Shown one piece after another: positions 1 through 64,000 of a stretch of DNA of 64,000 nt; the first letter of the stretch is position 1, and every line of letters starts with the position of its first letter. The notes below the pieces were generated by a model. It had not been told where the DNA came from. It worked only from the letters and a program-made list of their open reading frames with translations, and did no database searches. Both the position numbers and the translations under genes were made by a program. Origin of the DNA: an uncultured Flavobacteriales bacterium (GTDB lineage: Bacteria; Bacteroidota; Bacteroidia; Flavobacteriales_D; Crocinitomicaceae); assembly GCA_913054135.1 (NCBI GenBank), contig CAJXJK010000008.1, positions 1 through 64,000 on the forward strand, written 5' to 3'.

Positions 1-745
1 ATTGATTTTGAGAATTGTTGTTGTTGTTGATGTTGTTGATGTTGTCAGCTAATAGGTTAAAATTGTCAGAAGCATCAAGTACATTTCCGTTTTCATTCTC
101 AAAAGACGAGTTTGAATTCTGATCTACATCAAATTGTGCTAATCTCTTGTCAATATTTAATTGAGAAGAAGATGCAAAACCATCAGTCTTAATAGCAGGA
201 TCTATATTCATTCCCAACATACCTCCTAAGAAAGAAGCTGTAATTAGAAGTGCTGCAACCGCAGACCATTGTAAAAAGAATCCTTTTCTATCAGATTTAT
301 CAAGAAGCTTTTTAGCTTCACCCCAATATGCAGATTGATATTCGTAATGAAGACCTTCTTTTTGAAGAGCTTTATCAGCATCATTCCAAAATTCAGGAGC
401 ATAATCAACAACACTTGCCGCAGCAGCCGCTTGAAAAGCAGAATCCATTTTTAGAGTTCCTTCAGCAGCTTTAAACTGTTCAAAAAATGACGGATTATAA
501 GCCACAGTTGCCTCTGAAGACGCTTCAACAAATGCCGAATCCATAAACATATCTTCAATTGCATCAGTAGGCACAAAAGAAGGACTAGCCACAGCACCTA
601 AGGCCGCAGCTCTAAAGGCATCATCAAGACTCGCGTCATTTAATTTAGCCTCAACTTCTGTCCAAAAACTAGAGTTGTAGACAGCTTTTGTCTCACCACT
701 AGCTTTTCTAAAAGCATCATCCATATGTTTATTCTCCTCGCTCAT
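1..745 (-). CDS. Putative anti-sigma-type membrane protein with internal repeats (partial, C-terminus beyond window)
   Basis: The frame is open from the ATG at 743-745 to the window edge, giving 248 visible codons. The start overlaps the sigma factor stop as ATGA, so the two genes are probably translationally coupled. The first 150 residues carry about four copies of a 28-32 residue unit that begins [ML]D[DS]AF (residues 8, 40, 68, 100) and continues to an aromatic cluster such as YNPSFF or YAPEFW. A shorter fifth copy (YQSAYW) follows. A single membrane segment lies at about 155-179, and then comes a polar, Asn-rich tail (NNINNINNNNN). A cytoplasmic N-terminal domain, one membrane helix and coupling to an ECF sigma gene are the usual architecture of a membrane anti-sigma factor. 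I do not recognise the family, so this role is inferred. Confidence 0.75.
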   Translation of the reverse strand, partial: MSEENKHMDDAFRKASGETKAVYNSSFWTEVEAKLNDASLDDAFRAAALGAVASPSFVPTDAIEDMFMDSAFVEASSEATVAYNPSFFEQFKAAEGTLKMDSAFQAAAAASVVDYAPEFWNDADKALQKEGLHYEYQSAYWGEAKKLLDKSDRKGFFLQWSAVAALLITASFLGGMLGMNIDPAIKTDGFASSSQLNIDKRLAQFDVDQNSNSSFENENGNVLDASDNFNLLADNINNINNNNNSQNQ

Positions 746-1320
746 TCTCCCGACCAAAGTGCAGATTCCTCTGACTTTCTTAATTTATATACCATTTCTC
801 TAAGCAATTTTCTCGCGTTAGATAGATGCCATTTTGATGTTCCATCTGAAATACCCAGTTGACCACCTATTTCTTTATGAGAGTATCCGTCTATTACATA
901 TAGATTAAATACTTTTCGAGAAACTTCAGGCAATCGTTTAAGCAATCCCATTAAAACATCCATTTCTAATTTTGACCAAACTCCGTTATCTACAGAAAGG
1001 CCGTGTATCTCTAATTCTCTGTCAGTTTCTTTTTGATCAACCAACTTCAAATAATTTTTATTTTTTCTGAATTCATCAATAATTGAATTCATTATAATTC
1101 TTCTTACCCAAGCTTCAAAAGGAGTTCCTTCTTTTAGTTTGTCTAAATTCTTACAGATTTTAACAAAACCAAGATTTAGCACATTTCTTGCATCTTCTTC
1201 ATTCTTATGATATCTCATGCAAGTGGGCATCAATTTGACGTAGCACCATTCATAGAGCTTTTCTTGAGCTCTACGATCGTTCTTTTTACAGGCTTCTATT
1301 ATTTTAGCTTCGTCAAACAT
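742..1320 (-). CDS. ECF-type RNA polymerase sigma-70 factor
   Basis: This 192-residue protein directs RNA polymerase to a dedicated set of promoters. Region sigma-2 lies at about residues 10-85, including the stretch ending SIIDEFRKNK. Region sigma-4 lies at about 125-180 and contains a helix-turn-helix around YSHKEIGGQLGISDGT. Length and two-domain layout are typical of ECF factors. The stop overlaps the start of the downstream membrane protein by four bases (ATGA), which suggests that the partner is its anti-sigma factor. The 5' leader contains a strong hairpin (1344-1368). The sigma factor call is secure, but the stimulus and regulon cannot be read from this window. Confidence 0.93.
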   Translation of the reverse strand: MFDEAKIIEACKKNDRRAQEKLYEWCYVKLMPTCMRYHKNEEDARNVLNLGFVKICKNLDKLKEGTPFEAWVRRIIMNSIIDEFRKNKNYLKLVDQKETDRELEIHGLSVDNGVWSKLEMDVLMGLLKRLPEVSRKVFNLYVIDGYSHKEIGGQLGISDGTSKWHLSNARKLLREMVYKLRKSEESALWSGE

Positions 1321-1341
1321 AGATTCTTATTGGGCAAAAAT

Positions 1342-1370
1342 GACCGATTCCCACAAGAAGGGAATCGGCC
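1342..1370 (-). promoter_or_regulatory. Strong inverted repeat in the leader of the ECF sigma gene
   Basis: CCGATTCCC (1344-1352) and GGGAATCGG (1360-1368) form a perfect 9-bp stem with a 7-base loop. The pairing extends outward by two more positions with one mismatch. On the minus strand the stem is followed by CATTTTTGC, 24 bases before the sigma factor ATG. It could be an attenuator, an RNA structure or a protein-binding palindrome. No upstream minus-strand gene would need a terminator here. Confidence 0.5.
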
Positions 1371-1487
1371 TGAATAAGTAGTTTTATTCATTGTTATTGC
1401 GGTAAACCCAAAAACCACAATAATCATTTCAATAATACAAACGAATATAATTAACTTAGGGTTGGAAAAAAAACCACTTTTTTTAAA

Positions 1488-1973
1488 ATGAAAAAGCTGT
1501 TCTTACTTCGTCATGGCAAAGCATCATCTTCAAAAGTTGATGAAAAAGACTTTGATCGGCCTCTTAACAAGAAGGGGATTGCTCAAATAAATCAGCAAGG
1601 TCAACACTTACAGAGTGAACACCCGAAATTTGATCAACTCATATATTCTTCTGCTAAGAGAACCAAAGAAACGGCTGAAATTGCCAATGAACAGTTATCA
1701 ATAAAAGCGTTAATTTCTTCTGAAGATCTTTATTTGGCTGATGAGCACACTATTTTGAGCTTTATCAAGGCGAATGCATTTGATGAAAATATCCTTTATG
1801 TTGGACACAATTTTGGAATTTCGAGGCTGGCATCTGATTTAGCCGGATATAGTATATCCATGACGACAGGAATGATGATTGAATTTGATTTAGACATAGA
1901 GAAGTGGGATGAGCTTAAAATAAATAAGGCTTCCCTAAAATCTACATACGCACCAAAAATCAATTTAGGATGA
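1488..1973 (+). CDS. sixA: SixA-type phosphohistidine phosphatase (histidine phosphatase superfamily)
   Basis: This is a 161-residue cytoplasmic enzyme of the small histidine phosphatase branch. The catalytic RHG motif is at residues 8-10 (LLRHGKAS), a conserved Arg is near residue 58 (SAKRTKETAE), and the second catalytic His is at residue 107 (YVGHNFG). Family members remove phosphate from phosphohistidine, for example on phosphorelay HPt domains. The short length and the lack of a cap domain fit SixA rather than phosphoglycerate mutase. The stop overlaps the ruvC start as ATGA, so the two genes are probably co-expressed. The physiological substrate here is unknown. Confidence 0.88.
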   Translation: MKKLFLLRHGKASSSKVDEKDFDRPLNKKGIAQINQQGQHLQSEHPKFDQLIYSSAKRTKETAEIANEQLSIKALISSEDLYLADEHTILSFIKANAFDENILYVGHNFGISRLASDLAGYSISMTTGMMIEFDLDIEKWDELKINKASLKSTYAPKINLG

Positions 1974-2542
1974 TACAGAAGCCGAAGGTTGATAAAATAA
2001 TTTTGGGCATTGATCCTGGTACTGTTGTAATGGGGTATGGAATCATTCATGTCAAAGGGAAAGATATGAGGATGATAACTTACGGCATTCTTCAACTCAA
2101 TAAACTTAAGACGCAGCCTGATAAACTAAAACGGATTTTTGAAAGAGTTGATCAGCTAATAAAGGAATATAAGCCAGATGAGATGGCAATTGAAGCACCC
2201 TTTTTTGGTAAAAATGTTCAATCAATGCTTAAACTAGGAAGGGCTCAAGGAGTCGCTATTGCGGCCGCTTTAAATAGAGACATGCCGATTGAGGAGTACA
2301 CTCCAAAAAAAATTAAACAGTCAATTACGGGCTCAGGAAATTCATCTAAAGAACAAGTTGCACATATGCTCATGCGACTACTTGACATCAAAGAAATGCC
2401 TAAGTATTTAGATGCAACTGATGGATTAGCTGCTGCTGTGTGCCATCACTTTCAAGGAGGAATTGGTGAGAACAATAAATCTAAATCGGGAAGTTGGAAG
2501 GCATTTATGAGCGACAACCCAAAAAGGGTTAAGAAAGGCTAG
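1970..2542 (+). CDS. ruvC: Crossover junction endodeoxyribonuclease RuvC
   Basis: RuvC resolves Holliday junctions with RuvAB during recombinational repair. The acidic catalytic residues are visible as D15 (LGIDPGT), E75 (AIEAPFFGKN) and D148/D151 (LDATDGLAAA). The K/R-rich segment YTPKKIKQSITGSG also matches the family. The protein has 190 residues, including a basic C-terminal extension of about 25 residues beyond the usual end. The ATG overlaps the sixA stop by four bases. Its stop codon TAG (2540-2542) is interleaved with the stop of the converging HIT gene inside a CTAG palindrome. Confidence 0.95.
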   Translation: MIQKPKVDKIILGIDPGTVVMGYGIIHVKGKDMRMITYGILQLNKLKTQPDKLKRIFERVDQLIKEYKPDEMAIEAPFFGKNVQSMLKLGRAQGVAIAAALNRDMPIEEYTPKKIKQSITGSGNSSKEQVAHMLMRLLDIKEMPKYLDATDGLAAAVCHHFQGGIGENNKSKSGSWKAFMSDNPKRVKKG

Positions 2543-2561
2543 GCCTCTGAAATGGCCTTTG
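2534..2561 (+). terminator. Possible weak terminator at the ruvC/HIT convergence
   Basis: AGGCC (2541-2545) pairs with GGCCT (2554-2558), or alternatively AAAGGC (2534-2539) pairs with the GCCTTT half (2555-2560). Two T residues follow on the plus strand. The structure lies inside the last codons of the HIT gene, because the two genes overlap tail to tail and leave no intergenic space. Confidence 0.35.
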
Positions 2562-2928
2562 CAATGTTTGCAAGTTCTTCATTTGAAAGACTCAACTTTG
2601 GACTATGAAAATTCATGTCGGGCTCCTTATTTATAGGAATCAAGTGAATATGTGCATGTGGCACTTCTAAGCCGATTACCGTCATTCCGATTCGATTGCA
2701 CGGAAAAACCGACTTAATTTTTTTAGACAAACCTTTTGCGAAGACAATCATTTCGGCCAGGAGCTCATCATCCAAATCAAAAATATAATCAATCTCTTTT
2801 TTAGGAACGACCAGGGTATGCCCTTTTTGCAAAGGCGAAATATCTAGGAAAGCCAAAAACTTGTCATTCTCAGCCACTTTATGGCAAGGAATATCGCCGT
2901 CAATTATTTTGGTGAATATAGATGCCAT
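2539..2928 (-). CDS. HIT family (histidine triad) nucleotide-binding hydrolase
   Basis: The protein has 129 residues and the histidine triad HAHIH at residues 91-95, following GLEVP. The N-terminal part also matches the family (FTKIIDGDIPCHK, GHTLVVPKKEID). HIT hydrolases of the HINT branch split nucleoside phosphoramidates and adenylates in the cytoplasm. I place the start at the ATG at 2926-2928, which overlaps the greA stop as TGATG. A GTG one codon upstream is possible but less likely. The gene is in operon with greA and converges on ruvC. The cellular substrate is not known. Confidence 0.92.
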   Translation of the reverse strand: MASIFTKIIDGDIPCHKVAENDKFLAFLDISPLQKGHTLVVPKKEIDYIFDLDDELLAEMIVFAKGLSKKIKSVFPCNRIGMTVIGLEVPHAHIHLIPINKEPDMNFHSPKLSLSNEELANIAKAISEA

Positions 2929-3401
2929 CACCTTGAAATATCAAGTATCTCGAATTGCAATGTACCGTTAGGAACTTCAATGTCTGCTATGTCACCTACA
3001 GCTTTTCCGAGTAGACCTCTTCCTATTGGAGAATCAATAGAAATTTTCTTTGCTTTAAGATCAGCTTCATTTTCAGCAACTAAAGTATAAGTCAATTCCA
3101 TTCCGTTAGCGGCATTTTTAATCTTAACCTTTGACAGAATTAGAATTTTTGAATTATCCATTTGAGACTCATCAATAACTCTGGCGTTCGCTACAATATT
3201 ACTTAAGTGAACTATTCTTGTTTCTAAAAGACCTTGAGCGTCTTTGGCAGCATCATACTCTGCATTTTCAGACAAATCTCCTTTATCTATGGCCTCTCCA
3301 ATTTGTTGCGATATACGAGGACGTTCAACTGTCGTTAAATGCTTCAATTCATCTTTCAACTTTTGAAGTCCTTCTTTTGTGTAATAACTTAAATCTGACA
3401 T
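2928..3401 (-). CDS. greA: Transcription elongation factor GreA
   Basis: This 157-residue protein rescues backtracked RNA polymerase by stimulating transcript cleavage in the secondary channel. The N-terminal coiled coil spans about residues 5-75 and has the family signature around ERPRISQQIGEAIDKGDLSE, with the tip acidic residues in DLSENAEYDAAKD. The C-terminal FKBP-like domain contains SPIGRGLLGKAVGD. Length and domain order are standard. Its stop overlaps the downstream HIT start by one base, so the two are co-translated. A bidirectional terminator upstream separates it from the preceding minus-strand gene. Confidence 0.96.
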   Translation of the reverse strand: MSDLSYYTKEGLQKLKDELKHLTTVERPRISQQIGEAIDKGDLSENAEYDAAKDAQGLLETRIVHLSNIVANARVIDESQMDNSKILILSKVKIKNAANGMELTYTLVAENEADLKAKKISIDSPIGRGLLGKAVGDIADIEVPNGTLQFEILDISR

Positions 3402-3415
3402 CTTATTCTATTATA

Positions 3416-3455
3416 AAAACAAACACGAGCCCTAGCTAAGCTAAGACTCGTGTTT
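3416..3455 (-). terminator. Rho-independent terminator of the TonB receptor/PorV-like operon
   Basis: AAACACGAG (3421-3429) and CTCGTGTTT (3447-3455) form a 9-bp stem with a 17-base loop. On the minus strand the stem is followed by GTTTTT. It sits 20 bases past the stop of the PorV-like gene and upstream of greA. Confidence 0.8.
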
Positions 3456-3474
3456 TAAAAGTATGAATTTTTTT

Positions 3475-4551
3475 TTACTTAATCTCTATCGTCAATCCAA
3501 TTGTGTGGATACCAGAGAAAGGATTAGCATGTCTGTATGCGTACTGAACTCCCAGTCTATTTTTGTTTTTACCTACGATAGCATCAACCGATACACCAGC
3601 AGATAAACCACTAAGAGCAGTTACTCTTGAAGCTAAATCAAAATCACTTGAGAACACTCCTTTTTCGTAAGTGTATCCAGCCATAATGTTGAATGCTGCT
3701 TTGTCAAGTTCCATCCCGTAATTCACTCCTAATCTAAATTGATCATTTGAGAATGAGTTTGCAGAGAAGGCTAATGCCGCAGTTAACTTTTGAGTATCAG
3801 TGAAATTAAAATCGTATGATCCACCAATATTCAAAGTAGAAGGCATTTCAAAAGTTGCAGATCTTTGCTCAAGTGTAGCTAAACCTCCAGTGTTTGGATA
3901 CATTACTTGAATTGCAAGACCATCACCTTTAAAGTCCATAGTTGGTCCGATATTCTTTAAAGTAATACCAAACTTCATTTGATCTTCTTCTCCAGTTACA
4001 TATCTAATTCCTGCATCTAATGCAATTGCAGTTCCTTTTACGTTAGCAATAGCTTCATTTACAACCTTTAGATTGATTCCACCATAGATAGAATTGGTAA
4101 ACTCTCTTGCATATCCAACGTTGAAGTTTGAATATGTTGGTGAGAATGTTCCTATTCCTCCTTCAGGTAAATCAGTTGTAGTGATGTCAATATCTCCGAA
4201 AGACATAGCCATGACAGTTACTGAGATTACTGAGTTTTCAGATACTCTCTGAGCTAATCCTGCAGAATTAATTGCAATTCCTGCTCCACCTAACCAGTTT
4301 GTTCTATCAAATCTGATTTGTGTTTTATCAGTAAATGCTAATCCAGCAATATTAGTATAAACAGCATCTAATCCTGTTCCACAAGCAACACTTGCATCAG
4401 CCCAAGCGGCAGATCTTGCCCAAGGATTGATCAATAGCTCAGTTGCTCCTGCAGATCCAACACGATCTCCGTTACCAGCAAATGCTGGCGCCGAAAGCAT
4501 CACTGCTGCTGCTCCTAAAATTGAATTCTTTATTACTCTTTTAAATTCCAT
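3475..4551 (-). CDS. PorV/PorQ family outer-membrane beta-barrel protein
   Basis: This protein is related to the FadL-like barrel PorV, which shuttles T9SS cargo. After a signal peptide (residues 1 to about 25, ending SAPAFA), the mature N-terminus carries GSAGATELLINPWARSAAWA and IAGLAFTDKTQIRFDRTNWL, which I recognise from PorV/PorQ-like proteins. The remainder alternates as expected for beta strands. I chose the ATG at 4551, giving 358 residues, because it puts the signal peptide at the N-terminus. A start 17 codons upstream would overlap the preceding gene and bury the signal. It is the last gene of a three-gene unit with the giant surface protein and the TonB receptor. It is probably a dedicated paralogue rather than the canonical PorV. 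Confidence 0.8.
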   Translation of the reverse strand: MEFKRVIKNSILGAAAVMLSAPAFAGNGDRVGSAGATELLINPWARSAAWADASVACGTGLDAVYTNIAGLAFTDKTQIRFDRTNWLGGAGIAINSAGLAQRVSENSVISVTVMAMSFGDIDITTTDLPEGGIGTFSPTYSNFNVGYAREFTNSIYGGINLKVVNEAIANVKGTAIALDAGIRYVTGEEDQMKFGITLKNIGPTMDFKGDGLAIQVMYPNTGGLATLEQRSATFEMPSTLNIGGSYDFNFTDTQKLTAALAFSANSFSNDQFRLGVNYGMELDKAAFNIMAGYTYEKGVFSSDFDLASRVTALSGLSAGVSVDAIVGKNKNRLGVQYAYRHANPFSGIHTIGLTIEIK

Positions 4552-4588
4552 AATTCGAATAATTTCAATGTGATTAATCAAGTTTCTA

Positions 4589-7500
4589 TTATAAGTTATC
4601 AAGATCTGGTGGTCTTAATGCTCCATACCACTTGATTATTCTTTCTTGTTCCGCAGCTGTGGCACCAGTTCCGTCAACCGGAGCTTTGATGTGTATTACA
4701 TACATTCCACCAGCAATTGGAATACTCTTATGATTTTTCAAATCCCATTCAATGATCGTAGTTGGATCATCTTTTTGGAATACTCTAACCAATGCTCCTT
4801 GCATATTGAAGATTGTTACTTCACATCTCTCAGGAAGATTAACAATTTTCACTCTGTTATCTAGCTTAGATGTTTCGTAATCACTATATGCATAGTAAGG
4901 ATTAGGAACAATATTCACTCTATCTAAAGCATCTTCTAATTGAGCACCATCTAGTTTAACAGTTGGCTCATCAATTGAGAATCTATATAAAGGGAAGCCA
5001 CCGTTTTCGTTGGTCGTGTTTCTCTCTTCATAAGGCTTCTTAACTCTTAAGTTTAGTTCAACATCTGTATCTAACAATGTAGCACCAGGAATCAATGTTG
5101 GTTCCATAACCCACTGACAATTAATCCAGATATCTTTATAATTCTCTCTTTTCTCACTATCAGAAAGACCTGTACGATCAAACTTACTTCTTAACCAGTT
5201 TCCTCCATCATATGAAGGTGAACCTGATCCAGCCACATCTTCTGCGAATACATATACATAATGCATTCCTCCGAATAATGGATTACCTACTTGATCAGCA
5301 AAGTTTGAAGTAGGATTCCAAATCATATCTGCTCCGTTTTCTCCTAATAACCAAGAATTTTCAGAGAAACACATGTTCAATCGTTTTCCTGTATTTACAT
5401 CAAATGCATATCCAGGGAACCAACCCATTCCTGTTTGACCTGTTCCATCAGGAACTCCTTCTTTATTAACAGAAAGATCACTTCTCATTTCAATGATATC
5501 ATCTCCGTGCTCAGTCTGAGTTTCATTATCGTTCATCTCAATAACCGGACATTTTGTCCAAAGAGCTTTATCATTTGTGATAATAACATCAACATCATGA
5601 AGCTCGCAGAATGAAGCCTTAGTTCTAATGAAACTTAATGCTCCAGAATTTAAGTAAGAATCATTTGTTTCTTGCCAGTGAGTAGATGTTACTTCACCTG
5701 GTAAACCGAATGGAAGACCATAAGTACCATATCCAACTCTGTTGAATGGCGCTACAGTACCGTTCAATAACTTCTCATACTTTTGCTCAAGGTCAAGCGT
5801 GTAATCATAGTAATGACATTGATCAGAGAACCAGTTATCTGGATCACAATCAACCGCCGCATCCCAATCAGTCGACTTCTCATTTGAACCTGAACGAATC
5901 CAGTTAGTAGGATAGTTTCCGTCATTGTCAGGAACACCCGCTAACCAAGCTTTTGATGAATCCGTATAAGATAGAGTTGCTTCTAAAGGCTCAGTATACT
6001 TATTGACACAGTTTCCTGTTCCTTCGTAGAATTCTTGCTTCACATTTACCGCAAGACCCCAATCCAAAATCAATTGCTCATTTCTTTCAGAAACCAGGTA
6101 ATCAGAGAAAACAGTATCATTTTGGTTAAACCCACTTTCATCTGTGTAGTTTCTTGCTAACCACCATGTAGACTCATCTACATCTCCAGAATCTCTTTGG
6201 AAACCTAAAGTATAATCACCACCAGCTAAGTTTAACGGGTCAATTACAGAAACATCAATCGGACCTGCACCACTTTGGTAAACTGGTGAAGCCTGAGAAG
6301 CATTCAATAAGACGTCCATTCTGTATGCTGAATCTAATTGTAAAATAGTTCCACCATTTCCTATTCCCTCAACTTGAGTGATTTGTGGTTGCCATCCATA
6401 AGATGTCGTAAACACAGTTCCATCAGCCTCAGGAGCCGGATCATGAGGAATACCAATAACAGCTTCAATTCCTTGACCAGTTCCAGAAATTCTAGATCTT
6501 AAGTAAGGTAATTTTTGACCATCTAAGAAATCAGGGTCAGCCGGATCGTAATCTTTAAAATTATTATATGCATATCCTACAGCAATGTAATAGTACTTTT
6601 TGTGATTCACCAGCTGACTAGAACCAGTTGCGAATAAATCAGTTTTGATAGAGAATGAATGTCTAATTCCTTCATCAGCACCATCAACCATTACAGATGG
6701 GATAGTAATATCAAGTTCCTCATCATAGTCATAGTTCACTAATTTGGCAACTCCATTTTGAACGTCACACTGAGCAACTAAACGAGCTTTCTCAATATCA
6801 TCTAAATCAGCAACAGATGCATCTGAATTCGCCATTTGATAAATTTGGTATCCTTCAAATCTGAATGTATCATCATAGAAGATACCTTGTTGAACTAAAT
6901 CATCAGGAGTAACGATATTAATTTTATCCTCCTCAAACCAAGTTTGCTCATCAAAACCAGCTGGCTCAGATAAATAAAGGATTAATTCATTTTCCATTTC
7001 TTGGATAGTTAATAGAGGCGCAACTGGCGGCTCAACTAACTCGAAACAGTTATCGAATAATGCTTGTGCTTTTGAATCAGCAGATTTCATTGCTCTAACT
7101 GAAGCTTCTAAATCCGTTTCAGCAGTGTTTCTTCCGTAAACTACACCAACAGTAATATTGTTTACCGCTCCTGGTACTAATGTAAATGGACCAGCTGATT
7201 GTAAGAATCTTCTATCATTCGGGCTATTCCCTACAGAAACTTCTGACCAATCTTCACCTGGATCAACTCCACCTGTACCCCAGTTCAATGGATCTGTATC
7301 ATCTGGGAACATAAAATCAGTTGGTAAAGAAGAACCTGAACTAAATCCATTTCCTCCGTAAGTCATTGCCTGACCATTTTGCCAAATTCCTTGAAGGTAT
7401 CTGTAATAATCAGTAGCATTATTTGGATCTTGCGTTGGACCAGGTCCTTGTCCACTAATGTTGTGATAAACGAATCTTCTCATACCGAAACGCTCATTAT

Positions 7501-8755
7501 CTACAACACCATCACCATAACCGATTCCGTTTAATGCTTCACCAGCACCAATACCAAAGGCATTATCTTCTCCGTCATTATCTTGGTAAGGACCTTCAAA
7601 GAAATCAACTCCAATTGCAGGAGGAGATGCTCCGTAAGGATCTTGACCACCTTGACCGTTATCAGTTGCTTCACCATTGTAAGCAAAACCTAATCCACGT
7701 CCTACATCACAACCAACGAAATCATTGTTTGCTGCTCCAATATCTGGATCTACCCACTGTCCGAAGTATGTATTTTGCAATGTTTGAGTACCACGGTTAA
7801 TTAACTCGTAGTTATAGAATGTCATGTCGTTAATCGCATCATCAGTTGCAAATGAAAATGCTTGTGCTCTAACTTCCATTCCGATTGGATCACCACCTGT
7901 TTCAGTGTGGATATTTCCTTTATCATTAAAAACCCACCAGTGAGTTTCATCACCAAATAATGTTACTCTACGGTCATTTCTACAATCAACTTCGTCTTCA
8001 ATATCATACCAAGGGTAATCACCATCTGTGATTGGATCGTAAACACCATTCGCAGGTTTACCTTCTGTATCATTATCATAAAAAGGAGCCAAGTAAAAAT
8101 CTTGTCCTAAAGAAGGATCACCATGAGCTGGCCAGTTGATTATTCTATCTAAAATCTCATCAGAAGGTTGTTCAACACCATCACAATCAGACTCATTTTC
8201 AAATATACCTTGATCACAATTCCACCAAGCGATAAATTGCTTTACCTCTGCTTTTCTGATTGTATAGAATCTATCATACTTCAAACATTCTGAAGGAATG
8301 ATCTCTGCTGCTCCATAATCTCTGAAAAGTTCATTTTCAGCAGTTTGAGGAGAAAAAGGATCATAATTACCAGTTCCTGAGATCAAATCACCAAGAGGAC
8401 CAGCCCAGAAGTCATTTCCTTGACGGAACATGTGTGCTGCCAATTTCAATTGACCGTTCACATCTTCTCCACCCATCCAAAGTGCACCTGAATAAAGCAC
8501 GAATTTGTTTGAGTTCTTTGGAATTTCATATGAAGCTGAACCATTGGCTCTATCTTGCCAAAGTGATCCACCTGTTTCAACTAACGCTCTTACGTTATTG
8601 AACTCAATGAACAAACGCTCATTTGCAGGCGCACAATTTGCCGCTCTTGAATCGTCATTTGGTACATGATTAGGACCGTGATGATTGAAGTTCTTGTATG
8701 CAAACGAAGAACTCGCTAACCCTAATACTAAAATGTTTAAAATTACCTTTTTCAT
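4589..8755 (-). CDS. Very large secreted surface protein of the receptor/PorV-like unit
   Basis: The protein has 1388 residues with a signal peptide (MKKVILNILVLGLASSSFA). Most of it is Asp-, Asn-, Gly- and aromatic-rich, with many calcium-type acidic turns (for example NDTEGKPANGVYDPITDGD) and several Cys pairs, as expected of an extracellular protein. A fibronectin-like stretch lies around residues 580-760. The last 110 residues form an Ig-like sandwich starting VNIVPNPYYAYSDYE and containing VTIFNMQGALVRVF, related to T9SS sorting domains but ending in an unusual IKWYGALRPPDLDNL tail. The gene sits 33 bases after the TonB receptor and 37 before the PorV-like gene. I infer export across the outer membrane and a surface role with its neighbours. 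The ligand is unknown. Confidence 0.8.
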   Translation of the reverse strand: MKKVILNILVLGLASSSFAYKNFNHHGPNHVPNDDSRAANCAPANERLFIEFNNVRALVETGGSLWQDRANGSASYEIPKNSNKFVLYSGALWMGGEDVNGQLKLAAHMFRQGNDFWAGPLGDLISGTGNYDPFSPQTAENELFRDYGAAEIIPSECLKYDRFYTIRKAEVKQFIAWWNCDQGIFENESDCDGVEQPSDEILDRIINWPAHGDPSLGQDFYLAPFYDNDTEGKPANGVYDPITDGDYPWYDIEDEVDCRNDRRVTLFGDETHWWVFNDKGNIHTETGGDPIGMEVRAQAFSFATDDAINDMTFYNYELINRGTQTLQNTYFGQWVDPDIGAANNDFVGCDVGRGLGFAYNGEATDNGQGGQDPYGASPPAIGVDFFEGPYQDNDGEDNAFGIGAGEALNGIGYGDGVVDNERFGMRRFVYHNISGQGPGPTQDPNNATDYYRYLQGIWQNGQAMTYGGNGFSSGSSLPTDFMFPDDTDPLNWGTGGVDPGEDWSEVSVGNSPNDRRFLQSAGPFTLVPGAVNNITVGVVYGRNTAETDLEASVRAMKSADSKAQALFDNCFELVEPPVAPLLTIQEMENELILYLSEPAGFDEQTWFEEDKINIVTPDDLVQQGIFYDDTFRFEGYQIYQMANSDASVADLDDIEKARLVAQCDVQNGVAKLVNYDYDEELDITIPSVMVDGADEGIRHSFSIKTDLFATGSSQLVNHKKYYYIAVGYAYNNFKDYDPADPDFLDGQKLPYLRSRISGTGQGIEAVIGIPHDPAPEADGTVFTTSYGWQPQITQVEGIGNGGTILQLDSAYRMDVLLNASQASPVYQSGAGPIDVSVIDPLNLAGGDYTLGFQRDSGDVDESTWWLARNYTDESGFNQNDTVFSDYLVSERNEQLILDWGLAVNVKQEFYEGTGNCVNKYTEPLEATLSYTDSSKAWLAGVPDNDGNYPTNWIRSGSNEKSTDWDAAVDCDPDNWFSDQCHYYDYTLDLEQKYEKLLNGTVAPFNRVGYGTYGLPFGLPGEVTSTHWQETNDSYLNSGALSFIRTKASFCELHDVDVIITNDKALWTKCPVIEMNDNETQTEHGDDIIEMRSDLSVNKEGVPDGTGQTGMGWFPGYAFDVNTGKRLNMCFSENSWLLGENGADMIWNPTSNFADQVGNPLFGGMHYVYVFAEDVAGSGSPSYDGGNWLRSKFDRTGLSDSEKRENYKDIWINCQWVMEPTLIPGATLLDTDVELNLRVKKPYEERNTTNENGGFPLYRFSIDEPTVKLDGAQLEDALDRVNIVPNPYYAYSDYETSKLDNRVKIVNLPERCEVTIFNMQGALVRVFQKDDPTTIIEWDLKNHKSIPIAGGMYVIHIKAPVDGTGATAAEQERIIKWYGALRPPDLDNL

Positions 8756-8792
8756 AATTTTTTCTTTGGATTTCTAATTAATACTACTTTAA

Positions 8793-11700
8793 TTAAAAAT
8801 CAAATTTTACACCTAGTCTAATTGTTCTCGGAATACCGAAGTTGTATGGATTTACAACTTTTAAATTATAGTAATCTCTGAACGATTGTTGATCTAATTG
8901 GCTTTGAATTGAATTTTGATATTGTGCAGCTGCTAAGTATCCGTCATCATCAGGAGTACCAGTTGCTCTATATACATTCAATGTGTTAATGATGTTAAAT
9001 AAGTTCGTCACACGTAAGTAAACATTTAAGTATGCTGCTTTCTTCTTGTCTTCGTCTTTTCCGAACTCTAAACCAAAGTTTCTGTCAATTTGAAGGTCCA
9101 TTCTGTAAGTCCAAGGTTTTCTTGCACCATTTAATGTTCCGTCTAATTGAGAAGCGTTAGGTGATAACAATGCATCTCCTACTGGGTTTTTCAATCCTGA
9201 GTAAGGAGTTCCTGAACCGATATTCGTTACTAAGTTTAATCCAGTATTACCCAATACTTCGAAGTCTCCGATTGAAGGACCGTTATAATCAGTTCCAGTT
9301 CCGTATCTGTAATCAAATACGATATTGAATCCGTGTCTTTGATCATAAGAGTAAGGGAAGATAGTTCTTAAGTTAGGTTCTCCAGAGTTAACTAATCCTA
9401 AAGCTGAAGTAGCATCAGAACCTGTTCCGTTAGCAAACTGCAATGTATATGCTGCTGTCATTCTAATGTTTCCTGTTCTTCTCAAGTCATAAGAGATAGT
9501 AACACCTTTTACAGTTCCGAAATCTCTGTTACCATATGAACGGTAAGTATTAGGATAAGCTTGGAATACATTTACTAATTGTACTTGATCTCTTTGCTCT
9601 TTATAGAAAGCAGAAATCTTAAGAGATGAAGTTTTAGAAAGTACTTGTTGGAATCCAATTTCGTAATCAATTGTTCTTTCTGGTTTCAAATCAGGGTTTC
9701 CAATAATCACGTTTCTATCTTGCATGAATTGGAAATCAATTGGATTAAATCTGTTACCTGTTGTTGGTCTCTTAGTTAAGATATCATAGTGAGCAAAGAA
9801 AGAAGCTTCATCTGAAATCGGGAAAGAGAATGCAACTCTAGGCATGAAATTCACCTGAGGCTTGTAATCAGTAAATGATGCAGCCGTAGGAGAAGTAATC
9901 GTTGGATCTTGTAAATAAGGAGCAATACCTTTTGAACCTTCAATCACAGCAGGGTCAGCAACCTCTACACCTTCAGCATCATACCAAGTATCACCATCTC
10001 TATATCCTAAAATCTGGTTAATATTGTTAACGTCATTCACGTAAACTACATAGTCATCTCCCATATTCCCTGGGTGATCTCCAAGATCTGTTACTTCACC
10101 AACTGTTTTAGCATTGTACAATAAGTACTTGTCTTTTAATACAGGCTGGTTAGCATCAAATACATCAACACGTAAACCTACGTTGAAGATGATATCATCA
10201 AATGCGAACTTATCCATGATGTATCCTGCCATATAAATAGGTTGGAAAGCACCAATGTGTCTTCTGAAGTTTCCATTTTCGTCATACTCAGTAAAGTAAT
10301 CATTGATATCAGTATTACCTCTTACTTTTCCACCAGTGTGGTCGTATCCGTACCAAGTGAACAATGTTCCACCTGAGTTTAATAACTCATCAGCATTGAA
10401 CATATCAATTGTAAAGAAATCTGGGTTTAACGCATCAACATCAACAAAGTCAGTTCCATCAGCATCTAATCCTAATTTTTCTCTTACGTTTTTATCAAAG
10501 AAGTATTGAGCATCATTTCCTTCTTGTCCTGCATACTCACCTTCAGAAGCATTTAATCTGTCATAAGTAACTCTTGGGAAAGTACCATAGTAATCAAAAG
10601 AAGTTCCTGCTACAGATTTATCAAGCTCTAAAATGTGGTTGTTCATATACTGACGTGCAGTTGCCCAAAGACCATTGTGTCCTGCTCCTCCACCTACTGG
10701 ATTTGGCGAACCACCATAGTTTCTATCCCATCTCTGCTCGTACTCAAATCCTAAAGAAATTGAGTGATCATTTAAGTTAATTGATCCCGAACCAGTTACA
10801 CGGAATTGATCTTGTTGGCTATAACCATAAAAGTTATATGGAGTTCCCATGTTATTCCAAACACCATAAACAGATTGTGGTAAATCTCCATTTCTCAAAG
10901 CACCACCTTGTTGAATTTGAAATAAGTTTTCGTAGTTACCTTCAGTTTGACCAGCATAAATTTGATAGTACTGAGAAGTTAATGCTGCAAAAGCCTCATT
11001 TGTTGTAGAAGGTGTAAAGTAAACAACTGTATCGTTGAAACCATTATGGATTAATGAATCTCCTGCTTGGTTAAACTCATAAGTAGTTTCTCTTTCTGTA
11101 GTAAATGTCCCTACGTGGCCGTAATTGAATATTCTATCTTCGTGACGAACATCTTCTGCTTTACTATGAGACTGAGAGTAGTCAATCATAATAGAGTAGT
11201 TCGCAGATTTAATTTTAGAAGTTGAACCTTCTACGTTATTATTGAATCTCTGCGTGAACCTACCATAAACTCTCCAGTCAAGATTTGTAGATTGACCGAA
11301 GTTATCAAAGTTCATTAACGAACCATTGTAGTTATAATTCATTCCTTGGCTCCAAGCAAATGACCCACCAAAAGTCAAGTTAATATTTGGACCAGCATTT
11401 ACGTCAATTTTACCAGCTGCAGAAGCAGATCTGTTTCTTGCGTTCATTCTCCACTTCACTTGTTCGAAATCAGAATTTGCATCATCAACGAAATCAGCTC
11501 TTAAAAACTCAGCATTATAATAAGTACCTTGACCTAAACCAGTTGGACGAAGAGGATTAGCTAATAACGAATCTCTTGCATCTTTCTTAATTCTCCAAGC
11601 TCCACCATTTGCAAATGGACGACCATCTAAAACATCAGTGAAGTTACCAGAAAGGAAGAACCCTAAAATTGGCTTAGTCTTTTTACCTGTAGAATCTTTC

Positions 11701-12542
11701 TTCATCAATAAAGGACCAGAAATCATACCCTCAACTAAGTTGTAGGCATATTTATCCATTCCGAAAACTTTACCGTCATAACCTAAGGGATCAGCACCAT
11801 TAAAGTAGAAACCAGAAGTTACACCTTCAAAAGAACCAAAATATCTTGCCGAAGGCCCTCTAGTAGTAATTGAGATAATTCCACCAGTTAAATCTCCGTA
11901 GTTGGCAGGAACCCCACCTGTAATTACTGCAACCTCTTGAATTGCAGACTTAGGCAATGAAGAAGAACCCCTTACTTTAATACCGTCTATATAGTAATAT
12001 GTTGCATCTGAACGAGTACCTCTAATAGATAATCCACTAGATCCTTCAGAAGAATAAACACCACCTACTGTTTGAGCAATACCAGTTGCAGAACGAGTTG
12101 GCATTTTAGAAATATCATCTCTTGTAACAGTAGCACCAGAAGCACCACCATCCTTATTAATCAAAGGAACTTCATAGTGAATAACCTCAACAACATCTAA
12201 CATCTCTGCCGAGTTACCCATTTTCAAATCTTTCAATATGGTATACTGATCAGAACTCACAATTACGCCTTCTTGACGGATTGGTTGGTAACCAACAAAT
12301 CTAGCTTCAACATCATACTCACCAGGAGCTAATGAAGAAATAAGAAACTTACCATCAAAATCAGTTGAGGCAAATCCTTTTTGTTGACCGTTTTGCATAA
12401 CGACCACTTTCACAAACGGGAGGGGGTCTCCACTTTCTTTATCGGTCACGGCTCCTTTTATAGAACCAGTTCCAGTTTGAGCATAAGCAAAACCTGCCGT
12501 AAATAGTAAGGCGGTTAGCAAAAATCTTAGGTTAGTAAGCAT
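8793..12542 (-). CDS. TonB-dependent receptor with carboxypeptidase-like regulatory domain
   Basis: The protein has 1249 residues. A signal peptide ends FAYAQ at about residue 22. A carboxypeptidase-like beta sandwich follows at about 25-110 (GSIKGAVTDKESGDPLPFVK), then a plug domain at about 120-235 (GLSIRGTRSDATYYYIDGIK, VITGGVPANYGDLTGGIISI). The remaining thousand residues form the beta barrel, ending RTIRLGVKFDF. Such receptors import ligands with TonB-ExbBD energy. The barrel is long for the family. It is the first gene of a three-gene minus-strand unit, and no SusD-like lipoprotein is present, so it is not a standard SusCD pair. Substrate unknown. Confidence 0.93.
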   Translation of the reverse strand: MLTNLRFLLTALLFTAGFAYAQTGTGSIKGAVTDKESGDPLPFVKVVVMQNGQQKGFASTDFDGKFLISSLAPGEYDVEARFVGYQPIRQEGVIVSSDQYTILKDLKMGNSAEMLDVVEVIHYEVPLINKDGGASGATVTRDDISKMPTRSATGIAQTVGGVYSSEGSSGLSIRGTRSDATYYYIDGIKVRGSSSLPKSAIQEVAVITGGVPANYGDLTGGIISITTRGPSARYFGSFEGVTSGFYFNGADPLGYDGKVFGMDKYAYNLVEGMISGPLLMKKDSTGKKTKPILGFFLSGNFTDVLDGRPFANGGAWRIKKDARDSLLANPLRPTGLGQGTYYNAEFLRADFVDDANSDFEQVKWRMNARNRSASAAGKIDVNAGPNINLTFGGSFAWSQGMNYNYNGSLMNFDNFGQSTNLDWRVYGRFTQRFNNNVEGSTSKIKSANYSIMIDYSQSHSKAEDVRHEDRIFNYGHVGTFTTERETTYEFNQAGDSLIHNGFNDTVVYFTPSTTNEAFAALTSQYYQIYAGQTEGNYENLFQIQQGGALRNGDLPQSVYGVWNNMGTPYNFYGYSQQDQFRVTGSGSINLNDHSISLGFEYEQRWDRNYGGSPNPVGGGAGHNGLWATARQYMNNHILELDKSVAGTSFDYYGTFPRVTYDRLNASEGEYAGQEGNDAQYFFDKNVREKLGLDADGTDFVDVDALNPDFFTIDMFNADELLNSGGTLFTWYGYDHTGGKVRGNTDINDYFTEYDENGNFRRHIGAFQPIYMAGYIMDKFAFDDIIFNVGLRVDVFDANQPVLKDKYLLYNAKTVGEVTDLGDHPGNMGDDYVVYVNDVNNINQILGYRDGDTWYDAEGVEVADPAVIEGSKGIAPYLQDPTITSPTAASFTDYKPQVNFMPRVAFSFPISDEASFFAHYDILTKRPTTGNRFNPIDFQFMQDRNVIIGNPDLKPERTIDYEIGFQQVLSKTSSLKISAFYKEQRDQVQLVNVFQAYPNTYRSYGNRDFGTVKGVTISYDLRRTGNIRMTAAYTLQFANGTGSDATSALGLVNSGEPNLRTIFPYSYDQRHGFNIVFDYRYGTGTDYNGPSIGDFEVLGNTGLNLVTNIGSGTPYSGLKNPVGDALLSPNASQLDGTLNGARKPWTYRMDLQIDRNFGLEFGKDEDKKKAAYLNVYLRVTNLFNIINTLNVYRATGTPDDDGYLAAAQYQNSIQSQLDQQSFRDYYNLKVVNPYNFGIPRTIRLGVKFDF

Positions 12543-12690
12543 AAGTTAAGTGTATTTGTTAAAAAATCTTAAAATACAATAGCGCGCTAATATAGATATT
12601 AATTCTCGAACGCGTTAAATAAAATTAACAAAAATTTAATCCATTGGATTCGCCTGCAAAGCTAGTTTAGAACAAACTGTTTAAAAAGAA
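12543..12690. other. Intergenic leader region upstream of the TonB receptor unit
   Basis: No gene is visible here. On the minus strand a TAGCTTTG box (12657-12664) fits the Bacteroidota TAnnTTTG promoter element and would give a leader of about 110 bases. The palindromes TAGCGCGCTA (12580-12589) and AACGCGTT (12609-12616) stand out in otherwise AT-rich sequence. These are weak indications only. Confidence 0.3.
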
Positions 12691-12730
12691 AAATAGACTT
12701 GTTTTTCAGAGAAAATATACAAGTCTATTT
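12684..12730 (-). terminator. Rho-independent terminator of the polycationic protein gene
   Basis: AAATAGACTTGT (12691-12702) and ACAAGTCTATTT (12719-12730) form a perfect 12-bp stem with a 16-base loop. On the minus strand it is followed by a T-rich run (TTCTTTTT). It lies 8 bases beyond the stop of the upstream gene. Confidence 0.85.
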
Positions 12731-12738
12731 AAAATGCT

Positions 12739-13017
12739 TTAAGTCAATCGGTTATTCTTCATTGGCTTACCTCTTTGCCTTCTTTTGGCATTCTTGGCGG
12801 CTCGCTTCATTCGCTTACGGGTAGCCTTATCTTGATTCTTGTATGATTTTTTTCTTGAACGTTTACCTTGCTTTACTTTCTTAGCTCGGCTTTTTGATTT
12901 CCCTGTTTTAACCGTCTTGGCTCCTTTATCTTGAGAAAATGAACCAGTGGGCATTACCACAAGGCATGCAATAATAATTGCTAACTTCGTTATTATAGAG
13001 AGAAATCGATTGTTCAT
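12739..13017 (-). CDS. Small secreted polycationic protein
   Basis: The protein has 92 residues. The first 29 form a signal peptide (MNNRFLSIITKLAIIIACLV, cleavage near GSFSQ). The remaining roughly 63 residues are about half Lys and Arg, with blocks such as KSKSRAKKVKQGKRSRKK and KRMKRAAKNAKRRQRGK, and no acidic clusters. No family is recognised. A secreted, disordered polycation could bind DNA, polyanionic polysaccharide or the envelope surface. The ATG overlaps the start codon of the divergent lipoprotein gene inside CATG (13015-13018). A strong terminator follows the gene, which supports it as a real transcription unit. Confidence 0.7.
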   Translation of the reverse strand: MNNRFLSIITKLAIIIACLVVMPTGSFSQDKGAKTVKTGKSKSRAKKVKQGKRSRKKSYKNQDKATRKRMKRAAKNAKRRQRGKPMKNNRLT

Positions 13018-13450
13018 GATTCAAATATATTCAAGATTCCTTATTTATTGCGCAATTTTTGTGCCTTTATTATTAACATCTTGTAAAGATGATCAATATC
13101 CTTTGCCCAATGTTCCGGTAAATTTAACGATAAATTTGGACTTACCTTCTTATCAACCCTTGAACGCCCCTTCTGGATGGGCATATGTTAACGGAGGGTC
13201 AAGAGGAATTGTCATCTACAGAAACTTTGACAGTTTTGTAGCTCTTGATAGACACTCTACTTACAATTGGGAAGACCCTTGCGCAGTTGTCGAGGTAAAT
13301 CCTGACAACTTTTTTCAATTGGTAGATTCTTGTAGCGGGTCTAAGTATGACATCATCTCTGGTGTGGTAATCGAAGGTCCTGCCGTTTGGGGACTAAAGA
13401 ACTACAACACAAGTTGGGATGGAGCGTCTACCGTTAGTATCTGGAACTAA
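13016..13450 (+). CDS. Rieske-fold-like lipoprotein lacking the usual cluster ligands
   Basis: The protein has 144 residues from the ATG at 13016, starting with a lipoprotein signal (FVPLLLTSCKDD). The body has the order of a Rieske domain: GGSRGIVIYRNFDSFVALDR, then NWEDPCAVVEV, then LVDSCSGSKYDIISGVVIEG. In true Rieske proteins the loops read CxH and CxxH. Here they read DRH and CSGS, so a [2Fe-2S] cluster of the normal type is not expected. An earlier in-frame ATG (12947) would place 23 residues before the signal and lie inside the opposite gene, so I reject it. A periplasm-facing outer-membrane lipoprotein is likely. The function is unknown. Confidence 0.72.
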   Translation: MIQIYSRFLIYCAIFVPLLLTSCKDDQYPLPNVPVNLTINLDLPSYQPLNAPSGWAYVNGGSRGIVIYRNFDSFVALDRHSTYNWEDPCAVVEVNPDNFFQLVDSCSGSKYDIISGVVIEGPAVWGLKNYNTSWDGASTVSIWN

Positions 13451-13481
13451 AAAAGGCCCCTTCGAAACGAAGAGACCTTTT
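13451..13481 (+). terminator. Bidirectional terminator between the Rieske-like gene and ahcY
   Basis: The stem combines AAAAGG (13451-13456) with CCTTTT (13476-13481) and an inner CTTCG/CGAAG hairpin, with a 3x3 internal loop. A-tracts and T-tracts flank both sides. It separates two converging genes. Confidence 0.75.
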
Positions 13482-13501
13482 CATTACAATTATTTTATTG
13501 A

Positions 13502-14815
13502 CTAGTATCTGTAGTGCTCAGGCTTGTAAGGACCTTCAACTTTAACTCCGATATAATCAGCTTGATCTTTAGAAAGCTCTTCTAAATCAACTCCAATTTT
13601 TTGAAGGTGAAGCTTAGCCACTTTCTCATCCAAGTGTTTTGGTAACATATAAACGTCATTGTCATATTTATCAGAATTTTTCCAAAGCTCTAATTGAGCT
13701 AATGTCTGATTTGCAAATGAATTTGACATTACGAATGAAGGGTGTCCAGTTGCACATCCTAAATTCACTAATCTACCCTCTGCTAAAAGAATGATATCGT
13801 TTCCGTTTACATTATATAAATCAACTTGTGGTTTGATTTCATCTTTTGTAGAACCGTGATTAGCATCTAACCAAGCTACATCAATCTCATTATCAAAGTG
13901 ACCGATATTACATACAATTGTCTTATCTCCCATTTTTTCAAAATGACGGCCAACAATGATATCTTTATTTCCTGTTGTAGTTACTACAATGTCAGCTCTG
14001 TGTACACAGTCATCCATTTTCTTAACTTCAAAACCGTCCATTGCAGCTTGCAATGCACAAATTGGATCAATTTCAGTAACAATAACTCTAGCTCCTGCTC
14101 CTCTTAAAGAAGCTGCAGAACCTTTTCCTACATCACCGTATCCAGCAACAACAGCAACTTTACCAGCCATCATTGTATCAGTAGCTCTTCTAATTGCATC
14201 TACTAAAGATTCTTTACAACCGTATTTGTTATCAAATTTAGATTTAGTAACAGAATCATTAACATTGATTGCAGGCATAACAAGTGTACCATTCTTTACT
14301 CTTTCATAAAGTCTGTGAACACCAGTTGTAGTCTCTTCAGACAAACCTTTAATATCAGAAGTTAACTCAGGGTATCTGTCAAACACCATGTTTGTCAAAT
14401 CTCCTCCATCATCAAGAATCATGTTTAATGGCTTACCACCTTCAAATCCTTTAATTGTTTGCTCTATACACCAATCAAATTCTTCTTCGTTCATCCCTTT
14501 CCAAGCAAAAACTGGAACTCCAGTTGCAGCAATTGCCGCAGCAGCTTGATCTTGAGTTGAAAAGATATTACAAGATGACCAAGTTACCTCAGCACCTAAC
14601 TCAGTAAGTGTCTCAATTAAAACTGCTGTTTGAATTGTCATGTGAAGACATCCCGCGATTCTAGCGCCAGCCAAAGGTTTAGAACCTCCATACTCTTCTC
14701 TCAATGACATTAGTCCTGGCATTTCAGCCTCAGCTAATCTAATTTCCTTTCTTCCCCAATCTGCAAGGCTAATATCTTTAACCTTGTAATTTAATTTTTC
14801 TTGAGTATCGCTCAT
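13502..14815 (-). CDS. ahcY: Adenosylhomocysteinase (S-adenosyl-L-homocysteine hydrolase)
   Basis: This cytoplasmic NAD-dependent enzyme hydrolyses S-adenosylhomocysteine to adenosine and homocysteine and so relieves product inhibition of methyltransferases. Visible hallmarks are [17 protein letters not shown] near the N-terminus, [16 protein letters not shown], the Rossmann motif [12 protein letters not shown], and the C-terminal [18 protein letters not shown] with YKPEHYRY. I start at the ATG at 14815 (437 residues, normal family length). An upstream ATG at 14875 would add 20 non-conserved residues. A TAnnTTTG box sits just upstream. It is divergent from the phosphopantetheinyl transferase gene. 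Confidence 0.97.
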
Positions 14816-14844
14816 TTTATTCGTATTTTCTTTTAAATCAGCTG

Positions 14845-14852
14845 CAAAAATA
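14845..14852 (-). promoter_or_regulatory. Candidate ahcY promoter -7 box
   Basis: On the minus strand TATTTTTG matches the Bacteroidota -7 consensus TAnnTTTG. It lies about 30 bases upstream of the chosen ahcY ATG, giving a leader of roughly 25 bases. No clear -33 TTG is seen, so this is a plausible but unproven site. Confidence 0.45.
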
Positions 14853-14876
14853 CAAAACTCCTTTCTAATTTGCACC

Positions 14877-14884
14877 TATATTTG
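14877..14884 (+). promoter_or_regulatory. Candidate promoter -7 box of the phosphopantetheinyl transferase gene
   Basis: TATATTTG matches TAnnTTTG and ends six bases before the TTG start at 14891. If it is functional, the transcript would be leaderless or nearly so. Confidence 0.35.
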
Positions 14885-14890
14885 TTTTAA

Positions 14891-15511
14891 TTGGACTTTA
14901 AGATTCAAAATATCGTCAGCAAAGCTGATTTGGAAATCAAAGAGCTAACCTATTTCGATCAAGATATAGACGAGCTAGATTTATCAATTTTAAGCGTAAA
15001 TGATCGTGATAAATATGACAATTTTTTAAGCAATAAAAGACGTCTAGAGTTTTATTACACAAGACGTTTATTATTGGAATTCAATACAGAGATTATTATT
15101 GAATATAAAGCAAGCGGAAAACCGATCATCAACGAAGGCCACATAAGTGTTTCTCACTCTAAAAATAAAATTATTATCGGTCTTTCTGAGGCTCACAATC
15201 TTGGAATAGATATTGAATTTTACAAAGAAAAAATTCACCGAATTAAACACAAGTTTTTGGCTCCATTCGAGATCCGAAATTTTGATACATCTAACACGGA
15301 TATTTTAACAATTATTTGGAGCATTAAAGAGGCCGTTTATAAACTTGAAGACATTGAAGGTTTGAGGTTTAAAGATGACATGATTGTCAACACAATTGAA
15401 AAACTTGGTCTCATTTCGGTTGAAAAAAACGGGCTAAAGCATGATTATCTATTCAAATGCCTGAGATTCAAAGACTACGTAATTACATACTGTTACCTCA
15501 AAGACAACTGA
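14891..15511 (+). CDS. 4'-phosphopantetheinyl transferase superfamily protein
   Basis: The protein has 206 residues. It transfers the phosphopantetheine arm of CoA to a serine of acyl or peptidyl carrier proteins. Family motifs are visible in order: FYYTRRLL, ASGKPI (about 74-79), HISVSHS (84-90), the metal-binding GIDIE (105-109) and WSIKEAVYK (143-151). The only usable start is a TTG at 14891, because an in-frame stop directly precedes it and no early ATG exists. Size and motifs suggest an Sfp/HetI-like or AcpS-replacing enzyme. It is divergent from ahcY and upstream of a run of T9SS substrates. Confidence 0.88.
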   Translation: MDFKIQNIVSKADLEIKELTYFDQDIDELDLSILSVNDRDKYDNFLSNKRRLEFYYTRRLLLEFNTEIIIEYKASGKPIINEGHISVSHSKNKIIIGLSEAHNLGIDIEFYKEKIHRIKHKFLAPFEIRNFDTSNTDILTIIWSIKEAVYKLEDIEGLRFKDDMIVNTIEKLGLISVEKNGLKHDYLFKCLRFKDYVITYCYLKDN

Positions 15512-15590
15512 TTATTGTGTTCTGTAAAGGCATTTTTAACGATTTAGCCTACTAAAAAAGTGCGTTTTTTACTATCTTGTACTTTGAAAA

Positions 15591-16784
15591 ATGAATAAAC
15601 ACTACTTCAATATTATTTTTCTGTGCCTTTGCATGGCCTCTTTTGACGGTTTTTCTCACGAACAATGGACTCAGAAGGCCAACTTTGGTGGTATCGGAAG
15701 ACACAGAACTACTGGGTTTTCAATTGGAAACAAAGGATATATTGGCGGAGGTCATATCAATTCTGGCACAAGCACCTACCATGAGGATTATTGGCAATAT
15801 GACCCAACTTCAGACAGCTGGACGCAAATAGCAGATTTTGGAGGGGGGAAGAGATATCATTCTAGTGCTTTTACGATTGATGGCTTCGGTTATGTAGGTT
15901 TGGGCGAAGATGATGACGATAATTATCACAATGACTTTTACAGATATGTTCCGCAACTAAATATTTGGCAGGCAATCGCCTCTTATCCGGGAAACCCAAG
16001 GAGGGGTGCTAGCTCATTCGTTATTAACTCTGAAGGCTATGTGGGTTGCGGACAATCAGACTTTGGATACCAAAACGACTTTTACAAATACATTCCTGAA
16101 GATAACGAATGGTACACTATTGAACCATTTTTAGGTGAAGCAAGAAGTTCTGCTGTTGGCTTTTCTCATGACGGCAAAGGATATGTAGGTACAGGACATA
16201 TTTTTGGAGATGATACTAAAGATTTTTACGAATATGATCCTTTCTCAAATAGCTGGACTCAAAAAGCTGATGTTGGAACGACAAATAGACAAGACGCTAC
16301 TGGCTTCGTAGTGAATGGTCATGCATATTTGGGGACTGGTAATGATGTTGACGCGAACTTCAATTTCAAAGATTTTTGGCAGTATGATTTCGAACTAGAT
16401 GAATGGACTCAATTCAATGACTTTGGAGGTGAAGGAAGAAGATATATGGTTTCTTTTGTCATTGGTGAAAGAGCTTATGCTGGAACCGGAACGGATGGGA
16501 CAAACCTGCGAGATTTCTGGGCGTTTGACCCACTTTTATCAACCACAGAGACTGACTTGGTAACTACAACAATTTATCCTAACCCATCAACAGATGAGAT
16601 TAAAGTAAACACACAGCTAACAACTTTAGACTTCAAAGTTTACAATACTTCTGGTCAAGTTGTTTGGCAAGAATCTGAGTCAATTGACCGTGTTGTTAAA
16701 AAGAGTGATGTTGGTAAGGGATCTTTCTTACTACAGATTTCTTCAGATGACGTGATTGTAACCAAACTAATTGAATTTCTGTAA
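15591..16784 (+). CDS. Secreted kelch-like repeat protein with T9SS sorting domain
   Basis: The protein has 397 residues with a signal peptide (residues 1-22, ending FDGFS). Residues 25-315 carry about six kelch-type blades of roughly 50 residues. Each has a GxGYVGxG-like strand and a closing W(T/A) motif such as DPTSDSWTQIADFGG, which predicts a beta propeller. The last 75 residues form a T9SS type A sorting domain (IYPNPSTDEIKV, FKVYNTSGQVVWQ, ending VTKLIEFL). It is therefore exported and either released or anchored at the cell surface. The stop codon overlaps the start of the next gene as TAATG. Ligand unknown. Confidence 0.9.
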   Translation: MNKHYFNIIFLCLCMASFDGFSHEQWTQKANFGGIGRHRTTGFSIGNKGYIGGGHINSGTSTYHEDYWQYDPTSDSWTQIADFGGGKRYHSSAFTIDGFGYVGLGEDDDDNYHNDFYRYVPQLNIWQAIASYPGNPRRGASSFVINSEGYVGCGQSDFGYQNDFYKYIPEDNEWYTIEPFLGEARSSAVGFSHDGKGYVGTGHIFGDDTKDFYEYDPFSNSWTQKADVGTTNRQDATGFVVNGHAYLGTGNDVDANFNFKDFWQYDFELDEWTQFNDFGGEGRRYMVSFVIGERAYAGTGTDGTNLRDFWAFDPLLSTTETDLVTTTIYPNPSTDEIKVNTQLTTLDFKVYNTSGQVVWQESESIDRVVKKSDVGKGSFLLQISSDDVIVTKLIEFL

Positions 16785-17539
16785 TGTCGATTATTCAGTA
16801 TATCCGAAAGAATGAGAAGCAGCTGGCGATTTTAATCGACCCAGATAAAATGAATTGGTACAAGAACTTTGATGACCTTATTAAGCGCATCAACTTATTG
16901 AAACCAGACTTCATTTTTGTTGGCGGCTCAACTGTAGACAAAGAAGAATTTCAAAAATGTTGTGAATTACTGAGTGAGAAAGCCAATTCAAAAGTTGTAA
17001 TCTTTCCTGGTGCACACAATCAAATAAGTGAAAAAGCAGAAGGTATTTTGTTTTTATCGTTATTGTCGGGACGTAACCCTGACTACCTTATTGGTCATCA
17101 AGTTCAGGCTGCGCCAAATTTAAAAAAGACTTCATTAGAAATAATTCCAACCGCTTACCTTTTGATTGATGGCGGCAAACCGAGCTCGGTATCTTACGTC
17201 AGTCAAACTAGCCCTATACCAAACGACCAAATAACAATTGCCGTTAACACAGCAATGGCAGGAGAAATGATGGGTAATAAAATTGTGTTTATGGATGCTG
17301 GAAGCGGAGCCACTCAAAGAGTAGGTTCAGAGATGATTTCTCAGGTTAAAAAGAACATCTCAATTCCATTAATTATCGGAGGCGGAGTTAGAACAATTGA
17401 CGATCTAGATGGTTGCTATAATGCAGGAGCCGATTTGGTTGTTATTGGTAATAAAATTGAAGAAGACGAAGATTTTTTGCTGGACCTTATAAATTATTTT
17501 AATAAAAAAGAATCTATTCGATCAATTGAGTCGTATTAG
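16784..17539 (+). CDS. Geranylgeranylglyceryl/heptaprenylglyceryl phosphate synthase family protein
   Basis: This 251-residue TIM-barrel prenyltransferase couples a prenyl diphosphate to sn-glycerol-1-phosphate, the first step of archaeal-type ether lipid synthesis. Motifs include AILIDPDKMNW at the N-terminus, DFIFVGGSTVD, ILFLSLLSGRNPDYLIGHQV, FMDAGSGATQ, LIIGGGVRTIDD and VVIGNKIEED. The glycerophosphate-binding GGG and IGNKIE regions are intact, so it should be active. The group is known to occur in many Bacteroidota. The gene starts inside the stop of the kelch gene (TAATG) and ends six bases before a CotH-type secreted protein, an odd setting for a cytoplasmic lipid enzyme. Confidence 0.93.
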   Translation: MSIIQYIRKNEKQLAILIDPDKMNWYKNFDDLIKRINLLKPDFIFVGGSTVDKEEFQKCCELLSEKANSKVVIFPGAHNQISEKAEGILFLSLLSGRNPDYLIGHQVQAAPNLKKTSLEIIPTAYLLIDGGKPSSVSYVSQTSPIPNDQITIAVNTAMAGEMMGNKIVFMDAGSGATQRVGSEMISQVKKNISIPLIIGGGVRTIDDLDGCYNAGADLVVIGNKIEEDEDFLLDLINYFNKKESIRSIESY

Positions 17540-17545
17540 ATAGTA

Positions 17546-20146
17546 ATGAAACTACTACTTTCAATATCAACTCTACTTTGTTTTACCAATGTACTTGGAC
17601 AACAGCTTGCCGAACCCACAATTTCAGTCGAATCTGGTTTTTATACTTCAAATGTAAGTATCTCTTTTACACACCCTGAACCGGGAGTGACTTTATTCTA
17701 CACAACTAATGGAAGTGACCCTTCTCCATTTACATCAATTTATTCTGCCCCATTTATGGTTAGTAGTAGAAATGGAGATAGCAACATTTATTCTGAAATC
17801 CCAACAAACCCATCTTTTACTTATCCGGTAGGAGATTACACTGAATCAAGAGCTAATAATAGAGGTTGGCTCGCTCCGAACGGAGAGGTCTTCAAAGTGA
17901 ATATCATTAGAGTTCAAGCCTACAAAGCGGGATTTGTTCCATCTGAAACAGTAACTAAGACAGTAATTGTTGACCCTTCTGGCGCGAGTATATATGAAAT
18001 GCCGATTCTTTCTTTTGTCATGGACAGTATTGATCTCTTCTCTGCCTCAACAGGGATTTATGTTTATGGTGATGATGCAAACTACACTCAAAAAGGTGTC
18101 GAGTGGGAACGAATTGCCAACATGGAATACTTTGACGAAAATGGAGATTTAGCCATCCAGCAAAAAGTAAGAACAAGAATTCATGGAGGAGGAAGTAGAC
18201 ACTCAACTAAGAAGACTTTTAGGGTGTACGCCGAATACGGAGACGTCACAAATTTTAAATATGAGTTTTTTGATGATTACGAGTTGGACAAATTCAAGAG
18301 AATTCTAATCAAATCGGGCGGGCACAGACCAGACTGTTTTCCTCGAGATGACTTAGCCAATCTTATCACTAATGGCTTACACACAGATCGTCAACATTTC
18401 AAACATGTCATTCTCTTTTTGAATGGTGAGTATTGGGGAATTCACTCAATTAAGGAAAGAGTTGACAACTACTTTTTTCAAAATCAATACGGCATAGATG
18501 ATGACGACCTCTCGGTTCTTGATCAAGAATATGATTTACAAGGTGGAGGATCTCCTCAAGATAGCCTTGACATGGTGGCGGTTGAAACCTATGCTGACAC
18601 GAGCGACATGCTTGATTATGAAGACTATAAATGGATTGAAGATCGAATTGATATGGATAACTATATCGATTATATGGCAGCTGAAATATTTTTGAGCAAT
18701 GAAGATTGGGTTTACTCTAATGTTGTTTTGTGGAAAAAGACTGGTGGCTTAGACCCAACTAAGGGACCTGGTCAAGATGGAAAATTCAGATGGTGCCTTT
18801 ATGATTTGGATGGTGCATTTGGTGGGTCATGTGCCAACGCGTACTACACAGTAAACACTTTAAATGCGGCAACTACAACTTCAGCCCTGCATGGTCCTTA
18901 CTCAAGATTGTTTAGAGGATTATTAAAAAGTGACATCTTCAAAACTAAGTGGATAAACAGAACTCATGATTTGATGAATTCTCATTTCAAGCAGGCCGTT
19001 CTTCATGACAAAATGGATGAAATGTATGATATGTTGACTTCTGAAATGATGGAGAATGTCAATCGCTGGAGATATCCTTCTGAGGCAAACACCTTAGTTG
19101 ACAGAGCCGTTGAAACTCCAACCCTAATTCAGTGGGATACTACGTTCTATTACCTAAATAGGTTTGCCGACAGAAGACAGAGAAAACTTAGAGAACACAT
19201 GATGCTGAAATGGAACTATCCTGACACTAGTTGGGTAGAACTTGATGTTAATGATGCGAATATGGGAGCAGTTCAAATTAACACCATCAGAATTAACGAA
19301 AACCTGCCAGGTGTTAATGGTACAGTTTATCCTTGGACAGGAATTTACATGGACAGTGTTGAAAGTACAATTATTGCGGTACCCAAACCTGGTTATGAAT
19401 TTGTTGAATGGGAAGAATCTGGTATTACTGACGACACCATTTATTGGACAACAGATGGCGATAGCATTTTTACCGCCATATTTCAACCTTCTGCATCATA
19501 CAGCACAATTGTAATTAATGAAGTAATGCCTTCGAACTCAGCTTACATGGTAGATAACTTTGGAGATTATGATGATTGGACTGAGCTTTATAATCCGAAC
19601 CCTTATCCTGTGAATATTTCAAATTGCACATTAAGAAGAGATACTTTGTCTTGGACAATTCCTGAGGGAACAGTTATAGAACCAAACGATTACTGGGTGG
19701 TTTGGAATGATGCTGAAGTATTTCAAGGGTCAGATCACGTGAATTTCAAATTGCCAAACAACACTCAAACTGTCTATCTATACAATGCTGAAGATGAGTT
19801 AATGGATTACATGATCTACCCTGAAACTTTTTCAGACAATTCATTCGGAAGGTATCCAAATGGCTCAGGTACATTTAGCACCTTCATTTATCCTACTCCT
19901 AGAGAGAATAATGACATTGCTACTGTTGATGAAGAAATTTCAAACGAGTTTGTCGTTTATCCGAACCCAGCAAAAAATGAAATTTGGTTTAATACAGTAA
20001 GTGACTATAAATTATTTAGCCTAGACGGAAAATTGATCTCACAGGGATTAGCAGCTAGCAATATTCAATTGAATCACATTCAAAACGGAACTTATATTCT
20101 GCAAACAGAGAATGGCCAAATAACGAAAATTGTGATCAGTAAATAA
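17546..20146 (+). CDS. Secreted CotH-kinase family protein with lamin-tail and T9SS sorting domains
   Basis: The protein has 866 residues. The signal peptide (1-18, ending VLGQ) is followed by a chitobiase-type C-terminal-like domain at about 20-145 (GVTLFYTTNGSDPSP). A CotH protein-kinase-like domain follows at about 150-560 (RTRIHGGGSRHSTKKTFRVY, FLNGEYWGIHSIKERVD, YDLDGAFGG). Next come a repeat-like segment near 610-650 (GYEFVEWEESG), a lamin-tail domain at about 655-770 (IVINEVMPSNSA, DWTELYNPNPYPVNIS) and a T9SS sorting domain from about 790 (FVVYPNPAKNEIWF). CotH domains are atypical secreted kinases, so phosphorylation of a surface protein is possible but not shown. Its stop overlaps the next start as TAATG. 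Confidence 0.92.
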   Translation: MKLLLSISTLLCFTNVLGQQLAEPTISVESGFYTSNVSISFTHPEPGVTLFYTTNGSDPSPFTSIYSAPFMVSSRNGDSNIYSEIPTNPSFTYPVGDYTESRANNRGWLAPNGEVFKVNIIRVQAYKAGFVPSETVTKTVIVDPSGASIYEMPILSFVMDSIDLFSASTGIYVYGDDANYTQKGVEWERIANMEYFDENGDLAIQQKVRTRIHGGGSRHSTKKTFRVYAEYGDVTNFKYEFFDDYELDKFKRILIKSGGHRPDCFPRDDLANLITNGLHTDRQHFKHVILFLNGEYWGIHSIKERVDNYFFQNQYGIDDDDLSVLDQEYDLQGGGSPQDSLDMVAVETYADTSDMLDYEDYKWIEDRIDMDNYIDYMAAEIFLSNEDWVYSNVVLWKKTGGLDPTKGPGQDGKFRWCLYDLDGAFGGSCANAYYTVNTLNAATTTSALHGPYSRLFRGLLKSDIFKTKWINRTHDLMNSHFKQAVLHDKMDEMYDMLTSEMMENVNRWRYPSEANTLVDRAVETPTLIQWDTTFYYLNRFADRRQRKLREHMMLKWNYPDTSWVELDVNDANMGAVQINTIRINENLPGVNGTVYPWTGIYMDSVESTIIAVPKPGYEFVEWEESGITDDTIYWTTDGDSIFTAIFQPSASYSTIVINEVMPSNSAYMVDNFGDYDDWTELYNPNPYPVNISNCTLRRDTLSWTIPEGTVIEPNDYWVVWNDAEVFQGSDHVNFKLPNNTQTVYLYNAEDELMDYMIYPETFSDNSFGRYPNGSGTFSTFIYPTPRENNDIATVDEEISNEFVVYPNPAKNEIWFNTVSDYKLFSLDGKLISQGLAASNIQLNHIQNGTYILQTENGQITKIVISK

Positions 20147-22458
20147 TGAGAACTCTGATACTCATATCGCTTTTGTGTTCAGGGTCCGTCCTCTTTTCTC
20201 AAAACTTTGAAGAGGTAGTTAAGGTTGTCGCATCTGACAGAGATGAGACTGATCGAATGGGTTATGCTGTAACAATTGACGGTAATTGGGCTGCAGTTGG
20301 TGCTTATGGAAATGACTTTGGAGCTTTGAACCCAAATATGGGAGCGGTTTACATCTATGAACAACAAGGATTAAATAATTGGGTTGAAACACAACTATTG
20401 ACCAATGATGATCAAGATGATTACGACAGATTTGGTTGGTCAGTTGATATGGATGGAGATTTCTTGATTGTGGGCGCTTACGGTGAAGATCATGATGAGA
20501 ATGACGCCAATAGTCTAAGCAAAGCGGGCTCGGCTTATATTTTTCAAAATATTTCAGGAACTTGGACTCAAATGCAAAAGATTGTCGCTTCAGACAGGGA
20601 CGTTAGTGATGAGTTCGGTTGGTCTGTTGCTATCTATGACAGCACTGCGATCGTAGGAGCTCACATTGAAGATCATGATGAGTTTGGGGCAGATTTTAAA
20701 TATCATTCAGGATCAGCATATGCTTTTGAACTTGACGGCACTGGGACTTGGAATGAGACACAAAAAATTGTTGCAGATGACAGATGGGTGGATATGAATT
20801 TCCCTAACGGATATTCAGGTGAAGACCTAGCAGATCAATTTGGAGGTTCGCTTGATTTATGGGGAGATTACTTAATCGTTGGAGCTCATTCGCATGACTA
20901 CGCTACGACTTCTCCATTATCAGGAGCGCTCTGGACCTCTGGAGCCGCCTACATTTTTGAAAGAACTGCTGGAACTTGGAATCAGGTTCAGAAAATTCAA
21001 AACTTTGATAGAGAAAGCTGGGATAGGTTTGGTTATTCTTGTGCAATCGACTCGAACGTAATTGCAGTGAGTGCTTATTCAGAAGATGAAGAAGAAGATG
21101 GCGTTACTAATCCGCTTACAAATCCTGGATCAGTGTACCTTTTTGAGAGAGATTTAGGCGGTACATGGAATGCAGCTCAGAAAATTGTTCCTGATGACAG
21201 AAACTCCGGAGATCATTTTGGTTGGTCAATAGACATAGATGACACATTGATGGTTTTGGGATGCCACTCTGATGACCATGATGAATTTGGATTAGACTTA
21301 AAGCCAGGCTCAGGTTCAGCTTACATCTTTGAAAAGAACGCAGGAGTTTGGAGTCAATATCAAAAAATTGATGCCTCTGTAAGACATGATTCTGTTGATT
21401 TCGGAGTATCTGTTGGGATTTCAGGACATACGGTTCTCACAGGTGCACAATTTGAAGACTTTGATGAAGTTGAGATGGATTCTATAGCAGATGCTGGAGC
21501 AGCTTACTTTCACAGCAACAATCTATGCCCGATTTTGGATACAACAGACGTAGTTACTATTTGTGGTGGAAGCGCGCATGTTGTTGGAACAAGCAGTTAC
21601 ACTTCAAGCGGAATGTACACTGACATTGTGGTTAGTGTTGGAGGCTGCGATAGTACCGTATATACAGACCTTACTGTTACTCCAGAAATAATGATAGATG
21701 AATACGCTACCATGTGTGACGGTGGAGTTTATTACATTTTTGGTTCACCAACATATGTACCCGGAAACTACTCGTACACTTTGCAATCACAAAGCGGTTG
21801 TGACTCAACAATTATTACTCACTTAACTATGGACGCTCCAATTTTGGCAGACAATTACGTTTCAATCTGTTATGGCGAAACCTATTCAATAGGAGCAAAT
21901 ACATATGATCAAACTGGTACTTATGAAGATGTAGTTTCAGCTACCAATTTTTGTGATAGCACAATAACCACTTACTTAACTGTTGAACTTCCTCCTAACA
22001 CTTCAATCTCTAAAAACATATCTCAGTTGTCGGCGAACCAACCAAATGCATCTTACCAATGGTTCGATTGTGACACGGGATTAGATATTCCTGGTGAAAC
22101 GAATCAGAATTTCTTTGCGTCTGAAGTTGGAACTTATGGTGTAATAGTGACTTTGAACGGTTGTGTTGACACTTCAGGTTGTGTGTATGTTGGATGGATA
22201 GTTGCAGATTTAGAAAGCTTCAAGTTTGATGATCAAATTCAAGTATATCCAAATCCAACTACTGACAATTTCACCATCTCTTCTTCAGTTGGATTCAATA
22301 ACACTTCACTTTCAATCTACAATTCTCTTGGTCAGCTAATTCAATCTGAGATCTTAATTGGTAATGAAGTATCAACCTATACCCTAGCCTCAGGAATATA
22401 TATCTTAGAATTTAGAGAGGCTGACAAGATAAGTCGTAAAAAAGTGGTGGTTGAATAA
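20146..22458 (+). CDS. Secreted FG-GAP-type propeller protein with T9SS sorting domain
   Basis: The protein has 770 residues with a signal peptide (1-18). Residues 20-450 contain about seven repeats of around 55-60 residues of the type KIVASDRD..DEFGWSV....AIVGA..ED.DE, resembling integrin-type FG-GAP blades with calcium-binding acidic turns. Three tandem units of about 60 residues follow, each with ICxGxxY and CDSTI.T.LTV (about 460-625), which look like mucin- or PKD-like spacer modules. The C-terminus is a T9SS type A sorting domain (IQVYPNPTTDNFTI, LSIYNSLGQLIQSE). The ATG lies inside the CotH gene stop, so the two secreted proteins are co-translated. It probably acts in surface adhesion. 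Ligand unknown. Confidence 0.9.
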   Translation: MRTLILISLLCSGSVLFSQNFEEVVKVVASDRDETDRMGYAVTIDGNWAAVGAYGNDFGALNPNMGAVYIYEQQGLNNWVETQLLTNDDQDDYDRFGWSVDMDGDFLIVGAYGEDHDENDANSLSKAGSAYIFQNISGTWTQMQKIVASDRDVSDEFGWSVAIYDSTAIVGAHIEDHDEFGADFKYHSGSAYAFELDGTGTWNETQKIVADDRWVDMNFPNGYSGEDLADQFGGSLDLWGDYLIVGAHSHDYATTSPLSGALWTSGAAYIFERTAGTWNQVQKIQNFDRESWDRFGYSCAIDSNVIAVSAYSEDEEEDGVTNPLTNPGSVYLFERDLGGTWNAAQKIVPDDRNSGDHFGWSIDIDDTLMVLGCHSDDHDEFGLDLKPGSGSAYIFEKNAGVWSQYQKIDASVRHDSVDFGVSVGISGHTVLTGAQFEDFDEVEMDSIADAGAAYFHSNNLCPILDTTDVVTICGGSAHVVGTSSYTSSGMYTDIVVSVGGCDSTVYTDLTVTPEIMIDEYATMCDGGVYYIFGSPTYVPGNYSYTLQSQSGCDSTIITHLTMDAPILADNYVSICYGETYSIGANTYDQTGTYEDVVSATNFCDSTITTYLTVELPPNTSISKNISQLSANQPNASYQWFDCDTGLDIPGETNQNFFASEVGTYGVIVTLNGCVDTSGCVYVGWIVADLESFKFDDQIQVYPNPTTDNFTISSSVGFNNTSLSIYNSLGQLIQSEILIGNEVSTYTLASGIYILEFREADKISRKKVVVE

Positions 22459-22459
22459 A

Positions 22460-22888
22460 CTATTCCTCTTCAAAAAAATCATCTAACAATTCGGACTCTT
22501 CTTTTTCAATATTTTGAAAAGAAATAACAATCGCCGTTATGAAGGTTGGAATACACAAAATGGATATCCAAATTAACATTGGATGTACTAAAATGGCCAA
22601 TAATATTCCTGCTAAAAACAATCCCGAAGCCGAGTAAGACAATATTTTCGGAACCTTAGTCGCTCTGATTGGATTATCTATTCCTCCTCCAACTTTCTTT
22701 GCCCATGACCTCAATGCATTCAGCAAAACAATAAAACCAATAATCACGGGCCATGCAACCAGTTTCTCAGATCGAACATTTGCAAAATTAAATATTCGCA
22801 TAATGAAGAAAATGTAGAAGGCTAGATTTAAAAGGTTAACCGCCAGATAAATTTTTCGCGCTTTAGGAATATCAACAATCTCTGACAT
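22460..22888 (-). CDS. Small integral membrane protein of unknown function
   Basis: I start at the ATG at 22888 (142 residues, MSEIVDIPKARKIYL). A TTG/ATG six codons upstream is possible but adds nothing conserved. Four hydrophobic segments are visible at about residues 14-34, 44-62, 84-104 and 106-126, and then comes an acidic tail (EKEESELLDDFFEEE). I do not recognise the family. It converges on the FG-GAP gene with a single base between the stops, and the terminator of the upstream TonB receptor gene sits just before its start, so it is likely its own unit. Confidence 0.65.
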   Translation of the reverse strand: MSEIVDIPKARKIYLAVNLLNLAFYIFFIMRIFNFANVRSEKLVAWPVIIGFIVLLNALRSWAKKVGGGIDNPIRATKVPKILSYSASGLFLAGILLAILVHPMLIWISILCIPTFITAIVISFQNIEKEESELLDDFFEEE

Positions 22889-22910
22889 ATGCCTCAAATT
22901 TAGCAAATAA

Positions 22911-22937
22911 AAAAGGCCTCAATTAATGAGGCCTTTT
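22911..22937 (-). terminator. Rho-independent terminator of the thiamine TonB receptor gene
   Basis: AAAAGGCCTC (22911-22920) and GAGGCCTTTT (22928-22937) form a perfect 10-bp stem with a 7-base loop and flanking T/A tracts. It lies 5 bases beyond the receptor stop on the minus strand. Confidence 0.92.
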
Positions 22938-22942
22938 AAATG

Positions 22943-25396
22943 TTATAAAGTCAAACTTAATCTTCCGAGGAAATTAATTCCTGCCTGAGGATACATAAAA
23001 TTCTCTCGGGCATATGCTCCACCGGCATACCATCCGTATGTATATCCGTTATTCGCATAAAAATGATTGAAGATGTTATTTACAGCTACCCCAACTTTAA
23101 TCTCTTTGAAAACTTTAGTCTCAAATGAATAGTCAGCTCTTAGGTGAGAAATGAAATAAGCATCTAAACTTCTATAGTCGTTTGATGTATTATCCAAAAA
23201 CTGTTTCCCAACATATTTAGATGTCAATGTGAAAAACAAATTCTTAAGTGGTTCATAAGACACGGCTGCAGACCCAATAATATTTGGTGAAAATGCCAAA
23301 TCTGAATTTGTATGAGTGATCTCTATTTGTCCGCCATTATCGTAATCGTCAATGTACTCAATGAAAGTAGGAATCTTGTTTTGGCTAAGCGTTAAGTTAG
23401 CTGAAACACTTACTTTTTTACCGAGCATTGCTCCTGCTTCAAGTTCAACACCAGTTCTGTAACTCTTAGAAACATTGTCTCTAACGTAAGCACCAACATC
23501 ATTTACTTGACCGGTCAAAATCAGTTGATTCTTATAGTTCATTAAGTAGTAATTAGCATTCACAAAAACGTTCTTCGTTTTCAATCTATACCCAACTTCA
23601 GCATTTTGAAGTTGCTCAGGTAAAGGGCGCGAAGTTGGTGTGCTTTCAATAAAGTCTCCCCTTGTTGGCTCTCTGCTGCCGATTGCAAATGATGCGTAGA
23701 CATTATTTTTCTCATCAATATCATACATCAATCCTAATTTCGGATTAAAGAAATCGTAAGAAGTATTTTGATCAAGAGTCACGATTACCCCATCAACTTC
23801 GTCAAATCCTAAGAAATTATAATCAATATGTCTGTACTGAAGATCTCCATAAAACGTGAAGTCTTTAATCGAATAAGTTGCCTTTAAGTAAGACATCAGG
23901 TCAATTTTAAATGCATCATTATCATAATATCTATCTCTGATATCAGATTGAGAAGCAAACTCTGCCCAAATAACCTCACCATAGTGCCCACCTTGGTAAG
24001 CATTAGCTGACCCACCGAAAGTAAGATCAAGGTTTTTCTTGTTATAATTCAAGGCGAAAACTCCCCCATAGAAATGGTTATCCAACCATCTTCTTCTAAT
24101 CACATCAGTAGTTGTTACTGTGTCATTCGTGAATACTAGCGGATCAAATCCGTAAGTTGAAAAATCTTCGCCTGCTTTATACTGTTCAAAGTAACCTTTA
24201 CCTCTTGTATAATGTCCGGCAACCGAAAAATTCAAGTTCTTATTTACTTCATGCAAAAAATGCAGTTGGTAATGATCTTGCCCGTAATTATCCACCTCAT
24301 TATCATAAGTGTAGTAGTTATAAGTTCTACCCGATTCTAAGAGATTATCTCTGTCATCTCCGAACACCCAATTGCGATCAGCAAATGCCACAATTGAATC
24401 TTGATTTCCGCTTAAAACTGACTGTGGGGTTCCCCACCAAGCTTGGTACGTTTTTTCTCTCCCCATGAAAACATTGGCTTTCAAGATAGATTTTTTACCT
24501 AACCATGCACCTGAAACGTAGAGAGATTTAAGATTAGATGAAGCTCTATCAATATATCCTTCAGATTGAATATTTGAAAGACGCATATCAACAGTGAACT
24601 TATCATTGATTAATCCTGAGCCCGCTTTGATAGTGTTTTTAATAGTATTGAATGAACCGTATGAATTATCTAATACGGCATAAGCTTCACGGTTAATATC
24701 ATTTGTTTCAATATTAATACTCGCTCCAAAAGCTGCAGCACCATTTGAAGAAGTACCTACACCTCTTTGAATTTGAATATTGTCAACAGAAGAAGCAAAA
24801 TCTGGCATATTTACCCAAAACACTCCGTGAGATTCAGAATCATTGATTGGAATACCGTTAATCGTCACATTGGTTCTTGTTGGATCAACACCTCTAATTC
24901 TAATACCCGTATACCCCACTCCTGCACCAGCATCTGACGTTACAACAGTTGAAGGAGTACCTTGGAATAAGAAAGGTAAGTCTTGACCGAAGTTTTGTTT
25001 TTCAATGTCTTTAGAAGAAAGATTTGTATAAGTGGTAGGTGTTTTATCTCCTGCTCTCACGGCCTCAACAATAATCTTGTCATACATGTAAGCCATTTCT
25101 TTTAGCTCTATGTTAAGATCAGAAATATTTTTAGTTAGGTCAACTTCTTTTTTAAGAATGTCATAGCCTAGACTTCGAATCACAAGCACATATTTATCAG
25201 CTTTGAGATTAGTAAGCTCAAACTGACCGTCTTCATTTGTCAAAGTACTTACATAAGTATCTTCAATGGTAATTCTACTCCACGCCAACTTTTCGCCCTG
25301 GCTTGACTGGACGCTACCTTTGATAGAAAATTGTGAAAATGAGATCGGAACCGCAAAAATAACGGCCCAAATCATAGCAATGAATTTTGTGTTCAT
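22943..25396 (-). CDS. TonB-dependent receptor under TPP riboswitch control (probable thiamine receptor)
   Basis: The protein has 817 residues. The signal peptide ends PISFSQ. A carboxypeptidase-like domain lies at about 23-105 (SIKGSVQSSQGEKLAWSRIT), a plug at about 120-235 (GVGYTGIRIRGVDPTRTNVTIN, INDSESHGVFWVNMP), and the barrel runs to the C-terminus (PQAGINFLGRLSLTL). The leader contains a clear thiamine pyrophosphate aptamer, and the upstream genes include a PnuC-type transporter and a NadR-like kinase. Both point to outer-membrane uptake of thiamine or a thiamine precursor, as proposed for TPP-riboswitch receptors in this phylum. A perfect terminator follows the gene. Confidence 0.93.
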   Translation of the reverse strand: MNTKFIAMIWAVIFAVPISFSQFSIKGSVQSSQGEKLAWSRITIEDTYVSTLTNEDGQFELTNLKADKYVLVIRSLGYDILKKEVDLTKNISDLNIELKEMAYMYDKIIVEAVRAGDKTPTTYTNLSSKDIEKQNFGQDLPFLFQGTPSTVVTSDAGAGVGYTGIRIRGVDPTRTNVTINGIPINDSESHGVFWVNMPDFASSVDNIQIQRGVGTSSNGAAAFGASINIETNDINREAYAVLDNSYGSFNTIKNTIKAGSGLINDKFTVDMRLSNIQSEGYIDRASSNLKSLYVSGAWLGKKSILKANVFMGREKTYQAWWGTPQSVLSGNQDSIVAFADRNWVFGDDRDNLLESGRTYNYYTYDNEVDNYGQDHYQLHFLHEVNKNLNFSVAGHYTRGKGYFEQYKAGEDFSTYGFDPLVFTNDTVTTTDVIRRRWLDNHFYGGVFALNYNKKNLDLTFGGSANAYQGGHYGEVIWAEFASQSDIRDRYYDNDAFKIDLMSYLKATYSIKDFTFYGDLQYRHIDYNFLGFDEVDGVIVTLDQNTSYDFFNPKLGLMYDIDEKNNVYASFAIGSREPTRGDFIESTPTSRPLPEQLQNAEVGYRLKTKNVFVNANYYLMNYKNQLILTGQVNDVGAYVRDNVSKSYRTGVELEAGAMLGKKVSVSANLTLSQNKIPTFIEYIDDYDNGGQIEITHTNSDLAFSPNIIGSAAVSYEPLKNLFFTLTSKYVGKQFLDNTSNDYRSLDAYFISHLRADYSFETKVFKEIKVGVAVNNIFNHFYANNGYTYGWYAGGAYARENFMYPQAGINFLGRLSLTL

Positions 25397-25422
25397 TTTA
25401 TCTTGTTTTGCAAGACAAGGGG

Positions 25423-25440
25423 CTAATTCTTGGGAATTAG
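25423..25440 (-). promoter_or_regulatory. Hairpin in the expression platform of the TPP riboswitch leader
   Basis: CTAATTC (25423-25429) and GAATTAG (25434-25440) form a perfect 7-bp stem with a 4-base loop between the aptamer and the receptor start. On the minus strand the adjacent AGCCCCTTG could pair with the GGGGT of the aptamer 5' side, giving an alternative fold. This is inferred, since no U-tract terminator is seen, so control of translation seems more likely. Confidence 0.5.
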
Positions 25441-25454
25441 TAAATAAATTGTTT

Positions 25455-25540
25455 AGTCATATCCCAACGCAGGCATTATCCTGATCTGGTCAATGGGTAT
25501 AATCTCAGCTCTGTTTCCAGAACACCCCTAATGAGACTGT
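25455..25540 (-). ncRNA. TPP (THI-element) riboswitch
   Basis: Read on the minus strand, the conserved aptamer parts occur in order: AGGGGTGT, GCTGAGAT, ACCC, GATCAGGATAATGC and GCGTTGGGAT. These are the signature CUGAGA and GAUAAUGC cores that bind thiamine pyrophosphate. The aptamer ends about 65 bases before the ATG of the TonB receptor. Binding should lower receptor expression when TPP is plentiful. Confidence 0.96.
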
Positions 25541-25560
25541 CTTAATTTCTTAAGATGCCA

Positions 25561-25568
25561 CAAAGCTA
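25561..25568 (-). promoter_or_regulatory. Candidate promoter -7 box for the riboswitch-receptor transcript
   Basis: TAGCTTTG on the minus strand matches TAnnTTTG and lies just upstream of the aptamer and about 20 bases past the stop of the kinase gene. This suggests that the receptor has its own promoter downstream of the kinase. Confidence 0.45.
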
Positions 25569-25589
25569 CATACTTTGATTTAATTGATT

Positions 25590-26087
25590 TTAAATTGACG
25601 CAATAATTTTATCGACCCGATCTTTGAAACTACCCTCAACAGTGATGAATTTTTTTCCTGACTTCTGTAATTCAGCCAAGTAAATATCGAACAAACGATC
25701 TCTATCATGAGGATTTTCTCTTTGAAGATCATCTTCATATGGAATATCAGGTTTACATAATACTAACAAATCAAAATCCTGCTCAGCATACAGCATTTGA
25801 ATGTAAGGCGAAACTTCTCCGTATTTTTCTTGAGACCAGATTTTAAGTACAAGCATTTCTGTATCCACGACCATATACTTAGATGCCGTTCTACCAATCA
25901 GACTAATTCCCTGTTGTTGTTTTTTAGCTATGACATCTAAATCAGCTTTGTTGTATGGTCTATTTAAAGTATTAAGGTAATGTCTAGCAAACTCTGGAAT
26001 GAAATTAACGTCAAGTCGTCTTCCTAATTCAATTGCAAGGGTTGTTTTACCTGAACATTCAGGTCCGGTCAGGGCTATTTTGATCAT
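25590..26087 (-). CDS. NadR-like AAA/P-loop kinase, probable thiamine-salvage kinase
   Basis: The protein has 165 residues with a P-loop at 8-15 (GPECSGKT) and the family pattern of NadR C-terminal-like nucleoside kinases (FIPEFARHYL, DTEMLVLKIWSQEKYG, LVLCKPDIPYEDDLQRENPHDR). NadR relatives phosphorylate nicotinamide riboside. Copies beside a PnuC-type transporter and a TPP riboswitch are generally linked to thiamine phosphorylation after uptake. The ATG overlaps the transporter stop by four bases, so transport and trapping by phosphorylation would be coupled. Thiamine is preferred over nicotinamide riboside on context alone. Confidence 0.78.
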   Translation of the reverse strand: MIKIALTGPECSGKTTLAIELGRRLDVNFIPEFARHYLNTLNRPYNKADLDVIAKKQQQGISLIGRTASKYMVVDTEMLVLKIWSQEKYGEVSPYIQMLYAEQDFDLLVLCKPDIPYEDDLQRENPHDRDRLFDIYLAELQKSGKKFITVEGSFKDRVDKIIASI

Positions 26088-26695
26088 CTTCTTCGAACTT
26101 TTTGAAGCTTATACTTCTTCTGCCATTGCACGAAACCAACTACAGCTAAAATCGTAAATATGAAAAACAATAGAGCCGTGAGATAAAGACCCTTAGCCGC
26201 ATAGAGAAAGATTGCCGCAATATCAATAACAATCCAATAAATCCAATTTTCAAGCACTCTTTGAGTTACCATGTAAGTAGCAGCCAAACTAAACACAGTT
26301 GTAAAAGCATCTAAATAAGGGTAAGCTTGAGTGGTGTTCTCGTCAAAATAATATCCTAAAACAAGACACACTACAGCACTGATACCAACATTCAAAAAAT
26401 GAAAATCTCTCCGCCAAACTACAATAAGATCATCTCGATCTTTGGTTTGATTCCAAAAATACCAACCAGCTATCCCCATTAGAACATAGAAAAGTTGTAA
26501 AAACGATTCTAAATACAGATTGAGACCGTAACAGAGATAAACATACAAGCCGGCACTAACAATGGCAAATGACCAACACCAAATACTTTTCTTTGCCGCA
26601 AGTATTACGTAAACCACGCCCGTGAGCACAGCAATCCATTCAAGTAAACTTGTGGCAATGAATCCATCAATTATTCCGTCTAAAATCTCATTCAT
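26084..26695 (-). CDS. PnuC/PnuT family vitamin-precursor transporter
   Basis: The protein has 203 residues and about seven hydrophobic segments, with the PnuC-type features LEWIAVLTGVVYVILAAK near the N-terminus, FLQLFYVLMGIAGWYFW at about 65-81 and ENWIYWIVIDIAAIFLY at about 147-163. The family facilitates diffusion of nicotinamide riboside, riboflavin or thiamine across the inner membrane, driven by phosphorylation inside. Overlaps of 8 bases upstream and 4 bases downstream tie it to an unknown gene and to the NadR-like kinase. The next unit carries a TPP riboswitch, so thiamine (PnuT) is the likeliest cargo. That cannot be proven from sequence by eye. Confidence 0.85.
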   Translation of the reverse strand: MNEILDGIIDGFIATSLLEWIAVLTGVVYVILAAKKSIWCWSFAIVSAGLYVYLCYGLNLYLESFLQLFYVLMGIAGWYFWNQTKDRDDLIVVWRRDFHFLNVGISAVVCLVLGYYFDENTTQAYPYLDAFTTVFSLAATYMVTQRVLENWIYWIVIDIAAIFLYAAKGLYLTALLFFIFTILAVVGFVQWQKKYKLQKVRRR

Positions 26696-27095
26696 TCTCG
26701 ATCAAATTTGAGATTTCAATTAAAAGCGCCAGATTGTTTGAGTAGATTCCGCGGTAAGCAATTGATTTGAATGATTTAAACTCTTCAAGGCTATTCACTG
26801 AAACAAATAAGGGAGTGTTTAATGATTGAAGCTGCCAACCATATTTTGGTTTTTGTGCAATAATATTCTCTAACTCATTCGAAAAAGGTGCTTTCCAAAC
26901 AATAGCGGATGGCTTTTCTAATTCAGCATTCAACAGTTCAGCCTGATTGGATACAAAAATGACTTTTTTTGCGCCTTCAATTTCATTGACAGAATAGTTC
27001 TCCTTATTTGGGATTACTTTATCTTCAACTAAAACTGCAACCTCTACAGCAGAGGATGGCACTTCACCATTATTGGTTTTAATGAGGTAAATCAT
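26688..27095 (-). CDS. Unknown protein of the PnuC-kinase operon
   Basis: This 135-residue soluble protein has no signal peptide. Alternating short hydrophobic strands (VAVLVEDKVIP, KKVIFVSNQAELLNAEL, PSAIVWKAPF, PLFVSVNSLEEF) suggest a small alpha/beta fold. I do not recognise it. It is embedded by ATGA-type overlap with the gene before and an 8-base overlap with the transporter after, so it is very likely co-expressed with vitamin uptake. A role in thiamine or nucleotide metabolism is only an inference. Confidence 0.65.
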   Translation of the reverse strand: MIYLIKTNNGEVPSSAVEVAVLVEDKVIPNKENYSVNEIEGAKKVIFVSNQAELLNAELEKPSAIVWKAPFSNELENIIAQKPKYGWQLQSLNTPLFVSVNSLEEFKSFKSIAYRGIYSNNLALLIEISNLIENE

Positions 27096-27451
27096 TCGTC
27101 TAAAATGTCTTCTGAAAATCCTTTTTCTCTCGGATCTTTAGCTAAAAATGAAACAGCCAAGGCACCTATTTGAAAGAGGATATCAATATACAATAGAATT
27201 TGATAGTTATCAATATGGAAATTCTTCATCAACAATGCCACTGCAATTAGACCAATACCTATGAAGAATAGTTTTTGGGCAATGGGTTGGCTAAAGATTG
27301 GATCTTTAACATTAGGTGCAATGTAGCCATAGATTAATTTCAAACCACTTGCTGCAATAATCAAATACAAAAAGTGTTTGACCTCATATCTGACAAAAAA
27401 CTCATTAAACCCAACGGCATTAAGAATATACCCAACACCACCCACGATCAT
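27092..27451 (-). CDS. Small membrane protein of unknown function, first gene of the PnuC operon
   Basis: I choose the ATG at 27449-27451 (119 residues, MIVGGVGYILNAVGF). The longer reading from 27463 would begin at a TTG four codons earlier. Four hydrophobic segments are visible (about 1-13, 22-40, 58-75 and 82-102) and a polar C-terminus ends GFSEDILDE. The family is not recognised. Its stop overlaps the next gene start as ATGA, placing it at the head of the four-gene unit that ends with the NadR-like kinase. No riboswitch is visible in front of it. Confidence 0.6.
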   Translation of the reverse strand: MIVGGVGYILNAVGFNEFFVRYEVKHFLYLIIAASGLKLIYGYIAPNVKDPIFSQPIAQKLFFIGIGLIAVALLMKNFHIDNYQILLYIDILFQIGALAVSFLAKDPREKGFSEDILDE

Positions 27452-27544
27452 GAGTGTATTCAATATATGATATGGAATCTTTGATTTAATGTTGCTCTTT
27501 GTACTTTATACAATTCAATTGCTCGGTGAAAGCAACAATATTAT

Positions 27545-27955
27545 TTATGAATTATGCTTATCGTGATAAGCTTTCAATGCATTAGTGATTCTTGTCCACT
27601 CAGTTTTCACTTGTGCAACACCAATAGCTCCACCCCAATATCCTTTTTCATCTTTTTTGAAAACTAATTTACTTGACTTCTCATCTCCAGAGATACTAAG
27701 ACTCCAGGTAAATCTCTTAACAAACGCTCCAAACAAAATTCTCATTGTTTTACTTCCTTTTCCGTAAACACCTGAAGTTGGAGCTCCGCTTTCTAATTTA
27801 TATCCGTCTTTCAATAAGTAGTTTTGAATCTTACCAGCTAAATCTTCTTTGCCCATTGTTGGGAAAGGAAATTCGGCTCTATCTTTTGTAATTACGACAG
27901 CAGCTACATCTGGCTCTTTGGCCAACATCTGGTCATCTAATAATTCATCATCCAT
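27545..27955 (-). CDS. Conserved-looking cytoplasmic protein of unknown function
   Basis: The protein has 136 residues, no signal peptide and an acidic N-terminus (MDDELLDDQMLAKEPDV). The body reads as a mixed beta/alpha domain with KIQNYLLKDGYKLESG, TMRILFGAFVKRFTWSLSIS and GYWGGAIGVAQVKTEW. The composition resembles small beta-rich domains of Bacteroidota with a lipid- or ligand-binding look, but I cannot name a family. It stands alone on the minus strand between murI and the PnuC operon. Confidence 0.6.
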   Translation of the reverse strand: MDDELLDDQMLAKEPDVAAVVITKDRAEFPFPTMGKEDLAGKIQNYLLKDGYKLESGAPTSGVYGKGSKTMRILFGAFVKRFTWSLSISGDEKSSKLVFKKDEKGYWGGAIGVAQVKTEWTRITNALKAYHDKHNS

Positions 27956-28031
27956 AATAATATAGTTTTAGGTTCGTGAAGCACCTAATATCGTCAATAT
28001 TTAAGAATTAAAATAGATTTTTTTGAGATTA

Positions 28032-28829
28032 TTAATCCCAGATTCTCTCTTCTCTGAGATCAATTTTTTCGCCAAAAAACAATTTAGAGGTTTCTTCAAA
28101 ACTCTCAGTGTAATCCGAAATCAGGAATTGGTTTTTACCTTCTCTTTTTTTACTTGCAATCCCTTCTTTCTTAAGCAATTTCTTAGTGAACTCAGCTACA
28201 ACAGTAGCCGAATCAATTACATCAACAGATCCCTTGAAATAATTCTTTACCTCTTCTTTGATAAGCGGATAATGCGTACATCCCAAAATTAAGGCTTGAA
28301 TGTCAGCAAAATTCTTTGTTGACAAATAAGAATTGATAATGGTTTGAGAGATATTATTATTGAAAAACCCCTCTTCTATCATGGGAACCAATAAGGGAGC
28401 AGCCGCCTGCGGAACTTCAAGATTGGGATTCTTCTTAACTATCTTTCTCGGATAGATTCTAGATTTGATTGTTCCCTTAGTAGCAATCACTCCAACTTTG
28501 CCACTATCGTATTTCTCAGAGCAGTAATTTACTGTTGGATTCACCACATTAATGATTGGCAGTTTAGGATAAAACTTCTTTAGATCAGAATAGGCATGCG
28601 CCGAAGCAGTATTACAAGCTATTACAATCGCTTTACAACCCTTTGCAACCAAGAAAGCTGTGATTCTTTGCGAATACAACTTAACAGACTCTTTACTTTT
28701 GTCTCCGTATGGCAAGTGCGCAGTATCACCAAAATAAATAATACGTTCATTAGGAAGCGCCTCAGCTATCGCTTTCGCAACAGTCAGCCCTCCTACTCCA
28801 GAATCAAATATGCCAATTGGTTTATCCAT
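28032..28829 (-). CDS. murI: Glutamate racemase
   Basis: This 265-residue cytoplasmic enzyme supplies D-glutamate for peptidoglycan. Active-site motifs are present: IGIFDSGVGGLTV (Asp and Ser at 9-10), GDTAHLPYG, the first catalytic Cys in VIACNTASAHAY, and the second in LILGCTHYPLI. Length is standard. It follows the uppS-bamA-skp-skp cluster, separated from it by a terminator, an arrangement common in Bacteroidota. Confidence 0.96.
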   Translation of the reverse strand: MDKPIGIFDSGVGGLTVAKAIAEALPNERIIYFGDTAHLPYGDKSKESVKLYSQRITAFLVAKGCKAIVIACNTASAHAYSDLKKFYPKLPIINVVNPTVNYCSEKYDSGKVGVIATKGTIKSRIYPRKIVKKNPNLEVPQAAAPLLVPMIEEGFFNNNISQTIINSYLSTKNFADIQALILGCTHYPLIKEEVKNYFKGSVDVIDSATVVAEFTKKLLKKEGIASKKREGKNQFLISDYTESFEETSKLFFGEKIDLREERIWD

Positions 28830-28854
28830 TAATCCAAATGTACGATTTATCGCA

Positions 28855-28889
28855 TAAAAAACCCCGACGAAGCAAGCTTGTCAGGGTTA
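28855..28889 (-). terminator. Terminator after the skp genes
   Basis: On the minus strand AACCCTGAC (28881-28889) pairs with GTCGGGGTT (about 28859-28867) with one G-T type mismatch. A run of six T follows. It lies about 25 bases past the last skp stop and in front of murI. Confidence 0.8.
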
Positions 28890-28910
28890 ATATTATTATT
28901 TGCTTACTAA

Positions 28911-29453
28911 TCAAGGATAAGTGTGAACTCTCTTCGCATTATCCATTTTTAATAATTCAGCTCTAACTTCTTCAGTGATGTCTTTTGCTCCTTCAGCAGC
29001 ATAAAGAACTTGTGAATCTTTATCTAAAACATAAGTTAACTCATATTTTTTACCAACTACACCAACAGCTTCTTTATACATTTCCATCAACTTCATTAAA
29101 CGCTCGTTCAATACTTGCAATTTTTGTTGAGAGAATTGCTCTAATTGATACAAATCTTGTTGCTTCTTCTCCATATCACCTTGAATCATATATGCTTCAA
29201 AATCTGATAATGAATCTTGTTCAGCCATTCTTTGTGCTTTAATCTGCATCTCTTGAATCTGCAATTGAATTGCTTGAGATTGATCTTGACCGTCTTTATA
29301 AATTTGTTGCTCTTCAGCAACAATTGCTTTGTATGATGCAACACTATCCAGTACTACTGCACTTGAAACGTGTCCTAATTTTAATGCCTGAGCATTTGAT
29401 GTAAACGCTCCAAGCGTAAATAATGCTACTATTACTAATGTTAATTTCTTCAT
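28911..29453 (-). CDS. OmpH/Skp family periplasmic chaperone (second copy)
   Basis: The protein has 180 residues with a signal peptide ending FTSNAQA. The mature protein starts LKLGHVSSAVVLDSV and is dominated by a Gln/Glu/Lys-rich coiled coil at about 45-125 (QIQEMQIKAQRMAEQDSL), followed by a small beta region (YELTYVLDKDSQVLYA). Skp-like trimers hold unfolded outer-membrane proteins in the periplasm and deliver them to BamA. It is the second of two tandem skp genes behind bamA, and the terminator follows it. Confidence 0.92.
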   Translation of the reverse strand: MKKLTLVIVALFTLGAFTSNAQALKLGHVSSAVVLDSVASYKAIVAEEQQIYKDGQDQSQAIQLQIQEMQIKAQRMAEQDSLSDFEAYMIQGDMEKKQQDLYQLEQFSQQKLQVLNERLMKLMEMYKEAVGVVGKKYELTYVLDKDSQVLYAAEGAKDITEEVRAELLKMDNAKRVHTYP

Positions 29454-29474
29454 TTTATTCTTTTGTTTGTGTCT

Positions 29475-30005
29475 TTACCCTTTATTCTTTACAACTTTGA
29501 TGCCCATTTTTCTAAGTACCTGATCACTAATGTCATACTTAGAGTCTGCATACAGTAAATTTGACTGATTCGCTTTGTCAAAAACAAAGGCAAAGTTTCT
29601 TTCTGAAGCGATTCCTTGAATCGCATTAAATATCTGATCTTGGATTGGTTTGATTAATTGTTCTCTTTGAGAGAATAGGTCTCCACCAACACCAAAACGT
29701 AATTTTTGTAATTCTTTAGCTTCAGTTTCAAGCTTGTTAATCTCTTTTAACCTTTGTCTTCTAATCTCTTCAGGAAGCAATATTTTTTCAGCTTCAAACT
29801 CATTTCTCTTCGTTTGAACTTGATTAAATCTGTCTTCAACTTCTTTCACCCATTGCTCTGATAGTTTATTTAACTCTTCTTGAGCTTTAGCATATTCAGG
29901 CACACTTTCTAAGATATACTGTGTATCAACATACGCATAACGTTGAGCACTAGCGACATTTGCTAATCCGATTAAGATGATAAATATTCCAATTACTTTC
30001 TTCAT
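29475..30005 (-). CDS. OmpH/Skp family periplasmic chaperone (first copy)
   Basis: The protein has 176 residues with a signal peptide ending NVASAQ. The mature start RYAYVDTQYILESVPEY is typical of OmpH/Skp. A charged coiled coil follows at about 35-120, and the end is FAFVFDKANQSNLLYAD and DISDQVLRKMGIK. It probably cooperates with BamA, encoded 58 bases upstream, and with the second copy 21 bases downstream. The two copies are clearly diverged rather than a recent duplication. Confidence 0.93.
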   Translation of the reverse strand: MKKVIGIFIILIGLANVASAQRYAYVDTQYILESVPEYAKAQEELNKLSEQWVKEVEDRFNQVQTKRNEFEAEKILLPEEIRRQRLKEINKLETEAKELQKLRFGVGGDLFSQREQLIKPIQDQIFNAIQGIASERNFAFVFDKANQSNLLYADSKYDISDQVLRKMGIKVVKNKG

Positions 30006-30063
30006 AATGCATTTGAAGGCTGCGAATTTAATAATATTCGCAGAACTGTTTCTTTAATAACGT

Positions 30064-32655
30064 TTATAAATCTCCAATATTCATTCCAATTATTGGGAAG
30101 AAACCAAAAGTATAGCCTTTCGCATTCGCACCAGGGTCGTCTGCTGACCCAACACCTTGAGAACCTGGATCTAATGGATCGAAGCCCCAAGCAAAATCTA
30201 CACCTAACATGCCGAACATTGGTAAAAATATTCTTACACCTGCTCCTGCCGAACGTTTCACATTAAATGGATCAAACTCTTGAAAGCCGTTATATGTGTT
30301 ACCAGCCTCAGCAAAAAGTAAACCGTAAATGGTAGCATTTGGGTTTAATGAAACAGGATACCTAAGCTCTAACGAATATTTTGCGATTACAGTACCTCCG
30401 GTAGTAGGAGAAACAGGGGAATTTCCGTTATAACCTCTTAAAGAAATGATCTCACGCCCGTCAAACTGCCAGGTTCCGTTCAATCCTGAACCTCCTAAAT
30501 AAAATCTTTCAAATGGTGAAATTCCTCTATCATTGTTGTATGCTCCTAAGAAACCGAATCCAAATTTAGGGTGTAGTACTAGCTTTCTTTTTCCTTTTGA
30601 AAGTGGTGTAAACCATTCTCCTGTGAATTTAATCTTGTAATATTCGGCATACTTATATCTTTCTTGATCAGACAATCCTGAATAATCATCAATTCCATCA
30701 AAAGAAGAATAAGGCAATGTCGCTTTCGTAGTTAAAACGAATTTTGAACCGTTTGTTGCATAAATCGGTTGATCAACTGAGTTTCTTGTCAACACTCCTT
30801 TTAATGAAATGTTATTCGAATATCCATCAGAGAAAATAAAGAAGTTAGATCTTCTTAAATCGTAGTATTGATAATTGAACTCACCATATAATTGAAAGTA
30901 ATCATCAGGCCATTTCAATCTTGTTCCTAAACCAATTCCCGCAGAAGTAATCGAAGTTCTTTGGAAAGTAGGATCATCTGAAGCCACAGAATTCGTTATT
31001 AATGAATGAGACATGAAAACCGTTAATGAGGTCGGCTTTTTACCACCCAACCAAGGCTCTGTGAATGAAAAATTATATGATTGGTATCCTCTACCGTAAG
31101 TTTGCCCTCTTAAAGAAAGTCTTTGACCGTCTCCTGCCGGCAAGGGTTGCCATGCTCCCTTTTTGAAAAAGTTTTTTGTTGAGAAATTCGTGAACGACAA
31201 TCCTAATGTTCCAATCAATCTGTTGGCACCATATCCACCAGATAATTCAATTTGATCTGATGATTTTTCAACTACATAATATTCGATATCAACTGTTCCG
31301 TCAACCGGATTAGGAATTGGATTTACATTAAATTGCTCAGGATCAAAGTAACCCAAGTTAGCGAGCTCTCTTTGTGTTCTGATGATATCGTTACGATTAA
31401 ACAAATCACCAGGCTTCGTTCTAATTTCTCTTAGAATTACGTGGTCGTTCGTTTTTGTATTACCATAGATGAAAATGTTCTTAACTCTTGCTTGTTTTCC
31501 TTCATTGATTCTTATCTCATAGTTGATTTTGTTATCAGCTGTGATATTCATTTCAACCGGATTCAGATTGAAGAATAAATAACCTCTATCCATATAAAGT
31601 GAAGTCACATCTCTTCCGTCTTGGCTCATAAACAACCTTTGCTCTAGAAGGGCTTTGTCATATTTATCTCCATTTTTAATTCCTAATAAGGTGTCTAATT
31701 GGCCGTCTCTATACTTTGTGTTTCCTACCCAGTTGATATCACCAAAAAAGTAATCGCTTCCCTTATCAATGTACATATCAATTGCCATGTGGCTCTCATC
31801 TAAATAATAAACTGAGTCTTTGATGATAAAGGCATCTCTCAAACCAATTTCATTGTATTTGTAGATGATGGCTTGTTTGTCTCTCTTATAGGCCGCGCGG
31901 TTAAATTTAGATCTTGAAAAGATTCTCATGATACCTTGCTTCTTGGTATCTTTCATTGCTCTTCTTAATCCGCCATCAGAAACGGCCCATTTGGCTTGTA
32001 TGTTTTTAATCTTCCCTAAGTCAGGATTATCTGGGATTTCGTTATTGATAAAATTGATTTCTTTAATCTTAATTCTTTCTCCCTTTACAACATGAAACTC
32101 TAGAGATCTTGCATTAAATTCACTTGTGTCAATTGATTCAGTGCAAGTCACCTTGCACTTAAAGAATCCTTTTTCTTGATAAAATCCTCTTATTTGATTG
32201 ATAGAGTTCGTCTTTAGCGCTTCAGTGATTGTTTTACCTGCGTATAAATCAGTAGCATCTCTCAATTTATCTGCGTCACCTTTTGAAACATCTCCTGTAA
32301 ACCTATAGGCCGCTCTGGATGACATTTTAGGACGATCAAGCAATTTGATATACATGAAGATGTCTCCTGTAACATTATCTATTTTAGTGTATCCTACTTC
32401 AACATCATTAAACAAGTCTTGTTGCCAAAGCTTCTTAATTGCCTGCGTAATATCGTCTCCAGGAACTGTAATTTCTTTACCAGGAGTTAATCCTGATATT
32501 AAAACAATGGCATCATGGTTAAGGTGATCAACACCAATAACATCAGTTCTTGCGATCGTGTGCTTCTCAGGGTTTAAATAATCCACCTTTTGAGCCCAAC
32601 TCAAAGAGCTTACAATGGTTAATAATGATAGAAAAAAGATCTTCAATGCTTTCAT
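30064..32655 (-). CDS. bamA: Outer membrane protein assembly factor BamA
   Basis: The protein has 863 residues. The signal peptide (1-21, ending LSWAQ) is followed by POTRA repeats to about residue 455 (LTPGKEITVPGDDITQAIKKLW, FIYGNTKTNDHVILREIRTKPG) and an Omp85 barrel. The barrel contains GGYGANRLIGTLGLSFTNFS and the conserved SLRGYNGNSPVSP, the equivalent of the VRGF-type loop. The C-terminus ends FFPIIGMNIGDL, close to the usual aromatic beta signal but without a terminal Phe. It inserts beta-barrel proteins, including the many TonB receptors encoded here. It overlaps uppS by four bases. Confidence 0.95.
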   Translation of the reverse strand: MKALKIFFLSLLTIVSSLSWAQKVDYLNPEKHTIARTDVIGVDHLNHDAIVLISGLTPGKEITVPGDDITQAIKKLWQQDLFNDVEVGYTKIDNVTGDIFMYIKLLDRPKMSSRAAYRFTGDVSKGDADKLRDATDLYAGKTITEALKTNSINQIRGFYQEKGFFKCKVTCTESIDTSEFNARSLEFHVVKGERIKIKEINFINNEIPDNPDLGKIKNIQAKWAVSDGGLRRAMKDTKKQGIMRIFSRSKFNRAAYKRDKQAIIYKYNEIGLRDAFIIKDSVYYLDESHMAIDMYIDKGSDYFFGDINWVGNTKYRDGQLDTLLGIKNGDKYDKALLEQRLFMSQDGRDVTSLYMDRGYLFFNLNPVEMNITADNKINYEIRINEGKQARVKNIFIYGNTKTNDHVILREIRTKPGDLFNRNDIIRTQRELANLGYFDPEQFNVNPIPNPVDGTVDIEYYVVEKSSDQIELSGGYGANRLIGTLGLSFTNFSTKNFFKKGAWQPLPAGDGQRLSLRGQTYGRGYQSYNFSFTEPWLGGKKPTSLTVFMSHSLITNSVASDDPTFQRTSITSAGIGLGTRLKWPDDYFQLYGEFNYQYYDLRRSNFFIFSDGYSNNISLKGVLTRNSVDQPIYATNGSKFVLTTKATLPYSSFDGIDDYSGLSDQERYKYAEYYKIKFTGEWFTPLSKGKRKLVLHPKFGFGFLGAYNNDRGISPFERFYLGGSGLNGTWQFDGREIISLRGYNGNSPVSPTTGGTVIAKYSLELRYPVSLNPNATIYGLLFAEAGNTYNGFQEFDPFNVKRSAGAGVRIFLPMFGMLGVDFAWGFDPLDPGSQGVGSADDPGANAKGYTFGFFPIIGMNIGDL

Positions 32656-33401
32656 TCTGTGTCGTTTAGTTGTTCACTGACTAATCCAAATCTTCTTTCT
32701 CTGTTTTGGTATTCGTAGATAGCTTGGTAGAAATCTTCTTGTTTAAAGTCTGGCCAAAAGGTTGGTGTAAAGTGTAATTCGCTATAGGCAAGTTGCCATA
32801 ATAAGAAATTACTAATCCTTACTTCACCACTTGTTCTTATCATTAATTCAGGATCAGGAATGCCAGCAGTATATAAATGATCACTTACTAGATGGTCGGT
32901 AATGTCATCTAATTCGATCTCACCATTTTTATATTTCTGTGCGATTTCCTTAATCGCCGTTTTCATTTCAAATTTTGAGCTATAGTTTAGAGCAAGCACT
33001 AAACAGGTTCCTTTGTTTTTTGAAGTTCTTTCAATAGCTCTTTTCAATTCAGCTTGACAATTCTCAGGCAAATCGCTTAGATTCCCGATTGCATCAAGCC
33101 TCACATCATTTTCATTCAATGATTCAATTTCATTTGCAATGGTAGTCACTAGCAAATCCATTAAACCATCAACTTCTTCTTTAGGGCGATTCCAATTCTC
33201 AGTAGAAAAAGCATAAAGAGTAAGATACTTAACCTTGACCTCAGTCGCAGCCTTTAACGCTTCCCTTACAGACTCAACACCAGTTGTGTGACCGAAAAGT
33301 CTCACATGACCTTGTTGTTTAGCCCATCTCCCGTTACCATCCATAATGATAGCAACATGTTCAGGAATGTTGTTTGTATCTAATTTATCTTTTATGCTCA
33401 T
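32652..33401 (-). CDS. uppS: Isoprenyl transferase (undecaprenyl diphosphate synthase)
   Basis: This cis-prenyltransferase elongates farnesyl diphosphate to the C55 carrier used for peptidoglycan and O-antigen. Motifs include HVAIIMDGNGRWAKQQG with catalytic Asp at residue 21, TLYAFSTENWNRPKEEV, and LMIRTSGEVRISNFLLWQ with LHFTPTFWPDF. I start at the ATG at 33401 (249 residues). A GTG four codons upstream is less likely. Its stop overlaps the bamA start as ATGA, the typical Bacteroidota order. Confidence 0.96.
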   Translation of the reverse strand: MSIKDKLDTNNIPEHVAIIMDGNGRWAKQQGHVRLFGHTTGVESVREALKAATEVKVKYLTLYAFSTENWNRPKEEVDGLMDLLVTTIANEIESLNENDVRLDAIGNLSDLPENCQAELKRAIERTSKNKGTCLVLALNYSSKFEMKTAIKEIAQKYKNGEIELDDITDHLVSDHLYTAGIPDPELMIRTSGEVRISNFLLWQLAYSELHFTPTFWPDFKQEDFYQAIYEYQNRERRFGLVSEQLNDTE

Positions 33402-33512
33402 ATTAAACCGCACACAAAAATGCGTGTTTTTTTTGGTTCTGCAATGATTTCAGAACGTCTTTGCCCGTATTAAATTGTTTCTTTAACAACCTTTAACGTG
33501 CAGCTTAAAAAA

Positions 33513-33556
33513 ACGAAAAAGGTCCAAATCATTCTTTTCAGAACCAATTGGACCTT
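33513..33556 (-). terminator. Terminator of the atpDC unit
   Basis: AAGGTCCAA (33519-33527) and TTGGACCTT (33548-33556) form a 9-bp stem with a 20-base loop. On the minus strand TTTTTCGTTTTTTT follows. It lies 26 bases past the atpC stop. Confidence 0.85.
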
Positions 33557-33581
33557 AAACAGTGTTATAAACTGATGCGGA

Positions 33582-33872
33582 TTATTCAGCCAGCACCATA
33601 ATTTTATCATCTTTTACTTCAATAATTCCACCTTTAATGGTAAAAGTAAAAGAGGCATCATTCTTATGTTCATCATTGTACTTACCAAAAAACTCATCTC
33701 CCTTGTTTTCTGCAACAATTTGGTCCACTTTCATTTCTCCTTCTGTTAAGGCCGAAATCATAGGGGCATGATTTGATAAGACACCAAATGATCCATCAAG
33801 TCCTGGCAACACTACATGTGTTACATTCCCTTTGAATAGTATTTGGTCTGGTGTAATTACTTCAAGAATCAT
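33582..33872 (-). CDS. atpC: ATP synthase F1 epsilon subunit (short form)
   Basis: The protein has 96 residues. It contains the N-terminal beta-sandwich signature MILEVITPDQILFKGNVTHV and LPGLDGSFGVLSNHAPMISALTEGEM. The C-terminal helical hairpin that acts as a regulatory brake in many bacteria is absent, which is usual for epsilon subunits of this phylum. An extra hydrophilic insert (GDEFFGKYNDEHKNDAS) sits in the middle. It is encoded 13 bases after atpD. Confidence 0.94.
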   Translation of the reverse strand: MILEVITPDQILFKGNVTHVVLPGLDGSFGVLSNHAPMISALTEGEMKVDQIVAENKGDEFFGKYNDEHKNDASFTFTIKGGIIEVKDDKIMVLAE

Positions 33873-33885
33873 CTTTCAGTTGTTT

Positions 33886-35400
<1,515 letters not shown>

Positions 35401-35427
35401 TTAATGGTCGTGTTCAATTTTCGGGTG

Positions 35428-35435
35428 CAAATTTA
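35428..35435 (-). promoter_or_regulatory. Candidate atpD promoter -7 box
   Basis: TAAATTTG on the minus strand matches TAnnTTTG and would give a leader of about 35 bases for atpD. No convincing -33 element is seen. Confidence 0.45.
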
Positions 35436-35460
35436 GTGCATTTTATACATATAAGCAGAT

Positions 35461-35488
35461 TTTGTTGGAAGTTTTTTCCATAACTTTG
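35461..35488 (+). promoter_or_regulatory. Candidate ribF promoter (-33 TTTG, -7 TAACTTTG)
   Basis: TTTG (35461-35464) and TAACTTTG (35481-35488) are separated by 16 bases and match both parts of the Bacteroidota consensus. Transcription would begin near 35494, which supports the internal TTG at 35533 as the ribF start. Confidence 0.55.
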
Positions 35489-35532
35489 AATCATTGATTT
35501 TTCCCATACTGTTTGGGACCCAAACTTCAACT

Positions 35533-36480
35533 TTGAAAGTATATTATTCTCTTGATGACGTACCGCTTATTAAGAACCCTGTTTTAACACTAGGTACCTT
35601 TGACGGAGTGCACTCTGGACACCAGCAAATCATTGACTTTCTGAACAAAAGTGCAGAACGGATAAATGGTGAAACAGTATTGTTTACTTTTCATCCTCAT
35701 CCAAGAATTGTGCTTCACCCAGATGACCATAACCTTGAATTGATTCAAGACATTGACCGAAGAATAGAAAGATTAGAAGAAGCAGGAATCGATCATTTAA
35801 TTCTATTTCCTTTTTCAAAAGAGTTTTCTAGAATGAGCGCAACCGAATTTGTCAGAGACATTTTGGTGAACAAATTGAACGTAAAACTGATGACCATTGG
35901 GTACAATCATCATTTTGGTAGAAATAGAGAAGGAAATATTAAGTTACTGAATGAATTGGGACCGATCTATGATTTCGAAGTTCAAGAAATTCCTGCCTTT
36001 AGGTATGACGAAATCAGTGTTAGCTCAACGAAAACAAGAAAAGCAATAAAAACGGGTGACATAAAAACTGCCAATCATTACTTAGGAAGACCATTTAGGT
36101 TTAAGGGTAAGGTTGTAAAAGGGAATCAAATTGGAAGGGAGATAGGCTTTCCTACAGCTAACCTCTCAGGCTTAGCGGACACCCAAATCATTCCTGAATC
36201 TGGTGTCTTTGCAGTTAAGTGCAAAGTTTCTGGTACTGTTTATGATGGTATGATGAACATTGGCTTTCGTCCGACAATTAATTCTGGATCAGAAAAAAGA
36301 ATTGAAATAAATATTTTTGATTTTGACCAAGAAATTTACGGCGAAGAGATTGAAGTTTACTTGATAGACAAGGTGAGAGACGAGAAAACCTTTAATGGTA
36401 TAGAGGAGCTTAGAGAACAATTAATGAAAGATGAAATTAGTTGCAAAAATATTTTTGGTAGGTCTACTGTTAGTTTGTAG
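35533..36480 (+). CDS. ribF: Bifunctional riboflavin kinase/FAD synthetase
   Basis: The protein makes FMN and then FAD from riboflavin. The FAD synthetase half has VLTLGTFDGVHSGHQ (nucleotidyl-transferase HxGH-like motif), FTFHPHPR and GYNHHFGRNREG. The kinase half begins near FRFKGKVVKGNQIGREIGFPTANL. No ATG exists at the N-terminus. I choose the TTG at 35533, giving a 315-residue protein beginning KVYYSLDDVPLIKNPVL after the initiator, because this matches the family N-terminus and leaves a leader after the candidate promoter. The TTG at 35494 is the alternative. The 3' end overlaps the LRR gene by 50 bases. Confidence 0.93.
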   Translation: MKVYYSLDDVPLIKNPVLTLGTFDGVHSGHQQIIDFLNKSAERINGETVLFTFHPHPRIVLHPDDHNLELIQDIDRRIERLEEAGIDHLILFPFSKEFSRMSATEFVRDILVNKLNVKLMTIGYNHHFGRNREGNIKLLNELGPIYDFEVQEIPAFRYDEISVSSTKTRKAIKTGDIKTANHYLGRPFRFKGKVVKGNQIGREIGFPTANLSGLADTQIIPESGVFAVKCKVSGTVYDGMMNIGFRPTINSGSEKRIEINIFDFDQEIYGEEIEVYLIDKVRDEKTFNGIEELREQLMKDEISCKNIFGRSTVSL

Positions 36481-37009
36481 CACTGGCTTTAGCCAAAAAG
36501 ACAAAATGTACAGAGGTTTGGATGAAGCATTAGCTGCTCACCCTGATTCTGTATATCGTCTTGATTTGAGCAAACAAAAACTATCTGAAATTCCGAAGGA
36601 ATTGTCTTCATTCAAAAATCTTCAGGAACTAAATCTTTCTAAAAATAAAATCACGTCAGTAGACGCTTCTTTTCAATTTGACGATCTTAGAATTCTCGAT
36701 TTAACGAAGAACAAGTTTAAAGTATTCCCGGTTCAGCTGACCTCTATTACTTCTTTGCGGAATCTATTTTTAGGAAAAAACAATATTGAGGTAATCCCTA
36801 ATGAAATAGGAAAGATGCATGATTTAATTGTGCTAGACATGTGGTACAACCCTATTGACGATTTGCCAGAAGCACTAACTGAATTGAGAAACCTGCGTTC
36901 TCTTGATCTTAGTGGATTGAACTTCTCAAAAAGTTTTCAGAAGAAATGGAACGAAAAATTACCTTGGGTAAAGATTGAGTTCGAAGCAGCTTGTGATTGC
37001 AACAAGTAA
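36431..37009 (+). CDS. Secreted or periplasmic leucine-rich repeat protein
   Basis: The protein has 192 residues with a signal peptide (residues 1-21, ending STGFSQ). At least five leucine-rich repeats of 22-24 residues follow from about residue 40 to 165, with consensus L..L.LS.N.I..IP.E, for example NLQELNLSKNKITSV and LRNLFLGKNNIEVIPNEIG. The C-terminus ends in CDCNK. The repeats form a binding surface, but the ligand is unknown. The start lies 50 bases inside ribF in another frame. The signal peptide begins exactly at this ATG, so the overlap looks real. Confidence 0.85.
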   Translation: MKLVAKIFLVGLLLVCSTGFSQKDKMYRGLDEALAAHPDSVYRLDLSKQKLSEIPKELSSFKNLQELNLSKNKITSVDASFQFDDLRILDLTKNKFKVFPVQLTSITSLRNLFLGKNNIEVIPNEIGKMHDLIVLDMWYNPIDDLPEALTELRNLRSLDLSGLNFSKSFQKKWNEKLPWVKIEFEAACDCNK

Positions 37010-37411
37010 CTACAGCCTCTGAATTCTAATTTTATCAAACCAGCTCAATGCACTCCCCTTCTTAGAAAACATTTTGGTAGGAAATACTGGTTTATGAAAT
37101 TTGATAAAAACTGAAGCTGTTAATCTAATTGGAAGATTATCAAGTAAAACTGCAGTAGCAATCGTTGATTTCGAAATTGTTGATTCTCTTGAGAAATACT
37201 TTTGAGCCTCAGTATTCATATTGCTCTGGATTCCTAACGCATCAACAATTACAAAGACATCTTCACCATTTGCCACTTCACACAAAATAGTATCCAATTC
37301 TTTTACATCAGCTAAAACCACCAATCTATCAGTCTTAAATCTCATCACTAAGACATCTGATGCAATCTTGTATATTTCTGCGCTATCAGTAGAGCGCTTA
37401 TCACTTAACAT
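37010..37411 (-). CDS. Small STAS-like domain protein, tandem paralogue A
   Basis: I start at the ATG at 37409-37411 (133 residues). The TTG at 37447 would overlap the upstream gene and extend past the alignment with the paralogue. The core VLVMRFKTDRLVVLADVKEL, VFVIVDALGIQSNMNTEAQKYFS, then FIKFHKPVFPTKMFSKKGSALSWF matches the neighbouring gene residue for residue in pattern. The layout (strand, helix, strand VDA/VDL, helix with EA.EYF) resembles the SpoIIAA/STAS-like small proteins of Bacteroidota. Function unknown. It converges on the LRR gene with no gap. Confidence 0.7.
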   Translation of the reverse strand: MLSDKRSTDSAEIYKIASDVLVMRFKTDRLVVLADVKELDTILCEVANGEDVFVIVDALGIQSNMNTEAQKYFSRESTISKSTIATAVLLDNLPIRLTASVFIKFHKPVFPTKMFSKKGSALSWFDKIRIQRL

Positions 37412-37425
37412 AATCCTTTGTTGAA

Positions 37426-37809
37426 TTACCTCAATTTTTTGAACCAATCTTGAGCTTCTTCAAAGGTAATAAACTCTTTTGTTGGATATAATGTTTTAGT
37501 GCTTCTACCAAAAAGCTTTGCGAAAAATGAACTTTTGTGTTTAGAAATAATGGCGATTCCTTTAATGTAAGGAATCATTTTTCCTTTATAAACGAAGTAT
37601 TCTTCAGCCTCTGATGATATTTGCGCATCACCAAAAGTTAGGTCAACAATTATAAACATATCATTACCCTGAGACATTGTTAAATGTGCTCCATCAATTT
37701 CTTTTGCATCAGCTTCGGAAATGGATACACCATCTCTATATCTTGTAATTAAGACATCTGGGTCTTGCTTTTCAACTGAAGCCTTTTTAAGTTCTACCAA
37801 ATCATTCAT
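37426..37809 (-). CDS. Small STAS-like domain protein, tandem paralogue B
   Basis: The protein has 127 residues, is cytoplasmic, and is the first of two tandem paralogues separated by 14 bases. It shows DVLITRYRDGVSISEADAKEI, DMFIIVDLTFGDAQISSEAEEYF, IAIISKHKSSFFAKLFGRSTK and a C-terminal TFEEAQDWFKKL. The last two correspond to the FIKFHKP and SALSWF parts of the partner. Such pairs suggest a heteromer or two isoforms sensing related signals. I cannot name a pathway. Confidence 0.7.
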   Translation of the reverse strand: MNDLVELKKASVEKQDPDVLITRYRDGVSISEADAKEIDGAHLTMSQGNDMFIIVDLTFGDAQISSEAEEYFVYKGKMIPYIKGIAIISKHKSSFFAKLFGRSTKTLYPTKEFITFEEAQDWFKKLR

Positions 37810-37887
37810 GAGAATAGGTGTTAGGTTTTAATCGAAAGTAGCAAAAACTACGCTTAAAGACCTAAATTTTGCGTTAAAAAACTCATT

Positions 37888-38853
37888 TTAATCGATAAAT
37901 GATGTGAAATTCTCAAGCAGTGTCTTTTCTGAGACGAAAACGAGAAAATCATTCTTAACGTGAGAGGCTAGAAATTCTTGCTCATATTGTCCTTTTGTAG
38001 GAACCAAAATAGCTGCTGCCTTTAATTTAGTCAACTCCATAATTGCAGTATAACCTGCCCTACTTATTACTTTTTTTGAAGAATTTATAAGCTTCTCCAA
38101 TTCTTTGCCTGAAGGATTATTTACATAAAAATCTTCTTTAATTGCAGACTGCCCAACCACTTTGAATAATAAATCGGTTGACTTTAACTTCACTAAAAAT
38201 GCTTTTTCAAACTTTGATCTTTCAGGTTCTGGACCTGAGGAAATCAGCAGCACATCAATATCTTTTGTGAGCTCTTCGAAATTCATTCTACTCAATGGTC
38301 CGATCTTCAACTTTGGGATCTTCAATTCAACTTGATTTAAATCACCACAAATTGGATTTGACTCATGGTCTGGAACCCAACAAAAGTCGAATTTATTCAC
38401 CCATTTAACAACTTGCGCACGAACGGCTTTTCTTAAGGTAGGTACGGGAGGTGACAATTGATGAGTCAAGATGATATTCTCACATTTACTTGATTTAAAA
38501 CCATAACGATTATCTGAAATAATAATATCAATTCCGTATTTAAGTGCTAGAGATTGGGCCACCTCCTCTTCTTGCTTGATACTCTTCTGCATTTTTGCAG
38601 ATTGGGTGATCATTTGCCAGTAGGTTGATTTTGCAGAATCTAAAGTAATATCATATCCTGCAATCAATTCGTAAGTCAAATCAGGATAATCTTGCTTGGC
38701 AATCTGAATTTGTTCTTTTGTACCGGCAAAAACAAGTTCATTACCATTCGCAACTAAGTCTTTGATCAATGCAAGCGAACGGGTAACATGTCCCATACCC
38801 CAATCAAGAGGAGCAATCATTACTTTTTTATTTCTAATGTCTTCGGGAAGCAT
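37888..38853 (-). CDS. GT28/MurG-like glycosyltransferase
   Basis: The protein has 321 residues with no signal peptide. The N-terminal Rossmann domain begins VMIAPLDWGMGHVTRSLALI, where the glycine- and His-containing loop is typical of GT-B enzymes of the MurG/UGT type. The C-terminal nucleotide-sugar domain has LLISSGPEPERS and KVISRAGYTAIMELTKLKAAAILVP, matching the SRAG..T..E motif of GT28. Donor and acceptor are unknown; a glycolipid or surface polysaccharide is plausible. It stands alone on the minus strand downstream of the sdh terminator. Confidence 0.82.
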   Translation of the reverse strand: MLPEDIRNKKVMIAPLDWGMGHVTRSLALIKDLVANGNELVFAGTKEQIQIAKQDYPDLTYELIAGYDITLDSAKSTYWQMITQSAKMQKSIKQEEEVAQSLALKYGIDIIISDNRYGFKSSKCENIILTHQLSPPVPTLRKAVRAQVVKWVNKFDFCWVPDHESNPICGDLNQVELKIPKLKIGPLSRMNFEELTKDIDVLLISSGPEPERSKFEKAFLVKLKSTDLLFKVVGQSAIKEDFYVNNPSGKELEKLINSSKKVISRAGYTAIMELTKLKAAAILVPTKGQYEQEFLASHVKNDFLVFVSEKTLLENFTSFID

Positions 38854-38866
38854 GTAAAATCAAGGT

Positions 38867-38905
38867 ACAAAAAAAGTGGCCATTCAAAATGAAGACCACT
38901 TTTTT
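38867..38905 (-). terminator. Terminator of the sdhCAB operon
   Basis: AAAAAGTGG (38871-38879) and CCACTTTTT (38896-38904) form a 9-bp stem with flanking A and T tracts. On the minus strand the stem is followed by seven T. It lies 19 bases past the sdhB stop. Confidence 0.88.
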
Positions 38906-38923
38906 ATATTCTTAAAGGATTGA

Positions 38924-39688
38924 CTAATCTTTTTTGATTGCCGCCTTCATATATTCTCTATTCATTCTTGCAATGTTGTCTAATGAAATTCCTTTAGGAC
39001 ATTCAACTTCGCAAGCTCCAGTGTTGGTGCAGTTACCAAAGCCCTCCAAATCCATTTGATTCACCATATTAAGTACTCTGTCTTTGGCCTCAACCTTACC
39101 CTGAGGTAATAAAGCAAATTGAGAAACTTTAGCTGAAACAAATAACATTGCAGAAGCATTTTTACAAGAAGCCACACAAGCCCCACAACCAATACAAGTT
39201 GCTGCGTCAAATGCATTATCTGCATCTACTTTAGGAACAGGTAATGAATTTGCGTCTTGAGTATTACCTGAAGTATTCACAGAAACGAATCCTCCAGCAT
39301 GCTGAATTCTATCAAATGAAGTTCTATCAACCACTAAATCTTTGATTACTGGAAATGCTGTTGCTCTAAATGGCTCAATAGTTATTGTATCACCATCCTT
39401 AAACATTCTCATATGCAATTGACAAGTAGTAACTCTTCTATCAGGTCCGTGCGCTTCTCCATTAATTTGAAGAGAACAAGACCCACATATTCCTTCACGA
39501 CAATCGTGATCGAAAGCAACTGGCTCATTTCCTGCGCTAATTTGCTGTTCATTAAAAACATCCATCATTTCTAAGAAAGACATGTGCTCAGAGATTCCCG
39601 AAATCGGATAGCTTTCTAATTTACCAGCAGATTTTGCATCTTTTTGACGCCAAATCTTTAATGTTAAGTTCATTGTTTTATCTGACAT
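38924..39688 (-). CDS. sdhB: Succinate dehydrogenase/fumarate reductase iron-sulfur subunit
   Basis: This 254-residue protein carries electrons from the flavoprotein to the quinone site. The [2Fe-2S] ligands are in [18 protein letters not shown] with a later TTCQ. The [4Fe-4S] and [3Fe-4S] ligands are in [11 protein letters not shown] and [14 protein letters not shown]. The domain order is normal. It is the last gene of sdhC-sdhA-sdhB, 7 bases after sdhA, with a strong terminator behind it. Confidence 0.97.
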
Positions 39689-39695
39689 ATCTTTC

Positions 39696-41711
39696 TTATT
39701 TGTATGAACGTGTTTTTAACTCAATATCTTTAAATTCTAGCTCTTCTTTGTGTAAGTTAGCTTCTCCTGGATCATTATTCCACTCCCAAGCTGCCACATA
39801 CTTATAGTTAACATCATCTCTCTTTGCTTCACCTTTTTGTTCGCCGTCTAATTCAACTGACTCCTCTCTAAAGTGACCTCCGCAAGATTCGTTTCTATCT
39901 AAAGCGTCTTTAGCAAACAATTCACCTAACTCTAAGAAATCTGCAACTCTCATTGCTTTCTCTAACTCAGGGTTTAATTCATCTGCTCCACCTGGTACAA
40001 GTACATCTTTCCAAAACTCTTCTCTAATTGACCTGATTTTTGCGATTGCTTCTTTCAGTCCAGCTTCATTTCTTGCCATCCCCACATTATTCCACATTAC
40101 TTTTCCTAATTCTTTATGGAAATGATCTACAGATTTAGAACCACCATTATCAACCAGTTTTGAAATTCTTTCTCTTACCTCTTTTTCAGCAGCTTCAAAT
40201 TCTGGAGTCTCTGTTGAGATTGGTCCAGTTCTAATTTCATCTGAAAGATAATCACCAATTGTATAAGGTAAAACAAAGTATCCATCAGCAAGTCCTTGCA
40301 TTAATGCAGAAGCTCCTAATCTATTTGCTCCGTGATCAGAGAAGTTAGCTTCTCCTGCCGCGTAACATCCAGGAATTGTAGTCATCAAATTATAATCAAC
40401 CCAAAGTCCACCCATTGTGTAGTGCACAGCTGGATAAATCATCATTGGTGTTGTATAAGGATCTTGATCTACAATTTTATTGTACATCTGAAATAGGTTA
40501 CCGTACTTGTTTTTGATAACAGCAGCTCCCAATTCAGTAATTCTTTCTTTAGAAGCAGATTTCTCTCCAAGAACAGTTGCTTGTTCTTTTCCATATCTCT
40601 GAATCGCCGAAGCAAAATCTAAGAATACCGCTTCTCCTGTTTGATTGACACCAAATCCGGCATCACATCTTTCTTTAGCTGCTCTTGAGGCAACATCTCT
40701 CGGAACCAAGTTACCGAAAGCAGGATATCTTCTTTCTAAGTAATAATCTCTTTCGTCTTCAGACAATTGAACTGGCTTTTTAGCTCCTGATCTAATTGCT
40801 TCAACATCTTCCTTATTTTTTGGAACCCAAATTCTACCATCATTTCTCAATGACTCTGACATCAATGTTAGCTTAGATTGGTAGTCACCTGATCTTGGAA
40901 TACAAGTAGGGTGAATTTGAGTGTAGCAAGGGTTTGCAAAGAATGCTCCTCTTCTGTGTGCTCTCCAAGCAGCAGATACATTAGATCCCATTGCGTTTGT
41001 AGATAAGAAGAATACGTTTCCGTAACCACCTGTAGCAAGAACAACTGCGTGAGCAGAATGTCTTTCAATTTCTCCAGTGATAAGGTTTCTTACGATAATA
41101 CCTCTTGCTTTACCATCAACTTTTACAAGATCTAACATCTCGTGACGGTTAAACATTTCAATTTTTCCTTTACCAATTTGACGATTCATTGCTGAATACG
41201 CTCCTAAAAGTAATTGTTGACCTGTTTGTCCTTTGGCGTAGAAGGTTCTTGAAACCAATACACCACCAAATGATCTATTGTCAAGTAATCCACCATAATC
41301 TCTTGCAAACGGAACTCCTTGCGCAACACATTGGTCAATGATATTAGCAGATACTTCAGCTAAACGATAAACGTTTGCTTCTCTACCTCTATAATCTCCA
41401 CCTTTTACAGTGTCATAGAACAATCTATATGTTGAATCACCATCATTTTGGTAATTCTTAGCTGCATTAATTCCTCCTTGTGCTGCAATTGAATGCGCTC
41501 TTCTTGGAGAATCTTGAAATGCAAATGCTTTTACTTTGTATCCCATTTCAGCTAATGAAGCTGCAGCCGAACCACCGGCCAAACCTGTACCCACAACAAT
41601 AACATCAATAAGACGTTTGTTGGCCGGGTTAACCAAGTCAATGTGATTTTTATGATTTGTCCACTTATCTTTAATTGGACCTTCAGGTACTTTTGAATCT
41701 AATACTGACAT
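39696..41711 (-). CDS. sdhA: Succinate dehydrogenase/fumarate reductase flavoprotein subunit
   Basis: This 671-residue catalytic subunit oxidises succinate or reduces fumarate. The FAD-binding site is [21 protein letters not shown], the covalent flavin His region is [18 protein letters not shown], and the active-site segments are [20 protein letters not shown] and [13 protein letters not shown]. The length fits the Bacteroidota type that pairs with a single five-helix cytochrome b. The direction of use depends on oxygen and cannot be read here. Confidence 0.97.
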
Positions 41712-41724
41712 ATCTAATTAATTT

Positions 41725-42381
41725 TTAGTGTGAAACTGAAATATGATGGTAAACTGCAATAATGATGAACATTAGAGGAACTAATATCGCATATGCAGTG
41801 CCTAATTTTTTTAACAGTGGCGTGTATTTATTGTGTCTAAATCCAACCGATTGAAACGCCGATTGAAAACCGTGCATTAAGTGAAGTGACAAGAAAATGA
41901 ATGACACTACATAAATAGCAACTCTCCATACATCAACAAATTTCAATTGAAGCTCATGGTAATATCTTGTAGGATTTTCTGGTAATGCTTCAACATATTT
42001 GTAGTTCATTTCTTGAACCCAGAAATCATAAAAGTGTAATCCTAAAAACAAAAGAATCATGATTCCAGTGATAATCATATTACGGGACATCCAGTTTGAG
42101 CTTGCAGCAGAGTTGTGCTTTGCATACTTCTTGTTTCTTGCCTTGTTGTTTTGATATTCTAAATACATCCCCATAATCAGGTGAAATAGAAAACCAAAAA
42201 TTAGCACAGGTTGTAAGATGTACTGTATGATGGGATTATATCCAAAAAAATGAGATACACTGTTAAATGTATCTTCAGAACAAAGGGATAACGAATTAAT
42301 CGTTACATGTTGGAGCAGGAAGAACATTAGAAAGAACCCTGAGAGGGCCATTAAGATTTTCCTTGCGATTGAAGTTTTCAT
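41725..42381 (-). CDS. sdhC: Succinate dehydrogenase cytochrome b subunit
   Basis: This 218-residue membrane anchor has five predicted helices (about 10-28, 50-72, 95-115, 140-165 and 188-210). Histidines near the membrane faces (LQHVTINSL, FLFHLIMG, LGLHFYDF, SLHLMHGF) are suitable ligands for two b hemes. It anchors SdhAB and reduces menaquinone. It is the first gene of the operon. The region upstream carries two palindromes shared with the divergent suf operon. Confidence 0.94.
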   Translation of the reverse strand: MKTSIARKILMALSGFFLMFFLLQHVTINSLSLCSEDTFNSVSHFFGYNPIIQYILQPVLIFGFLFHLIMGMYLEYQNNKARNKKYAKHNSAASSNWMSRNMIITGIMILLFLGLHFYDFWVQEMNYKYVEALPENPTRYYHELQLKFVDVWRVAIYVVSFIFLSLHLMHGFQSAFQSVGFRHNKYTPLLKKLGTAYAILVPLMFIIIAVYHHISVSH

Positions 42382-42480
42382 ATATTGAAATTACGTCTTA
42401 AGGTTTAGTTAAGAACAAAAATAACCTTGATTTTGTTTTAAAGAATAAAATTATCTTTTGATTAGACGAAGGATTGATTG

Positions 42481-42516
42481 TTTAGACTCATTCTAAATAA
42501 GTTTAAGCGCTTAAAC
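42481..42516. promoter_or_regulatory. Two adjacent palindromes, candidate operator
   Basis: TTTAGA/TCTAAA with a 5-base spacer (42481-42497) and GTTTAAGCGCTTAAAC (42501-42516) lie 3 bases apart. The second is perfect over 16 bases, and its AAGCGCTT core resembles LacI-family operators with a central CG. They lie about 100-135 bases upstream of both flanking operons. The bound regulator is unknown. Confidence 0.5.
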
Positions 42517-42603
42517 AATTGAATCACTGGCCATTAAGACTAATTTCAATTTAAAGCCGTTTAAGAAAGTGCTCAATTATTTCATGCAATACCGCAAAAG
42601 TGG

Positions 42604-42611
42604 TATTTTTG
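42604..42611 (+). promoter_or_regulatory. Candidate suf operon promoter -7 box
   Basis: TATTTTTG matches TAnnTTTG and lies 43 bases before the first suf ATG. A small hairpin (AATACC/GGTATT, about 42588-42607) overlaps its 5' side. Confidence 0.45.
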
Positions 42612-42654
42612 TAGACCGATTCCTCTTATTTAGATGGATTATAAATAGAAGAAG

Positions 42655-42978
42655 ATGATTAAAGTAACAGACACAGCAAAGGAAACGGCTATCAGAATGA
42701 TGGCTGAAGAAAGCAAAGCAGACCACTTTATACGTGTGGGTGTTGAAGGCGGAGGATGTTCTGGACTTATGTATCAGCTCACTTTTGACAATCAAATAAA
42801 TGAAGACGATAAAGAATTTGAAGATAACGGAGTAAAGGTTGTCATGAATAAAAAGAGTGTTCTTTATTTAGTAGGCACCACTTTAGATTATAGCGGAGGC
42901 CTAAACGGAAAAGGATTTGTTTTTTCAAACCCTAACGCTCAAAGAACCTGCGGATGCGGGGAATCATTTTCACTTTAA
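42655..42978 (+). CDS. HesB/IscA family iron-sulfur assembly protein
   Basis: This 107-residue A-type carrier delivers assembled Fe-S clusters to target proteins. The three conserved Cys are present in GVEGGGCSGLMYQL and the C-terminal CGCGESFSL. Because it starts the sufBCD operon it is probably the SufA equivalent. The gap to sufB is 39 bases and contains a small hairpin repeat. Confidence 0.94.
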   Translation: MIKVTDTAKETAIRMMAEESKADHFIRVGVEGGGCSGLMYQLTFDNQINEDDKEFEDNGVKVVMNKKSVLYLVGTTLDYSGGLNGKGFVFSNPNAQRTCGCGESFSL

Positions 42979-43003
42979 TCCTTCGAGAAGCTCAGGATGA
43001 CAA
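42979..43003. repeat. Short hairpin repeat between the A-type carrier gene and sufB
   Basis: ATCCTTCGAGAAGCTCAGGAT folds as a bulged hairpin (ATCCT/AGGAT and GAG/CTC). The sequence with the following GACA resembles a dispersed intergenic repeat seen in many bacterial genomes. Only one copy is visible in this window. Confidence 0.4.
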
Positions 43004-43017
43004 CAATTAGAAATTAG

Positions 43018-44460
43018 ATGGCTGGATATACAGAAGATGAATTAAAAGAGGAATTAAAAAGCCAAGAATATGAATTCGGCTTTACGACAGATATTGAATC
43101 TGAGAAAATTCCGGTGGGATTAAACGAAGAAGTAATTCGAATAATTTCTGCTAAAAAAGAAGAGCCAGAATGGCTGCTCGAATACAGACTAAACGCCTTT
43201 AAAGTTTGGCAAGAAATGACAGAGCCTGAATGGGCTCACGTTCAATATGAAAAGCCAAAATTCCAAGAGATTTCTTATTTCGCGGCACCCAAAAAACAAT
43301 ATGAAAGTTGGGATGATGTTGATCCTGAAATGAAAGCGACAATGGACAAGCTCGGCATTTCAATGGATGAGCAAAAGAAATTAACTGGTGTTGCTGTTGA
43401 CTTTGTGATGGATTCAGTTTCTGTTGCAACTTCATTCAAAGATAAATTGGCTGAATTAGATATCATTTTCTGCTCATTCAGTGAAGCTGTAAAAGATCAC
43501 CCTGAATTGGTAAAGAAATATTTAGGAACGGTTGTACCAACAAGCGATAACTTTTATGCAGCATTAAATTCTGCTGTATTTTCTGATGGTTCATTTTGCT
43601 ACATTCCGAAAGGCGTGAAGTGCCCAATGGAATTGTCAACATACTTTAGAATTAATGAGTCTGGAACTGGACAATTTGAAAGAACATTATTGGTTGCTGA
43701 TGCTGGTAGTTATGTTTCTTATCTTGAAGGATGTACTGCTCCTCAAAGAGACGAAAACCAATTGCATGCTGCAGTTGTTGAATTAGTCGCTTTAGATGAT
43801 GCAGAAATTAAATACTCAACGGTTCAAAATTGGTTCCCTGGAGATAAAGAAGGAAAAGGTGGTGTCTACAATTTCGTAACGAAAAGAGGAATTTGCCATA
43901 CCAACTCAAAAATATCTTGGACACAAGTTGAAACAGGATCTGCCGTGACATGGAAATATCCTTCATGTATATTAAAGGGAGACAATTCAATTGGAGAGTT
44001 TTACTCGGTGGCTGTTACCAATAACTACCAACAGGCCGATACAGGAACGAAAATGATTCACCTTGGCAAGAACACCAAAAGCACTGTGATTTCTAAAGGA
44101 ATTTCAGCAGGTAAATCTCAAAATTCATATAGAGGATTAATTCAAATTCATCCGAAAGCAGACAATGCAAGAAACTTCACTCAATGTGATAGTTTATTGA
44201 TGACTGATGAATGCGGAGCGCATACCTTCCCATACATTGAGTGTCAAAACAATTCTGCCAAATTAGAGCACGAAGCAACCACTTCAAAAATTGGAGAAGA
44301 TCAAATTTTTTACTGTCAACAAAGAGGACTTTCTGAAGAGAAAGCAATTAGCTTGATTGTAAATGGATATTGTAAAGAAGTATTAAATAAGCTTCCTATG
44401 GAGTTTGCCGTAGAAGCACAAAAGTTATTAGCCATTTCACTTGAAAACAGTGTAGGATAA
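43018..44460 (+). CDS. sufB: Fe-S cluster assembly scaffold SufB
   Basis: This 480-residue protein is the core of the SufBCD scaffold on which Fe-S clusters are built. Conserved stretches include [58 protein letters not shown] and the C-terminal [20 protein letters not shown] followed by [15 protein letters not shown]. Length is normal. It is the second gene of the operon, 9 bases before sufC. Confidence 0.97.
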
Positions 44461-44469
44461 ATATAAAGA

Positions 44470-45225
44470 ATGAGTAAAACATTATTAGACATTAAAAACC
44501 TTCATGCTGAAATTGAAGAAGAAGGAAAAGCGATTCTGAAAGGATTAAATCTTACAGTAAAAGCAGGAGAAGTTCATGCTATTATGGGACCAAACGGCGC
44601 AGGTAAATCTACACTTGCTTCAGTGGTATCAGGAAAAGATGGTTATGAAGTAACTGATGGAACTGTTGAAATGGACGGAGCCGACATCTTAGAATTAGAT
44701 CCAGATGAAAGAGCTAAAGAAGGATTGTTTTTAGCATTTCAATATCCGGTAGAAATTCCTGGTGTATCAAACATCAATTTTTTGAGAACAGCTTTAAACG
44801 AAATCAAAGAGTATAGGCAAGAAGAGCCTATAAGTGCGAAAGATTTCATGGCAATGGTTAGAGAAAAATCTGCCTTGGTTGACTTAGACGCCAAATTAGC
44901 ATCTCGTTCTGTGAATGAAGGATTTTCAGGAGGAGAAAAGAAACGAAACGAAATATTTCAAATGGCTATGTTAGAGCCAAAAGTTGCAATACTAGATGAA
45001 ACAGATTCAGGATTAGATATTGATGCCCTGAGAATTGTTGCTGCCGGAGTGAACAAATTAAAAAATGAGAACAATGCAGTTATCTTGATTACTCATTACC
45101 AAAGATTACTAGATTACATAGTTCCAGATTTCGTTCACGTTTTGGCAGATGGCCAAATTGTGAAAACAGGAGACAAATCTCTAGCCCTAGAACTAGAAGA
45201 AAAAGGTTATGACTGGCTTAATTAA
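44470..45225 (+). CDS. sufC: Fe-S cluster assembly ATPase SufC
   Basis: This 251-residue ABC-type ATPase powers the SufBCD scaffold. Walker A is GPNGAGKST, the signature is FSGGEKKRNE, and Walker B with the SufC-specific switch is VAILDETDSGLDIDALR. The H-loop is in ILITHYQRLL. No membrane segments are present, as expected for this soluble ABC protein. Confidence 0.97.
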   Translation: MSKTLLDIKNLHAEIEEEGKAILKGLNLTVKAGEVHAIMGPNGAGKSTLASVVSGKDGYEVTDGTVEMDGADILELDPDERAKEGLFLAFQYPVEIPGVSNINFLRTALNEIKEYRQEEPISAKDFMAMVREKSALVDLDAKLASRSVNEGFSGGEKKRNEIFQMAMLEPKVAILDETDSGLDIDALRIVAAGVNKLKNENNAVILITHYQRLLDYIVPDFVHVLADGQIVKTGDKSLALELEEKGYDWLN

Positions 45226-45260
45226 GCATTAGTTGAATAGAAAATTTAGAAGCTTAATCA

Positions 45261-46496
45261 ATGTCAGATAAACTGAATAATTTTATAAAAAACTTGGATG
45301 TTTCAGCCGCCAAATTTCAACAAATGGCAGCCGAACGTTTAGGCAATTTAGACTTTCCTACTACTAAAGATGAGTATTGGAAATACACTAGATTGGGAAA
45401 ACTCACAAAACTAGAGCTTTCAAAAAGTGCAGACCCAGATAGACTTAATCTTACAAAACATATTATTTCAAACGACTACCTAGTGGTTGTAAACGGATTT
45501 ATTAGAGAAGACTTAAGCCAGTATTCAAAATTAGATTTTGAAATTGATTTTTTGGGATCTGATAGAATGTCTGAGGAGGCTTACTTTGATAAAGGTTTGA
45601 ACAAAAAGGATGTTTTTTCATCTATGAATTCTGCTTTTTTCGAAAAAGTAATCTCCATCAAAATTGGAGCTTCAAAAATTAATGAAGGGCCCTTGCAAAT
45701 CATCTATGTGAGCAAAGGAGACCACATTATTTCTAATACGAGATTATATATTGAGTCAGGTAAGTCTTCTCAAAGTGAAATCATTCAAACTTTCATTGAG
45801 AAAGAAAGTACCAACTCTTTCACCAATCACGTGACTGAAGTTTACGTTTCAGAGAACGCGCATTTGAGAATTAATAAGGCTCAGCTTGAGGATGACACCA
45901 ACAGTTTGATTACTACAGAGCAAATTCACCAAGAAAAGAATTCTGTGTTTAAAATAAACACGGTAACCCTAAGTGGTGCATTGGTAAGAAACAACATCAA
46001 CATTGCCGTTGCCGGTCAAAATTGTGAAACTCACATGAATGGGGCTATTGTAACGAAGAATAATGAGACTATTGACAACCACACCTTTGTTGACCACAGA
46101 GTTTCAAATTGTGTAAGTCACGAAAACTACAAGTACGTTTTAGGTGGTAAATCAACCGGCGTATTTAATGGAAGGGTTGTTGTTCAGAAAGACGCACAAG
46201 TTATTAATGCATATCAGAAAAACGATAACATCTTATTATCAGACTTCGCTAAAATCAACTCAAAACCTGAGCTTGAAATTTATGCTGATGATGTTAAATG
46301 TTCACATGGGTCGACAACTGGCCAACTAGATGAAGATGCAATTTTCTACTTGCAAACAAGAGGAATTGCAGAAGACAATGCTAAAAAGCTATTGGTAAGA
46401 GCATTTGTTGGCGAAGTGATTGAATCATTTGAAAACGAACATTTTGAAAAATATATAAATACACAGCTAGAATTAATCCATGGATGGAAAAACTAA
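45261..46496 (+). CDS. sufD: Fe-S cluster assembly protein SufD
   Basis: This 411-residue partner of SufB in the scaffold has a variable helical N-terminus (AAERLGNLDFPTTKDEYWKY) and a conserved beta-helix C-terminus with ETIDNHTFVDHRVSNCVSHE, GRVVVQKDAQVINAYQ and VKCSHGSTTGQLDEDAIFYLQTRGI. It follows sufC by 35 bases. The cysteine desulfurase genes sufS and sufE, often next in line, are not here. Confidence 0.96.
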   Translation: MSDKLNNFIKNLDVSAAKFQQMAAERLGNLDFPTTKDEYWKYTRLGKLTKLELSKSADPDRLNLTKHIISNDYLVVVNGFIREDLSQYSKLDFEIDFLGSDRMSEEAYFDKGLNKKDVFSSMNSAFFEKVISIKIGASKINEGPLQIIYVSKGDHIISNTRLYIESGKSSQSEIIQTFIEKESTNSFTNHVTEVYVSENAHLRINKAQLEDDTNSLITTEQIHQEKNSVFKINTVTLSGALVRNNINIAVAGQNCETHMNGAIVTKNNETIDNHTFVDHRVSNCVSHENYKYVLGGKSTGVFNGRVVVQKDAQVINAYQKNDNILLSDFAKINSKPELEIYADDVKCSHGSTTGQLDEDAIFYLQTRGIAEDNAKKLLVRAFVGEVIESFENEHFEKYINTQLELIHGWKN

Positions 46497-46536
46497 GCTG
46501 ATTAATAATTTTGACTATTAACTTAAAACTATAAAT

Positions 46537-47109
46537 ATGGCAATTACAATTGATGAAGTAGTATCGAAATTGAAGCAAGGAAACGATAATTTCGTAGCTG
46601 ATAAATTAGACGGTAAATTACAGGATAGCACAAGGAGAGATCACTTGACATCAGGACAAGCACCTCACACTATCGTACTAAGTTGTGCGGACAGTAGAGT
46701 TGTACCTGAATTGGCTTTTGATTCTGGCTTAGGAGAGTTATTCGTTATAAGAGTTGCAGGAAATGTTGCAAACGTTTCTTCTGTTGCTTCTATTGAGTAT
46801 GCTGTTGCTCACTTAGGAACTCAAGTTATTGTTGTTATGGGACACGAAAGTTGTGGAGCCGTTACTGCTGCAGTTGCAGGAGGTGACAATGGACCAAACT
46901 TAAATACATTATTAGGATACATTAAGCCTGCCGTTGATGCATGTGGTTCAGGAGCTGACTTAGCAGATATCGTTAAGAAAAATACTGAATTAGTAAAAGG
47001 TGATTTAACTTCTAAATCTACTATCATTGCTGACGCAGTGAACTCTGGAAAAGTAGTTATCAAACCAGCCTATTACAACTTAGGTTCAGGAAAAGTAGAT
47101 TTCTTGTAA
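46537..47109 (+). CDS. Beta-class carbonic anhydrase
   Basis: This 190-residue cytoplasmic zinc enzyme interconverts carbon dioxide and bicarbonate. Zinc ligands are C50 and D52 with R54 in CADSRV, and H103 and C106 in GHESCG. The family regions FDSGLGELFVIRVAGNV and SIEYAVAHLGTQVIVV are present. No signal peptide is seen. It starts 40 bases after sufD on the same strand and ends at a strong terminator, so it may share the suf transcript. Confidence 0.95.
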   Translation: MAITIDEVVSKLKQGNDNFVADKLDGKLQDSTRRDHLTSGQAPHTIVLSCADSRVVPELAFDSGLGELFVIRVAGNVANVSSVASIEYAVAHLGTQVIVVMGHESCGAVTAAVAGGDNGPNLNTLLGYIKPAVDACGSGADLADIVKKNTELVKGDLTSKSTIIADAVNSGKVVIKPAYYNLGSGKVDFL

Positions 47110-47126
47110 TCGAAATAGAATTAATC

Positions 47127-47162
47127 AAAAAAAAGGCGACCATCACTGGTCGCCTTTTTTTA
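47127..47162. terminator. Bidirectional rho-independent terminator
   Basis: AAAAGGCGACCA (47131-47142) and TGGTCGCCTTTT (47147-47158) form a perfect 12-bp stem with a TCAC loop and long A and T tracts on both sides. It serves the carbonic anhydrase gene and the converging TonB receptor gene. Confidence 0.95.
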
Positions 47163-47180
47163 GTTTATAACCGAATAAAC

Positions 47181-49613
47181 CTAGAATTCGAATATTACAC
47201 CAATTGTTGGCGTTATTAAAGCACTTTGATTTGGAATTATTAACGGAACCGCATTAGAACCATCTGCTGCTAAAGCTGCTCCATCAGTTGTTTCAAATCC
47301 TGTATTATCTTCATTTCTCTTGAATGTATAGTATGAAGGAGATTCTTGTTTGAAAGCAGTGATGTTCTGAATATCTATATAGAAATCAAAACTTACTTTC
47401 TTCAAGTTTACAATCTTGTCCAATCTAAAATCTAACTGATTGAATGCACGTAACCTCTGTGAATTCACATTATTAAAATCAAGAACTCCATTACCTGTTA
47501 ATGCATAGGTTTGTTGAGAAGCATCTAAATCAAATGGAGTGAAAGGAGCACCACCAGCAAATCTATATTTCAATCCAAGTTTCCATCCTTTTCCAAAATT
47601 CCATCCAAATGTTGATGAGAACAAATGTTGACTGTCCCAAGCAGATGCAATGAGTTCTCCATCTGTACCTGAGAACAATGAACGCACATAAGTGTAGCTC
47701 ATCACATAAAAGATGTTCTTTACCAATTTTTGCTGCACAAACAGCTCAAATCCGTAGGTCTGTCCTCTTCCTATTGTTTGAACTTCTTCATTTCCTACTG
47801 CACCAAATTCAGAACCTTGGTTAGCCAATGAAATTCCTGTGGCAACAGAAACTGGATAATTCTTATAGTCCTTGTAAAAGCCTTCAGCTGTGATTCTTAT
47901 TCCGTCTTTCGGCAACCATTGCGCTCCTAAAACATAATGATCAGATTGAATGTAATCTAAATCTCTATTTACTAATACTCCACCTGCATCTCTATATCCT
48001 AGAGATGTGTAGGTAGGTATCTTGTAGTAGCTGCCTATTGAAGCAGTAATATCAATTTTTTCAGTCAGATGATAAGCCAGTGACAGTCGTGGAGAAATGG
48101 TTTCAAGAGGATTCAACCCTTTATCAGTGAAAGTATTCATATCACTTCTCACCCCTGCCGACACCAATAACTTCTTTTTGAAGAAGTTTTTTGACACTTG
48201 ACCAAAAGCTCCAAATTTTGCAAAGTCAATACTCGTTTGAGAATTAATAGCAATTTCAGGACTAATCAATGATCCGTCTGAACCGTAAACAGCATCTGAA
48301 AGTTTATTGTACAGCTCATAATTATACTTCACATATTGTGCAGCAACACCAAAAGAGTACTTCCACCCTTTCGTGTACTTGTTAAAATCAAACCTAAATT
48401 TATTTTCTATTTCTTGAGAATTCAGTAAAAAATTTCGAAATTCCTCTTCTCCATTTCTAGCATCTTGAAATTGATCTAATCGGTTATCAAACATATTTCT
48501 GCTCAAGGCCACATTCAAAAATCCACCATCAATTCTCTTATTAATAGAGAGTCCTGTTGTATAATTCCATTGTGTAATAAACGGCAATGATCTTCTTAAA
48601 TATTCGGTCTCATCATTATCTTCTTTTGTGGCCGCGAAATTGAATCTATCAAAAGCACCCAAACCCAAAATATTTATCGTGGTTTTGTTATCTGGTCTGA
48701 AAGTAGTTTTGAATTGATAATCAGTAAAATTAGGTCGGATTGGTAGGTCAATCAATGTAAATAGTAAATCAAGATAAGACGTTCTCCCCGAAAGTAAAAA
48801 ATCATTCTTTTTCCCCATTGGTCCTTCTAAAGTCACTACACTTTCAGTGAAACTTGCTCTCAAATTACCTGATAGCTTCTCTCTATTTCCTTGTCTTTGT
48901 TTAATTACAAAAGTTGAGGCAAGTGCGTTATCGTAACGTGCATCAAATGCAGATGAGCTGAGTTTTAAATCTTCAATAAACGAAACATTCAATATTCCTT
49001 GAGCCCCACCTGAAGATCCTTGGGTTTGAAAATGATTCAATACCGGAATCTCGATTCCGTCTAGGTAATAGACATTCTCGTTTGGAGCGCCACCTCTAAT
49101 AATAATGTCATTTCTCTGCGCACCACCTGATGAACCACCTACACCTGGCAAGGTTTGAACCACTTTAGAAACATCAAAATTTCCTCCAGGGTTAGATTCA
49201 ATTTCAACTGAGGTTAACTTTTGAACCGAAAGTGGAGTTACCATATCGGTTGTTCTGGCAATCTTATCATTTTGATAAACAACATCCACTTTATCTAATT
49301 CAGAACTGGATTGATCTAATTCAAAATTCACCGTTTCGGCGTTTCCTGAAGAAACAGGAATATTAAATTTCTTAGCTGCTTCATAGCCTACAAAAGAGAC
49401 CCTTAATGTGTAAGTGCCAACCGGTAATTCAAGTTTATAGTTACCATCAATATCTGCGATTGCACCTTTCTCAGTTCCTTCAACAAAAACTTTTGAAAAA
49501 GCCAGTGGAGCTTTCGTGTTTAAATCTATGACTTGTCCTTGGATGGTTCCAAGGTTTTGAGAATTGGCAGAAAAGCCTACCAAGAGTAAAATTATTATTA
49601 ATACATTTTTCAT
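47181..49613 (-). CDS. TonB-dependent receptor with carboxypeptidase-like regulatory domain
   Basis: The protein has 810 residues from the ATG at 49613, which puts the signal peptide (MKNVLIIILLLVGFSANSQ) first. An ATG seven codons upstream is the alternative. A carboxypeptidase-like domain (GTIQGQVIDLNTKAPLAFSK) is followed by a plug (QRNDIIIRGGAPNENVYYLD, DALASTFVIKQRQGNRE) and a barrel ending LITPTIGVIFEF. The FSANS signal and the plug resemble the receptor at 55429-57792. No SusD partner or riboswitch is visible, so the substrate is unknown. Confidence 0.92.
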   Translation of the reverse strand: MKNVLIIILLLVGFSANSQNLGTIQGQVIDLNTKAPLAFSKVFVEGTEKGAIADIDGNYKLELPVGTYTLRVSFVGYEAAKKFNIPVSSGNAETVNFELDQSSSELDKVDVVYQNDKIARTTDMVTPLSVQKLTSVEIESNPGGNFDVSKVVQTLPGVGGSSGGAQRNDIIIRGGAPNENVYYLDGIEIPVLNHFQTQGSSGGAQGILNVSFIEDLKLSSSAFDARYDNALASTFVIKQRQGNREKLSGNLRASFTESVVTLEGPMGKKNDFLLSGRTSYLDLLFTLIDLPIRPNFTDYQFKTTFRPDNKTTINILGLGAFDRFNFAATKEDNDETEYLRRSLPFITQWNYTTGLSINKRIDGGFLNVALSRNMFDNRLDQFQDARNGEEEFRNFLLNSQEIENKFRFDFNKYTKGWKYSFGVAAQYVKYNYELYNKLSDAVYGSDGSLISPEIAINSQTSIDFAKFGAFGQVSKNFFKKKLLVSAGVRSDMNTFTDKGLNPLETISPRLSLAYHLTEKIDITASIGSYYKIPTYTSLGYRDAGGVLVNRDLDYIQSDHYVLGAQWLPKDGIRITAEGFYKDYKNYPVSVATGISLANQGSEFGAVGNEEVQTIGRGQTYGFELFVQQKLVKNIFYVMSYTYVRSLFSGTDGELIASAWDSQHLFSSTFGWNFGKGWKLGLKYRFAGGAPFTPFDLDASQQTYALTGNGVLDFNNVNSQRLRAFNQLDFRLDKIVNLKKVSFDFYIDIQNITAFKQESPSYYTFKRNEDNTGFETTDGAALAADGSNAVPLIIPNQSALITPTIGVIFEF

Positions 49614-49672
49614 TGCTTTGGGCATTGATTTCATTTAGAACAATCAAAGGCTCGAGAAAGTTCAATGAACTA

Positions 49673-50515
49673 CTACTGAATAAATGTTCTTTGCCCGTAT
49701 TCCAAAATTTTCTTGGTAGTTGTTTTCAAACTCAAAGTATCAACTTGAATAGATTCTGAATTACATTTCTCCTTACAAATGCGAGCTATCTCTGGAGCTT
49801 CTAATCTTGGGGAGTATGTGTTAGCTATAATGAAACCATTGTCATTTTTTAACTGAAGGGCAGTCTCTAACAGTTCAGGAAATTTATTTTCAATCTTCCA
49901 TCTTTCTTTCTTAGCGCCTATTCCAAATGCTGGCGGATCCATGATGATTCCGTCATATTTGTGACCGCGCTTCACTTCCCTTTGAGCAAATTTCAATGCA
50001 TCTTCTAATACCCAATGGATATCAGCTAGTCCAGACGACTCCATATTCTCTCTTCCCCAACTGATTACTTGTTTGACAGAATCTACATGAAAAACATCAG
50101 CTCCTTTCGCTCTTGCAACTACAGAAGCTGCTCCTGTATATCCAAATAAGTTGAGGATTCGATCACCTTCTTGAACATGATTTTCAATGAACTCCCAATT
50201 TGCTTGTTGTTCAGGAAACACGCCAACATGCTTAAACTTGGTTAGATGTAAATGCAATTTCACATCATTATATGCAATGGTCCATTCCGGATTACCTTCT
50301 CCTTTAAGTACCTTCCACTCTCCTTTAGATTTAGTCTCTTCAATGAATTCGAAGTGAGCTTTCTTTTGCCATTCATTTTTTGACAAGATTGGTGTGAAGT
50401 AGGCATTACGATCAGGTCTTATGGTGATAACATCACCCCAACGCTCTAATTTACGATCGCCCCCAGCATCTATTAATTCGTAATCGGCCCAATGTTGTGC
50501 AAAAAGTCTTGACAT
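49673..50515 (-). CDS. Class I SAM-dependent methyltransferase (RlmI/RlmK-like)
   Basis: The protein has 280 residues. The AdoMet-binding region is ILNLFGYTGAASVVARAKGAD, with the acidic loop in VFHVDSVKQVISW and the catalytic-type motif DPPAFG in GIIMDPPAFGIGAKKERW. This order matches 23S rRNA cytosine methyltransferases of the RlmI/RlmK group, but the N-terminal PUA domain is missing and replaced by about 90 residues of unrelated beta-rich sequence. It therefore probably modifies RNA, with the target unknown. Confidence 0.87.
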   Translation of the reverse strand: MSRLFAQHWADYELIDAGGDRKLERWGDVITIRPDRNAYFTPILSKNEWQKKAHFEFIEETKSKGEWKVLKGEGNPEWTIAYNDVKLHLHLTKFKHVGVFPEQQANWEFIENHVQEGDRILNLFGYTGAASVVARAKGADVFHVDSVKQVISWGRENMESSGLADIHWVLEDALKFAQREVKRGHKYDGIIMDPPAFGIGAKKERWKIENKFPELLETALQLKNDNGFIIANTYSPRLEAPEIARICKEKCNSESIQVDTLSLKTTTKKILEYGQRTFIQ

Positions 50516-50585
50516 GATGCGAAGGTAATGTTTAAGCCTAAATGATAGCTGAAATAACTATTTTTGACTGAGAAGTAAATAATAT

Positions 50586-51140
50586 ATGGCACAACTGATT
50601 AAAACGGCGTACGAAATTAAAGAATGGTCTGGCGGCACTACAACTGAGATATTCATTTATCCTGAAGGTGCTGAATACGATCAAAGAAACTTTAGTTTCA
50701 GATTAAGCACGGCATCTGTTGAAATTGACGAAACAACATTCACTTCTCTTCCTGGAGTCAAAAGAACTTTAATGGTATTACATGGCAAGATGGAATTATC
50801 TCATGAAGGTCATCACACCAAAATGCTTCAAGAACATGATGTGGATGAATTTGATGGCGGATGGAAAACAACATCAAAAGGTAAATGCATTGATTTTAAT
50901 TTAATGTGCAAAGGAGAAACTTCTGGTAAACTCAGAGGGTTTGCTATCGAAAAAAATAGATTCAAAGAATTTAAGGTAAGCGGTAAATTGAATTTCATAT
51001 ATGTGACTGGGGGAAGTATAACAATCAACCGAAAAACATACCATCCGGGAGCTTTAGTTAGAATCAAGTTAGAAGCCATCATTCAATTACAAGCCAAAGA
51101 ACACTGTGATTTTATTGTGGCCGAAATCTTTAATCCGTAA
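50586..51140 (+). CDS. HutD/Ves family cupin-like protein
   Basis: The protein has 184 residues. The family signature EWSGGTTTEIFIYPEG is followed by FSFRLSTASVEIDETTFTSL and PGVKRTLMVLHGKMELSHEG, typical of HutD/Ves double-stranded beta-helix proteins. HutD is linked to histidine utilisation in some bacteria, and Ves is a cold- and environment-related protein in E. coli. No histidine catabolism genes are near, so the role is open. It starts a plus-strand run and is 2 bases upstream of the next gene. Confidence 0.85.
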   Translation: MAQLIKTAYEIKEWSGGTTTEIFIYPEGAEYDQRNFSFRLSTASVEIDETTFTSLPGVKRTLMVLHGKMELSHEGHHTKMLQEHDVDEFDGGWKTTSKGKCIDFNLMCKGETSGKLRGFAIEKNRFKEFKVSGKLNFIYVTGGSITINRKTYHPGALVRIKLEAIIQLQAKEHCDFIVAEIFNP

Positions 51141-51142
51141 TT

Positions 51143-51460
51143 ATGTTTGTAGCTGTTTATTACTTCAGAGTAAAACCCAATTGTGAGAAAGCATTTATAA
51201 AATCTTGGGAAGATCTCACAAAATTGATTTACGAATTTGAAAATAGCCTTGGGTCTCGCATTCACCGAAAAAGCGAAAATGAGTTCATTGCTTACGCTCA
51301 ATGGCCAGACAAAAACACCTGGGAGAATTCTGGATCAAACATGCCCGAATCTGCTAGTCCAATTCGGAAAATAATGAAAGAGAGTTGCGAAGAAATACGG
51401 ACAGATCATGAGCTTGAAATGATGAGTGATTTCTTAGAAGACAATCACTTTAATTCTTAA
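51143..51460 (+). CDS. Dimeric alpha-beta barrel (ABM-like) protein
   Basis: This 105-residue cytoplasmic protein follows the pattern MFVAVYYFRVKPNCEKAFIKSWEDLTKLIYEF, then LGSRIHRKSENEFIAYAQWP and DKNTWENSG, which fits the antibiotic biosynthesis monooxygenase/dimeric alpha-beta barrel fold. Members include quinol oxygenases, heme-degrading enzymes and simple binding proteins, so no reaction is assigned. It is tightly spaced between the HutD-like gene (2 bases) and the metalloprotease gene (9 bases). Confidence 0.75.
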   Translation: MFVAVYYFRVKPNCEKAFIKSWEDLTKLIYEFENSLGSRIHRKSENEFIAYAQWPDKNTWENSGSNMPESASPIRKIMKESCEEIRTDHELEMMSDFLEDNHFNS

Positions 51461-51469
51461 ATTAAAGAA

Positions 51470-52453
51470 GTGAAAAACATTCTTTTCTATATTGGTTTCA
51501 TGGCTATTGGTACAATCGGCGGTTGTGTTTGGCATAAATCCCTCCATTCTGAAAAGCAAGCAAGCTCTGAGCCTACCCCAAACCCAAAAGAGCTAAAGGA
51601 TCATCTCAGATATTTAGAAAGTACTTTAGATACCATGCATGATGTAAAGCCAAATCCAATACCAGGTGAATGGCTTTATCACAACAAAGAAATGCAGCAA
51701 TATCCGCACCAATATCTTGCAGCTCATCCCAGCATATTAGAGGAGAAAAGAAATAAAATTTACATTCAACCAATTGGTGGCTTCACAAAAGCGCAATGGA
51801 AAATACTTGGTGTCACTGCAGATTATCTTGAAGTCTTTTATGAAGTAGATGTTACTGTCATGGATTCTATCTCAGTTGAAAGAGTTCCTAAAAAGAACAG
51901 AAGATTAAATGATAAAGGTGAGACGCAATTACAAACCACCTACATAATGAACAAAATCCTCACGCCAGATTTACCAAAAGACGCTAGAGGCTATATGGGA
52001 TTCACTGCTTACGACCTTTACCCTGATGAAAATTACAACTTCGTTTTTGGTCAAGGAAAATTGGGAGGAAATGTAGGCATCTATTCTTTAAATAGATTCG
52101 GATATCCTGATTGGGATTCTACCGAATATCATATGTGCTTGAAAAGAACTTTAAAAGTTGCCTCTCATGAACTTGGTCATATTTTTGGATTTAGACATTG
52201 CGTGGATTATCAGTGCGTAATGAACGGCTCAAACACCATGGACGAAACTGATCGAAAGCCTGTATATCTCTGTCCACTAGACATGCTAAAAGTAACACAA
52301 GGAATGGGCATTGACGAAGTTTACAGATTCAATAAACTAGAATCTTTCTGGAGAGCAAAGGGCTACGAAAATGAAGCCAACTTTTATAGGGATTGTGCTC
52401 ATCTTTTAGAGACAAATACCAACCGAAGAGAAGGTGGCATCCACAATAATTAA
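51470..52453 (+). CDS. Archaemetzincin-like zinc metalloprotease, lipoprotein
   Basis: The protein has 327 residues from a GTG start at 51470. A lipoprotein-type signal (TIGGC) anchors it to the envelope. The zinc motif HELGHIFGFRHC is followed by VDYQCVMNGSN and YLCPLD, the arrangement of archaemetzincins (M54): three His ligands plus a Cys-based structural zinc site. The last Cys of the usual CxxC is replaced by Asp. Archaemetzincins are rare in bacteria and have no established physiological substrate. It lies directly upstream of the SigZ-type sigma gene. Confidence 0.85.
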   Translation: MKNILFYIGFMAIGTIGGCVWHKSLHSEKQASSEPTPNPKELKDHLRYLESTLDTMHDVKPNPIPGEWLYHNKEMQQYPHQYLAAHPSILEEKRNKIYIQPIGGFTKAQWKILGVTADYLEVFYEVDVTVMDSISVERVPKKNRRLNDKGETQLQTTYIMNKILTPDLPKDARGYMGFTAYDLYPDENYNFVFGQGKLGGNVGIYSLNRFGYPDWDSTEYHMCLKRTLKVASHELGHIFGFRHCVDYQCVMNGSNTMDETDRKPVYLCPLDMLKVTQGMGIDEVYRFNKLESFWRAKGYENEANFYRDCAHLLETNTNRREGGIHNN

Positions 52454-52460
52454 TTTTCAT

Positions 52461-52492
52461 TGCATCTTTTTCTAACTTATACGTCTACATAA
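52461..52492 (+). promoter_or_regulatory. Putative ECF promoter in front of the SigZ-type gene
   Basis: TGCATCT (52461-52467), 14 bases, CGTCT (52482-52486), 2 bases and ATAA (52489-52492) match, with identical spacing, the motif at 53041-53072. The pair suggests that the sigma factor transcribes its own gene. The motif ends four bases before the ATG, so the transcript would be leaderless or nearly so. Confidence 0.7.
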
Positions 52493-52495
52493 TTG

Positions 52496-53032
52496 ATGAC
52501 TATAAAAACAGAACATATTTGGAAAGATTTTGAAAATAAGCTCTTGGGGTTTATAAAGTCAAGGGTTTCTGATAATGAAATTTCAAAAGATATTTTACAA
52601 GATGTTTTTGTGAAAATTCATTTGAACATTGGCAGTTTAAAATCAACTGATAGATTGAGCTCTTGGGTATATCAAATTACCCGAAATGCAATAATAGACT
52701 ATTACCGTAAAAAGAAAATTCAAACAGATAAAATTCCCGAGGTTCCTGAAAATTTAGAAGACGATAATTTAAATGCCGACTTTTACGGCTGTCTCAAATC
52801 TCACTTGAACCAATTATCAGAACAAGACAAAAAAGCAATCATCCAAACTTCGTACAAAAAGGTGAGCCAAAAAGATTTTGCTATTCAAGAAGGCATTTCA
52901 TACACGGCTGCAAAATCTAGGGTTCAACGAGCACGAAAAAAGCTGAATGACCTATTCGTTGGATGCTGTCAAATTCAAACAGATAAATATGGGAACATAA
53001 TTTCTTCTGAGAATGAAGATTGTAATTGTTAA
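52496..53032 (+). CDS. sigZ: SigZ-type ECF RNA polymerase sigma factor
   Basis: The protein has 178 residues from the ATG at 52496; a TTG directly before it is less likely. Sigma-2 is at about 8-75 (EISKDILQDVFVKIHLNIGSL, NAIIDYYRKKK) and sigma-4 at about 105-155 (LSEQDKKAIIQTSYKKVSQKDFA). Past sigma-4 there is a tail with CC (near residue 158) and a terminal CNC, in FVGCCQIQTDKYGNIISS. This pattern is characteristic of the SigZ branch and could bind metal or form disulfides. The same promoter-like motif precedes this gene and the cysteine-rich peptide behind it. No anti-sigma gene is adjacent. Confidence 0.9.
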   Translation: MTIKTEHIWKDFENKLLGFIKSRVSDNEISKDILQDVFVKIHLNIGSLKSTDRLSSWVYQITRNAIIDYYRKKKIQTDKIPEVPENLEDDNLNADFYGCLKSHLNQLSEQDKKAIIQTSYKKVSQKDFAIQEGISYTAAKSRVQRARKKLNDLFVGCCQIQTDKYGNIISSENEDCNC

Positions 53033-53040
53033 ACCAATTA

Positions 53041-53072
53041 TGCGTCCTTTTTAAAAAGTTCCGTCTCTATAA
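53041..53072 (+). promoter_or_regulatory. Putative ECF promoter in front of the cysteine-rich peptide gene
   Basis: TGCGTCC (53041-53047), 14 bases, CGTCT (53062-53066), 2 bases and ATAA (53069-53072) are the same elements at the same spacing as upstream of the sigma gene. The motif begins 8 bases after the sigma stop and leaves a leader of about 30 bases before the peptide ATG. Confidence 0.7.
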
Positions 53073-53104
53073 ATGACACTAAAGTCAAACTAAAAAATAG
53101 AGAT

Positions 53105-53227
53105 ATGAATAATCAAAAAGAAGAATGCAAATGCGAAAACTGTCAATGCACTCCACAAAACGATTGCGGATGTAATTGTCAAGCTTCAACTCAAAGTTGC
53201 TGTTCAACAAGCAGCTCTTGTTGCTAA
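53105..53227 (+). CDS. Cysteine-rich micropeptide, metallothionein-like
   Basis: This 40-residue protein contains 11 cysteines (residues 8, 10, 13, 15, 21, 23, 25, 32, 33, 39, 40). They are arranged as CKCENCQC, CGCNC, CC and CC, with many Gln, Asn and Ser and no signal peptide. The density and C-x-C spacing suggest metal-thiolate binding, as in metallothioneins, though I cannot assign a known family. It is flanked by its own promoter-like motif, shared with sigZ, and by a perfect terminator seven bases past the stop, so it is a credible gene despite its size. The cysteine tail of the sigma factor suggests a common signal such as copper, zinc, arsenic or thiol stress. Confidence 0.75.
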   Translation: MNNQKEECKCENCQCTPQNDCGCNCQASTQSCCSTSSSCC

Positions 53228-53233
53228 AGGATC

Positions 53234-53260
53234 AGGCCTCAGAAATGAGGCCTTTTTTTT
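53234..53260 (+). terminator. Rho-independent terminator after the cysteine-rich peptide
   Basis: AGGCCTCA (53234-53241), loop GAAA and TGAGGCCT (53246-53253) form a perfect 8-bp stem followed by eight T. It ends the plus-strand run. Confidence 0.95.
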
Positions 53261-53325
53261 GTGGGTTAAATGGTAAAATCCGTATCTTTAATCTAGGTTA
53301 AATTAAAGCAAAAGATATGCATTAA

Positions 53326-54105
53326 CTACAAATTCAATTTCCCTTTCAAATCTTCTTTCAAATCAGCCGAAAACAAAGGGCGCCCAAATGCTGGTTCATT
53401 CAGTTTCATTTCAACGAAACTCGTTTCATCCATAGGTGAGTAGAGGCTATCATGATCTGCATCAATTCTTGTTTTCACCAAAATCTTTTGACTCTCTTTA
53501 TAGTAAAAGTAATCAGCAAACTGTTCTTGATCTGGCGTGACTTGAATCAAGGTATCTCCATCTAATGGCGAAACATAAAGAGAGACAGGATCTAAAGCAT
53601 TGAATGCCGTATCTTGATTATAATCTTCTTTTACTAAGCGATAAAAGATGAGTGGATTTTCAAATTCTTTATGAATCGCAAATGATAAAATATGGAGCGT
53701 ATCTTCTTCTCCGACTAAAGGATAAGATTCTCCGCTATCAATGTCATAGAATAATATATTCGTAATGTCAAAATCTTGATTATTCGGATTGATATATTCT
53801 ACTTTCGCGTTCGTGTCCCATGTATATCCTGTATTGTTAGCACAAAAACTGAGGTCGCTAACGGTAGTTGTCCATGTCAATGCGCCATCTAATTCAACAG
53901 GTGGTTCAGTTACTTCAGGACGATAAGAAGTTCCTATCGGGAACATCAATTGATTCTCTAATCCACAATCTAAGGGATCACCAATCACCAACGATTTAAT
54001 TTTCTTGACTGGCTCAGGCTTCTCTTCAGGTTCAACTTCAATGACTTTTTGGCTACAAGAAGCCAACATTAGACTCGCAATAGCGATTGCACTTAACTTT
54101 TTCAT
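53326..54105 (-). CDS. Lipoprotein of unknown function
   Basis: The protein has 259 residues with a lipoprotein signal (SLMLASC, Cys 16). After a Glu/Pro-rich linker (VIEVEPEEKPEPVKK) the mature domain is mostly beta strand with three scattered Cys or Trp pairs (LDCGLENQLMFPIGTSY, LSFCANNTGYTWDTNAK) and an acidic stretch DADHDSLYSPMDE. No family is recognised. It is followed on the same strand by nothing until the sigZ region and preceded by an esterase gene 89 bases upstream. Confidence 0.75.
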   Translation of the reverse strand: MKKLSAIAIASLMLASCSQKVIEVEPEEKPEPVKKIKSLVIGDPLDCGLENQLMFPIGTSYRPEVTEPPVELDGALTWTTTVSDLSFCANNTGYTWDTNAKVEYINPNNQDFDITNILFYDIDSGESYPLVGEEDTLHILSFAIHKEFENPLIFYRLVKEDYNQDTAFNALDPVSLYVSPLDGDTLIQVTPDQEQFADYFYYKESQKILVKTRIDADHDSLYSPMDETSFVEMKLNEPAFGRPLFSADLKEDLKGKLNL

Positions 54106-54194
54106 AATTCAGAATATTAGGTTTGGCCAAATTAGACCAAACTCAATTCTCAAATATTAAAGTTTTGTTAAAGCTTGTTATAGAGATGTTAAGT

Positions 54195-55307
54195 CTATAA
54201 GTGTTCTGCTAACCAACTGATTACATCTTGCATCATTTGCGCCTTACTGCAACCTCCACCACTCCATCCATGTCCGCATGAAGCGTACTTTTGCATTTTG
54301 TGTTGAGCCGAAAAATCTCCTGAAGCCGCGGCAGTAGTTCCAAATTTGTTTGTAATTCTGCTTATCAATGTATCAGCATTACTTGGCGGAACCAAATCAT
54401 CACTTTCACCATGCAGGATGAAAGTTGGCAGGTTTCTTTGAATGTTTGGTAAATGAGCCGGACTCAGAGTGTCAGTATATTCAGGATTAGTGTTGGTGTT
54501 TGCTAGATTATAACCAGCCAAACTTTTCAACCCCCAAAGTAAATTGACCGAACCTGTGGTTGAAAAATCGCATCCATTACCATATAATGGAGCACCAAAA
54601 TCAGTACTTAATGGCAAGTTATTATAAGGGAAAGAACCTGCGGCTGTTTTGAAATCTTCATCACCCATATCGGCCGGAGAGTAAAATGAAACGACTGTTT
54701 TGAGGTCAGCATCAGACGAATTTCTTAGCGAATAAAGCAGTGATATTTGAGCACCTGCACTCTCGCCAATAATTGCAAAATCACTTGCAGATATTTCAAG
54801 AGTAGCGGCATCAGCTTTCAGTTTATCGATTGTCAAATCAACATCTTCAAGCATTTTATCCATATAAAAATTAGGATCACCCGTATACGTTCCGGGTTGA
54901 GTGGTATAGCAAGCCAGTCTATATTTCATAACTGCAACCGCATAGCCTTCGTCTAATAATTTTTTACTCAAATCCCAGCCGAGCCCACCGTTAAAGGTAG
55001 TGACCGAATCTTGCGCTTGCGGACCTAATACCCACGCACCACCATGAATTAATATCACCGTTTTCGTATTTGAATCGTGATTTCCTGGTAAATACAGATC
55101 AAAATGTTGACGCTCATCAGAACCATAAGAAACTCTTTCAACAGTTGTAGGTCCTGGATCAGGGGCTGGAAGAAATAAACAGCTTCCGTCATCTTTTTCG
55201 GCTTCAGGCGAATAGTTTCCTGCAGCAGGATCAGTACATCCTTTCTTTTTACAAGAGACAGAAATTACAAATAGGCAAAAGAAATAAATCAAAAACTTAC
55301 TCTTCAT
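54195..55307 (-). CDS. Alpha/beta-hydrolase esterase, lipoprotein
   Basis: The protein has 370 residues. The lipoprotein signal ends ISVSC. A CTDPAAGNYSPEAEKDDGSC motif follows, a short Cys-bounded surface module common in Bacteroidota. The hydrolase domain (about 60-370) has the oxyanion HGG (LIHGGAWV), nucleophile GESAG, acid in LHGESDDLVPP and a His in the C-terminal HGW. The BD-FAE/HSL-like architecture suggests esters of small molecules or polysaccharides as substrates. It probably faces the periplasm or the cell surface. Confidence 0.87.
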   Translation of the reverse strand: MKSKFLIYFFCLFVISVSCKKKGCTDPAAGNYSPEAEKDDGSCLFLPAPDPGPTTVERVSYGSDERQHFDLYLPGNHDSNTKTVILIHGGAWVLGPQAQDSVTTFNGGLGWDLSKKLLDEGYAVAVMKYRLACYTTQPGTYTGDPNFYMDKMLEDVDLTIDKLKADAATLEISASDFAIIGESAGAQISLLYSLRNSSDADLKTVVSFYSPADMGDEDFKTAAGSFPYNNLPLSTDFGAPLYGNGCDFSTTGSVNLLWGLKSLAGYNLANTNTNPEYTDTLSPAHLPNIQRNLPTFILHGESDDLVPPSNADTLISRITNKFGTTAAASGDFSAQHKMQKYASCGHGWSGGGCSKAQMMQDVISWLAEHL

Positions 55308-55403
55308 GATCTAAATATATGAAAAAGGTCATCTTTTGCGTTAAGGATAAGAGCAATTGTTGGAATTCTCTTTGTTCAGCAAAGAAATGACTGCGGATAG
55401 CCT

Positions 55404-55424
55404 TGTCTCGGCTTAGCCGAGAAA
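55404..55424. other. Hairpin after the TonB receptor gene
   Basis: TCTCGGC (55406-55412), TTA and GCCGAGA (55416-55422) form a perfect 7-bp stem 7 bases past the receptor stop (minus strand). No T-tract follows on the minus strand, so it is not a normal intrinsic terminator. Confidence 0.4.
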
Positions 55425-55428
55425 CGCC

Positions 55429-57792
55429 CTAAAAATAAATACGATACTGAACAATTGGTAAGAATCCTGTTTGATAGGTTTTCTCAAATTTACCGGATAC
55501 TGCATTGAATTCTTCTAAGAAGATGTTTCTTCTATTTGTAATATTCGTAGCATCTACAGCCCACTCCATAGTGACATTTTTACCTACCATTTTGAACGCA
55601 ACACGCATGTTTAACTTGATAAAATCGTCATACTGTAAAGTGTTGGTTTGAGTAAAATCTCTGATCTCAAATCCGGCCAGTAAACTTTCATTAACCAAAA
55701 CAGGCGTATATCTTTTGCCGCCATTGAAGGTGAATTTCCCATCTAAGGTTAAAGAGTTCTTGAATTTTCTACCTTTTTTTTGCTTGAACCTAAACTCATA
55801 ACCAAGCAAACTATTGAAGGTGAATCGGCCATTAAAAGCAGTGTTGAATTCTTCTCCGTTTGAACCTTTATATTTTGAATCATAAAGTGATGTTGTGACC
55901 AAAAAGTAAAAGCCCTTATCAAGATACTTTTCTACTGTGAGCTCTGCTCCATAGTTAGTTGCAGTGCCGTCATTGTTTAAAAAGTCAGGAGTTACGGTAT
56001 TGAAATCTGCACCAAAATTTGCTAATGAATAAGAGCTCGAATCTATCATCACTGGCACATGATACAATGATTGATAATAGGTTTCAAACTTCACGCTAAT
56101 GCCATGTTTAAACCTATGCTGGTAGCCCAAAACAAAATGATGACTCTTGGTCATTTTTAAATCTTTGTTTGGCTGGATATATTCACCATTAGAAAGCACC
56201 TCTTTAAAATATAGTTCGGTTGGTTGCAATTGGCTGTGCAGCCCGTATCCGAATGAAAGTCTATCTTTTTTAGACATTTCCCAAGCAATTCCGTAACGAG
56301 GCTCTATGGTGATTTCGTTATTGAGGGCTAGATATGAAGAATGAAGGCCAATATTCATGGTGATTTTTTCGTTCGGACGAAGACGATATTGTGCATAAGG
56401 CTGAAAGAGTGTTGTTTGGCCTTTAAATGCTCTTAAATCTTCAAAGGCATCTAAAGAGTTACTGTACAATGAGTCGTTTAGATTGAGTAAAAGCACATCA
56501 TTTCTCAAACCAACTTTGAACATGTTTTTCGCGTTGAATTTGTAGTTATAATGCACGTTTGAAACGATTTTGCCCACATACGAATTTGAAACAAATGTCG
56601 TGAACGGATTTTGAAATTGAAGATTGACTGTATCGTTATCAATGATGTTGACATTGCCTTGTGCTGCCAGAGAAAAATTGATAAATGACTTTTTACCAAT
56701 TCTTTGCTTGTGCGTCACCCCTACTGCTCCTACTTTTGAATTGAAATAAGTGTTACTGTAATCAAGTGCAAATAGATCAGAGCTATCAGCTTCTTCAGCT
56801 AGGATATTAATAGATGAAAATCCGCCTAAACCGAAAACTGTTGTAAGCCCCCTTTTTGATGGGAAATTCAATTTGAATGAACCATCTTGGTAATTAGGAA
56901 CGGCGGTAGAACCAAAGTTGATTCCCATTAATTTAAACAGTTCTAAAGTTGAATATCTATAGTTCACCAAATAAGATGAGCCCTTCTTTTTGTTTAGTGG
57001 ACCTTCGGCCATCAATTCTGCACCATTGAATCCCATTTGAAACATGAACTCATGCTTTTCATTGTTTCCTGTTCTCATTTTTAAATCAAAAACCCCAGCA
57101 ATTGCATTTCCGTATTCGGCTGGAAAAGCGCCAGTCATGAAATCAGAATTGGCCAAAACGTTATTATTCAGGATAGAAACCGGACCACCTGCTGTACCGA
57201 AACGTGCAAAGTGATTTGGGTTAGGGATATCAACACCTTCCATTCTGAAAAGAACGCCTGTTGGGGAATTTCCTCTCACGATAATGTCATTTCTAGAATC
57301 ATCTGCCCCTTGCACACCAGCAAAGTTTTGAGCCATTCTGGCAACATCATTAAAGGATCCTGAAAATCGATTTGACTGTTCAACCGAGAATTGACGAATT
57401 GAAACGGTAGCCATTTTATTGATGGCTTCACCCTTATCTTTATTGGCCTTCACCTCTACCTTGTTCATCATGTTTACCGCCTCAGTCATTTCAAGGTTGA
57501 GTACAACTTCTTTTGAAGCAACATCAATGTTGTTTAAAATGATAGGTTCGTATCCTACATAAGAAATCGCGATTTTTTGACGACCGGCAGGCACATTTTC
57601 TAATCTAAATTTACCATCCATATCTGAAACTGCGCCAATTAATGGGTCGGTACCAACAATTATAATTTTGGCTCCGATAAGTGGTTCAAAAGTTTGTTTG
57701 TCTTTTAAAGATCCTCGAACTGTTTGTGTCAAGTTTTGACCAAACAGTTGGCTGCTTACTAATACGAATAGTGTTAAAAATGCAATTCTCAT
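55429..57792 (-). CDS. TonB-dependent receptor with carboxypeptidase-like regulatory domain
   Basis: The protein has 787 residues. The signal peptide ends SQLFGQ. The regulatory domain is at about 25-105 (RGSLKDKQTFEPLIGAKIII), the plug region at about 130-235 (DSRNDIIVRGNSPTGVLFRM, GAFPAEYGNAIAGVFDLKM), and the barrel ends LPIVQYRIYF. It resembles the receptor at 47181-49613 in its plug. The LytTR regulator gene ends 69 bases upstream on the same strand. No SusD-type partner is present. Substrate unknown. Confidence 0.92.
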   Translation of the reverse strand: MRIAFLTLFVLVSSQLFGQNLTQTVRGSLKDKQTFEPLIGAKIIIVGTDPLIGAVSDMDGKFRLENVPAGRQKIAISYVGYEPIILNNIDVASKEVVLNLEMTEAVNMMNKVEVKANKDKGEAINKMATVSIRQFSVEQSNRFSGSFNDVARMAQNFAGVQGADDSRNDIIVRGNSPTGVLFRMEGVDIPNPNHFARFGTAGGPVSILNNNVLANSDFMTGAFPAEYGNAIAGVFDLKMRTGNNEKHEFMFQMGFNGAELMAEGPLNKKKGSSYLVNYRYSTLELFKLMGINFGSTAVPNYQDGSFKLNFPSKRGLTTVFGLGGFSSINILAEEADSSDLFALDYSNTYFNSKVGAVGVTHKQRIGKKSFINFSLAAQGNVNIIDNDTVNLQFQNPFTTFVSNSYVGKIVSNVHYNYKFNAKNMFKVGLRNDVLLLNLNDSLYSNSLDAFEDLRAFKGQTTLFQPYAQYRLRPNEKITMNIGLHSSYLALNNEITIEPRYGIAWEMSKKDRLSFGYGLHSQLQPTELYFKEVLSNGEYIQPNKDLKMTKSHHFVLGYQHRFKHGISVKFETYYQSLYHVPVMIDSSSYSLANFGADFNTVTPDFLNNDGTATNYGAELTVEKYLDKGFYFLVTTSLYDSKYKGSNGEEFNTAFNGRFTFNSLLGYEFRFKQKKGRKFKNSLTLDGKFTFNGGKRYTPVLVNESLLAGFEIRDFTQTNTLQYDDFIKLNMRVAFKMVGKNVTMEWAVDATNITNRRNIFLEEFNAVSGKFEKTYQTGFLPIVQYRIYF

Positions 57793-57861
57793 ATCTCAAA
57801 AAATAATTCGGAGATAAAGGTAAGTGAGAAGAATTGAAATTTTTGAATTTTGTGTTGGCTG

Positions 57862-58776
57862 TCAAACATTTGGGACGAAATGCAAACTTGAATTTTGTCC
57901 CTCTGCCTCTATAACATCTTTGAAATCTCCAAGGTAAGTGCGGGATACAGGAAGTACTACATCTGTATTTCTCATTTTTAACTGATAACCTTGAGCATTG
58001 CCCGAACTCTCTTGTATGTAGTTCAAATTCACAATGTATGCTCTGTGCGATCTGAACAAAAACTCGAAATCGTCTAAACAATCGGCCACATTTCTCATGG
58101 TGTTTCGGATGATTTTTCTATCCGTTTTACCTTCATTGTGTAGATGGAATTCTACATAATTTCCGTCAGCCATTACGAAAATAAGATCTTGTAAATTGAT
58201 TTCTAGGTCTTCACTTTTTGCGTTAGAAGGAATCCTCAATCTTACATCTTGTTCAACTTCATTTGGTTGTGCAGATTCAATTCTTTTATTCAAGTCTTCA
58301 GCAGCTGCCAAGTTCTTTTTTAATCTAATGTAGAAACCAATGAGGGTAACTATTAAAACTGGAAAAAATCCAATTGAATAAGTGTAGATCAAGTCTTGTT
58401 TGACGCTTGCCAATATGCTCGCGTTCGAAAAATCATGAATCTCAAAAGTGTGCGAAATGACGAAATTCATGACAGTACAGCTAAGTAACATAAAGTTGAG
58501 GAAGAACAATTGTCTTCCTACTGTCCAGTTTTCTTCAGCCGTATAATTGGGTGCAAAGGCAATTAATAGTTTTGTGACTACTAGACAAACACCCCCTGCA
58601 ATTCCGCCATATACCAAAGCTGCTTTCCAATCAGCAATCAAGATGACAGTTTCAAAATTGAAAGGCTTGAAAATGTAGAGAAACAATGAAACAAACACAA
58701 AAACCATCAAACTCACTTTGAGCTGAATGTTGCTTCCTTCAAAAATGAAGGGGTATGGATTCTTTAGCCATTTCAT
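57862..58776 (-). CDS. Membrane-anchored LytTR-family transcriptional regulator
   Basis: The protein has 304 residues. Four hydrophobic helices lie at about 18-37, 50-72, 90-110 and 128-150. A charged, coiled-coil-like linker follows (KKNLAAAEDLNKRIESA), then a LytTR DNA-binding domain at about 190-285 (DLIFVMADGNYVEFHLHNEG, FEFLFRSHRAYIVNLNYIQ, VVLPVSRTYLGDFKDVIEA). The layout suggests a one-component sensor in the inner membrane. The gene lies 26 bases after the lycopene cyclase gene, so it could be part of the carotenoid transcript or regulate the TonB receptor behind it. Confidence 0.88.
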   Translation of the reverse strand: MKWLKNPYPFIFEGSNIQLKVSLMVFVFVSLFLYIFKPFNFETVILIADWKAALVYGGIAGGVCLVVTKLLIAFAPNYTAEENWTVGRQLFFLNFMLLSCTVMNFVISHTFEIHDFSNASILASVKQDLIYTYSIGFFPVLIVTLIGFYIRLKKNLAAAEDLNKRIESAQPNEVEQDVRLRIPSNAKSEDLEINLQDLIFVMADGNYVEFHLHNEGKTDRKIIRNTMRNVADCLDDFEFLFRSHRAYIVNLNYIQESSGNAQGYQLKMRNTDVVLPVSRTYLGDFKDVIEAEGQNSSLHFVPNV

Positions 58777-58802
58777 TAGGCTAAAGATAGTAAGATTCTT
58801 AG

Positions 58803-59465
58803 CTACCCTTTACCAAATTTCTTAACGAAAAACTTGAAAACCAAAATATTCAAAACAATCAATCCAAAACCATACACCACATCTTCTAGCGGAATAGTGA
58901 ATGCTCTCAATTGTGAAAATTGAGATGAATTATACCAGACGATAGGTTCTTTCAAAAAACTTCCGGTTAAAATTCCATTCACTAAAAAGAAAGGCAACAT
59001 AGAGAATAAAAAAGTCAATGGAATAAAAGGATGTTTTTTTCGGGTGATGAAAAAGAATAGAATCAAAATCAATCCTAGACCAATCGCAACTGTCGTGTAC
59101 CAACATCCCATTCCGGCTTCACCAACAAAGATGGCGTAGACAAAAAAGAGCACCCAAAAAATGGTATTGAATACCGTAAGGTTGAGGTTTCTGAAATAAT
59201 ACTTAACGCACTCATAGATAAATGTACAGGCAAATGGAACGACAATGAAAAATGAAACTTCTTCAATGGGTAAACTGCCAATATTAAGGTCTACCAAATA
59301 TTTCTCATTGAATCCCCAAAACAATTGCTGGGTAAAAATCTCATCCCAAATCAAATAAGGAATGGCCACTATTATAGCAGCAAGAAATGCCCATTTCCAT
59401 TTAGAAACGAAATGCACTCTTTTGTCAAAGCTTAGTGCCATAGGACCCAGAGGTGTAAGCACCAT
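58803..59465 (-). CDS. crtY: Lycopene cyclase (fused CrtYc/CrtYd type)
   Basis: The protein has 220 residues from the ATG at 59465 and about six hydrophobic helices. The family signatures are YLIWDEIFTQQLFWGFN and LPIEEVSFFIVVPFACTF, each belonging to one half of the heterodimeric cyclase, here fused. It closes lycopene ends to beta rings in the inner membrane. The 11 codons before the ATG, back to the crtZ stop, are open and read NIYLILMVL-like, resembling the usual N-terminus. The true start may therefore be a non-standard codon upstream. Confidence 0.9.
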   Translation of the reverse strand: MVLTPLGPMALSFDKRVHFVSKWKWAFLAAIIVAIPYLIWDEIFTQQLFWGFNEKYLVDLNIGSLPIEEVSFFIVVPFACTFIYECVKYYFRNLNLTVFNTIFWVLFFVYAIFVGEAGMGCWYTTVAIGLGLILILFFFITRKKHPFIPLTFLFSMLPFFLVNGILTGSFLKEPIVWYNSSQFSQLRAFTIPLEDVVYGFGLIVLNILVFKFFVKKFGKG

Positions 59466-59498
59466 TAATATGAGATAGATGTTATCGATAAGGCTCGA

Positions 59499-59954
59499 TT
59501 ATCGTTTTTGCTCAGCAAAATATTTCTTTGGAACGAATAACATTCCGAAGCAAGAACCTTCTTCTTTGAACCTATTTTTATGATGCACTTTATGCGCTTT
59601 TCTTATTGCTTTGAAATAGGCATTATCTGTGTTGTCAAACCATTTAAATCTTCTATGAATCAATACATCATGCACCAAAAAATAAATTAAGCCGTAAAGT
59701 GCGATTCCTGAACCGAAACCGACTGCCGGCCAAACCTCATACATGGTACCTAACATGATGCAGAGCCATGATGGAATTGCATAAATCAAAAAGAACAAGT
59801 CATTCTTTTCAAAAGGACCTGGTGTAGGTTGATGGTGATCTTCATGAAGGTTCCACAATAATCCGTGCATCACGTATTTGTGAGTGAACCAAGCCATAAA
59901 CTCCATGCCGAAGAATGCGGCCAAAACTGCCAATGTGGTTAATAGAATAGTCAT
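59499..59954 (-). CDS. crtZ: Beta-carotene hydroxylase
   Basis: This 151-residue membrane di-iron hydroxylase converts beta-ring carotenoids to zeaxanthin-type products. The histidine clusters are visible as HKYVMHG, HEDHH, HDVLIHRRF and HKVHH. The C-terminus VPKKYFAEQKR matches the family. Its ATG overlaps the cruF stop by one base. Its stop codon is in the same frame as crtY, with 11 sense codons and then the crtY ATG. Confidence 0.94.
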   Translation of the reverse strand: MTILLTTLAVLAAFFGMEFMAWFTHKYVMHGLLWNLHEDHHQPTPGPFEKNDLFFLIYAIPSWLCIMLGTMYEVWPAVGFGSGIALYGLIYFLVHDVLIHRRFKWFDNTDNAYFKAIRKAHKVHHKNRFKEEGSCFGMLFVPKKYFAEQKR

Positions 59955-60568
59955 TACTTAAATAGGGTTAAAATTGAAAAAAAAGCAATCCAAATCCAAA
60001 ACAGATGAAAAGCTACTTTGTTTTTATTAGGAGTTAGTTTTAAATAAATAAATGCGAAGATGGATCCAAAGATAAACCAGCACACATAATTGTAAATAGG
60101 TATTTCTCCACCTGCCCATTGCCAAAGGCCATATGAAACGGCTACTTGTTCAATGAGCATATCCATCAAAACGGCAAGGCAACCTGCTAGAATTGATTGA
60201 GCCAAAATTGGGGCCTTAACAAAGCGGCTTACATTAGCTGCGCCAGCCACAGTTGCGTACCAGGTGGCTCCGATAATAACTGGTGTTCCAAAAACGAGAG
60301 GACCCATTGCATCTTGATAAATGTATTGACCAAAAAGATAACCAGTTTGAACTCCAATTAACTCAATGAGGTATCCAACAATGAAAACAATTCCAAAAAC
60401 AATGGCTGACTTTTTTCTATTCTCTTCGGCAATTAATACCATAACTGCACTACCCAATATAGTAAGGTATGATAAATTTGGTGCCGCATTTAGGTATAAG
60501 AAAATTCCTATCCCTACCGCATGGAAGATGATTAAAACCAATCCGAAATATGAAATCGCTTTAGCCAT
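59954..60568 (-). CDS. cruF: Carotenoid biosynthesis membrane protein (CruF-type hydratase family)
   Basis: The protein has 204 residues and seven hydrophobic segments, with the family features VFIVGYLIELIGVQTGYLFG, GPLVFGTPVIIGATWY and LMDMLIEQVAVSYGLWQW. CruF-type proteins add water to the end of acyclic carotenoids, and in Bacteroidota this leads to the 1'-hydroxy end of saproxanthin and myxol. It overlaps the CrtD-like gene by 8 bases and crtZ by one base. The symbol rests on family and context. Confidence 0.85.
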   Translation of the reverse strand: MAKAISYFGLVLIIFHAVGIGIFLYLNAAPNLSYLTILGSAVMVLIAEENRKKSAIVFGIVFIVGYLIELIGVQTGYLFGQYIYQDAMGPLVFGTPVIIGATWYATVAGAANVSRFVKAPILAQSILAGCLAVLMDMLIEQVAVSYGLWQWAGGEIPIYNYVCWFIFGSIFAFIYLKLTPNKNKVAFHLFWIWIAFFSILTLFK

Positions 60569-62039
60569 TTTTCTCTATCAATTCATCTACAATTTTAGCT
60601 GACTTCAACACCAAAGGAATTCCGCCTCCTGGGTGAACCGAGCCTCCTGCAAAATACAAGTTTTTGTGCTTTTTACTCTTATTTCCGTGTCTTGAGAAAG
60701 AAGAAGTTTTTGTATTAAATGCCGCTCCGTATAAAGAGCCCATGTGTGATCCGGTATCTTTTTGGATTCTCGCCATATCCCATCTTTCTTCATGTAATAC
60801 TTTACCTTCTAAATCGATTCCAATATGCTCTTTTATTTTGCCTTTAACCTGCGTTCGTAAACGTTCTAACTCTTCATCAGTTGGCTGAACACCTGCAGGA
60901 GCATTGATCATTACGAACCAATTTTGCCCGTTTTTTGGTGCGGCATTTTCTTCAACCGCCGAACTATTATGTATGTAAAAAGTAGGATCGTCAGGCACTA
61001 CTTTGTCTTCAAACAGTTGCCTAAATTCTTTTTCATAATCTGCCGAGAATAAAATATTGTGTAATCCTATCTCAGGATAATTACCATCAATCGCCCAATA
61101 AAAAACGACTGCGGTGGTAGATCGCTCTTCATCTTTATGCTTAGCCAGCATTTGAGCGTCTGGCATAATGTTTTCGTAGAAACTGACATGGTCAATTGCA
61201 CAAATAAACTGATCTGCAGTAACTTCAGAATCACCTAAATTCACTTTAAAGATTTCACCTTCTTTGGTCACCTCTTTTGTTAATTGATTGCATCTCACCT
61301 CTACTCCAACTTCTTCAGCCAACTTTGACAGTGATTCAGCAATTGCTCTCATTCCGCCCACCGGAAAATAGGTTCCGATATTTAACTCTAAGTGGGGAAT
61401 CATAGAATACAAACCACTCATCTTATAAGGGTTTGAACCATTGTAAGTACCATATCTATTGAAAAGCTGAACTAACTTCTCATTTTTGAGCATTCGCTCG
61501 TTATACTTGTTAAGTGATAACAACATCTGGCGTGATGCAAATTTTGGATATTGCTTTAAAATTTCTGCTTTAAACAAGTCTTTGAAACCTCTTCGCGGCG
61601 CAGCAATAAATAAATCACCAATTGCTTCGTACGTTTTACCAATTTTTTGAATGTAGTTTTCTACACTTTTCACCTCAGCCTCATTGAAAAAATCTGCCAA
61701 TGACTCTTGCCTTTTAATTGGATCAGAGTGAAAAATAAAATGGGTTCCGTCAGGAAAATAATAGCGACAATTTTCATCAATCAATTTGTAATTGAAATAA
61801 TCTTTTGGGTTTTTGCCATAGAGCTGAAAAAGCTCATCAATTAAAGCAGGTAATGTAAACAAAGAAGGTCCTTTGTCCCAACGATAGCCTTCCCATTCGT
61901 AAAAGTCTAACTTTCCGCCAAGGTGTCTTCCTTTTTCAATTAGAAGCACTTTCTCACCTCTTTTTCTTCTTCTAAGCGCAGAAGCAATTCCTGCTGGTCC
62001 GCCACCTAATATTATAGTATTGTAATGATTTGGGTTCAT
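60561..62039 (-). CDS. CrtI-family carotenoid desaturase, probably CrtD-like
   Basis: The protein has 492 residues. The N-terminal FAD site is YNTIILGGGPAGIASALRRR with GRHLGGKLDFYE. The C-terminal family motif is LYFAGGSVHPGGGIPLVLKSAKIV. A second CrtI-type gene lies at the window end beside crtB, and that copy is the natural phytoene desaturase. The present copy, between crtB and cruF, fits a 3',4'-desaturase of 1'-hydroxy carotenoids. The start ATG overlaps the upstream unknown gene by four bases. The specific reaction is inferred from order. Confidence 0.88.
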   Translation of the reverse strand: MNPNHYNTIILGGGPAGIASALRRRKRGEKVLLIEKGRHLGGKLDFYEWEGYRWDKGPSLFTLPALIDELFQLYGKNPKDYFNYKLIDENCRYYFPDGTHFIFHSDPIKRQESLADFFNEAEVKSVENYIQKIGKTYEAIGDLFIAAPRRGFKDLFKAEILKQYPKFASRQMLLSLNKYNERMLKNEKLVQLFNRYGTYNGSNPYKMSGLYSMIPHLELNIGTYFPVGGMRAIAESLSKLAEEVGVEVRCNQLTKEVTKEGEIFKVNLGDSEVTADQFICAIDHVSFYENIMPDAQMLAKHKDEERSTTAVVFYWAIDGNYPEIGLHNILFSADYEKEFRQLFEDKVVPDDPTFYIHNSSAVEENAAPKNGQNWFVMINAPAGVQPTDEELERLRTQVKGKIKEHIGIDLEGKVLHEERWDMARIQKDTGSHMGSLYGAAFNTKTSSFSRHGNKSKKHKNLYFAGGSVHPGGGIPLVLKSAKIVDELIEKNG

Positions 62040-62482
62040 TGTTCAATAACTGTCTTTACAGTCTTTTTAAAATCGCTTGGCCATTTTTGTTTATCTAAGT
62101 TAGCTTTGATTTTCTTTTTGTCGGAAGTCATGTTGTCTTTATATCCTAAAAAACTGGGGCTTCCATTTTGTACTGCGTATCTAATATATCTTAATTCTAA
62201 TTCATTTGGATACTTTGCAATTACTTTCTCTAAATCAAATTTACCTTTATTAAAATGACTCAATTTAGATAAAGGCCAAGAGGTGTGATTTGCTTTTGTC
62301 ATCTCTGCTGCGGCGTGATATGCAAAAATTACCGGCTTGTAATCCATTGTATATCCACCCGTCAAATCAAACATTTGATTGTTTGCTGCTTCATCTTTTG
62401 AAGCTATGGTAAACAATCGTCTTACTTCTGACATATCAACAGCATTCACATGCAGCAATGAAAGAAGTAAGTACATTATCAT
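62036..62482 (-). CDS. Unknown secreted or periplasmic protein inside the carotenoid operon
   Basis: The protein has 148 residues. The N-terminus (MIMYLLLSLLHVNAVDMSEV) looks like a short signal peptide. The mature part is helical, with YKPVIFAYHAAAEMTKANH, FDLEKVIAKYPNELELRYIR and FKKTVKTVIEQ. I recall similar small proteins next to crtB in flavobacterial carotenoid loci but cannot name a function. ATGA overlaps join it to crtB and to the desaturase gene, so co-expression with carotenoid synthesis is almost certain. Confidence 0.7.
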   Translation of the reverse strand: MIMYLLLSLLHVNAVDMSEVRRLFTIASKDEAANNQMFDLTGGYTMDYKPVIFAYHAAAEMTKANHTSWPLSKLSHFNKGKFDLEKVIAKYPNELELRYIRYAVQNGSPSFLGYKDNMTSDKKKIKANLDKQKWPSDFKKTVKTVIEQ

Positions 62483-63315
62483 AGCAAGTTCATTGAGTTA
62501 CGCACATATGAGCCAGCAAAGAGTGCAATCTTAGATTTATTTGAAACTCTGATTCGAGCGTTCATTAATTCTTTTGTATCCTTTCGCTTGATTTTTTTCA
62601 AGAGCTTAGTGTAATAAACATAGCTTACATACACTCCAAATCTTGATGATTTTGGCAGCATCTTTATTCCAATATATGCCTCATCAAACTCTTTCTGGAT
62701 ATCTTCTTCAATTGCTAATTTCTCTTCTAAGGTGATACCATTGTGATCAACATTCGGAAAGTAAATTCTTCCTAAACCTTCAACATCAGCCTTTAAGTCT
62801 CTCAAAAAATTGATTTTTTGAAAGGCAGAACCTAGCTTCATTGCATATGGTTTTAACTTTTCGTATTCATCATTATCTCCGTATACAAATATCTTTAGAC
62901 ACATCAATCCAACTACCTCGGCAGATCCAAGAATATATTCTTCATATGTTGATTGAGTATACTCTAATGGATTCAAATCCATCTCCATTGAATGCAAAAA
63001 CTGATCAATTAGCTCACGATCAATTCCATACTTATTTACAGACATTTGAAAAGAATGCAAAATTGGATTCAACGAAATTCCGTTTTCAATTGCCTTATAA
63101 GTGTCTTGTCTAAACTCGTCAAGCAAAGTTTGCTTGTCTTGTTCATGAAAAGTGTCAACAATTTCATCTGCCAAACGAACGAAACCATAGATTGCGTGAA
63201 CATCATTTCTGATTTTTTCATCTAGAAATCTTACGCCTGCGTAAAACGAAGTGCTGTATGATTTTGTCACATGCTTAGATGCTTTGAAAGCATATTGGTC
63301 GTACAATTCTCTCAT
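62479..63315 (-). CDS. crtB: Phytoene synthase
   Basis: The protein has 278 residues from the ATG at 63315, whose ATGA overlaps the crtI stop. A longer reading from 63405 lies inside crtI and adds unrelated residues. It condenses two geranylgeranyl diphosphates to phytoene. The aspartate motifs are RLADEIVDTF and KINFLRDLKADVEGLGRIYF. The surroundings include YSTSFYAGVRFLDE and YCLKIFVYGDN-like segments typical of the family. No CrtE-type GGPP synthase gene is in this window. Confidence 0.96.
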   Translation of the reverse strand: MRELYDQYAFKASKHVTKSYSTSFYAGVRFLDEKIRNDVHAIYGFVRLADEIVDTFHEQDKQTLLDEFRQDTYKAIENGISLNPILHSFQMSVNKYGIDRELIDQFLHSMEMDLNPLEYTQSTYEEYILGSAEVVGLMCLKIFVYGDNDEYEKLKPYAMKLGSAFQKINFLRDLKADVEGLGRIYFPNVDHNGITLEEKLAIEEDIQKEFDEAYIGIKMLPKSSRFGVYVSYVYYTKLLKKIKRKDTKELMNARIRVSNKSKIALFAGSYVRNSMNLL

Positions 63316-64000
63316 AATTGGGTAGTTATTAAGTGATCTGCAACAATTTGCCCTGAAATCAAAGCCGGAGGTACTCCTGGCCCTGGAACAGTTAATTGTC
63401 CGCAATAGGTTAAATTTTTAAGTTTTGACTTTATTTTCGGTTTTAGATTAGCAGTTTGTCTGAGTGTATTCGCTAATCCATAAGCATTGCCCTTAAAGGC
63501 ATTGTAATCTTCTTTGAAATCTGAAATGCAGTAGTCTCTTTTGTAAACAATATTCTCAGCAAATTGTTCACCGGTATGAATAGAAATTCTGTCTAATACA
63601 ATTTTGAAGTACTTGTCTTTCACTTCTTGACTATCCTCTAAGTCTGGAGCAATTGGTATCAGAATGAATAAATTCTCTGATCCTTTTGGGGCTACATCTT
63701 TATCAGTTTTTGAAGGGGCACACACATAAAAAAGTGGTGCCTCAGGCCAATCAGGATTATCATAAATGGTTTTACCATGCTCAATTAAATCTTTATCAAA
63801 GAATAAATTGTGATGAGTAAGACCTGAAATTTCTTTGTTTACCCCAACGTAATAGATTAAACAACTTGGGGCTAATTTTCTACTATCCCAATATTTTTCA
63901 GAATAAGTTCTATGTTCTTTTGGGATGATGTTTTGCTCAACGTAATTGTAATCCGCGCTTACAATCATTTGAGTAGCATCTAATTCTTTATCTCCAACTT
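63312..64000 (-). CDS. crtI: Phytoene desaturase CrtI (partial, N-terminus beyond window)
   Basis: This is the C-terminal 228 residues of a CrtI-type FAD desaturase. The frame is open through to the window end. Visible motifs are MIVSADYNYVEQNIIPKEHR, HHNLFFDKDL, NLFILIPIAPDLED and the C-terminal LTYCGQLTVPGPGVPPALIS followed by GQIVADHL. It is first in the visible carotenoid operon, next to crtB, so the phytoene-to-lycopene step is the likely reaction. Confidence 0.93.
   Translation of the reverse strand, partial: VGDKELDATQMIVSADYNYVEQNIIPKEHRTYSEKYWDSRKLAPSCLIYYVGVNKEISGLTHHNLFFDKDLIEHGKTIYDNPDWPEAPLFYVCAPSKTDKDVAPKGSENLFILIPIAPDLEDSQEVKDKYFKIVLDRISIHTGEQFAENIVYKRDYCISDFKEDYNAFKGNAYGLANTLRQTANLKPKIKSKLKNLTYCGQLTVPGPGVPPALISGQIVADHLITTQL

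Follow-up and report, generated by a model that had tools for sequence, protein, structure and literature searches.

SigZ is a family of orphan sigma factors that was named in 1997. For Bacillus subtilis its role is given as 'Not yet determined' (PMC7522486) or it is described merely as 'ECF' (PMC10141391), and by term counts SigZ is absent from two reviews of ECF factors (PMC8999054, PMC8103513). A sigZ gene followed by a small cysteine-rich reading frame, as found here in a 64,000-nucleotide stretch of DNA (the window, by which the whole stretch is meant) from a Bacteroidota genome of 4.05 Mb in 24 contigs, raises the question of which genes such a factor transcribes and to which signal it responds. 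In the literature searched, with most subscription papers outside our reach, no report was found that links SigZ to either a Cys-rich peptide or arsenic. The reading that we regard as likely is that of an autoregulated SigZ that senses thiophilic metals or metalloids and is coupled to a metallothionein-like peptide; this reading is inferred, and sensing and binding are untested.

The locus is a compact unit on the + strand (52461-53261), in which a promoter-like element is followed by sigZ, 8 bases, a second element, 38 bases, a peptide ORF and a terminator. Its features are:

52461..52486, + strand: promoter-like element 1 (TGCATCTTTTT...CGTCT), before sigZ; the same element precedes sigZ in relatives
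52496..53032, + strand: sigZ, ECF sigma factor of 178 aa; matches to TIGR02959, Sigma70_r2 and Sigma70_r4_2
52964..53029, + strand: Cys tail of SigZ, C157-C158 ... C176-x-C178; from conservation and an AlphaFold model
53041..53066, + strand: promoter-like element 2 (TGCGTCCTTTTT...CGTCT), before the peptide; from the motif match and relatives
53067..53104, + strand: spacer of 38 bases that separates the putative -10 and the peptide ATG; much like that of the nearest relative (L035)
53105..53227, + strand: 40-residue peptide with 11 Cys (CxC and CC pairs) and no aromatic residue; from the ORF and relatives
53234..53261, + strand: intrinsic terminator (AGGCCTCA-GAAA-TGAGGCCT and a T run); from a hairpin scan and folding

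The ATG at 52496, one codon 3' of the TTG given in the ORF list, is the likelier start of sigZ. Since only 9 nt separate the end of the putative sigZ -10 from this ATG, the sigZ mRNA would be leaderless or nearly so, and the leader of the peptide mRNA is predicted from sequence alone to be about 30 nt long. No terminator-like site was found in the interval between sigZ and the peptide ORF, which would allow a long joint transcript beside the short one of the peptide. At 53234-53253 the terminator forms a hairpin in which a perfect 8-bp stem closes a loop of 4 bases, with a T run behind it; this stretch folds with -16.6 kcal/mol (z = -4.73). The order HutD-ABM-sigZ-peptide-esterase is common to the window and the locus of its nearest relative, L035, where the sigZ-peptide pair is retained though two flanking genes of the window are unmatched: an archaemetzincin-like (M54) gene directly 5' of sigZ (51470-52453) and the gene at 53326-54105.

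The two elements are exact copies, with identical spacing, of the motif TGCRTCY-N14-CGTCT-N2-ATAA (52461-52492 and 53041-53072). There was no third exact match in the 64-kb window, and 100 dinucleotide shuffles of the window gave none. When up to three mismatches were allowed, three matches were found in the window versus a shuffle mean of 1.44, so that the one extra match is about what chance would give. A looser form (TGCRTCN-N14..16-CGTCT) has five matches in the whole 4.05-Mb genome, with a T tract only in the sigZ/peptide pair, and the T-tract pattern TGCRTCYWTTT-N8..11-CGTCT has just two matches genome-wide, the elements of sigZ and of the peptide. The metallothionein-like peptide would be, apart from sigZ itself, the only detectable SigZ target in the window. 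The sigma protein passed the cut-off of the SigZ family model TIGR02959 (170.5 bits, cut-off 168.65), being the only one of 25 matches in the genome that does so, and failed that of NF007215 (PRK09637; 182.2 bits, cut-off 212). The first-pass annotation had claimed a motif occurring twice with identical spacing before a sigma gene and a peptide, a 40-residue peptide with 11 Cys ahead of a perfect terminator, and a SigZ-type sigma factor; all three claims held, on the exact matches and shuffles, on the ORF, hairpin and folding, and on the TIGR02959 cut-off, respectively. By eye, a GTGA/TGAA box about 6-9 nt 3' of CGTCT recurs at many peptide promoters and shows less clearly at those of sigZ; it is possibly a start-site or initial-transcript signal.

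A comparative set was assembled from a search of the order (21 of 299 genomes with a SigZ match at E up to 1e-20), a contig search (36 loci), and searches of the phylum (51 of 395 genomes) and of the family (22 of 240 genomes). It comprised 91 distinct SigZ homologues of at least 120 bits, among them L018, broken by stops and included by name. As controls, 24 loci of other ECF factors (at most 98 bits) were used. The ambiguous L138 and L139 (110-111 bits) were placed in neither class; the truncated L070 was excluded from the 23-locus control and included among the 24 controls used for ars/mer and tail counts; second copies of the same gene were left out of the counts; and the phylum matches G538 and G686 lie outside the set. 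In a selected alignment of 63 rows, NF007215 matched 46 and TIGR02959 matched 35 (E up to 1e-49), and part of the sample therefore represents a wider SigZ-like clade. SigZ rows clustered by phylogeny, with 15 label changes on the tree (from which six broken or partial rows were excluded) versus 46.7 in shuffles, the bootstrap remaining unsettled; because the rows are related by descent, the locus counts given below are not independent events.

The 11-Cys peptide is the only ATG ORF of 20-130 aa in the window that reaches both 6 Cys and a Cys content of 15%. By these criteria a Cys-rich ORF adjoins sigZ in 44 of the 91 homologues, downstream in 24 (type A, as in the window) and upstream in 20 (type B), and none adjoins the sigma gene at the 23 control ECF loci (Fisher p 4e-6). 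As background, the flanks beyond 1.2 kb from sigZ, 177,792 bases in all, contained a single such ORF. No adjacent Cys-rich ORF was recorded for the other 47 homologues, and the peptide count is to be taken as at least 44: the 60-residue peptide of L027, with four CC pairs, falls just under the 15% threshold, and L041, which carries the ars label in the tree, has by eye a 22-residue Cys peptide. At several type B loci a terminator-like hairpin was seen by eye, unscored, between the peptide and sigZ, so sigZ would there be made by read-through. As a separate observation, sigZ carries in-frame stops in L018 (G171) and L024 (G185), with motifs and peptide intact, which may reflect decay or assembly error.

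The motif itself recurs across these loci. Its strict form was present within -500..+900 of sigZ in 46 of the 91 homologues, in 20 of them in at least two copies (this pattern was not shuffled), and of 66 strict matches 62 have a gap of 15 or 16 nt between TGCRTC and CGTC. A narrower strict form was found at 25 of the 91 loci and not once in shuffles, in reversed sequences or on opposite strands, and the relaxed form at 56 loci, whereas 20 shuffled sets gave 0.2 on average and never more than 1. A chance motif was rejected on these shuffles and on the comparison among SigZ loci. At type A loci the relaxed motif preceded both genes in 18 of 24 cases, sigZ alone in three and the peptide alone in three. 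In a type B clade (L030, L032-L034, L081, L084, L125, and L126) the two halves shift jointly, to TGTATC and GGTC/AGTC, which is what a single altered sigma factor recognizing both would be expected to produce. Across the 240 genomes of the window's family, the motif occurred in 16 of 22 with SigZ versus 11 of 218 without it (p 2e-13); eight of these 11 SigZ-less matches lie inside reading frames of at least 80 aa (those of L147, L153, and L164 do not), and in a script test none of the 11 precedes a Cys-rich ORF. The association of the motif with these genes is shown by sequence comparison; its activity as a promoter is inferred, in the absence of expression data. We nevertheless consider it very likely that SigZ controls both its own gene and the peptide.

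The association is incomplete. The strict pattern was present anywhere in just 14 of 26 SigZ-positive genomes chosen elsewhere in the order and phylum. The relaxed motif was missing from -500..+900 at 35 of the 91 loci, of which 16 have ars/mer-type genes, among them the ArsI clade L088-L100, and 11 have a Cys-rich ORF; at motif-less loci either the promoter may differ or the link may not run through the TGCRTC/CGTCT motif. The motif also precedes genes without an evident metal role, namely PhzF in L091 and, on weak matches, an acid-phosphatase-like gene in L097. In L099, whose gene was not scanned, it is positioned as in L097, and in L169 it lies, by eye, before a divergent transporter-like gene.

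The peptides are alike in composition rather than in any recognized family. The 42 distinct ones measure 22-65 aa and contain 6-19 Cys (31.7% Cys overall) and almost no His; CxC occurs in 41, CC in 34, and 38 lack W, F, and Y. With E allowed up to 10, Pfam gave no match for 10 peptides and NCBIfam none for eight, the window peptide being included in both sets. In genus g5 an identical 27-residue peptide is encoded in four genomes with 3-5 codon differences per pair, and since all of these are synonymous the ORF is under selection at the protein level. Selection is thereby shown for this one peptide group, and an untranslated ORF was rejected on the same synonymous-only change in a related genus; for the window peptide the case for coding is inferred from the similarity of its pattern to that of the L035 peptide. 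That the window peptide is metallothionein-like is likewise inferred, from sequence alone and without metal-binding data. As a side observation, L025 and L027 encode 3' of sigZ small Cys-rich proteins with apparent signal sequences (MRKTVIVALAAIG... and MKKRMILFGVLTL...) and have further TGCGTC-like sites downstream of sigZ; these proteins are possibly a secreted arm of the regulon.

SigZ carries its own cysteines in a C-terminal tail. In the 63-row alignment C157 and C158 were present in all 63 rows, C176 and C178 in 59, and the linker Cys at residue 99 in 46. None of the seven intact homologues lacking the CC pair happened to be selected for this alignment, and the 63/63 value is biased. Counted over the whole set, a CC pair lies within the last 65 residues of 83 of the 91 homologues, 77 of which have at least two further Cys, and near the C terminus of none of the 24 control ECF factors. 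The intact homologues without the pair are L087, L091, L092, L097, L099, L136, and L137, and motif copies are still found near L091, L097, L099, and L137; the remaining homologue without a counted pair is the stop-interrupted L018. Sequence comparison thus shows that most homologues conserve the tail Cys. In the AlphaFold model (mean pLDDT 85.8, pTM 0.49) both sigma domains are confidently predicted and the tail is less certain: its two blocks have pLDDT 75 and 69, and short beta strands span residues 160-162 and 168-171. In this model the two strands between the Cys pairs might let the pairs meet, a prediction for which no distances were measured. Matches to solved ECF structures end at residue 150-154 or earlier, and therefore none of these structures covers the Cys tail. 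No recognized anti-sigma gene was found among the three upstream genes scanned at the window locus.

A probable signal for SigZ, newly found here, is suggested by the ars/mer-type neighbors of its relatives. ArsM, ArsC, Acr3, ArsI, permease, and MerTP genes were counted in the flanks, the identity of the reference proteins being assigned by NCBIfam. Such genes were present at 31 of the 91 SigZ loci, with E up to 1e-20 in 30; the exception, L136, rests on a weak match alone (3.5e-8, opposite strand). ArsM, ArsC, Acr3 or ArsI at E up to 1e-20 was found at 22 SigZ loci. None of the 24 controls had ars/mer-type genes, despite longer flanks (median 3.9 and 3.6 kb versus 1.5 and 1.5 kb). At nine loci the motif lies 31-95 nt 5' of an ArsM, ArsI or permease gene: it precedes arsenite methyltransferase genes in L042, L046, L072, and L075, all above the NCBIfam cut-off of 263; ArsI/CadI genes in L093 and L121, above the cut-off of 116, and in L137, slightly below it (112.5); and SO_0444/SaoE-like permease genes in L048 and L049, which are below the cut-off and not proven arsenic genes. 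L047, where the permease is split across two frames, is a tenth motif-preceded locus. In L083 the motif lies about 360 nt 5' of an ArsR-type gene that is followed by MerTP; the peptide co-occurs with MerTP and Acr3 at the Hymenobacter locus L040; and Acr3 lies upstream of the peptide in L125 and L126. Taken together, 83 of the 91 loci have at least one of an adjacent Cys-rich ORF, a relaxed motif (-500..+900) and an ars/mer-type gene, and eight have none.

The presence of ars/mer-type genes at related loci is shown by sequence comparison, and the ligand is inferred. The genome of the window handles arsenic, as it contains on contig C12 (locus L193) an arsenosugar operon of ArsM, a TIGR04282 glycosyltransferase and the radical SAM protein ArsS. 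No match to Acr3 or ArsI was found in this genome, and its ArsM is of the arsenosugar type and has no motif upstream, so arsenic as the signal in the window rests on the relatives. We rejected the idea that the motif also controls the arsenosugar operon or further genes, the T-tract pattern having only its two matches in the genome. We lean, with reservation, towards arsenic or mercury as the natural signal of SigZ.

The first-pass annotation had also inferred that SigZ transcribes its own gene and the peptide gene, that its tail senses metal or thiol stress directly, and that the peptide buffers the metal; loss of the motif and of the peptide ORF next to sigZ in close relatives would have spoken against it. 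The search of relatives supported the transcriptional part, as both recur beside sigZ in close and distant relatives and neither was found at the 23 control ECF loci. Its statement that SigZ-type factors carry a Cys-rich tail proved largely right, and the metal or thiol inference gained independent support from the ars/mer-type neighbors. That the tail senses directly and that the peptide binds metal is still only inferred. The claim that no anti-sigma gene is adjacent agrees with the three upstream genes scanned, the downstream pair being outside that scan.

In the mechanism that we propose, an on-board thiol sensor would replace the anti-sigma factor of SigZ. A soft metal or metalloid, with As(III) the likeliest candidate and Hg(II) a possible one, would bind the CC...CxC tail, possibly joined by the linker Cys99, and render SigZ active. 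Active SigZ would read the -35 TGCRTCYTTTT and the -10 CGTCT, transcribing its own gene in a positive feedback and, from the second promoter copy up to the terminator, the 11-Cys peptide. This peptide would act as a cytoplasmic metallothionein-like buffer that removes the metal or metalloid and so turns SigZ off again, a negative feedback. Direct sensing of a thiophile by the tail is a likely step; like the feedback, it is inferred without expression or binding data. A bolder reading would make SigZ a cross-phylum, anti-sigma-free sensor of arsenic and soft metals that uses one promoter code to command an unnamed set of metallothionein-like micropeptides, its regulon having shrunk in the window's lineage to the sensor and one peptide; we would argue for and against this with equal readiness.

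Among the alternatives, the one with most in its favor keeps the circuit and changes the signal to copper, zinc/cadmium or thiol oxidation, the ars/mer neighbors being lineage-specific targets. For it speak the copper redox response of CorE, the nearest characterized mechanism (PMC3107203), the permeases of L047-L049, whose matches to SO_0444 Cu/Zn and SaoE models all stay below the cut-off, and the lack of an acr3 or arsI match in the window's genome. However, the motif stands directly before ArsM (L042, L046, L072, and L075) or ArsI (L093, L121, and L137) in several separate lineages, and we consider this alternative unlikely. Even less probable, indeed very improbable, is that the peptide, rather than buffering metal, regulates SigZ (as a mini anti-sigma factor or a metal-delivery co-factor) or is the precursor of a modified peptide. 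Its pairing with sigZ does recur in both gene orders, and the terminator-like hairpins seen by eye between peptide and sigZ at several upstream-type loci would set an unequal ratio of the two products. But length (22-65 aa) and residue order diverge strongly while Cys density is kept, unlike a protein-protein interface; the window peptide has by eye no hydrophobic signal-like stretch, and the three upstream genes scanned include no modifying enzyme, specifically none of the Bufferin type (MNIO).

It might finally be objected that the whole is an artefact of chance or composition, the motif being a T-rich coincidence and the 40-codon ORF untranslated, for motif and ORF are both short and lie in an AT-rich stretch. 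This is all but excluded by the lack of motif matches in shuffles, the recurrence of the motif at 46 of 91 SigZ loci, the synonymous-only codon change in a related genus and the lack of a Cys-rich ORF at the 23 control loci.

The preferred reading, an autoregulated metal(loid)-sensing SigZ with a metallothionein-like peptide, can be set beside several known systems. B. subtilis SigZ belongs to the family model TIGR02959 whose cut-off the window SigZ passes, and the tables of PMC7522486 and PMC10141391 give for it no Cys-rich peptide or metalloid link; its locus was not examined. CorE and CorE2 of Myxococcus xanthus (formerly ECF44, now around ECF238) have no linked anti-sigma factor, and their activity is set by a short C-terminal Cys-rich extension (PMC3107203, PMC8999054), through which copper redox state controls CorE (PMC3107203). 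CorE is also partly autoregulated (PMC3107203, PMC8999054), similar to the autoregulation proposed for SigZ, and the window SigZ shares with it a Cys-rich extension after sigma region 4. However, the invariant tail Cys of CorE are spaced C-x2-C-x7-C-x-C (PMC3107203) and those of the window SigZ CC-x17-C-x-C; the inter-domain linker of CorE has a CxC motif, whereas that of SigZ has none and a single Cys (residue 99). Membership of the window SigZ in the CorE group was rejected on these two failing signature features. The targets of CorE are copper genes such as cuoB and copB, with no micropeptide in the relevant sections of PMC3107203 and PMC8999054.

The peptides were set beside bacterial metallothioneins as a group, not family by family. 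Like the SigZ-linked peptides, bacterial metallothioneins are short, about one third Cys, with CxC and CC pairs and few or no aromatic residues; the SigZ-linked peptides differ in having no family-model match and almost no His. Assignment of the peptide to a known metallothionein family was rejected, as no Pfam or NCBIfam model matched. ArsR-regulated ars operons contain the same kinds of gene (ArsM, ArsI, Acr3, and ArsC) as several SigZ loci, but they use a repressor, whereas control by SigZ would be positive, with a sigma factor reading its own promoter.

A long-known sigma factor without an assigned signal thus gains a concrete and cheap test. If the reading is true, it would provide a second and distinct design of metal-sensing sigma factor beside CorE, a predicted promoter code with which regulons could be found across several phyla, and a reservoir of bacterial metallothionein-like peptides outside the family libraries searched. 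A two-gene circuit of sensor and buffer would be about the smallest imaginable switch for metal homeostasis, and could serve as a biosensor part.

The plasmid search returned 1358 records, 1043 of them from Klebsiella; the enterobacterial rows among the 30 listed show about 31% identity over 87% of the query (E about 3e-16), and we take them to be probably iron-uptake sigma factors. The sigZ genes on Priestia (L190) and Vibrio (L191) plasmids have no Cys-rich peptide alongside. There the relaxed motif precedes a divergent aldo/keto reductase gene (L190:4955) and, about 2 kb upstream of sigZ, a glutathione S-transferase-type gene (L191:3028), which are possibly thiol-stress targets; these two loci neither help nor exclude the SigZ-circuit reading. 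Photobacterium L198 yielded neither annotation nor motif. A Hymenobacter plasmid combines a sigZ-like gene, preceded by a motif with its first base changed, with a 22-residue Cys peptide, ArsC, and Acr3. On plasmid pROB01 of Rhodococcus opacus B4 a 58-residue Cys-rich ORF (L192:5688-5864), annotated as 'hypothetical protein', is convergent to a SigZ-like gene and has the motif TGCGTCC...CGTCT 64 nt upstream; a looser motif precedes the sigma gene, with another looser match beside it on the opposite strand. With this one example, the sigZ-peptide pairing may reach the Actinomycetota.
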